A DNA stretch of 36,996 nt from Marinilabiliaceae bacterium (GTDB lineage Bacteria > Bacteroidota > Bacteroidia > Bacteroidales > Marinilabiliaceae), in the NCBI GenBank assembly GCA_027034005.1, contig JALVJU010000265.1:1-36996 (forward strand), in the 5' to 3' direction. The notes beneath the pieces are model-generated. The model was not told where the DNA came from. It saw only the letters and a list, made by a program, of their open reading frames with translations, and searched no databases. Positions 1 through 36,996 of the stretch are shown piece after piece. A program made the position numbers and the translations under genes. The stretch's first letter is position 1. The number at the start of each line of letters is the position of its first letter.

Positions 1-377
1 TCTCATCTGCTGTTTTTTTCTGAGATATACCTTTGTCGAGCTACTCCTGTGCCTGAATTAATTTTTCGTCAGTAAGTTCGTGGCGCCTGCCCCTGCGCTG
101 GTCTTTGCCGAAAAATGCATCTGCACCATTTTCTCGAAAAAGCCTGGCATAACGGGTGAAATTAAACGTCCCAACACCAAACACTTCGCTTAGCCTTTTG
201 GCTCTGCACGAATGGTTTACTATCAGCGTTGCCGTAACATAACGGTAGGTCTTTATGATGAAGGTGCACAGGTGAGCCGTTATGCAAATAATAAACAAAG
301 TCATCTTTTATAAAAACGCCCCAACTCTCCGACAACAATTTTGTCTCTTTCGGAAATAATGGCAATTGCATTTGCAT
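1..377 (-). pseudogene. Degenerate transposase-like / helix-turn-helix protein remnant, truncated by the window edge
   Basis: Minus-strand ORF 377..162 (MQMQLPLFPKETKLLSESWGVFIKDDFVYYLHNGSPVH...) continues in another frame as ORF 304..41 (...KTYRYVTATLIVNHSCRAKRLSEVFGVGTFNFTRYARLFRENGADAFFGKDQRRGRRHELTDEKLIQAQE*). After the TAG at 43..41 the same frame reads LDKGISQKKTADE to the edge. It resembles the N-terminus of Bacteroidetes HTH/transposase-like proteins, recalled from general knowledge. Confidence 0.6.
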
Positions 378-590
378 ATCAATACTTTTTTACCAAAAAT
401 AATAACTTTTCTATTTACGAGGCAAAAAAACTAAGGTATTGATAACTCAGCAATTAATGTCCTTAAGTCAGGAGTTCTGAACATTCAAAAAAAGGCCCGT
501 TCTGCGACGGAACACACAGAGAGCTGGAATAATAAATCCTTGTAGCATTACATCATTCTAGCATTAATTCATTCCCAAATTACACCTTAC

Positions 591-2738
591 TCAAAGCGGG
601 ATTCCCCAGATCAGCTTTGCAAGTATCGTTGTTTCACGTAAAACAAACGAGTGATTTGATGTGTCGATAAGCTGATTTATCACGAAGTAAAAATCACTTC
701 CTATCTTCGGTATCCAGTTTATCCTGAAATTCAGGAGTATCTCCTGGTCTTCGTTGTTGTACTGCCCGAACAGGCTGGAATTCAGTTTCGGGCTGTAGGC
801 ATACATGACCCTTCCGCTCACCTCATTAGTAGCAAGTGATACCTCATCGAAAGTAAGGAAGTTCCTGTTCCAGCCGGCCGATAGGTTCCAGTGTTTATTC
901 AGGTTCATATTTGCACCAATCCCGAGACGGGTTCTTTTCCCGGTGTAAAAACTGCCCATATTAAAAAACATGTCACCGGAAAGCCGCCTCCCGCTGAAAG
1001 TCTCAAACTGCACTTCTCCCCGCGAATCCCGGTATTCACCTTTTGGGATCACTATGGTATCAAGCAAAACAAAAGGTTCGTCCAGGCGATCAAGTGCCCA
1101 CTGGTAGTTAAACTCTGCCTCCTCACCGCTCTTTGTTGTGAACCCAAACGGGCGGAACTCATAGAAAAGGCTTTCAAGCTGGTTGGTCTGGTCGTTTACG
1201 TAATAATTGATGTCCCACGGCTTAAAAACTATATTCCGGAAGAACGGCAGGAACTTTGGCCTGGGGTTGAACCTGAGATAAGAAAAATACACTCGGTTGT
1301 TATGCCTTCGGATAAAACCCATCTCCGGGTTGTAATTTAACTGATTCCCTGTCACGGCAAGATCGAATTCCAGCCAGTCGTTTGGATACTGAAGGAAAAG
1401 ACTGTACGCGGAATTTTTCTTGTTCACGGAATCGCTTGTGAACGATTGTGAAAATGCCCCGTAAACGATCAGGTTTTTGTTGTGAAACATCTTCGATGTG
1501 GAATATGTGAAGTCGGTGCCGTAAACTATATTCCTGCGGCCGTTAAGTATCTTTGAGGTTATGATCGCCCCTATATTCGACTGCTGTCCTATATCCTGCT
1601 TGAACCTTGCCACCGAATAGTTTGTGGTAAGAAAAGAGTCTTTTTTTGCCGTCTGTATCGACATTACTCCTACCGAAGTCCTGTTCTGTTTTCCGAAAAA
1701 CCTGGTTCCTGCAAGTATCGGTATCTCCTCTCCGTCCTGGATACCTATCCTTCTTGAGTAAAATACCTGGTCCCGTTCCCCTATATTTAACTGAAACAAG
1801 TCTTTGGCCTCAAGGAAAAACTGCCTTTTTTCAGGGTAGTACAACGAAAACCGGGTAAGGTTTATGCGTGCCCTGTCTGCTTCCACCTGGGCAAAATCCG
1901 TATTCACGGTAAGATTAAGTTTAAGGGTAGGTGTCACATCGAAGTTGGCATCCCCCCCTATTTTGTAACGTCCTTTCCACCCTTCTCCTTTAATATTTTC
2001 GGTACCTCCGGATATATACGGCTTTAGTTCAACCTTGTTTTTCGCTTTTATATTTTTTAACCCGTCAAGATGACCGGCCTGGGATATCTTTTCGATATCA
2101 TAAATACGGTACCAGCCCTGCCACAGTACCTGCTCATTTTTACGCCTGATGTTTCTTTCGAAGTTGATTCCCCAGATAAGGTTCTCCTTCTTTTTGAATT
2201 TAAGGGTTGAAAACGGTATCTGAATTTCGGCGAACCATCCTTTGTCCGTCACTGTTGTGGCAACATCCCACACCCCGTTCCAGCTCATGTTAAATCCCAT
2301 TCCTTCATCCGAGATAAGTACATCAGCCCTTGCTCCATTGGGATTGGTCACAAAAAGATAACCGTTACGGTTATCATTGAACGTACTAAGTATAATCTCA
2401 AAATCATCATCGGTGCTCCATCTGAAATCCCTCGACATTTTTTGTGCGACGATCTTATCAGGTTCATCATCATACCCCCAGAACCCAATGTACATTACAT
2501 TGGTGGTATAAACTATTGCAACTTCAGTACGTTCGGTTACAGGCTCTCCTTCATATAGTTCGCGCTGGGTAAAATTGCTGATATGCTGTGCTTCCTGCCA
2601 GCATGGCTCATCCAGTTTTCCGTCAAATGTTATTTTTGATTGGGTAAAATATGCATGTATGGTATCTGGCATACTGTGTTGTCCAATTGCGGAAACTACA
2701 GGCAAAAAAAGAGACAGAATTAAAAGTATCCTTTTCAT
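591..2738 (-). CDS. DUF5916 domain-containing outer-membrane protein with N-terminal CBM9-like domain
   Basis: 715 aa with signal peptide; motifs ITFDGKLDEPCWQEA, WSTDDDFEIILSTFNDNRNGYLFVTNPNGARAD and YPEKRQFFLE are typical of DUF5916. Confidence 0.88.
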   Translation of the reverse strand: MKRILLILSLFLPVVSAIGQHSMPDTIHAYFTQSKITFDGKLDEPCWQEAQHISNFTQRELYEGEPVTERTEVAIVYTTNVMYIGFWGYDDEPDKIVAQKMSRDFRWSTDDDFEIILSTFNDNRNGYLFVTNPNGARADVLISDEGMGFNMSWNGVWDVATTVTDKGWFAEIQIPFSTLKFKKKENLIWGINFERNIRRKNEQVLWQGWYRIYDIEKISQAGHLDGLKNIKAKNKVELKPYISGGTENIKGEGWKGRYKIGGDANFDVTPTLKLNLTVNTDFAQVEADRARINLTRFSLYYPEKRQFFLEAKDLFQLNIGERDQVFYSRRIGIQDGEEIPILAGTRFFGKQNRTSVGVMSIQTAKKDSFLTTNYSVARFKQDIGQQSNIGAIITSKILNGRRNIVYGTDFTYSTSKMFHNKNLIVYGAFSQSFTSDSVNKKNSAYSLFLQYPNDWLEFDLAVTGNQLNYNPEMGFIRRHNNRVYFSYLRFNPRPKFLPFFRNIVFKPWDINYYVNDQTNQLESLFYEFRPFGFTTKSGEEAEFNYQWALDRLDEPFVLLDTIVIPKGEYRDSRGEVQFETFSGRRLSGDMFFNMGSFYTGKRTRLGIGANMNLNKHWNLSAGWNRNFLTFDEVSLATNEVSGRVMYAYSPKLNSSLFGQYNNEDQEILLNFRINWIPKIGSDFYFVINQLIDTSNHSFVLRETTILAKLIWGIPL

Positions 2739-2929
2739 TCAGGCCGTGTTACGGGTTTTCGAGTTAAACAAAAAACTATTCTCTGATTCTTCTCAACCTC
2801 ACTGTCCCCACTTTCCTCTATGGTGCCGGAAAGCATTCATCTCTCTAATGTAAAATTCAACCTAAAAGTATAACAAATTTAACTTCCTCTACCAAGTGAT
2901 ACTGATTGTTATTTAACCTTTGCTTGTCA

Positions 2930-3511
2930 CTACTTCACCTTTGTAACGCCTCCAGAAACAATAAATTTCATAACATCAGCAGAATTTGCATCTACCGGTT
3001 TAACTTTTTCAGCAGGTACAATGTACAAATGTCCCAGAACACCATACGAACTTGGCAGGTACACTGCTATCTTATCCTTTATTCCCAAGTCCGACAAGTC
3101 CGATGATGTAATGAATCCCATGCGGTGAAGGGTGCCTTCTTTATCCATCTCGATGAGCACAGGCTTTTCGAATTTTCGCTCCTTGCCTACAAATGCCGAA
3201 AGCAGGTCCTTGACCGATGAATAGATCACCTTTATCAAAGGCGCTTTCTCGAGCATCCTGCTGAAAAATGCCGATATGGGCGATGTTATCAGGCGCTGCC
3301 CTGCAAAGCCAATAAATGTTACAAGTAAAAGAATGATGAGCAGCCCTACACCCGGAAAACTAAAATGGGAAAACGGCTCACGATTGAAGATGGCAAGGCC
3401 CCTCAACAATCCGTCAAGCCATAAGAAAGCTGCGATAAGGACGTATGCCGTAACTGCTACCGGGGCAACATACAACAACCCCTGCAAAAAATATCTCACC
3501 AATCTTTTCAT
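2930..3511 (-). CDS. DUF502 domain-containing membrane protein
   Basis: 193 aa; two N-terminal hydrophobic segments, then PLIKVIYSSVKDLLSAF and VYLPSSYGVLGHLYIVPAEKV, typical of DUF502. Confidence 0.85.
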   Translation of the reverse strand: MKRLVRYFLQGLLYVAPVAVTAYVLIAAFLWLDGLLRGLAIFNREPFSHFSFPGVGLLIILLLVTFIGFAGQRLITSPISAFFSRMLEKAPLIKVIYSSVKDLLSAFVGKERKFEKPVLIEMDKEGTLHRMGFITSSDLSDLGIKDKIAVYLPSSYGVLGHLYIVPAEKVKPVDANSADVMKFIVSGGVTKVK

Positions 3512-3729
3512 TACAACATAAATTAAAATCTGCGGGTACAGAAACTTCTGTTCCCGGGTTGTTACTCCTAAAAACTAACTATCTGACACTGTCTTCATGT
3601 CAGGCGTAATATGTCGTATTGCCTACCCGCCCCGCACCCTTATGTTCCCTGAAGGGAGCCTATGCGCGCGGTATTCCCCTTTAGGGGTTAGGAGTGTGGG
3701 AAGGACGTCAAAATACGCATGGCATAACA

Positions 3730-4086
3730 CTAATGGTATCCTTTCAATTCTTCCCGTATCTTTTTAGGCAATCCCGCCACGATCAGATCGTAAGAATTGT
3801 CTATCCATTCCCTTAAAACTTCATCAGGGACCGAGCCGTCGACAACAACTGTGTTCCAGTGTTTTTTATTCATGTGATATCCGGGCAGCACGCACGGATA
3901 TCTTTCTCTTAACTCAACAGCAAGTTCAGGATCGCACTTTAGGTTCACTTTAAAATCTTCCTCAAGATCCGTCAAAGCAAACATCTTTCCTGCAACCTTG
4001 AACACCAGCGTTGTTTCATCAAACGGAAACTCCTCTGTGACCATTGGTTTCCTTATACAATACTCTCTGAATTCTTCAATATTCAT
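3730..4086 (-). CDS. MmcQ/YjbR family protein
   Basis: 118 aa; MNIEEFREYCIRKP..EEFPFDETTLVFKVAGKMFALTDLE...PGYHMNKKHWNTVVVDG is a classic MmcQ/YjbR pattern. Confidence 0.9.
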   Translation of the reverse strand: MNIEEFREYCIRKPMVTEEFPFDETTLVFKVAGKMFALTDLEEDFKVNLKCDPELAVELRERYPCVLPGYHMNKKHWNTVVVDGSVPDEVLREWIDNSYDLIVAGLPKKIREELKGYH

Positions 4087-4106
4087 AAGATATTCTTACT
4101 AATAAG

Positions 4107-5021
4107 TCAGAAAGCAAACTGTTCTGTAAAACTTTTTTCTCTGATAATCTCTCTTGCCGCTTCCCTGCCCAGTTCTATCAAATCTGTTGCACGGTAAAAA
4201 TCGAATATCCCGCAAACATCCCTTGACACTTCTATCAGCACATCCGGCGGAGTGATCTTAAAGGTCAGTTCTGTTATTCGGTTAAGCATGATGCTCGACG
4301 TTTTGGCCAGCATATTGAAATAACCAAAATCACTCTTTTTACCGCCATTTCCGTTTCCATTCCCATTGCTGTGAAACTGCATTTGAAAACCGTTAAGCTT
4401 CAGTTTGTTCAGCTTCTCAAACCAGCCCCAGTCTTTATTCTGCTCCTTATCGGCAACTTTCTGCTCAAACGGGATAAAAGCATTAACATTAACCGCAACA
4501 AGAATATCCCCATCTGTCCGCTTGACCCTGTTTACCGGCACCGGGTTAAGCACCCCGCCATCCACAAAAAGTGTATCATTCTTTCTCACCGGCGTTATGA
4601 GCATAGGGATGGACACAGAAGCTTTTATCGCCTCGTACAAACTGCCAGAAGTTATCACCTCTTCGCACCCACCTGCCAAGTCAGTTGCCACAGCAACATA
4701 ACTTTTGGGCAAATCCTCTATTTTTCGGTCGGGAATGATTTTCCGGATCTCATTAAGCACCTTGTCCACCTTAATGAACCCTTTTGAGCTGATTGTGAAA
4801 TCCACAAGATTAAATATGTCTTTCTTACTCAGGGAGGTAATCCAGTTTTCGTACTCATCCAGTTTCCCTGCCGCATAAATTCCACCTATCAAAGCCCCCA
4901 TAGATGCTCCTGCCACTGATGTAATCTCAAATCCGTTTTCTTCAAGCTCCCGTATAACCCCTATGTGTGCAATACCTCTTGCCCCTCCGCTGCCAAGCGC
5001 CAATGCTACTTGTTTCTTCAT
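4107..5021 (-). CDS. Patatin-like phospholipase (RssA-like)
   Basis: 304 aa; glycine-rich oxyanion loop GSGGARG, nucleophile motif GASMG, catalytic VDGG. Confidence 0.9.
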   Translation of the reverse strand: MKKQVALALGSGGARGIAHIGVIRELEENGFEITSVAGASMGALIGGIYAAGKLDEYENWITSLSKKDIFNLVDFTISSKGFIKVDKVLNEIRKIIPDRKIEDLPKSYVAVATDLAGGCEEVITSGSLYEAIKASVSIPMLITPVRKNDTLFVDGGVLNPVPVNRVKRTDGDILVAVNVNAFIPFEQKVADKEQNKDWGWFEKLNKLKLNGFQMQFHSNGNGNGNGGKKSDFGYFNMLAKTSSIMLNRITELTFKITPPDVLIEVSRDVCGIFDFYRATDLIELGREAAREIIREKSFTEQFAF

Positions 5022-5644
5022 CCGTTTCTCCTGTTTTCTTCCCGTCTTTTTATCATATCCTGAGGATTCGCAGATATTCCCCTGAGCATTATCCCGACCA
5101 GGTCATCCACTTTTGAACCGAGTGTGAGATAAAGTTTCTGAATAAAGAACGGGATCTCAAGACCTTTTAAGACAAGATAGAACACATCGACAACCATTTT
5201 CACATCGCCGAGATTAATGTAGTAACCTTTCACTATCCCTTCGTTCAGTATTTTCTCCAGTTGGCTTTTCTCCCACTCATCGTGTTCCTGTCTTACTTTA
5301 TCGAGAAACTCAAAGCGCTCAAAAAGATCGGCCCTTAAAGTTTCATGGTAATTGCCTGACCTTGCCAGCATCTGGTTGCGTGTGTAAAGAAACCTTTTTA
5401 ATTTCTCTACCGGGTTGAGCTTATTGTTTTCAACCACTTTTATTATCGCCTCCCTGACCTTGGCAAATTCCTGGGAAACAACCTCCGTAAACAGTTCCTC
5501 TTTGCTTGCAAAATGATAGTACAGTGAGCCTTTGGCTTTACGTGCTGTTTTCGCTATCTGGTCCACGGAGGTTTTATGAAACCCGTATTTCGCAAAAAGC
5601 TGTGAAGCTACTTCTATGATCTTTCTTTTTGTTACCTCTTTCAT
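5018..5644 (-). CDS. TetR/AcrR family transcriptional regulator
   Basis: 208 aa; N-terminal HTH IIEVASQLFAKYGFHKTSVDQIAKTARKAKGSLYYHFASKEELF; 4 bp overlap with the patatin start (ATGA) suggests co-translation. Confidence 0.92.
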   Translation of the reverse strand: MKEVTKRKIIEVASQLFAKYGFHKTSVDQIAKTARKAKGSLYYHFASKEELFTEVVSQEFAKVREAIIKVVENNKLNPVEKLKRFLYTRNQMLARSGNYHETLRADLFERFEFLDKVRQEHDEWEKSQLEKILNEGIVKGYYINLGDVKMVVDVFYLVLKGLEIPFFIQKLYLTLGSKVDDLVGIMLRGISANPQDMIKRREENRRNG

Positions 5645-5665
5645 ATTAAAAAATGATTATTTTAG

Positions 5666-5676
5666 ACAATGATTGT
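5666..5676. promoter_or_regulatory. Candidate TetR autoregulatory operator
   Basis: Palindrome ACAAT-G-ATTGT about 22 bp upstream of the TetR start, in an AT-rich divergent region. Confidence 0.35.
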
Positions 5677-6028
5677 TCATTAGTATAAATGTATTATCAT
5701 TTTTTTATATCTACAACTAAATGGGCGGAATTTCAACAAATAATTTATAAATGGATGTTTTTACCTGCTAAAGATTAATTCAAGCTCAAGGAATGAAGGA
5801 TATGGTATAGACGGATATTTTCCGCAGATTCTTTTGTAAAGTGTTAGCCTAACGAGACAGATTAACATAAAAACTTGGATTTATTATAGCACGAATGGAA
5901 GTTGTGTCCCCAATATCCGCCCACCTAAAGTTTCGGTCGTGCCCTGACATTGAAATGTTGATACGGCATACATTGGCCACTGTTGGCGTATCTTTGAGCC
6001 ACACCGATAATCAAGTTTTTTAAAAAGC

Positions 6029-6391
6029 TTACAGCGGGGGATAAAACGCCTCTTTTAAATGCTCTATCTCCCATCCGTCACCTGACGGGATAAGCGTTAC
6101 TATATCGAACCGTGTTTCCATCATCACATCATTCTGCATTATGTATGCTTCGGCTGCATCGACAAGGAACCTTATTTTCTTATTCGTTATTGCCTCCCGC
6201 GGGTTTTCCCATCCGTCTGAAGTACGGGTCTTAACTTCAACAATGACCAGATAGTCACCGTCTCTTGCTATCAGGTCAATCTCTTTGTGATTGTACCTCC
6301 AGTTGGAAGCAAGAATCTCAAACCCTTTTGATGTCAGGTATTCGGCAGCTATCTCTTCACCGGTTTGTCCCAGTTCGTTATGCTCTGACAT
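6029..6391 (-). CDS. YraN family protein (UPF0102, endonuclease-like fold)
   Basis: 120 aa; GEEIAAEYLTSKGFEILASNWRYNHKEIDLIARDGDYLVIVEVKTR. Confidence 0.93.
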   Translation of the reverse strand: MSEHNELGQTGEEIAAEYLTSKGFEILASNWRYNHKEIDLIARDGDYLVIVEVKTRTSDGWENPREAITNKKIRFLVDAAEAYIMQNDVMMETRFDIVTLIPSGDGWEIEHLKEAFYPPL

Positions 6392-6543
6392 GATAATTGA
6401 TGTATGATGTTCGATATTAGGATGCTGAGCGATAGCGAAGTCCCGTTTAACGGGATTCGATGTTTGATTTACGATGTTTGTTTGGTATGTGTCATTTTAA
6501 TCATAGCAATCTGCCACTAATCTTTAATCACTAAACAACCAGT

Positions 6544-7446
6544 TCAAAAAGACAAAAACCCTCCTTTTTCATCCACTGAAAGCAAAACCCTTTTCCCAAA
6601 AATCAATGGCTGATTTATCTTCACATGTCCGGCCGGGAAATCGAATATTACAGGATAGTTGTACTCTTTGACCGCATCATGGATTATCCCGTATGCGTCA
6701 AGGCCGAAGGGGGTCTCACTATCGGTCATTTCGGTAAACTGCCCCACAACCAGTCCCCTGATACATTTTAAAACACCGCTGTTCTTTAGGTTCATCATCA
6801 TCCTGTCGAGATGGTACAACTTCTCGCCAACATCTTCGATGAAAAGTATCTTGCCATGCTGGTCGAAATCCAGTGGAGTGCCCCGCAGACTGTAGAGTAT
6901 CGACAGGTTGCCACCGATGAGTTCACCTTCGGCCTCCCCTGTTCTGTTCAACTGATGCGCCGGAGTCTTATACTCAGGCAGATTGCCTTTCAGGATGTTA
7001 AAAAGGTTAACTATGTCGCTCTCATCAATTTTCTTTCCCGTAAAGTTCTTCGGCATGGGGCCATGTATCGATGCCATACCAAGCCGGTTCTGCAGCATTG
7101 AGTGAATGACGGTGATATCGCTGTATCCTACTATCCATTTCGGATTCTGCATAAAATGGCTGAAATCAAGCTCGTTAATGATTCTGTTTGTGCCGTACCC
7201 ACCGCGGGCACACATTATCACATCAACATCAGAGCTATCGAGCATATGCTGAAAATCAGATGCCCTGCTCTCATCTTTCCCGGCAAACTGATTGAACGAA
7301 CTGAACACATTCTCCCCGAGGGCCACCTTATAGCCCAGTTGATGAAGAAAATCCTTTGAAGCTTCAACCGCATCACGGTCAATCTTGCCTGCCGGAGCAA
7401 CAATCCCGATGGTTGCTCCCTCCTGTATGAACCTTGGAAATATCAT
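6544..7446 (-). CDS. LD-carboxypeptidase (peptidase family S66)
   Basis: 300 aa; CARGGYGTNRI, GYSDITVIHSM, IEDVGEKLYHLDRMM and PAGHVKINQPLIFG carry the expected Ser/Glu/His positions. Confidence 0.92.
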   Translation of the reverse strand: MIFPRFIQEGATIGIVAPAGKIDRDAVEASKDFLHQLGYKVALGENVFSSFNQFAGKDESRASDFQHMLDSSDVDVIMCARGGYGTNRIINELDFSHFMQNPKWIVGYSDITVIHSMLQNRLGMASIHGPMPKNFTGKKIDESDIVNLFNILKGNLPEYKTPAHQLNRTGEAEGELIGGNLSILYSLRGTPLDFDQHGKILFIEDVGEKLYHLDRMMMNLKNSGVLKCIRGLVVGQFTEMTDSETPFGLDAYGIIHDAVKEYNYPVIFDFPAGHVKINQPLIFGKRVLLSVDEKGGFLSF

Positions 7447-7481
7447 TGAAAAATCTTTTTCTCAGGAATAAAATGTTTGGT

Positions 7482-7489
7482 TATCTTTG
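7482..7489 (+). promoter_or_regulatory. Possible Bacteroidetes -7 element (TATCTTTG) upstream of metG
   Basis: Exact TAnnTTTG match in the divergent LD-carboxypeptidase/metG spacer; no convincing -33 TTTG at ideal spacing. Confidence 0.35.
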
Positions 7490-7617
7490 TGAAGTTAAAA
7501 AAAACGTGCTAATTATTGAAATTTAAGGGGTAATACATACCGGAAAATCCAATTAAACATATTTAAGTGAACTAACGCTGGCACTGTTTTTACAAAAAAG
7601 ATTAATCGAAAAAAGAG

Positions 7618-9651
7618 ATGAATAAATTTAAAAGGACATTAGTTACCACGGCCCTCCCTTATGCAAACGGGCCCGTTCACATCGGCCACCTTGCCGGAGT
7701 TTACGTTCCTGCCGATATTTACGTACGTTACCTCAGGTTGAAAAATGAGGATGTTGTGCTTATCGGAGGTTCAGACGAGCATGGTGTGCCTATCACACTT
7801 AAAGCTAAAAACGAAGGTGTTTCGCCTCAGGATATTGTGGACAGATACCACGGGATAATAAAAAAGTCGTTCGAAGATTTCGGCATTTCATTCGATATCT
7901 ATTCGCGCACAACTAACAAGACCCATTACGATACTGCTTCTGAATTTTTCAAGACCCTTTATGACAAAGGAGAGTTCATCGAAAAAGAGACCGAGCAATA
8001 TTACGATGAAGAGGCCGGGCAGTTTCTGGCCGACCGCTACATCACAGGCACATGTCCTCACTGTAAAAGTGAAGGAGCTTACGGCGACCAGTGCGAGGCC
8101 TGCGGGACATCACTTAACGCAACCGACCTTATCAATCCTAAATCAATGATCTCGGGAAGTGTTCCTGTGCTAAGGAAGACAAAGCACTGGTACCTGCCGC
8201 TCGACAAGCACGAACCGTTCCTGAAAAAATGGATACTCGAAGAGCACAAGGAATGGAAACCAAATGTTTACGGTCAGTGCAAGTCGTGGCTTGACATGGG
8301 ACTGCAGCCGCGTGCAGTAAGCCGTGACCTCGACTGGGGCGTGCCTGTCCCTGTTGAAGGCGCTGAAGGCAAAGTCTTGTATGTGTGGTTTGATGCCCCC
8401 ATCGGGTACATTTCGGCCACAAAAGAGTTAACTCCTGAATGGGAAAAATATTGGAAAGATCCGGGAACACGCATGATACATTTCATTGGGAAAGACAATA
8501 TCGTTTTCCACTGTATTGTTTTCCCGTCGATGCTGAAAGCGGAAGGCAGTTACATCCTGCCCGACAATGTGCCGGCAAACGAGTTCCTGAACCTTGAAGG
8601 AGACAAGATATCAACATCGCGCAACTGGGCTGTGTGGCTGCACGAGTACCTTGAAGATTTCAAAGACAAGCAGGACGTGCTACGTTACGTATTGACGGCT
8701 AACGCCCCGGAAGCCAAGGACAACGACTTTACCTGGAAAGATTTTCAGGCTCGCAACAACAATGAGCTTGTTGCCATACTTGGAAATTTTGTGAACCGAG
8801 CCCTTGTATTAACTCAAAAATACTACGACGGTGTTGTGCCTGCTGCAGGAGAACTGACAGATTACGACAAGGAGACACTTGAGGCAATACCGGAGATTGT
8901 TAAGAAGACCGAGGAAGCGCTAGACCATTTCAAATTCCGTGAAGCAGTGAAAGAAGCCATGAACCTTGCACGGCTAGGGAATAAATACCTTGCCGACAGC
9001 GAGCCATGGAAACTTGCAAAGACCGACCCTGAAAGAGTTAAGGCCATCATGAACATTGCTTTGCAGATAACTGCAAATCTTGCCATTCTGATGGAACCGT
9101 TCCTGCCATTTACAGCAAAGAAGATGCAGAAGATGATCAACTTTGAAGGTAAGGAGTGGGATGTTTGCGGCAAAAAAGAGCTTCTTGAGGCAGGACATAA
9201 GATTAACAAGCCTGAGCTGTTGTTCGAAAAGATAGAAGACGATGAAATACAGGCACAGCTCGACCGCCTGGCAAAAACCAAAGAGGACAACGATGCTGCA
9301 GCGAAAGAGGCTGCACCTGCAAAAGAAAACATCTCATTCGATGACTTCACCAAGATGGACATAAGGATCGGAACCATTCTTGAAGCGGAAAAAGTTGCAA
9401 AGACCAAAAAACTTTTAAAACTCCTGATCGACACCGGTATTGATAAGCGTACTGTTGTTTCGGGCATCGCTGAGTATTTTACCCCCGAAGAAATCATGGG
9501 CAAACAGGTAAGCATCCTTGTAAACCTTGCGCCGCGAAAAATTCGCGGAATTGAATCCCAGGGCATGATACTGATGGCTGAGGATGCAAACGGCGAACTT
9601 ATTTTTGTATCACCTGAGAAAAACATAAAACCGGGCTCGGAAATAAGATAA
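7618..9651 (+). CDS. metG: Methionine--tRNA ligase with C-terminal tRNA-binding domain
   Basis: 677 aa; HIGH motif (HIGHLAG), zinc knuckle [23 protein letters not shown]-like KISTS, C-terminal EMAP/Trbp111-like [20 protein letters not shown]. Confidence 0.97.
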
Positions 9652-9673
9652 GATTTAAACAGAGTAATTTCAC

Positions 9674-9710
9674 AAGACCCCGCCTGAATCTTCACGCGGG
9701 GTCTTATTTT
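9674..9710 (+). terminator. Rho-independent terminator after metG
   Basis: Perfect 10 bp stem AAGACCCCGC ... GCGGGGTCTT followed by ATTTTT. Confidence 0.85.
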
Positions 9711-9890
9711 TGGCTAACAGCAGTTTTAATTGTACAAAACATCGATTCTACGGGATTAATAATCGCTTTTTTTCTAGATTAATGAACCAAACCGTTATTT
9801 TATTGCCTGCCTTATTTGAACGCGAAAGCTTTTTTTAATACTTTAGCCTGAAAGCCAACAGGTAAAGCCCCGCTCACTACAATCAGGTAT

Positions 9891-10925
9891 ATGGAAGAGT
9901 TTATCAGAAAATATTCAGGCGACGAGGTATGTTCATTCATAATGGAGAATGGATACCTTGATTCTGCCAATACTCTTGTTGTGGCAACGGGGGAACCCAT
10001 GAACCTTATCACTACCGGAGGCCATAGTTACGATACTGTCCTAAACTTGAAAAGGGTAAACAAAATCAAAGATGTCAACACTTTTTTTCAAACAGCCAAT
10101 AAGATACTGAAGCTCGACGGTCGGTTTATCTGTTGCGTGGAAACAATGGGACAGCGCAAGAAACGGATACTGAAAAAATACTTTTTCCCGTTCAACCTGG
10201 TGTACTTTTTCTTCGATTACATATTCAAACGTGTTTTTCCCAAAACAAGATTTACCCGCTGGTTTTATCTCTGGGTTACTGATGACAGAAACAGGGTTAT
10301 GTCAAACCCGGAAATAATGGGACGGCTCTACTATAATGGGTTCAAGGAAGAGAAAAGGGAACTCATAGATGGTTATACATACTACGTTTACCGGAAATTC
10401 CGGGAGCCGTTGCAGAACGAGAATCCCTCTTACGGAACCATGCTGAGGATGAAACGCATAGGCAAAGGCGGAAAGACGATTACCGTTTACAAACTGCGCA
10501 CAATGGTGCCCTATTCCGAATACATACAGGATTACGTGTATGAACACAATAACTTGAAAGAAGGAGGTAAGTTCAAAGACGATTTCAGGATAACTCGTCT
10601 TGGCGGCATATTTCGGAAAACATGGCTTGATGAAGTGCCTATGGTATGGAACCTGATGAAAGGGGAGATAAAGCTAGTGGGGGTTCGCCCATTGAGCCCG
10701 CACTATCTGAGTCTTTACACTCCGGAAATACAGGAACTGAGGGCAACCGTAAAACCCGGACTGCTGCCGCCTTTTTATGCCGACATGCCAAAGACATTAG
10801 AAGAGATCATGGACTCCGAAAAGCGTTACATAGAGCAGTACAAAAAGCATCCTTTCAAAACGGACACAAGGTATTTTTTCAAAATCTTAAAAAACATTAT
10901 CTTTCACCGTAAGAGAAGTTCTTAA
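9891..10925 (+). CDS. Sugar transferase (PglC/WbaP-like phosphoglycosyl transferase catalytic domain) with methyltransferase-like N-terminal region
   Basis: 344 aa; C-terminal GKGGKTITVYKLRTM, RLGGIFRKTWLDEVPMVWNLMKGEIKLVGVRPLS, KPGLLPPF. N-terminal ~150 aa (LNLKRVNKIKDVNTFFQTANKILKLDGRFICCVET...) resembles a degenerate class I methyltransferase tail. Confidence 0.85.
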   Translation: MEEFIRKYSGDEVCSFIMENGYLDSANTLVVATGEPMNLITTGGHSYDTVLNLKRVNKIKDVNTFFQTANKILKLDGRFICCVETMGQRKKRILKKYFFPFNLVYFFFDYIFKRVFPKTRFTRWFYLWVTDDRNRVMSNPEIMGRLYYNGFKEEKRELIDGYTYYVYRKFREPLQNENPSYGTMLRMKRIGKGGKTITVYKLRTMVPYSEYIQDYVYEHNNLKEGGKFKDDFRITRLGGIFRKTWLDEVPMVWNLMKGEIKLVGVRPLSPHYLSLYTPEIQELRATVKPGLLPPFYADMPKTLEEIMDSEKRYIEQYKKHPFKTDTRYFFKILKNIIFHRKRSS

Positions 10926-10950
10926 CCCAAATCAAGACCTAAGTTCAACT

Positions 10951-12591
10951 ATGATAAAAACCGGTTATTTCATACTGATATCGCTTCTTCTTTTTGCATA
11001 CGTCAAGGCAGTTGCACAGGATGTTCCGTACCACATAGACAATGAGGCCGTTTACGATTTTATCGACGAGCTGGCCGACATTGGGGCCATTGATGTCAAT
11101 AGCGCTGTTAAACCGTATTCAAGGATGCAGATAGCAAACTGGCTGAAACAGGCAGAAAACAGTACAGGACTTACTAAACGGCAGAAAAAAGCGATAGGGT
11201 TTTATCTCAGGGATTTCAATAAAGAACTTCTTGTCGGCAAGAACTTCAAAAAGCGTTTTGACATTTTTTACTACAGCGACTCGGTCTTCAAATTCTCCCT
11301 GAACGGCATACTTGGGATAAAAGGATATGCGAACGGGAACTCATTAGACTACCACCGCTGGGGCGGAGGGGAGTTCTTTGCATACATTGGCAAGCATTTC
11401 GGATTTTACGCAAGCCTGCGCGACAATCATGAAAAATATCCCCTCGGGGGCAGGCAGTACCTTGTAAAGCACCGGGGCGCTATTTACAAAGGAGACAAAG
11501 AAGAGACCGACTACAGCGAGGCACGCGGCGGCATCACATTCTCATGGAAGTGGATAAACGCAGGCCTGGTTAAAGACCACTACACATACGGCAACGGCTA
11601 TTCCGAGGCCAACATTCTTTCTGCGCATACCCCGTCTTATGCCCAGATTTACCTAAAACTCAACCCTGCAAAATGGTTCGAGTTCAGCTACTCGCACGGA
11701 TGGCTTGTGAGCGAAGTGATGGACAGTTGCCGCTCTTATGAATACTACGACGGCACCCGGGTGGTTTACGCCAACAAGTTTATCGCCAGCAATATGTTCA
11801 CTTTCATCCCGTGGAAAAGATTACGCCTTTCGGTAGGTAACTCGATAGTTTACGGAGATGTGAATGCAAATCCTGTATTTTTCATCCCTTTCCTTTTTTA
11901 CAAAAGTGTGGACCACACATACAACTCGGGCAGCAACGATGTGGGGCACAATGCCCAGATGTATTTTGATGTGAGCAGCCGCCAGATAAAATACCTGCAC
12001 CTGTATGCAACTATTTTCATCGATGAGATATCAACAAGCAGGATGTTCGACGAAGACCAGCAGTCGAACTATGTAAGCTGTAAGTTTGGTGCCCGTCTCT
12101 CAGGGCTTGTGCCAAATGTAAGTTTTACGGCAGAGTACACCCGGTCGAACCCGATGGTGTATCAGCATATCATCCCTTCCACGACATACGAAAGCAACGG
12201 CTATGTGCTGGGGCATTATATGAAGGACAATGCCGATGAGATATTTCTTTCGGCACGTTACAAACCTATACGCGGCCTCGACATTCAGATGAATTTCACC
12301 AATGCAAGAAGAGGGAAGGACTACCAGAAACTAATTTCTGAAGGCGATCTTGACAACAACCCGGAGATCAACCCGGATGAGCCGCGCTGGGGACTGCCTT
12401 TTATGAACGAGGTAAGATATCATAAAAGACAGTGGCAGTTGAAGGCAAGTTATCAGATAATTAATGACGGATTCATTTTTGCAGAATACGAGAACAACAA
12501 TATTTCAGGCCCCGATAAATACATTTACACCCCTCCTTTTTATCTTGAAGGAGACAACATATTTTCCTTTGGAATAAATTTCGGGTTCTGA
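10951..12591 (+). CDS. Capsule assembly Wzi family outer-membrane protein
   Basis: 546 aa with signal peptide; N-terminal Y.FIDELADIGAIDVNSAVKPYSRMQIANWL, then an aromatic-rich beta-barrel, C-terminal Phe. Confidence 0.82.
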   Translation: MIKTGYFILISLLLFAYVKAVAQDVPYHIDNEAVYDFIDELADIGAIDVNSAVKPYSRMQIANWLKQAENSTGLTKRQKKAIGFYLRDFNKELLVGKNFKKRFDIFYYSDSVFKFSLNGILGIKGYANGNSLDYHRWGGGEFFAYIGKHFGFYASLRDNHEKYPLGGRQYLVKHRGAIYKGDKEETDYSEARGGITFSWKWINAGLVKDHYTYGNGYSEANILSAHTPSYAQIYLKLNPAKWFEFSYSHGWLVSEVMDSCRSYEYYDGTRVVYANKFIASNMFTFIPWKRLRLSVGNSIVYGDVNANPVFFIPFLFYKSVDHTYNSGSNDVGHNAQMYFDVSSRQIKYLHLYATIFIDEISTSRMFDEDQQSNYVSCKFGARLSGLVPNVSFTAEYTRSNPMVYQHIIPSTTYESNGYVLGHYMKDNADEIFLSARYKPIRGLDIQMNFTNARRGKDYQKLISEGDLDNNPEINPDEPRWGLPFMNEVRYHKRQWQLKASYQIINDGFIFAEYENNNISGPDKYIYTPPFYLEGDNIFSFGINFGF

Positions 12592-12633
12592 TTATTTCTT
12601 AAATTAGCATCTTTACAAAACAAACAAAAAGGA

Positions 12634-13761
12634 ATGGACAATATAAAAATGGTCGACCTGCAAACACAATATCACCGCCTAAAACCGGAGATAGATGCTG
12701 CCATGCAGGATGTTATAGAAAGTTCGGCATTCATAAACGGGCCGGCAGTAAAACAGTTTCAGGCCTCACTGGCAGAGTACCTGGGTGTCAGGCATGTCAT
12801 AACATGCGGTAATGGCACCGATGCCCTCCAGGCAGCCCTTGTTGCATTGGACCTGAAACCGGGCGATGAGGTCATAACAACAGCTTTCACTTTCATCGCT
12901 ACTGTGGAGGTCATAGGCCTGCTTGACCTGAAGCCTGTTCTTGTGGATGTAAACCCTGAAACATACACCATAGATACTGAGCAGGTTGAGGCTGTTATCA
13001 CATCACGGACAAAAGCCATCATTCCCGTACACCTTTTCGGTCAGGGAGCTGACATGAAAAAGATAAAAGACATTGCAGAGAGGAATAACCTCTACATTGT
13101 TGAAGATGCCGCCCAGTGTCTCGGTGCCGACTTTAAGACAGATGTCGATACTCAAAAACTCGGTACTATGGGTAACATTGGCTGCACATCGTTCTTCCCA
13201 TCTAAAAATCTCGGGTGTTTTGGCGATGGTGGGGCATGTATGACTAATGACGATACCCTGGCCGAGAAACTTCGTATGTTTGTCAATCACGGTACTAAGA
13301 TAAAATACTACCATGAGACCATAGGTGTGAATTCAAGGTTAGACACCCTGCAGGCGGCAATCCTGAATGTGAAGCTCCCGCATCTTGATGATTTCAACAA
13401 ACGAAGGCAGGAGGTGGCAGCATTCTACGACAATGCTTTTGAAAACATTGAAGAGATAAGTATTCCCGGCAGGAATCCTGATTCACAGCATGTATTCCAC
13501 CAGTATGTGATGAGAGTACAGAACGGCAAGCGTAATGCATTGAAGGATTGGCTGAAGAAAAGGGACATCCCTTCAATGGTTTACTATCCTGTGGCACTGC
13601 ACAAACAAAAAGCTTTCTCAAAATGGATGACACAGGATATCTCCCTGCCTGTTTCCGAACTGCTGACGGAAGAAGTCCTTGCCCTGCCCATACACACCGA
13701 GATGACACCAGGACAGCTTGAACACATTAAAAACGGTGTTTTGTCTTTCTTTAAAAAATAA
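12634..13761 (+). CDS. DegT/DnrJ/EryC1/StrS aminotransferase (WbpE/WlbC-like)
   Basis: 375 aa; VITCGNGTDALQAAL, EDAAQCLGADF and PLP-lysine motif SFFPSKNLGCFGDGGA. Confidence 0.93.
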   Translation: MDNIKMVDLQTQYHRLKPEIDAAMQDVIESSAFINGPAVKQFQASLAEYLGVRHVITCGNGTDALQAALVALDLKPGDEVITTAFTFIATVEVIGLLDLKPVLVDVNPETYTIDTEQVEAVITSRTKAIIPVHLFGQGADMKKIKDIAERNNLYIVEDAAQCLGADFKTDVDTQKLGTMGNIGCTSFFPSKNLGCFGDGGACMTNDDTLAEKLRMFVNHGTKIKYYHETIGVNSRLDTLQAAILNVKLPHLDDFNKRRQEVAAFYDNAFENIEEISIPGRNPDSQHVFHQYVMRVQNGKRNALKDWLKKRDIPSMVYYPVALHKQKAFSKWMTQDISLPVSELLTEEVLALPIHTEMTPGQLEHIKNGVLSFFKK

Positions 13762-13916
13762 AAAACTCGTTAAGCGTTTGTGTACATCATTGATAGTTTA
13801 TGTGTTAAGTCACAAAGAGCTGTAAGTTGTTGAAAAAATTATATTCGTGCACCCGCCTGACCGCTTTAGCCGGGCTGGTTCGTGGCTAAAAAGTTAACGA
13901 AATATTAAAATAAAAA

Positions 13917-14510
13917 ATGGAACATAAAACAAATACGGAATATTTTGTACACGAAACAGCCGTTATCGATGAGGGCTGCAAGATAGGAGAGGGTACCAAG
14001 ATATGGCATTTCAGCCACATCATGACCGGATGTGTGATAGGAGAGAATTGCAATATCGGACAAAACGTGGTGGTATCACCCGAGGTTGTCCTTGGAAAAA
14101 ACGTGAAGGTACAGAACAATGTATCTATCTACACCGGAGTAACCTGCGACGATGATGTTTTTCTCGGGCCGTCAATGGTCTTTACCAATGTGATAAACCC
14201 GAGAAGCGCAGTCAACCGTAAAAATCAGTATGCGAAAACGCACGTAGGGAAAGGCGCAACCATCGGGGCCAATGCGACCATAGTTTGCGGGCACGACATT
14301 GGCGAGTATGCCTTTATCGGTGCCGGGGCCGTGGTAACAAAAACAGTAAAACCTTATGCCCTTGTCGTGGGCAATCCTTCAAGGCAGCTTGGCTGGATGA
14401 GCGAATACGGTCACCGGCTTGAGTTTGATGATAATGGAATAGCCGTTTGCCCGGAAAGCAAAGAACGGTACAAACTGGAAAATGACCGCGTAACAAAGCT
14501 AAAAGACTGA
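13917..14510 (+). CDS. Hexapeptide-repeat N-acetyltransferase (WbpD/WlbB-like)
   Basis: 197 aa; hexapeptide repeats (IGEGTKIWHFSHIMTGCVIGENCNIGQNV), VFTNVINPRSAVNRKNQYAKTHVGKGATIGANATIVCGHDIG. Confidence 0.92.
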   Translation: MEHKTNTEYFVHETAVIDEGCKIGEGTKIWHFSHIMTGCVIGENCNIGQNVVVSPEVVLGKNVKVQNNVSIYTGVTCDDDVFLGPSMVFTNVINPRSAVNRKNQYAKTHVGKGATIGANATIVCGHDIGEYAFIGAGAVVTKTVKPYALVVGNPSRQLGWMSEYGHRLEFDDNGIAVCPESKERYKLENDRVTKLKD

Positions 14511-14635
14511 TACTTCACAACATATTCCTATCTCTTTCGTATAACATTCATGGCTGTTTGTCAAATACCTGAATAGCAACAGTTATACAAAAGCGAAAAT
14601 AACCTATTTTCGTAATCTGTCTGAAAAATCATTTA

Positions 14636-15667
14636 ATGAGCAAAGAGGGAAAAATAACGTTTGCAGTAGTCGGTATGGGGCACATAGGCAAAAGACATGC
14701 CGAGATGATCCGTCAAAACAATGAGGCCGAACTGACTGCTGTGGCTGACATACTTTCCCCTTCAGAACTTGGCATTGATGATATTAAAGAAAACTTTTAT
14801 GGTTCCCTTTCCGATCTGCTTGACGATAATAACGATATAGACGTAGTGAACATCTGCACGCCTAACGGCCTTCATGCAGAGCATGCAATGGAAGCCCTTG
14901 GTGCAAACAAGCATGTTGTGATAGAAAAACCCATTGCCCTTACTACTACAGATGTTCAGAGAATTATATCAATAGCACAGCAGGCATCTAAACATGTGTT
15001 TACGGTAATGCAGAACCGTTACTCGCCTCCGTCGGTATGGCTGAAAGAGATGATAGATAACCATCGTATTGGCGATATTTACATGGTGCAGCTTAACTGT
15101 TTCTGGAACCGTGATGACCGTTACTACAGCAAGGGCAACTGGCATGGCGACCGGCATCTTGACGGAGGAACGTTGTTTACTCAATTCTCGCATTTCATCG
15201 ACATAATGTACTGGCTTTTCGGGGATATTGAGGATATCAGCAGCAGTTTCAGCAACTTTTCACATAGCAGTACTATCGACTTTGAGGACTCAGGCGTTGT
15301 CACTTTCCGGTTCGTGAAAGGCGGCATGGGAAACATTAATTACAGCACTTCGGTGTGGGACAAGAACCTTGAAAGCAGCATTACCATAATCGGGGAGAAA
15401 GGTACGGTTAAAGTTGCCGGTCAGTACATGAACAAAGTGGAGTATTGTCATGTTGAAAATTACGAGATGCCCGACCTGCAAAAGGTTAATCCCCCTAACA
15501 ACTACGGCTCGTATAAAGGGTCTGCGGCCAACCACCACTATGTGATAGAGAATGTGATAGACACCCTAAAAGGAAGATCAACAATGACCACTACGGCCGA
15601 GGAAGGGCTGAAAGTGATAGATATAATTGAAAGAATTTACAGAAATAAACCAACCAATTTAAAATAA
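14636..15667 (+). CDS. Gfo/Idh/MocA family oxidoreductase (WbpB/WlbA-like)
   Basis: 343 aa; Rossmann GMGHIGKRHAEMI, EKPIALTT, GGTLFTQFSHFIDIMYWLFGD. Confidence 0.92.
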   Translation: MSKEGKITFAVVGMGHIGKRHAEMIRQNNEAELTAVADILSPSELGIDDIKENFYGSLSDLLDDNNDIDVVNICTPNGLHAEHAMEALGANKHVVIEKPIALTTTDVQRIISIAQQASKHVFTVMQNRYSPPSVWLKEMIDNHRIGDIYMVQLNCFWNRDDRYYSKGNWHGDRHLDGGTLFTQFSHFIDIMYWLFGDIEDISSSFSNFSHSSTIDFEDSGVVTFRFVKGGMGNINYSTSVWDKNLESSITIIGEKGTVKVAGQYMNKVEYCHVENYEMPDLQKVNPPNNYGSYKGSAANHHYVIENVIDTLKGRSTMTTTAEEGLKVIDIIERIYRNKPTNLK

Positions 15668-15673
15668 CCAAAA

Positions 15674-16963
15674 ATGATAGAGAAGCTTTTATCAAAAGAG
15701 ACAAAACTTTCCGTTATCGGATTAGGATATGTGGGACTGCCCATTGCACTTGAGTTTGCACGAAAGATGCAGGTTGTAGGTTTTGACATTAAGCCCGAAC
15801 GTGTTGACCTGATGAAAAAAAGTATTGACCCCAGTAACGAACTGGAGAAAGAGGATTTTGAAGGCTGCGATATTCAGTTCACCTATAATCCGGAAGACCT
15901 GAAAGAGGCAACATTTCATGTAGTTGCCGTGCCAACCCCCATCAACAAACACAACCTGCCTGACCTTAGGCCGCTTCTGTCGGCTACGGCAACTGTGGGC
16001 AAAGCACTGAAAAAGGGCGATTATGTTGTTTTTGAATCAACTGTTTACCCGGGATGTACCGAAGAGGACTGCGTTCCGGTACTGGAAAAGGAATCAGGGC
16101 TGAGATTCAACGAAGACTTTAAGGTGGGTTACTCTCCTGAGCGTATCAACCCGGGAGACAAAGAGCACACTCTGACAAAAATATTAAAGATAGTTTCCGG
16201 GAGTGATGATGAAGCGCTTGAGACCGTAGCAGGTGTTTACGAGTCTATCATCAAAGCAGGTATCCATAAGGCCAGCTCCATTAAAGTGGCAGAGGCGGCA
16301 AAGATCATCGAGAACACTCAGCGTGACGTGAACATCGCTTTGATGAACGAACTGTCTCTCATCTTCAACCGCCTTGGCATTAACACTTTTGAAGTGCTTC
16401 GGGCAGCGGGTACAAAATGGAACTTCCTTCGCTTCTTTCCCGGACTGGTAGGCGGCCACTGTATCGGTGTTGATCCGTACTACCTGACCTACAAGGCAAA
16501 CGAGCTGGGCTATCACTCAAAGATAATCACCGGCGGCCGTTTCATCAATGACTCGATGGGTGGTTACGTAGCCAAAACAACAGTGAAAAAGATGATAGCC
16601 AACGGCAACAAGGTGAACGGCGCCAAAGTGTTGATAATGGGAGCCACATTCAAAGAGAACGTGAGCGACATCAGGAATTCCAAGGTGGCTGATGTGTACA
16701 ATGAACTTAAATCGTTCAGTGTAGATGTTGATGTACATGACCCGCATGCTTCATCGGAGGAACTTATGGAAGAGTACGGCTACGGCCTGATTGATGAGAT
16801 AAAAGGCAAGTACAATGCTGTGATAGTAGCAGTTAATCACCGCGAATACCTTGACCTTGATGAGGAGTATTTCAAGAGCATACTTGTACCTGATGGCATT
16901 TTTGTTGATGTGAAAGGAATCTATCGCGACAAGATAAAAAACCTCACATACTGGAGCTTGTAA
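15674..16963 (+). CDS. Nucleotide sugar dehydrogenase (UDP-HexNAc 6-dehydrogenase, WbpA/WbpO/TviB class)
   Basis: 429 aa; VIGLGYVGLPIALEFA, VAVPTPI, SPERINPGDK, catalytic PGLVGGHCIGVDPYYLTYKA. Confidence 0.94.
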   Translation: MIEKLLSKETKLSVIGLGYVGLPIALEFARKMQVVGFDIKPERVDLMKKSIDPSNELEKEDFEGCDIQFTYNPEDLKEATFHVVAVPTPINKHNLPDLRPLLSATATVGKALKKGDYVVFESTVYPGCTEEDCVPVLEKESGLRFNEDFKVGYSPERINPGDKEHTLTKILKIVSGSDDEALETVAGVYESIIKAGIHKASSIKVAEAAKIIENTQRDVNIALMNELSLIFNRLGINTFEVLRAAGTKWNFLRFFPGLVGGHCIGVDPYYLTYKANELGYHSKIITGGRFINDSMGGYVAKTTVKKMIANGNKVNGAKVLIMGATFKENVSDIRNSKVADVYNELKSFSVDVDVHDPHASSEELMEEYGYGLIDEIKGKYNAVIVAVNHREYLDLDEEYFKSILVPDGIFVDVKGIYRDKIKNLTYWSL

Positions 16964-16983
16964 AGAGAGGTAAACAAAAGATA

Positions 16984-17020
16984 AAACCCGGCTCTATATT
17001 TTTAGGCCGGGTTTGTTTTT
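16984..17020 (+). terminator. Rho-independent terminator after the nucleotide-sugar dehydrogenase
   Basis: Perfect 9 bp stem AAACCCGGC ... GCCGGGTTT followed by GTTTTT. Confidence 0.85.
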
Positions 17021-17117
17021 CTTATCTGTTCCGGTAAATTTAATATTTACTCAAGTTTCGCATTTTATTTAAAAGTTTATAACTATTTGGAACACATTAT
17101 TATGAATGCATATTAAT

Positions 17118-17207
17118 CCCTTTGTGGTTCTTTGAGGTTTCTTCGTGTTTTTTTGTGAAATAGCTGTTACACAGAGTTTCACAAAGAATACACAAAGTAT
17201 CACGGAG
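17118..17207. repeat. Intergenic imperfect inverted repeat built from ~10 bp 'CACAAAG/CACGGAG' units
   Basis: Left arm reads on the minus strand TTTCACAAAAAAACACGAAGAAACCTCAAAGAACCACAAAGG; right arm on the plus strand CACAGAGTTTCACAAAGAATACACAAAGTATCACGGAG. Confidence 0.65.
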
Positions 17208-17322
17208 ATGGAATTGATTTTAAATGGAAGTTTCAAAACTCTGATATTGAACAAAATATGGAAAATGCAGTTTGTTTTTCTAATTCATTATCAATCAATT
17301 AAAAGAATGTGCGAAACTTTAG

Positions 17323-18054
17323 TTATTTAAAAGCACTTAAGCTCCATTTTATAAGGGAGTAAATGATGTAAGTCAGTATTGTGGCAGCAATGCCACCTAC
17401 CCCAAGCCAAAAGGTATACACAACTGTGAGGGCAAGCAGTATAAAGCGCTCAATATTTTCTTTAACATTAAGATTCTTGATCTTTAACGAGAACATAGGC
17501 ACTTCACTTACCAGCATAATACTGAAAAAGATCACCATCCCGGTTAACACATAAGGTGTAAGCCAGTTAAACATTTCCGGATATTTCATAACCATATAGG
17601 CAAAAGAGGCGGTAAAAATACCGGTGGCAGTTGTGGTAAGCCCGAGGAAATTTTCAGTTTGACGCGTATCAACATTGAACTTGGCAAGTCTGAGCCCTGA
17701 AAAAACAACAAGGATGAGTGGTACAATGACGAAAATTTGTTGTGATGTCTGCAACGATGGAAAAGGAGTGTTGATATCACCCGTAATGAGGCATTTTACC
17801 AATGTGGAATATATGGCTGCCGGGGCCATGCCAAAGCTGACCAGATCGGCAAGGGAGTCCAACTCTTTACCCATGTCGCTGTATGCCTTTAATCCTCTTG
17901 CGGCAAAACCATCAGAAAAATCAAAGACCGCACCGATAAAGATCAGCCAGACACTCCATGTTATCTGTCCGTTCAATGCGAAGAAGACCGCAAGGGACCC
18001 GCATGCTAAATTTATACTGGTTAGGGTGTTGGGAATGTGCTTTTTTATTGACAT
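17323..18054 (-). CDS. pssA: CDP-diacylglycerol--serine O-phosphatidyltransferase
   Basis: 243 aa multi-TM; CDP-alcohol phosphotransferase motif FDFSDGFAARGLKAYSDMGKELDSLADLVSFGMAPA. Confidence 0.93.
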   Translation of the reverse strand: MSIKKHIPNTLTSINLACGSLAVFFALNGQITWSVWLIFIGAVFDFSDGFAARGLKAYSDMGKELDSLADLVSFGMAPAAIYSTLVKCLITGDINTPFPSLQTSQQIFVIVPLILVVFSGLRLAKFNVDTRQTENFLGLTTTATGIFTASFAYMVMKYPEMFNWLTPYVLTGMVIFFSIMLVSEVPMFSLKIKNLNVKENIERFILLALTVVYTFWLGVGGIAATILTYIIYSLIKWSLSAFK

Positions 18055-18109
18055 GATAACTTAATTTGTCACTAAAATAATGCAAAGCAGGGCCGTTTCA
18101 AAATATTAT

Positions 18110-18715
18110 TCAGTTGTATTTGTGCAATGCTTGTAAAATGTCTTTTACCGATGAACGGTTGTGGTAGTCGGGATCAAATTGACGCCAGATGATTTTACCC
18201 TCCCGACTGATTATGTAAGTGGCAGGTATTGGCAATTGTTGCGACCTGTCGGAGTGGGTTGACTTCAACCCCGCACTAAGAAAAACATTGTAGATAAGTT
18301 TTTCTGTTGCACCGGGCATAAAATTCACATCGTAGGCAGTGGCTATTCTGTATTCCTCATCATAAAGGAGGGTAAATTCTGCACCGGTCTTTTCTGCCAT
18401 TTTGTTGAGATATTCCGGTTTTTCGGGAGAGACGGCAACGACCTTTGCCCCTGTCTTTTCTATTTGTTTAAGACTGTCCTGCAGGGAGCCCAAATGCTTG
18501 TTGCACACCGGGCACCAGTATCCGCGGTAAAATATCAGAACAACGGGCCCTTTTTTCAGAGCTTCTTTCAGGCTGAAAACATCATTGCCGGCATTGGCAG
18601 CGTCAAACATCGGGGCGGATGTTCCAACCTTTAAGCCATTTGCTTCTTTAATGTTCTGTCCCCGTAGTATGTTTGCTGAAAACATGGTTATCGTGATAAG
18701 TATGAGAATTTTCAT
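18110..18715 (-). CDS. Peroxiredoxin-like AhpC/TSA family protein
   Basis: 201 aa with signal peptide; VVLIFYRGYWCPVCNKHLGSLQDSL redox-active motif. Confidence 0.88.
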   Translation of the reverse strand: MKILILITITMFSANILRGQNIKEANGLKVGTSAPMFDAANAGNDVFSLKEALKKGPVVLIFYRGYWCPVCNKHLGSLQDSLKQIEKTGAKVVAVSPEKPEYLNKMAEKTGAEFTLLYDEEYRIATAYDVNFMPGATEKLIYNVFLSAGLKSTHSDRSQQLPIPATYIISREGKIIWRQFDPDYHNRSSVKDILQALHKYN

Positions 18716-18804
18716 TTTCCATTTTTTATGGTTCGTACTTTGTTAGTCGTAAAACATGAGAAATACTTACATAATATGAGTTTTTTATTTTATTCCGGCT
18801 TTTG

Positions 18805-18836
18805 TTTGGAAATTATAATTATCTGACATATTTTTG
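18805..18836 (+). promoter_or_regulatory. Bacteroidetes-type promoter of the his operon
   Basis: -33 TTTG (18805..18808), 20 bp spacer, -7 TATTTTTG (18829..18836, TAnnTTTG consensus), about 20 bp before the leader ATG. Confidence 0.6.
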
Positions 18837-18855
18837 CTTTCGAATTACAAGAAGC

Positions 18856-18909
18856 ATGACAGTAGAAAGACATCATACTCACCATCATCATTTCCTGCTT
18901 TTGCGGTAG
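18856..18909 (+). CDS. Histidine-rich his operon leader peptide MTVERHHTHHHHFLLLR*
   Basis: 17-codon ORF with 6 His codons (HHTHHHH) immediately upstream of a terminator-like hairpin and hisG; below the size cutoff of the ORF track. Confidence 0.85.
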   Translation: MTVERHHTHHHHFLLLR

Positions 18910-18942
18910 GCCGGTGAAGTATTGTCTTAAAATGATATTTTT

Positions 18943-18973
18943 AAAGAGGCTTGCCGGATGGTGAGCCTTTTTT
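18943..18973 (+). terminator. Attenuator terminator between his leader peptide and hisG
   Basis: Stem AAAGAGGCT ... AGCCTTTTT (one G-U) running into a T tract; positioned after the His leader and before hisG at 18992. Confidence 0.72.
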
Positions 18974-18991
18974 ATTTAAAAAAGAAAAAAG

Positions 18992-19852
18992 ATGAAGACA
19001 AAGATCAGAATTGCATTGCAAAAAAAGGGTCGTTTGAACGAAGACTCGATGAAATTGTTTAAAGAGGCAGGAATTAAGTTTAATGTGGGCAGTGGAAAGC
19101 TTGTGGCATCATCGCCGGGTTTCCCCATCGAGGTGCTCTTCCTCCGGGATGATGATATCCCGCAGACTGTTGCTGATGGTGTTGCCGATATAGGCGTTGT
19201 GGGAGAGAACGAGATGTATGAAAAAGGGTACGAGGTTGATATTGCGCGTAAGCTGGGATTTGGCAAATGCCGGTTGTCGCTTGCCGTTCCTAAAGCACAG
19301 GATTATCCGGGCATTGAGTGGTTCAACGGGAAGAAAGTCGCTACATCGTACCCCAACATTCTTAAGAAGTATTTTGATGAGAATGGAGTTGAGGCAGATA
19401 TTCATGAGATAGCCGGCTCGGTGGAGATAGCTCCCGGAATTGGCCTTGCTGATGCAATTTTCGATATTGTTTCTTCAGGAAGCACACTTGTCGCAAACCG
19501 CCTCAGAGAGGTTGATGTAGCAATGTATTCTGAGGCTGTCCTGATAGCTAAGAAAGGTCTTGAGCCGGAAAAACAGGAGTTACTTGAAGAACTGATCTTT
19601 CGAATCAATGCGGTGCAAACAGCCAACTCGAACAAATACGTGTTGTTGAATGCTCCCAACGACAAAGTTGAAGAGATTGTAAAGATATTGCCCGGCATGA
19701 AAAGTCCCACAGTCCTTCCCCTTGCCGACAAAAACTGGAGTTCAATTCACTCGGTCATCAGCGAAGATGAATTCTGGGATGTGATAGGCAAGCTTAAGGC
19801 AAATGGTGCCGAGGGAATTCTGATCATCCCGATAGAAAAGATGATCCTTTAA
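18992..19852 (+). CDS. hisG: ATP phosphoribosyltransferase (long form)
   Basis: 286 aa; IRIALQKKGRLNEDSMKLFKEAGI, VADIGVVGENEMYEKG, DIVSSGSTLVANRLREV, C-terminal regulatory domain. Confidence 0.96.
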   Translation: MKTKIRIALQKKGRLNEDSMKLFKEAGIKFNVGSGKLVASSPGFPIEVLFLRDDDIPQTVADGVADIGVVGENEMYEKGYEVDIARKLGFGKCRLSLAVPKAQDYPGIEWFNGKKVATSYPNILKKYFDENGVEADIHEIAGSVEIAPGIGLADAIFDIVSSGSTLVANRLREVDVAMYSEAVLIAKKGLEPEKQELLEELIFRINAVQTANSNKYVLLNAPNDKVEEIVKILPGMKSPTVLPLADKNWSSIHSVISEDEFWDVIGKLKANGAEGILIIPIEKMIL

Positions 19853-19871
19853 CACAGTAAAAAACAATACG

Positions 19872-21149
19872 ATGAACACGATAAAATATCCGAAACAGGA
19901 AGATTGGGCCGACTTGCTGAAACGCCCCGAAAATGACATAACGGAACTCTTCGATACTGCCCGCATGGTACTTGACGAGGTGCGTAAAAAGGGTGACAGC
20001 GCCGTTAAGCGTTTCACGAAGATGTTCGACGGAATTGAAATTGGAAACTTGCAGGTGAGCGAAGCTGAGATAGCAGAAGCAGAGACAAATGTTCCCGAAG
20101 AGCTGAAAGGTGCCATCAGGAGTGCACGTGAAAATATTGAGAATTTTCATGCCATGCAGAAAGAGGGGGTGAGGATCATGGAGACCGCACCCGGGGTAAA
20201 ATGCTGGCAGAAAAGTGTGGCCATCGAAAAAATAGGGCTTTACATACCGGGAGGTTCGGCACCGTTGTTTTCAACAGTCCTGATGCTTGCAGTGCCTGCC
20301 CGGATCGCCGGTTGTTCAGAAGTGATACTGTGCACGCCCCCATCGAAAGACGGCAAGATCGACCCGGCGATACTTTACGCCGCATCGGTCACAGGCATTA
20401 CAAAGATATTCAAGGCAGGCGGAATACAGGCCATTGGTGCAATGGCCTACGGCACCGAAACAATACCCGGGGTGTTCAAGATCTTTGGCCCGGGCAACCA
20501 ATTCGTAACAGCAGCAAAACAGCTTGTCAGTCTTAAAGATGTTGCCATAGATATGCCTGCCGGTCCTTCTGAGGTTTTAGTGATGGCCGACAACAGTGCA
20601 AATCCCGTGTTCATTGCTGCCGATTTGTTGTCGCAGGCAGAACACGGTCCCGACAGCCAGGTGATATTTGTTACCAACAGCGAAGAATTGCTGGGCAAAG
20701 TGGAAGGAGAGGTCGAATTGCAGCTTGCAAAGCTGCCAAGGAAGGACATTGCTGCAAAAGCCCTTGCCAACAGCCGTCTGATACTGCTGAAAGATGAAGA
20801 AGAGATGATAGCCCTGGCAAACCGTTATGCGCCTGAACACCTTATCATCTCCATGCAAAAAGACGAAGAGGTGGCAGAAAAGATAGTTAACGCAGGGTCT
20901 GTTTTTCTTGGTAACTACACACCAGAAAGCGCCGGTGACTACGCCTCCGGTACGAACCACACCCTGCCGACCAATGGTTATGCTACAGCATACAGTGGCG
21001 TGAACCTTGATAGTTTTGTCAAGAAGATAACCTATCAAAAGATATCGAAAGAGGGCTTGCAGGGCCTTGGCCCGGTGATAGAGACAATGGCAACTGCCGA
21101 GCATCTCGATGCCCATAAAAACGCTGTTGCATTGAGGTTGAAGGATTGA
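19872..21149 (+). CDS. hisD: Histidinol dehydrogenase
   Basis: 425 aa; GLYIPGGSAPLFSTVLMLAVPA, KIFGPGNQFVTAAKQ, DMPAGPSEVLV, LLSQAEHGPDSQ. Confidence 0.97.
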   Translation: MNTIKYPKQEDWADLLKRPENDITELFDTARMVLDEVRKKGDSAVKRFTKMFDGIEIGNLQVSEAEIAEAETNVPEELKGAIRSARENIENFHAMQKEGVRIMETAPGVKCWQKSVAIEKIGLYIPGGSAPLFSTVLMLAVPARIAGCSEVILCTPPSKDGKIDPAILYAASVTGITKIFKAGGIQAIGAMAYGTETIPGVFKIFGPGNQFVTAAKQLVSLKDVAIDMPAGPSEVLVMADNSANPVFIAADLLSQAEHGPDSQVIFVTNSEELLGKVEGEVELQLAKLPRKDIAAKALANSRLILLKDEEEMIALANRYAPEHLIISMQKDEEVAEKIVNAGSVFLGNYTPESAGDYASGTNHTLPTNGYATAYSGVNLDSFVKKITYQKISKEGLQGLGPVIETMATAEHLDAHKNAVALRLKD

Positions 21150-21169
21150 CAAGGTAAAATCAGTTTAAA

Positions 21170-22270
21170 ATGAAAAACCAGAAAGATTCAAAACAAAACA
21201 ATGTCAATAGACCTTCCCCCCTCAGGGGGGATAGAGGGGGGCTTCTTTCACGTCTCCTCCGCCCGAACATTGTCTCTTTAAAGCCATACTCTTCAGCGCG
21301 TGATGAGTTCAGCGGTGCGGATGCCATGTTCTTTGATGCCAATGAAAATCCGTTCAATGCACCGTACAATCGCTATCCCGACCCGTATCAATCGGAATTG
21401 AAAAAGAAGATAGGGGAGATAAAAGGCGTAGCGCCGGAAAATATCTTTCTCGGCAACGGCAGTGATGAGGCTATAGACCTGCTTTTCAGGGCATTTTGTA
21501 TCCCCGGAAAGGATAATGTGGTGTCGATAGACCCCACTTACGGAATGTATCAGGTGGCTGCCGACATCAACGATGTAGAGGTGCGAAAAGTCCTGCTAAA
21601 GCAGGATTTCGAATTGGATGTGCCGGGCTTGCTTAATACCGCCGATGAGAATACAAAGATGATTTTCATCTGTTCTCCCAACAATCCCACAGCCAATGTC
21701 TTTCGTGAAGAGGATATGCTCAAGGTGATTTCCGGTTTTGATGGTATTGTGGTAGTGGACGAGGCATACATTGACTTTGCTCCGGAGAAAACCCTGATGC
21801 ACAAGCTGGCAGATCATCCCAATCTGGTGATACTTCAAACATTTTCGAAGGCATGGGGAGTTGCAGCGATACGGCTTGGAATGGCTTTTGCTTCTAAGGA
21901 GATCATCGATGTGCTTAGCAAGATCAAGTATCCTTACAACGTGAACCTACTCACACAGGAAAAGGCATTGGAGTTCCTCGAAAATGCACAGCAGAAGGAC
22001 GATTGGGTCTCGGTGATACTAAGAGAAAAAGAGCGCCTGAAAAAGGCATTACAGCAGAACCCACTGATAAAAAAGATATATCCTTCGGATGCCAATTTTC
22101 TGCTCGTGGTAGTCGATGAGCCACAAAAAATATATGACTTGCTTGTGCAGAAAAAGCTCATCATACGTGATCGATCGAAAGTTGCCATGTGCGAAGGCTG
22201 CCTTCGTATCACCATTGGAACGCCGGAAGAGAATGATAAACTAATTGAGACACTGAAAGAGTTAAGTTGA
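21170..22270 (+). CDS. hisC: Histidinol-phosphate aminotransferase with repeat-derived N-terminal extension
   Basis: 366 aa; LRPNIVSLKPYSSARDEF, DANENPFNAPYNRYPDP, VVDEAYIDF, TFSKAWGVAAIRLG. The first ~26 aa (MKNQKDSKQNNVNRPSPLRGDRGGLL) are atypical. Confidence 0.95.
   Translation: MKNQKDSKQNNVNRPSPLRGDRGGLLSRLLRPNIVSLKPYSSARDEFSGADAMFFDANENPFNAPYNRYPDPYQSELKKKIGEIKGVAPENIFLGNGSDEAIDLLFRAFCIPGKDNVVSIDPTYGMYQVAADINDVEVRKVLLKQDFELDVPGLLNTADENTKMIFICSPNNPTANVFREEDMLKVISGFDGIVVVDEAYIDFAPEKTLMHKLADHPNLVILQTFSKAWGVAAIRLGMAFASKEIIDVLSKIKYPYNVNLLTQEKALEFLENAQQKDDWVSVILREKERLKKALQQNPLIKKIYPSDANFLLVVVDEPQKIYDLLVQKKLIIRDRSKVAMCEGCLRITIGTPEENDKLIETLKELS
21212..21245. repeat. GC-rich palindromic repeat inside the 5' end of hisC
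   Basis: CCTTCCCCCCTCAGGGGGGATAGAGGGGGGCT; hairpin CCCCCC-TCA-GGGGGG; translated as PSPLRGDRGGL. Confidence 0.65.
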
Positions 22271-22277
22271 GATATTT

Positions 22278-22361
22278 CCTTACCCCCCGTCCCCCTATCC
22301 TGAAGGAGAGGGGGAGGACGACTGATTTTGACTGAATGAAAAGATATTTGAGGGGGTGAGG
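22278..22361. repeat. ~84 bp palindromic (REP/MITE-like) element in the hisC-hisB spacer, copy A
   Basis: Terminal inverted repeats CCTTACCCCC / GGGGGTGAGG (one mismatch), inner hairpin CCCCCTATCCT-GA-AGGAGAGGGGG; aligns along its length with 35501..35581. Confidence 0.78.
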
Positions 22362-22394
22362 AATAAAGAGTGAAAAAAACAAACCCCTCAAAAC

Positions 22395-23534
22395 ATGACA
22401 TCAACAAAGAAAAAAGTACTTTTTATCGACCGTGACGGAACCCTGATAGTGGAGCCGCCTGAAGATTTTCAGATAGACAGTCTTGAGAAACTGGAGTTTT
22501 ATCCGGGTGTTTTCAGGAATCTGTCCCGCATTGCCGGGACACTTGACTTTGAACTTGCCATGGTGTCAAACCAGGACGGACTGGGAACCGGTTCCTTCCC
22601 CGAAGACACATTCTGGCCCGCACACAATAAAATGCTTAAAGCCCTGGAGAATGAGGGGATAGTTTTTGACAAGATACATATCGATCCTTCACTGCCGGAG
22701 GAGAATTCGCCAAATCGCAAGCCGCGTACAGGGATGTTGCAGGAGTATATGAGCGATGAGTACGATCTGGAGAATTCGTATGTGATAGGCGACCGCATCA
22801 CCGATGTAGAACTTGCCAGAAACCTTGGCTGCAAGGCCATTTTTATGAAAGATGAGGCCGAAGGTGAGAAGATACTTGAAGAAAAAGGTTTTGAAGATGT
22901 CTGTGTTTTGCTCTCTCCCCGCTGGAGCGATGTTGCACGGTTCCTGTTCTCTGTGGAAAGGAGTGCCACTGTTGAGAGAAAGACCTCGGAGACTGATATC
23001 TTTGTCAGTATCGATCTCGACGGGAACGGCAAAACGGATATATCCACCGGTCTTGGCTTTTTCGACCACATGCTTGACCAGATAGGCAGGCACTCGGGGT
23101 GCGATCTTACAGTGAAAGTCAAAGGCGACCTGCATGTTGATGAGCACCACACTATCGAAGACACGGCACTTGCCCTTGGTGAGGCAGTGAAAAAAGCGCT
23201 GGGTGATAAGCGGGGGATTGAACGTTATGGCTTTGCACTGCCTATGGACGATTGTTCGGCGCAGGTGCTTATCGATTTTGGCGGCCGCCCGTGGCTGGTT
23301 TGGGATGCTGAGTTCAGGCGTGAAAAGGTGGGCGATATGCCTACTGAGATGTTCCTGCATTTTTTCAAAAGCTTCTCCGATGCTGCGGCATGCAATCTGA
23401 ACATCAAAGCCGAAGGGCAAAATGAGCATCACAAGATAGAAGGAATATTCAAGGCATTTGCCCGTGCCATTAAGATGGCAGTCCGGAAAGATCCCTTCGA
23501 CGATAAACTGCCCAGTACAAAGGGAGTGCTGTAA
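22395..23534 (+). CDS. hisB: Bifunctional histidinol-phosphatase / imidazoleglycerol-phosphate dehydratase
   Basis: 379 aa; HAD motif [10 protein letters not shown], then IGPD domain [36 protein letters not shown]. Confidence 0.97.
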
Positions 23535-23552
23535 AGTGTTTTGAAAAACAGA

Positions 23553-23583
23553 GCGGGGATAATGCCGAAAGCATCATCCCCGC
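23553..23583. terminator. Stem-loop between convergent hisB and glmS, candidate bidirectional terminator
   Basis: GCGGGGATAATGC-CGAAA-GCATCATCCCCGC, 13 bp arms with one mismatch; T-rich run on the minus-strand side. Confidence 0.55.
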
Positions 23584-23619
23584 ATGAAAATATAGTCATC
23601 CCAAACTATATGTTTTTTG

Positions 23620-25458
23620 TTATTCCACAGTCACTGACTTGGCAAGGTTCCTTGGCTGATCCACGTTGCATCCGCGCATTAAGGCAATGTGATAAGAAAT
23701 GAGCTGTAAAGGTATCACTGTCAAGAGTGGTGTCATCACCGGGTGCGACCTTGGTATGGTGATCACATCATCCGACAACTCTTTCAACTTTTCATCTCCC
23801 TCCGTTACAATCGTTATCACATTTCCCTGCCGGGCTTTCACCTCACGGATATTGCTCAGGATCTTTTCGTAGTAGTCGTCCTGAGGGGCAACAACGATAA
23901 CAGGAAGGTTGTTGTCGATAAGGGCAATGGGGCCGTGTTTCATCTCTCCTGCCGGGTAGCCCTCGGCATGGATGTAGGATATCTCCTTAAGCTTCAGTGC
24001 TCCCTCGAGGGCAACGGGAAACAGATACCCCCGTCCCAGGTAAAGTGCATCTTCCGCATCCTTGTATTTTTCGGCAATGTTTCTTATCTGGTCATTGTTG
24101 TCAAGTATTGTCTGCAGCTTGTCAGGAATAGCTGCCAGCTCCTCTATCAGTTCTTTGTACTCCTCTTTTTTGATCTCTCCTTTCAGAAATGCAAGTTTAA
24201 GTGCAAGCATGATGAGCACTGTGACCTGTGCCGAGAACGCTTTGGTGGATGCAACTCCTATCTCCATCCCCGCATGGGTGTAAACCCCTGCTTCAGTAAC
24301 CCTTGATAATGTAGAGCCGGTAACATTGCATATCCCGAGAATGGTTGCGCCCATATCTTTTGCCATCTCTACCGCGGCAAGCGTATCGGCAGTCTCTCCG
24401 CTCTGGCTTATGGCCAGCACGATATCGCCTTTTCGTATCACCGGCTTGCGATACCTGAATTCGGAAGCATATTCCACCTCTACAGGAATTTTAGCATACT
24501 CCTCTATCAGATACTCACCTATCAAAGCAGCATGCCATGATGTACCGCAGCTTATAATTATCAACCTGTCGGCATCGATGAGCTTTGGCATTACATCGAG
24601 AAGGCCGCCCAGTACGATCTCCGGTTTTGCAGGGTTTAATCTTCCCCTGAATGTATCGGTAATGGTTTTTGGTTGTTCAAATATCTCTTTCAGCATGAAA
24701 TGGTCAAAGCCGCCTTTGTCAAGCTCGCCGATGTTGAGGTCGAGCTGTTCTATCGTTACCGACACCGGGTTGTTCTGCAGGTTTTTAAGCGTGAACTTGT
24801 TGTTCCGGATAATGGCAATGTCGTAGTCGTTAAGATAAACCACATTGTTAGTGTGTTCTACTATCGGTGCGGCATCTGATGCCACAAAATATTCGTTGCT
24901 GCCGATGCCCAGTACGAGCGGGCTTCCTTTGCGTGCAGCGATGAGAGTGCCCGGCTCTTCAGAGCAAAGGACGGCAATGCCGTATGCGCCCACCACTTTG
25001 GAGAGGGCCATCCTTACCGCAGTTTCGGCATCAATGTCATCTTCGCGGGTGTAGAAGAATTCTATCAGATTGACAAGTATCTCTGTGTCGGTGTCACTCC
25101 GCAATTTGTAGCCCTGTTTTGTCAGGTCTTTTCGCAGGTCGGTATAGTTCTCGATAATGCCGTTGTGCACGAGGGTAAAAAGCCCTTTCATTGATCTGTG
25201 CGGATGGGCATTAATATCGTTGGGTTCGCCGTGAGTTGCCCAGCGTGTATGGGCTATCCCAAGGTTTCCTTCAATGTCTTTAGATGTTACGACCTTCTCA
25301 AGTTCACTGATCTTGCCTTTGTGTTTGTACAAGTTTATCTTCCCGTTGAAGACTGCCACTCCTGCAGAATCATATCCTCTGTATTCAAGCCGTTTTAGTC
25401 CGTTTATCAGGATCGGGTAGGCATCTTTTGTTCCGATATATCCAACTATTCCACACAT
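23620..25458 (-). CDS. glmS: Glutamine--fructose-6-phosphate transaminase (isomerizing)
   Basis: 612 aa; MCGIVGYIG N-terminal nucleophile Cys, HTRWATHGEPNDINAHPH, SCGTSWHA, SQSGETADTLAA, C-terminal NLAKSVTVE. Confidence 0.98.
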   Translation of the reverse strand: MCGIVGYIGTKDAYPILINGLKRLEYRGYDSAGVAVFNGKINLYKHKGKISELEKVVTSKDIEGNLGIAHTRWATHGEPNDINAHPHRSMKGLFTLVHNGIIENYTDLRKDLTKQGYKLRSDTDTEILVNLIEFFYTREDDIDAETAVRMALSKVVGAYGIAVLCSEEPGTLIAARKGSPLVLGIGSNEYFVASDAAPIVEHTNNVVYLNDYDIAIIRNNKFTLKNLQNNPVSVTIEQLDLNIGELDKGGFDHFMLKEIFEQPKTITDTFRGRLNPAKPEIVLGGLLDVMPKLIDADRLIIISCGTSWHAALIGEYLIEEYAKIPVEVEYASEFRYRKPVIRKGDIVLAISQSGETADTLAAVEMAKDMGATILGICNVTGSTLSRVTEAGVYTHAGMEIGVASTKAFSAQVTVLIMLALKLAFLKGEIKKEEYKELIEELAAIPDKLQTILDNNDQIRNIAEKYKDAEDALYLGRGYLFPVALEGALKLKEISYIHAEGYPAGEMKHGPIALIDNNLPVIVVAPQDDYYEKILSNIREVKARQGNVITIVTEGDEKLKELSDDVITIPRSHPVMTPLLTVIPLQLISYHIALMRGCNVDQPRNLAKSVTVE

Positions 25459-25464
25459 GATATT

Positions 25465-27492
25465 CTAATTTTGTAAAACTGATTGTTTTATTAATGCTTC
25501 CATTTGCTCAATAACCCTGTCGCCCAGTTTGCTTTTCTTTTCCATGTGCGACAGTATCTCTTTTACCATCTCGTTTTCCTCCAGTTCGCCTCTTACGTTT
25601 CTGAAGTCTTCGACCTGTGCATTTTCGTCACCGTCAACGCCAAAGCCTGTCATCACTGCCGATGAGTACTCTTTTCGGGCATCTTCATAAAGGAATTTAT
25701 CGATCCCCAAAACGCTCTCTTTCCATTTCTTTACTATCGCGATCACATCTTCGGGAGTGAATTCTGACAGTTTCTTGCCATAAAACTCCCCGAGTTCATC
25801 ATAAACCCATGTCCACTCGTAGTTGTAGTAATTTGAGTGGATAGAATTGAGAACGGCCTCAACCTCCTCCATTGAAGTAAGATTGCCAGATTCGATATCG
25901 TTCATTAGCTTCTCAATGGCTTCGGCAGGACAAAGAAGGCCGGAAATATCAACCCATTTGCCTTTGCCCAGTTGCGACTCTTTCTGCAGGGCATCAGGCA
26001 GTTGCTCTTTTGTTACCGGTTTTGAATTGTTCAGTTTTGTGATGATGGAGTTGCCCATGAACTTCCATATCGCCATCTCGTAAAGTTTTATACCTCTTAG
26101 AAGGGCATTCCTCCGTATTTTCATCTCCTTGTATGAATACTCTTCAGCTGTTGTTCCCGATATGTGCTGAATGTCGAGAAGTATCCTGCGGCCCTGCAGC
26201 ATCTTATGAACTGTGTATGGACTGAGAAGATTGAAGTTTATCTTGTCAAGAAGGTTCGAGTCAGTCCTGCGGTCACGCCTGGGCCATTTCTTGGAGTCAC
26301 GGATGGTTCCCACGCTGCGAAGGTTTATTCCCGGTACGAGGATGGTCTCGTCCTTGCTTTCGATGATGTAAGAGAACGGGAAGTCCGATGTGTCACTGTG
26401 TTTGTAGTGACGTCCCATGACAAGGGAGAATGCACCTACACGTGACGGCCAAAGGATGTATGAGTCACTGGTTGTCTTTGCCCCACGCTCAACGATACCT
26501 TGGTGTACGGGCCCCAGCTTGTACAGGTGGTTGCTTTGGTTCGAGCCCGAACCTGCATTCATGAATGAGTACATGCCCGCGATCAGCAGGGTGGATTTGT
26601 GGTGGGTTACGGTGTATGGCCCGGCAAAAACAGAACATGCTTCCCCGTGAAATCCCTGACAGTTGGCGAAGAAAAGTGAGTTCTCGGCCGAATAGTGCTT
26701 GTCAAGCATGCACCCTTGCCCGATGAAACATTTCGACACGAGAGTTGCATCGGTTACGCTGGATCCCGAGTTAAGGATAAAATCTTCCATGATCACACCT
26801 TCTCCGATCTTAACGGGAGCTTCCGCATTACTGTTTACACTGCCGTTCTCAAGTTTTTTTGCCCCGTCAATTGATGTAGCAGGGCCGATCTTTACATTCC
26901 GGATGGTGTTACAGTTGATGATTGATGATCCGGCACCGATAATTCCTGTATTGCTTTTCATCCGGCCTGCATAGTCAAGTACCATCTTGTTCAGGATCTT
27001 GATCAGATTTGAACGGTGACGGTACAGTGTCATTATGTAGGCTACATGTGCTGAGAGATGGTCGTATACAGGAATTGACCTGCCACCTTCTTCATTTATC
27101 ACATCAATGAATATGCCGTTACCGAAAGTGGTGTTCCCGTCAACGGCAAGGGTTGTTATGTTGTGGATTATCGAGTCTTTTTCGACGTGATAGTTTGCAA
27201 TGTAACCCCTTACGTTGTGTATCAACACATTGTCCTCAATGGTGCAGTTGTGCAGCCAGGCATTGTAAATTCCGGTCTTGAAGGATATTCCACCGAACAA
27301 TGTGACAGACTTTGTGAAACGTCCTATTTTTATGTTACCGCTGAATTTTACATTTTCTATATGGTCGGGAAGAAAATGGTTCACTACTTTAATGAGGTTC
27401 CAGTCATCTGATGAACATCCCTGCATTGTAAGTATGCCGATTTCATGGTCTGTTAAATTTCTATACATGATTTTTTCTGTTAAAAATTTCAT
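25465..27492 (-). CDS. DUF4954 family protein with left-handed beta-helix (hexapeptide) domain
   Basis: 675 aa; repeated hexapeptide-like turns (IKIGRFTKSVTLFGG..., CTIEDNVLIHNVRGYIANYHVEKDSIIHNI) and HHKSTLLIAGMYSFMNAGSGSNQSNHLYKLGPVHQG. 6 bp from the glmS start. The likely true start is the internal MYRNLTDHEIGILTMQGC. Confidence 0.82.
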   Translation of the reverse strand: MKFLTEKIMYRNLTDHEIGILTMQGCSSDDWNLIKVVNHFLPDHIENVKFSGNIKIGRFTKSVTLFGGISFKTGIYNAWLHNCTIEDNVLIHNVRGYIANYHVEKDSIIHNITTLAVDGNTTFGNGIFIDVINEEGGRSIPVYDHLSAHVAYIMTLYRHRSNLIKILNKMVLDYAGRMKSNTGIIGAGSSIINCNTIRNVKIGPATSIDGAKKLENGSVNSNAEAPVKIGEGVIMEDFILNSGSSVTDATLVSKCFIGQGCMLDKHYSAENSLFFANCQGFHGEACSVFAGPYTVTHHKSTLLIAGMYSFMNAGSGSNQSNHLYKLGPVHQGIVERGAKTTSDSYILWPSRVGAFSLVMGRHYKHSDTSDFPFSYIIESKDETILVPGINLRSVGTIRDSKKWPRRDRRTDSNLLDKINFNLLSPYTVHKMLQGRRILLDIQHISGTTAEEYSYKEMKIRRNALLRGIKLYEMAIWKFMGNSIITKLNNSKPVTKEQLPDALQKESQLGKGKWVDISGLLCPAEAIEKLMNDIESGNLTSMEEVEAVLNSIHSNYYNYEWTWVYDELGEFYGKKLSEFTPEDVIAIVKKWKESVLGIDKFLYEDARKEYSSAVMTGFGVDGDENAQVEDFRNVRGELEENEMVKEILSHMEKKSKLGDRVIEQMEALIKQSVLQN

Positions 27493-27721
27493 TCAAATAT
27501 ATTTAATAACGGAAGAGTTGTGCAAACCTAAAACACTACAATGAAGTAACTATGAAAATATAAAACGCTACTAAAAATGAGTAAATAACAGAAAAACATA
27601 TATATAAAGAGATAAAAAACACAACAGCAAGAGTATGAGTTTTATATTAAGACTTAACTAATATTGGTTTTCTAATGCTTTTTACTCTGGAACTGTTCGG
27701 AAATGTTTTCCGGAATAACTT

Positions 27722-28717
27722 TTAAAAGTGGGCAAAGTATTTTTTAAGAGTAATGTTGTGGGGCAGGTTTAGTTTTTTGCGTAGTCTTACCCGGGCAACT
27801 TCAACGCTCTTGGGGGAGATCTTTATCAGGCCGGCTATTTCTTTGGAGGAGAGGTTGAGTTTGAGAAAAGTGCAAAGTTTAAGTTCGTTTTGAGTAAGGT
27901 TGGGATGCTTCTCTTTGATGGTTTGATAAAATCCGGGGTAGAGGTTCTCGAACTGTACTTTGAACATCTCCCAGTCCATGTCTGACGTATTGTTCTGTGA
28001 TATCTTCTGCAGCATCTCCGCAATCTTTTTTTGCCTGTACTGAGTGTTCAGGCTGTCGAGTTTTGAGATGTTTTTTTCGAGATAGCGTATGAGTTCGTTC
28101 TTTTGGGAAAGGATCAGCAGGTAAGAGGATATCTCCCTTTCCTGTTCTTCCAATTCTATGGTTAGCTTATTTTGTACTTCCCGACTCAGCCTTTTCTCCT
28201 CGGAAAGATGCTTTATGTGTCCAAGGGCCTCTTTGAGTTTTGTGATGTCTCTTACAGAGGCGCGTATGCCAAGGTATTTACCGAATTTGTTATGAACAGC
28301 CCTGCAACTGATTTCGCACCATCTTATTTGTCTGCTTTTGGTTACCAGCCTGAATTCAAATGTCTGCCTGATTATGTTCAGGGCAAGTACATCTTTCAGG
28401 TATGAGAGAAAGTCCTGCCTGTCTTTCTCAAATATAACCAGCTCTGATAATGCTACTGATGACATTATTTGCTTGGGAGAGTATCCTGTGATATCCATGC
28501 TGCTGGGGGAGCAGTATTTCAAAGTTCCGTTGGTATCGAACCATAATTCCCAGTCGTTGGAAAAATCGGCAACTTTGTGATAAAAATCTTTTTTTTCTTC
28601 AATCTGCCTCATCTCATATTCAATCTGCTGTATCTTTTTTGTTGCAGCAGAGAGTTCTTTTTCTATTGCTGAAACTTTTCTCTCGTCATCGGTGTTATGT
28701 TTTTGAGATGTGGCCAA
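27722..28717 (-). CDS. PAS-domain regulator with C-terminal LuxR-type HTH
   Basis: 331 aa; PAS core WFDTNGTLKYCSPSSMDITGYSPKQI, coiled coil, HTH LTQNELKLCTFLKLNLSSKEIAGLIKISPKSVEVARVRLRKKLNL. Confidence 0.85.
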   Translation of the reverse strand: MATSQKHNTDDERKVSAIEKELSAATKKIQQIEYEMRQIEEKKDFYHKVADFSNDWELWFDTNGTLKYCSPSSMDITGYSPKQIMSSVALSELVIFEKDRQDFLSYLKDVLALNIIRQTFEFRLVTKSRQIRWCEISCRAVHNKFGKYLGIRASVRDITKLKEALGHIKHLSEEKRLSREVQNKLTIELEEQEREISSYLLILSQKNELIRYLEKNISKLDSLNTQYRQKKIAEMLQKISQNNTSDMDWEMFKVQFENLYPGFYQTIKEKHPNLTQNELKLCTFLKLNLSSKEIAGLIKISPKSVEVARVRLRKKLNLPHNITLKKYFAHF

Positions 28718-28830
28718 AGCCTTGTAAATTTAGAGGTTTGAGGATAATATGTAGTGTAAATGTAAAAAAAATCCGGGTCTTTTTAAAGAAACCGGATAAA
28801 ACATTAAGTTAATTTGTATGTGAACGACTT

Positions 28831-29322
28831 TTAATCGATCATTTTTTGCAGTTTTTTGCGGCCGAAAAAGATACGGCTTTTCACTGTGCCAATAGGCATC
28901 TTAAGTTTTTCAGCAATTTCTTTGTATTTAAAACCTTCCATGTGCATCCTCAAAGGAGTCTTGAAATCATCATGAAGCGATCTCATGAATGATTTTATCT
29001 CTCCTGCTGAATGAAATGCCTCAGGAGTGTCAAAGGTCGAATGCATATTGGCGAGGTAATTGATCTCGTCAACAAGCATTGGTGTTTGCTGCATTTTGTA
29101 TTTTCTTCTGTAGTTGTTTATGAACGAATTTCTCATGATGGTATGTATCCATGCACTGAAATTCGTATTCATAACATATTTGTCTTTCGAAGAGAGTGCG
29201 CGAAAATTCGTTTCCTGCACGAGATCGTTGGCGTCTTCCTCGTTAGTGGTCAGAGAAAGAGCATAGTTGTACATTTTAGACTGAAGGCCTAACAGGCGGT
29301 GATTAAATTGTTCTGCGGTCAT
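28831..29322 (-). CDS. RNA polymerase sigma factor, ECF/sigma-70 family
   Basis: 163 aa; region 2 YNYALSLTTNEEDANDLVQETNFRALSSKDKY..NFSAWIHTIMRNSFINNYRR and region 4 FKYKEIAEKLKMPIGTVKSRIFFGRKKLQ. Confidence 0.94.
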   Translation of the reverse strand: MTAEQFNHRLLGLQSKMYNYALSLTTNEEDANDLVQETNFRALSSKDKYVMNTNFSAWIHTIMRNSFINNYRRKYKMQQTPMLVDEINYLANMHSTFDTPEAFHSAGEIKSFMRSLHDDFKTPLRMHMEGFKYKEIAEKLKMPIGTVKSRIFFGRKKLQKMID

Positions 29323-29791
29323 GATAACAATTATTAAATGTATAAGTTAAGTTTGTTTAATCCTTTTGTCAAGTGCTTAATGTTAAAATTTTATTAAGAA
29401 AACATTAAGTAATTGTAAACCAAGCTAAAAGAACTTCCGTATAAAGGTAAATAAATACCAAAATGATAGAACAAAGTTGAACAAAAAAAACCGATTAACC
29501 AAATATTTCGGTAAAAAAATACCTAAAAGAACGCAGAAATAATTTATAGAGATTCTAAATAGCAGATATTCAGCAGTTAATAAATGAACATTTTTTTAAT
29601 TAAAATGTTTGTTTATCCGTGAGGATATACTGAGTATTTTACAAAAGGTGATGAAAATTTTAAAAAATAATATTATATTGTATAAGGTTTTTTTGCATTC
29701 AATTTAACAAAAGGATTTCAGTGTTCTTTTGTCTGATAAGGAAAGAATACATTATTTACAGGATATCGTGATATAAAAAGAGCATTTTTAA

Positions 29792-29995
29792 ATGGTAAAA
29801 AGAGTAATCAGGTTTTATGTCGATGGTTTTCGCTCCATGGCCTCATGGAGTCGCACTCTATGGATCATCATACTTCTGAAACTTTTCATCCTTTTTTTTA
29901 TTTTCAAACTAATCTTTTTTAAAGACACCCTGAATACGAAGTATGATACAGACAGGGAGAGGTCTGAGCATGTAATTGAGCAGATAACAAAATAA
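29792..29995 (+). CDS. DUF4492 family small membrane protein
   Basis: 67 aa; RFYVDGFRSMASWSRTLWIIILLKLFILFFIFKLIFF; typical position immediately upstream of cydA in Bacteroidetes. Confidence 0.85.
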   Translation: MVKRVIRFYVDGFRSMASWSRTLWIIILLKLFILFFIFKLIFFKDTLNTKYDTDRERSEHVIEQITK

Positions 29996-30019
29996 CTTTA
30001 AACCCAAATACAATTAATT

Positions 30020-31615
30020 ATGGTAGAAAACATCGATTTAAGTTTAGTTGACTGGTCCCGCGGGCAATTTGCCTTAACGGCCATGTTCCACTGGATCTTT
30101 GTTCCCCTGACCCTTGGTCTGGGATACATAGTGGCAATTATGGAGACCATCTATGTAAAAACAGGGAATCCGGAGTGGAAGAGAATTACAAAGTTCTGGA
30201 TGAACCTGTTTGGCATCAACTTCGCCATTGGGGTTGCCACAGGGATCATACTTGAGTTCCAGTTTGGCACAAACTGGTCGAATTACTCGTGGTTCGTAGG
30301 TGATATCTTCGGAGCGCCTCTTGCCATTGAAGGCATCATGGCTTTCTTCATGGAGAGTACATTTATTGCTGTTATGTTTTTTGGATGGGATAAGGTGAGC
30401 CGGAAGTTTCACCTTACATCATCGTGGCTTACTGCAATAGGAGCAAACCTCTCGGCGTTGTGGATACTTGTTGCCAATGCCTGGATGCAGAATCCAGTGG
30501 GGATGAGGTTTAATCCCGAAACAGCCCGTAACGAGATGGAGAATTTCTGGGAAGTTCTTTTCTCACCCACGGCAGTGAATAAATTTTTGCACACCACAAC
30601 ATCCGGTTTCGTTCTTGCTTCGATATTCGTTGTAGGGATAAGCGCCTGGTTCCTGTTGCACAAAAGGGATCAGATGTTTGCCAAGAAAAGTATCGTGGTC
30701 GGTTCTATTTTCGGATTGATAGCTACTTTCATGGTTATCTTCACCGGTGACGGCGCAGCCAAGGACATAGCAAAGCACCAACCGATGAAGCTCGCGTCGA
30801 TGGAAGGCCTTTATCAGGGTGAAACAGGTGCCCCGCTGATGATCTATGGTTTCTTTAGCGGTTCGGACGAAGAGAGGCTTAAAGAACCCAAAGAGGACAA
30901 CTTTGCATTTAATATTCCTGTTCCGGGAATGTTGTCATTCCTCGCCAACGGAGATTTTGATTCTTATGTGCCGGGTATTAGGGATATGCTGTACGGAAAC
31001 GATGAACACAATATTCTTTCTTTCGAAGAGAGGATAAAGAGAGGCCATGTAGCACAGCAGACGCTTAAGGAATTTAAGGATGCTGAGAAGAACGGGAATA
31101 CGACAAAATATAATTCTCTTAAAGCTAAATTTAATGATAAAGAATGGCTTAATACTTATATGAAATATTTCGGGTACGGAACTTACTACGATCCCGATCC
31201 GCAAAAATTAAAGGCCAATGTGCTTGAATTGGTACCTCCTGTTACCATTGCATTTCATTCGTTCCATATCATGGTAGGTCTCGGAACGTTGTTCGTTCTT
31301 GTGTTCCTGCTGTTGCTTTTCTATACCATGAAGAATAAAATAGAGGATACGAGGTGGTTGCTTTGGGTGGCCCTTTGGTCAATACCCCTTGCATATCTCG
31401 CTCAGCAGACAGGATGGCTGGTTGCTGAAGTGGGACGCCAACCGTGGGTTATTCAGGATATGATGAATACCAGGATGGCAGTTTCCCAGATTGGCACAGG
31501 CGCTGTTCAGACTACATTCTGGCTGTTTGCAATAACTTTTGTAGGGCTTGCAATCGCAGAGGTGAAGATCATGTTGACTCAAATTAAAAAAGGACCTAAA
31601 GAAGGAGGACAATAA
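30020..31615 (+). CDS. cydA: Cytochrome bd ubiquinol oxidase subunit I
   Basis: 531 aa; SRGQFALTAMFHWIFVPLTLGLG, GEGIM-like GIMAFFMESTFIAVMFFGWDKV, AEVGRQPWVI. Confidence 0.97.
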   Translation: MVENIDLSLVDWSRGQFALTAMFHWIFVPLTLGLGYIVAIMETIYVKTGNPEWKRITKFWMNLFGINFAIGVATGIILEFQFGTNWSNYSWFVGDIFGAPLAIEGIMAFFMESTFIAVMFFGWDKVSRKFHLTSSWLTAIGANLSALWILVANAWMQNPVGMRFNPETARNEMENFWEVLFSPTAVNKFLHTTTSGFVLASIFVVGISAWFLLHKRDQMFAKKSIVVGSIFGLIATFMVIFTGDGAAKDIAKHQPMKLASMEGLYQGETGAPLMIYGFFSGSDEERLKEPKEDNFAFNIPVPGMLSFLANGDFDSYVPGIRDMLYGNDEHNILSFEERIKRGHVAQQTLKEFKDAEKNGNTTKYNSLKAKFNDKEWLNTYMKYFGYGTYYDPDPQKLKANVLELVPPVTIAFHSFHIMVGLGTLFVLVFLLLLFYTMKNKIEDTRWLLWVALWSIPLAYLAQQTGWLVAEVGRQPWVIQDMMNTRMAVSQIGTGAVQTTFWLFAITFVGLAIAEVKIMLTQIKKGPKEGGQ

Positions 31616-31616
31616 T

Positions 31617-32756
31617 ATGTTTGAATCATTATCACATTTAGCATTACAGGAATACTGGTGGGTACTTGTATCCATCCTCGGAGCCGTTTTGGTTTTTCTT
31701 TTGTTTGTTCAGGGCGGACAAACGATGATTTCCTGTCTCGGAAAAACAGAAGTTGAACGTACCATGATAGTTAACTCGCTTGGTCGTAAGTGGGAATTTA
31801 CTTTTACCACATTAGTGACGTTCGGCGGAGCGTTCTTTGCCTCTTTCCCTTTGTTTTACAGTACAAGTTTCGGAGGGGCTTACTGGGTATGGATGATAAT
31901 TCTTTTCGCATTTATCATCCAGGCGGTGTCATACGAGTATCGCACAAGGCCGAATAATTTCTTTGGTGAAAGGACTTACGAGAAGTTTCTTTTCGTGAAC
32001 GGCCTGATCGGCACGATATTCCTTGGTACTGCCGTGGCAACGTTCTTCTCCGGTTCACAGTTCTCGGTGAGCGAGATGAACCAGTCGCAGTGGGAAGTCC
32101 CGGCACACGGTCTGGAGGCTGCACTGAACTTCTTTAACCTGTCCCTCGGTCTGGCAGTATTTTTCCTTGCCAGGGTTCTGGCACTGCTCTATTTTATGAA
32201 TGATATCGATGATGACACTATCATTGAAAGGGCGAAGAAACGCCTGGTCATCAATGCCGGTGCTTTTCTTGTATTCTTCCTTACTTTTGTAGTATGGTTA
32301 ATGCTTCGTGACGGATTTGCCGTCAATCCCGATACCGGTGAAGTTTACATGGAGCCGTACAAGTATTTCAATAACCTGATAGGAATGCCTGTGGTGCTTA
32401 TCATGTTCCTGTTGGGAGTGGTGCTGGTACTTTGGGGGATTTTTGTCGGCATAAAAAGTGCAAGCCGTAAAGGCATCTGGTATGCCGGCATTGGAACAGT
32501 GGTAACCGTTCTTGCTTTGTTCTTCCTTGCCGGATTCCACAACACGGCATTCTATCCGTCAACTTATGACCTGCAGAATTCGCTGACGATACAGAATGCA
32601 TCATCAAGTCATTACACTCTTACTGCCATGAGCTATGTGTCGCTGATGATACCGTTTGTAATCGCATACATCTGGTACGCATGGAGATCAATAAATGTTA
32701 AACGTATCGACAAGGAGGAAATGTCAGCCACTGACAAGGACGGCCATGTCTATTAA
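31617..32756 (+). CDS. cydB: Cytochrome bd ubiquinol oxidase subunit II
   Basis: 379 aa multi-TM; starts 1 bp after the cydA stop; SLGRKWEFTFTTLVTFGGAFFASFPLFYSTSFGGAYWVWMIILFAFIIQAVSYEYR. Confidence 0.96.
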   Translation: MFESLSHLALQEYWWVLVSILGAVLVFLLFVQGGQTMISCLGKTEVERTMIVNSLGRKWEFTFTTLVTFGGAFFASFPLFYSTSFGGAYWVWMIILFAFIIQAVSYEYRTRPNNFFGERTYEKFLFVNGLIGTIFLGTAVATFFSGSQFSVSEMNQSQWEVPAHGLEAALNFFNLSLGLAVFFLARVLALLYFMNDIDDDTIIERAKKRLVINAGAFLVFFLTFVVWLMLRDGFAVNPDTGEVYMEPYKYFNNLIGMPVVLIMFLLGVVLVLWGIFVGIKSASRKGIWYAGIGTVVTVLALFFLAGFHNTAFYPSTYDLQNSLTIQNASSSHYTLTAMSYVSLMIPFVIAYIWYAWRSINVKRIDKEEMSATDKDGHVY

Positions 32757-32768
32757 AATATTTGAATT

Positions 32769-32879
32769 ATGTATTTGAATGAGATATTACTGTTACTGAC
32801 ATACCCCGTTACGATAATTGTTGCATACTATGCAGTAAGATGGGGAGTAAAGAAGTTTGAAGAGAACGTGCAGGAATAA
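32769..32879 (+). CDS. Small membrane protein MYLNEILLLLTYPVTIIVAYYAVRWGVKKFEENVQE, candidate CydX-type accessory subunit
   Basis: 36 aa single-TM ORF 12 bp after cydB stop, same strand; absent from the supplied ORF track because of length. Confidence 0.75.
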   Translation: MYLNEILLLLTYPVTIIVAYYAVRWGVKKFEENVQE

Positions 32880-32897
32880 TTTTTACCTGTGAATGAA

Positions 32898-32938
32898 CAA
32901 CAATGAGGGAGGGCCATTACGGTTCTCCCTCTTTGTTG
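32898..32938 (+). terminator. Stem-loop ending the cyd operon (candidate terminator)
   Basis: CAACAATGAGGGAG ... CTCCCTCTTTGTTG, 14 bp arms with one mismatch, 19 bp after the small ORF stop; no strong T tail. Confidence 0.5.
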
Positions 32939-33042
32939 CTGAATAACACAGTGGCGCAGCCAGGTAGGTTCATGTGCCATATTTGCGGATATAATGTTCA
33001 GGATTACTGTCCTTCCCAATGATCGCGTGATGCGGTTGTCAT

Positions 33043-33170
33043 GATTTTTGAATGCTGCGCCTCAAAAATCCCGCCAACCACGGTTAATCTTCGTGATCCC
33101 TATCCCCGCCCTCACGGACGGGGTTACCATTGTTACGCCCCGATGGGGCTTGGTTTAGTTATGGGTTAAT
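33043..33170. repeat. Cluster of short palindromes (REP-like intergenic repeats)
   Basis: GATTTTTGA...TCAAAAATC (33043..33070, perfect 9 bp arms), CCCCG...CGGGG, and GCCCCGATGGGGC in succession. Confidence 0.5.
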
Positions 33171-33282
33171 GGAGAGTGTTAGGCTCTTTTAAATCGTTTA
33201 ACGTTAGAATGTTCTTAGTTCTAATAGTTTAAAACTTTCGAGCGTCCTTGGACTTCGAAACGTTCAAAAAGAGCAGGCGTTT

Positions 33283-33329
33283 ATTCATCAAATGACTACT
33301 TTGATGCATTGTGAAGTCATCCGATGAAT
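33283..33329. repeat. 15 bp-arm inverted repeat with 17 nt loop
   Basis: ATTCATCAAATGACT (33283..33297) and AGTCATCCGATGAAT (33315..33329); the two mismatches become G-U pairs in a minus-strand transcript. Confidence 0.6.
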
Positions 33330-33468
33330 ATCGGAGTACAATGAATAATGTTGCTGTTTTTACACCCCATTTTTATGGATTTTGTCGTACACCCGTGCAC
33401 CCAAGAGAATTGATAATTTCCAATAAAAGTTTAATTTAGTGGCGTTAATCACACAAAAAAACATTTCA

Positions 33469-34510
33469 ATGAGAAGTATTTTACCTCTTCTATTCCTCTT
33501 TTTGATATCCTGTTCCGGGAACGAATCTTTGAAAGAGAAAGCTATGCACATCACAGGGGAAAAGGGATGAGGAGAGTGACAAAAAAGTGTATGCACTTGC
33601 AAACAGGATACTAGACTCCATTTATGTTGAGGTTGACAGGAATAAAGAGATCAGCGGACTGGCTTTTGCTCCCGATGATGTTGTTCGTTTTAAAAAAGAG
33701 GGCAAACGTGCAATCTACATAGGCATGGAAAATGGCTATCCGATAGGTACAGACCTTTCAAGAGTTGAGCACTTTTACAACCGCGGAGTACGTTATATCA
33801 CCTTGTGCCATACAAGCAACAATGATATCTGTGATTCGTCAACGGACAAGAAAGGCCCCGATCACAACGGGCTTAGTGATTTCGGGAAAGAGGTGGTTAA
33901 AAAGATGAATGAGCTTGGAATGATCATCGATGTTTCGCACATCTCCGATAAGTCGTTTTACGATGTTATTGAACTTAGCGATGCTCCGGTTATTGCTTCC
34001 CATTCGAGTGTCCGTGCCATTTGCGACCACCCGCGCAACATGACCGATGACATGATAAAGAAGCTGGCTGAGAAAGGCGGCGTGATACAGATATGCCTGC
34101 TAGGGAATTATATTAAAAAGGCCGACACCACTTCTATGAACTACATTAAAAAGCAGGAATTGCGGGAAAAGTACAACAATTTTGATTTTAAGAACGAGGC
34201 GGAGCGGGATAGTGCCTGGGCCGAATGGAGAAGGATAAACAAAGAGTACCCGCAAAAGCTTCCCACCATTGCCGATGCCGTTGACCACATCGACCATGTT
34301 GTAAAACTTGTGGGTGTTGACTATGTTGGTATTGGAAGCGACTTTGATGGAGGCGGTGGCCTTGCTGATTGCAAAGATGTATCCGATTATCCGAAAATAA
34401 CTGAGGAGTTGCTGCGAAGAGGATACTCAGAAGAGGATATCGCAAAGATTTGGGGAGGAAACTTCCTTAGGGTTTTCAGGGAAATCGAAAAGCACAAAAA
34501 AGACTCATAA
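33469..34510 (+). pseudogene. Membrane dipeptidase (peptidase family M19) lipoprotein, disrupted by internal deletion and frameshift
   Basis: Frame 1 MRSILPLLFLFLISCSGNESLKEKAMHITGEKG* is a lipoprotein signal peptide. A second frame resumes at SQGKRDEESDKKVYALANRILDSIYVEV and runs through YIGMENG, DVSHISD, ASHSSVRAI, IGSDFDGGG. The segment between, which should hold the HxD zinc motif, is missing. Confidence 0.82.
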
Positions 34511-34515
34511 GTATC

Positions 34516-35424
34516 TCACTTGCTTTTTTTTGTCTTGCTGAAATCCCTGATGATATTGATTAGGTCTTTCAGGGCCGGGTTGCTGTTGTCAGTGTTCCAA
34601 ACGACCTTTAGGGTTGTGCGCTGATGAATGTTCTTCAACTCCACGAATTTTACTTCCATGTTGTACCCGTATTTCAGGGCTGTGGGGATGATGGATATCC
34701 CAAATCCGTTTTCCACAAGCCGGAATATCGAAGCCGCGTTTACGGTGTAATGTGACACGATGGGGGCAAAGCCGGCACTGTCGAATATCTGCATCACCTT
34801 TTCGTAGTAAGACTCACTGTAGGAAGCATTAAAAAGGATGAACGGCTCGTCTTTCAACTGAGAGATGCTTTGCAGGTTCTTCTCATCTAATTTGTGTTCC
34901 CGGGGCAAAACGAGCGAAAAGGTATCTTCGAAAAGAGGGTGGATGTTCAATCCCCGTGGCACCCGTTCAATCCTTACAAAACCAATATCTATCTCTTCGT
35001 TCAGAAGGGCATGTATCTGCTGCTTGTTCTCCATTTCGTTCAGGGAGAACGTGACGTTGGGATGTTTCCTTGTAAAATGCAGCAGCAGGTCAGGTATCAG
35101 CTTTTGCATGGCCGACCCCACATACCCGAGCCGCAACTCACCGTTGACCCCGTCGTTTATCAGCTTTGCATAACTGATGATACGGTCAATGTTGTTGAGG
35201 TTACGGGTAAGCTCTTTTTGAAGATACTCCCCTGCTTTTGTCAGGCGAACTTTCCGGTTATGCCTTTCGAACAGTGTTATGCCAAGGTCTTCTTCCATTT
35301 GCCGTATCTGCCTGCTAAGCCCCGGCTGTGATATGAAAAGGCGTTCTGCCGCCTTCCTGAAATGCAGGTCTTCTGCTACTGCAAGGAAATATTTCAGGTG
35401 ACGCAACTCTAATTGATAACCCAT
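34516..35424 (-). CDS. LysR family transcriptional regulator
   Basis: 302 aa; MGYQLELRHLKYFLAVAEDLHFRKAAERLFISQPGLSRQIRQMEEDLGITLFER HTH and periplasmic-binding-like effector domain. Confidence 0.95.
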   Translation of the reverse strand: MGYQLELRHLKYFLAVAEDLHFRKAAERLFISQPGLSRQIRQMEEDLGITLFERHNRKVRLTKAGEYLQKELTRNLNNIDRIISYAKLINDGVNGELRLGYVGSAMQKLIPDLLLHFTRKHPNVTFSLNEMENKQQIHALLNEEIDIGFVRIERVPRGLNIHPLFEDTFSLVLPREHKLDEKNLQSISQLKDEPFILFNASYSESYYEKVMQIFDSAGFAPIVSHYTVNAASIFRLVENGFGISIIPTALKYGYNMEVKFVELKNIHQRTTLKVVWNTDNSNPALKDLINIIRDFSKTKKSK

Positions 35425-35500
35425 AGTTATTAATATGTGATTAAGATGGTCTTGAAAGTTATCAAAAGTAGTGATAAGTTTGCAATGTTGAAAATATGGG

Positions 35501-35581
35501 CCTCACCCCTAACCCCTCTCCTTGAGGAGAGGGGAGTAACGGTTACTTTGATTGAAATGATAAGGTATTCATGGGGTGAGG
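35501..35581. repeat. ~81 bp palindromic (REP/MITE-like) element upstream of hutU, copy B
   Basis: Perfect terminal inverted repeats CCTCACCCC / GGGGTGAGG; inner hairpin CCCCTCTCCT-TG-AGGAGAGGGG; shares GATTGAAATGATAAGGTATT-like segment with copy A. Confidence 0.8.
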
Positions 35582-35609
35582 AAATCAAACAATAAAAAAC
35601 ACCAACATC

Positions 35610-36996
35610 ATGACATTCAAAGAGCAGATTTTACAGGGGATACCTTCGGAATTGCCGGAGTTGAAGCCGATACCGGAGAATGCCAACAGGGCACCCAAGA
35701 GAAAAGACATTCTTACTAAGGAGGAGAAGCAGCTTGCCCTTAAAAATGCACTCAGGTACTTTCCTCAGAAGTGGCACAAGCAGCTGGCGGCAGAGTTTGC
35801 CGAAGAGCTTAAAAAATACGGACGTATCTACATGTACCGTTTCCGTCCTGATTACGAGATGTATGCCCGCCCTGTTGAAGAGTATCCAGCAAAGTCAAAG
35901 CAGGCAGCAGCCATCATGCTGATGATACAGAACAATCTTGACCCCGCAGTGGCACAGCATCCTTACGAACTCATAACCTATGGAGGCAATGGTTCTGTTT
36001 TCATGAACTGGGCTCAATACCTGCTGACCATGCAGTACCTTGCAACAATGACCGATGAGCAGACACTTGTTATGTACTCAGGCCATCCGATGGGATTGTT
36101 CCCATCACATAAGGATGCTCCCCGTGTTGTGGTTACCAACGGCATGGTCATTTCTAACTATTCAAGCCAGGATGACTGGGAGAGGTTCAATGCCCTGGGT
36201 GTTTCCCAGTACGGACAGATGACGGCCGGTTCGTACATGTACATTGGCCCGCAGGGTATCGTGCACGGGACCACAATCACAGTGATGAATGCGGCCCGTA
36301 AAGTCGCAAAGCCGGGTGAAGATCCTTTCAGAGGTAAGCTGTTCGTCTCATCAGGTCTTGGAGGCATGTCGGGAGCTCAGCCAAAAGCTGGAGACATCAC
36401 CGGAGTTATCTCGGTGGTGGCAGAAGTGAACCCTGCAGCGGCACATAAACGTCATGACCAGGGATGGGTTGATGAGTTGATTGATGACATGGACACATTG
36501 ATAGAAAGGGTGAAAAAAGCCAAGGCAAACAAAGAGGTTGTCTCCATTGCGTACCTTGGCAATGTGGTTGATGTGTGGGAGAAATTTTATGATGCCGGTA
36601 TTTTCATCGACCTTGGTTCCGACCAGACATCATTGCACAATCCATGGTCAGGAGGATACTACCCTGTTTCGCTTAGTTTCGAAGAGGCCAATGAGATGAT
36701 GGCCAACGACCCTGAGCGTTTCAAGGAAGAGGTTAGGGCATCGCTTCGCCGTCAGGCAGCTGCCATCAACAAGCACACGGCCAAAGGAACATATTTCTTC
36801 GATTACGGCAATGCCTTCCTGCTTGAAGCATCGCGTGCGGGTGCCGATATCATGGATGAGAACGGGAAAGATTTCAGGTACAAGTCGTATGTTCAGGATA
36901 TCATGGGCCCCATGTTCTTTGATTTTGGGTTCGGCCCGTTCCGATGGGTATGTGCTTCCGGTGACCCCAAATTTGGGGTCACCGGAAGCACATACC
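35610..36996 (+). CDS. hutU: Urocanate hydratase, 3' truncated by window edge
   Basis: MTFKEQILQGIPSELPELKPIPENANRAPKRKDILTKEEKQLALKNALRYFP..., TYGGNGSVFMNWAQYLLTMQYL, YMYIGPQGIVHGTT, FVSSGLGGMSGAQPKA, FGFGPFRWVCASGDPK. Residues after GDPK come from the palindromic end and are not native. Confidence 0.95.
   Translation, partial: MTFKEQILQGIPSELPELKPIPENANRAPKRKDILTKEEKQLALKNALRYFPQKWHKQLAAEFAEELKKYGRIYMYRFRPDYEMYARPVEEYPAKSKQAAAIMLMIQNNLDPAVAQHPYELITYGGNGSVFMNWAQYLLTMQYLATMTDEQTLVMYSGHPMGLFPSHKDAPRVVVTNGMVISNYSSQDDWERFNALGVSQYGQMTAGSYMYIGPQGIVHGTTITVMNAARKVAKPGEDPFRGKLFVSSGLGGMSGAQPKAGDITGVISVVAEVNPAAAHKRHDQGWVDELIDDMDTLIERVKKAKANKEVVSIAYLGNVVDVWEKFYDAGIFIDLGSDQTSLHNPWSGGYYPVSLSFEEANEMMANDPERFKEEVRASLRRQAAAINKHTAKGTYFFDYGNAFLLEASRAGADIMDENGKDFRYKSYVQDIMGPMFFDFGFGPFRWVCASGDPKFGVTGSTY
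36947..36996. other. Perfect 50 bp palindrome at window end, likely fold-back assembly artefact
   Basis: GGTATGTGCTTCCGGTGACCCCAAA immediately followed by its exact reverse complement, with no loop, ending on the last base of the window. Confidence 0.85.

Follow-up and report, generated by a model that had tools for sequence, protein, structure and literature searches.

Introduction

In E. coli and Salmonella, hisG is preceded by the hisL leader (Rfam RF00514), in which a His-rich leader peptide is combined with mutually exclusive stems and an intrinsic terminator. A comparative study by Vitreschak and co-workers, published in 2004, reportedly mentions attenuators in Bacteroidetes/Chlorobi as well.

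According to a survey of 2010, leader-peptide systems were known only from Proteobacteria and Actinobacteria, and the bacilli were added there (PMC2965389). A survey of 2022 added Firmicutes (PMC9413887), where candidate his attenuators of the Bacillus cereus group, Peptostreptococcaceae and Erysipelotrichales, comprising a His-rich leader peptide, a terminator and an antiterminator, were found by comparison; these candidates come from another phylum and from 17 genomes only, and are likened to the locus described here by design, not by homology. The main account of a study of Flavobacterium psychrophilum describes conserved structured 5' elements of hisG and pheA that have no hits in Rfam, and strong clues that leader-peptide attenuation acts ahead of amino-acid operons (PMC9723704). 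The hisG element of F. psychrophilum precedes the same gene in the same phylum as the locus considered here, but in another order, and the main account gives neither its structure nor covariation, phylum-wide spread or a tandem arrangement. The word "leader" is absent from the main text of a survey of 2021 that covers the his genes of the Bacteroidota superphylum (PMC8305728).

Here, we describe a leader of this kind in Marinilabiliaceae. It differs from hisL of E. coli and Salmonella in sequence and in promoter type, and RF00514 has no match in it. The principle is an ordinary one, widespread in the phylum, while the Bacteroidota version has no Rfam entry and has hardly been described. Its reach across the whole phylum and the serial attenuators of some relatives are less ordinary. 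We do not claim a first description of a Bacteroidota his attenuator; most subscription journals and all supplements lay outside our literature search.

The leader locus and the his operon

The analysed stretch (the window) covers 36,996 nucleotides of a contig from a fragmented Bacteroidales (Marinilabiliaceae) genome assembly; the family also includes contigs of Carboxylicivirga, Thermophagus, Anaerophaga and Marinilabilia. The parts of the leader and the his genes listed below are on the forward strand. The histidine-synthesis operon hisGDCB consists of genes for ATP phosphoribosyltransferase (long form; hisG, 18992–19852; TIGR00070 and TIGR03455), histidinol dehydrogenase (hisD, 19872–21149; TIGR00069), histidinol-phosphate transaminase (hisC, 21170–22270; TIGR01141) and bifunctional histidinol-phosphatase/IGP dehydratase (hisB, 22395–23534; NF003937), all assigned by scores above the curated NCBIfam cut-offs. 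The attenuator site directly precedes this operon, which is the place of a leader-peptide attenuator.

The site starts with a promoter of the Bacteroidota type (18805–18836), where TTTG (18805–18808) is followed after 20 bp by TATTTTTG (18829–18836). Downstream lies a short ORF encoding the peptide MTVERHHTHHHHFLLLR (18856–18909; ATG at 18856, stop codon at 18907–18909), whose translation has six His in 17 codons, the His codons occupying positions 18871–18891. Each element noticed in the earlier, sequence-only reading of this DNA, namely the promoter, the His ORF, the hairpin with its T tract and hisG, is present in the sequence. Since the gene upstream of the leader is on the opposite strand, the leader needs a promoter of its own. 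The motif TTTG-N18–22-TAnnTTTG was observed upstream of 54 of the 87 distinct leader units, the expectation from mononucleotide shuffles being 0.17.

Conservation of the His-rich leader

When the 400 bases preceding hisG were dinucleotide-shuffled 2000 times, a comparable His-rich ORF arose only twice. Among the fetched loci, a His-rich leader precedes hisG in 95 of 124, compared with 0–1 in the shuffled sets; conservation of the His codons in relatives, on which the sequence-only reading had staked its interpretation, is hence observed, and the clustering of these codons in a short ORF is both strong in the window and conserved, as in leader-peptide attenuators. The same tendency holds for further Bacteroidota genomes, with a His-rich leader before hisG in 58 of 80 and a version with three His in eight more; outside the family, in genomes taken from the same order, other orders of the class and other classes of the phylum, the count is 52 of 73, plus the eight of the three-His version. 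A covariance model derived from 22 units matched 61 of the 71 genomes of the family, and in the window's own genome the attenuator site was its sole match. Recurrence of the design across Bacteroidota, together with the known hisG element of F. psychrophilum (PMC9723704), does not agree with the rarity outside Enterobacteria that the sequence-only reading had implied.

Some loci deserve separate mention. In L003 (G002, the window's genus), the leader and terminator are located approximately 270–380 bases upstream of hisG, rather than 20–136, and the extra stretch between the leader and hisG looks like a small insertion. Three MAGs carry hisG of the Bacteroidales type under unfitting titles (L032 and L066, titled Chlorobiota; L103, titled Akkermansia), and are probably mislabelled or mixed bins; genome comparison places L032 in the same genus as the window. 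The HisG protein of a relative, scanned against viral contigs, yielded no match.

A structured leader ahead of biosynthetic genes would also fit another RNA mechanism, such as a His T-box or a metabolite riboswitch, accompanied by a His-rich ORF that arose by chance. However, no Rfam family, RF00514 His_leader included, reaches the gathering score in the window, and conservation of the His-rich ORF is far above the chance level, so the probability left to this explanation is negligible. The His_leader scan, which the sequence-only reading had proposed, thus leaves the window unmatched; the same model gave nothing above the cut-off in 16 genomes of relatives, while the E. coli control was matched. 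Sub-threshold matches to other families (Phe_leader, Thr_leader) were far below the cut-off and were taken as chance.

Terminator

Between the leader ORF and the first gene of the operon there is an intrinsic terminator (18943–18973), formed by a 13-bp stem (18943–18955 with 18960–18972), the loop GGAU and a U tract at 18968–18973. Its hairpin reads AAAGAGGCTTGCC-GGAT-GGTGAGCCTTTTT (18943–18972), with the T tract extending to 18973. Covariation in the terminator is 0.335 compared with 0.218 in shuffles, none of 500 shuffles reaching the real value. The leader as a whole (147 bases) folds more stably than its own shuffles (z = -2.5). A simple terminator scan called no terminator here, as its stem rule appears to refuse a hairpin whose 3' arm enters the T tract; the fold and the covariation override this null result, and the terminator call stands.

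The terminator was the only element recovered by RNAalifold, which misses the stem 1:2 described below because this stem shifts by one base between groups.

Antiterminator and stem 1:2

The sequence CGGUAGGCC (18904–18912), overlapping the leader stop codon, is complementary to GGCUUGCCG (18948–18956) within the terminator 5' arm; hence the antiterminator and the terminator have one strand in common and are mutually exclusive. In the first alignment of all Marinilabiliaceae leaders the antiterminator strand was out of register, and a narrower set and an anchored count were used instead. By the anchored count, this strand pairs with the terminator 5' arm over at least 7 bp without interruption in 81 of the 87 units. 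The changes are compensatory: at one pair position we observe C-G in 23 cases, G-C in 21, U-A in nine and A-U in eight. In the alignment of 22 sequences, 87% of the cells of CGGUAGGCC x GGCUUGCCG are paired, and its covariation is reached by one of 500 shuffles.

The sequence-only reading had suggested a different antiterminator, CCGGTGA x TTGCCGG. This pairing exists letter for letter, as does the pairing of the His codons with the terminator discussed in the next section, but only 51% of its cells are paired and its covariation is matched by 115 of 500 shuffles. It is ruled out as a conserved antiterminator, being a neighbouring, overlapping register of CGGUAGGCC x GGCUUGCCG.

In the minimum free energy fold, a further stem, denoted 1:2 (the anti-antiterminator; 18867–18928), is formed by AAGACA..AUACUCACC (18867–18883) and GGUGA..GUAUUGUCUU (18913–18928). 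This stem was tested by permutation of partners rather than by RNAalifold. Native partners in the 87 units pair better than permuted ones by 2.2 kcal/mol on average (-14.7 vs. -12.5 kcal/mol, z = -8.3), a difference that, like the covariation values above, is inflated to some degree by the relatedness of the sequences.

Gene-proximal leader ORFs have been proposed to raise translation via reinitiation (PMC4833913), and one could suppose that the short ORF merely boosts translation of hisG by reinitiation or coupling, the hairpin being an unrelated terminator or an element of RNA stability. However, 82 nt separate the leader stop codon from hisG, with the terminator in between; the upstream neighbour gene is on the opposite strand; and the His codons, the promoter and the antiterminator are conserved together. 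We consider such a role of the ORF extremely improbable.

Pairing of the His codons with the terminator

The sequence-only reading also drew attention to a pairing between the His codons (18878–18886) and the terminator 3' arm (18957–18965), and suggested that it could change the switching logic. If so, the locus would be a variant attenuator, with the His codons serving as a direct antiterminator or an extra latch. The match CTCACCATC x GATGGTGAG is indeed perfect over 9 bp in the window and, at -16.4 kcal/mol, is the strongest among the 87 units; it covers 8 bp in L003 and 9 bp in L013, and overall the native pairs are slightly better than permuted ones (-6.9 vs. -6.3 kcal/mol). On the other hand, its covariation (0.087) is no higher than in shuffles (0.092), the value being reached by 329 of 500; the mean rank of the native partner in the family is 0.48, with 0.5 expected by chance; and in L004, from the same genus, the pairing is lost, leaving only -2.9 kcal/mol. 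Moreover, the His segment pairs with 18913–18917 (GGUGA), and the strand-2 region is similar to the terminator 3' arm GGUGAGCC. These two regions are presumably alike because both are partners of GGCUUGCC, and hence the His segment would fit the terminator arm as well. Thus, the match is probably a by-product of the antiterminator geometry, and a variant attenuator is very unlikely.

Comparison of relatives, therefore, gives a divided answer to the sequence-only reading: the terminator and CGGUAGGCC x GGCUUGCCG covary, whereas neither of the two pairings that it had put forward does. What holds is its his attenuator, which has a Bacteroidota promoter and no annotation in Rfam; the antiterminator that it named, the functional role of the His-codon pairing and the altered switching logic find no support.

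Proposed mechanism

Given the parts of the leader, their conservation, covariation and spacing, all of which are observed, the locus is very probably a ribosome-mediated attenuator of hisGDCB transcription with the classical logic, as in E. coli. From this design we infer the stalling, the ribosome–polymerase coupling, the termination and the response to histidine.

RNA polymerase would initiate shortly after the TTTG/TATTTTTG promoter, and the 17-codon leader would be transcribed first. If His-tRNA is ample, the ribosome would reach the stop codon (18907–18909) and mask positions 18904–18912, preventing their pairing with the terminator 5' arm; the terminator (18943–18972) would then form, and transcription would end before hisG. 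If His-tRNA is short, the ribosome would stall at 18871–18891, disrupting stem 1:2 and exposing 18904–18912, which, being free, would pair with 18948–18956 before the terminator 3' arm is made, so that transcription would continue. In the case of no translation, stem 1:2 (18867–18883 with 18913–18928) would form, leaving the terminator free.

The distance between the last His codon and the antiterminator has a median of 17 nt (13–21 nt in 73 of 81 units), and the leader stop codon is at most 11 nt from the antiterminator. As the ribosome footprint extends approximately 12–15 nt downstream of the P site (PMC3641672, citing older work), a ribosome stalled at a His codon would therefore free the antiterminator, whereas one at the stop codon would cover it; the spacing is thus that of an attenuator in which the antiterminator is alternately exposed and masked. 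Folding with a ribosome mask placed on the last His codon gave the antiterminator in all 81 units; with the mask on the stop codon, it formed in one of 81. This test is partly circular, since the units were chosen for antiterminator complementarity. The full leader without a ribosome folded into the terminator in 78 of the 81 units. When folding without a ribosome was halted before the terminator 3' arm, the antiterminator formed in 38 of 81, the window included; hence the untranslated state may terminate less cleanly than modelled, and here the attenuator model is at its least certain.

Tandem units and other candidate leaders in relatives

The window has a single attenuator unit. In 15 genomes of the family, mostly from the genus including Carboxylicivirga, two complete units, each with a His-rich ORF and a terminator, are arranged in series upstream of hisG (L006, L008, L009, L010, L014, L033, L037, L038, L112, L116–L118, L123, L124 and L203). 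In these tandem loci the promoter, where found, precedes the first unit only. Tandem His-rich leaders with terminators were also observed in L196 (G049), from another family of the order, approximately 440 and 300 bases upstream of hisG; being outside Marinilabiliaceae, this tandem is possibly an independent duplication.

The leader of Salmonella mgtCBR similarly combines two short-ORF attenuators, as in the relatives of Carboxylicivirga, but its units sense different signals and are unlike intrinsic terminators, whereas both units of the relatives have His codons and an intrinsic terminator (PMC3641672). In the open literature we found no account of tandem leader-peptide attenuators that sense the same signal, which is weak evidence of their absence from it.

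Leaders for other amino acids seem to be present as well. In the first 230 bases of L206–L210 and L214 there are leader peptides with Trp codons (e.g. MNLILTHKGWWHHTYLSTES in L209). A terminator comes next, and then a gene for a 471-residue protein that, judged by eye, resembles anthranilate synthase component I; these loci are candidate trp attenuators of the same design. In L211 (reverse strand), Ile-rich short ORFs MKNIVSIIISIIIDIS and MKTTLNIIISIIIIIPNTG are located at 100 and 224–233 with a terminator between them, and may constitute a tandem isoleucine attenuator. In the window's own genome, the stretch read before trpE (L218) has no trp leader, and the stretch fetched around hisA/hisF has no His-rich ORF.

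Implications

The his operons of Bacteroidota gain a concrete model of regulation that is specified to the base and can be tested. It seems reasonably likely that His attenuation by a leader peptide is old in Bacteroidota and common to the phylum, and that in Carboxylicivirga and some of its relatives the attenuator was duplicated, giving two complete His-sensing units in series behind a single promoter. If so, two termination decisions made on the same signal would multiply, sharpening the response to histidine, and the series arrangement in the relatives provides a natural test of stacking two identical sensors. As such attenuators need the ribosome to be close to RNA polymerase, their wide conservation is indirect evidence of transcription–translation coupling in the phylum.
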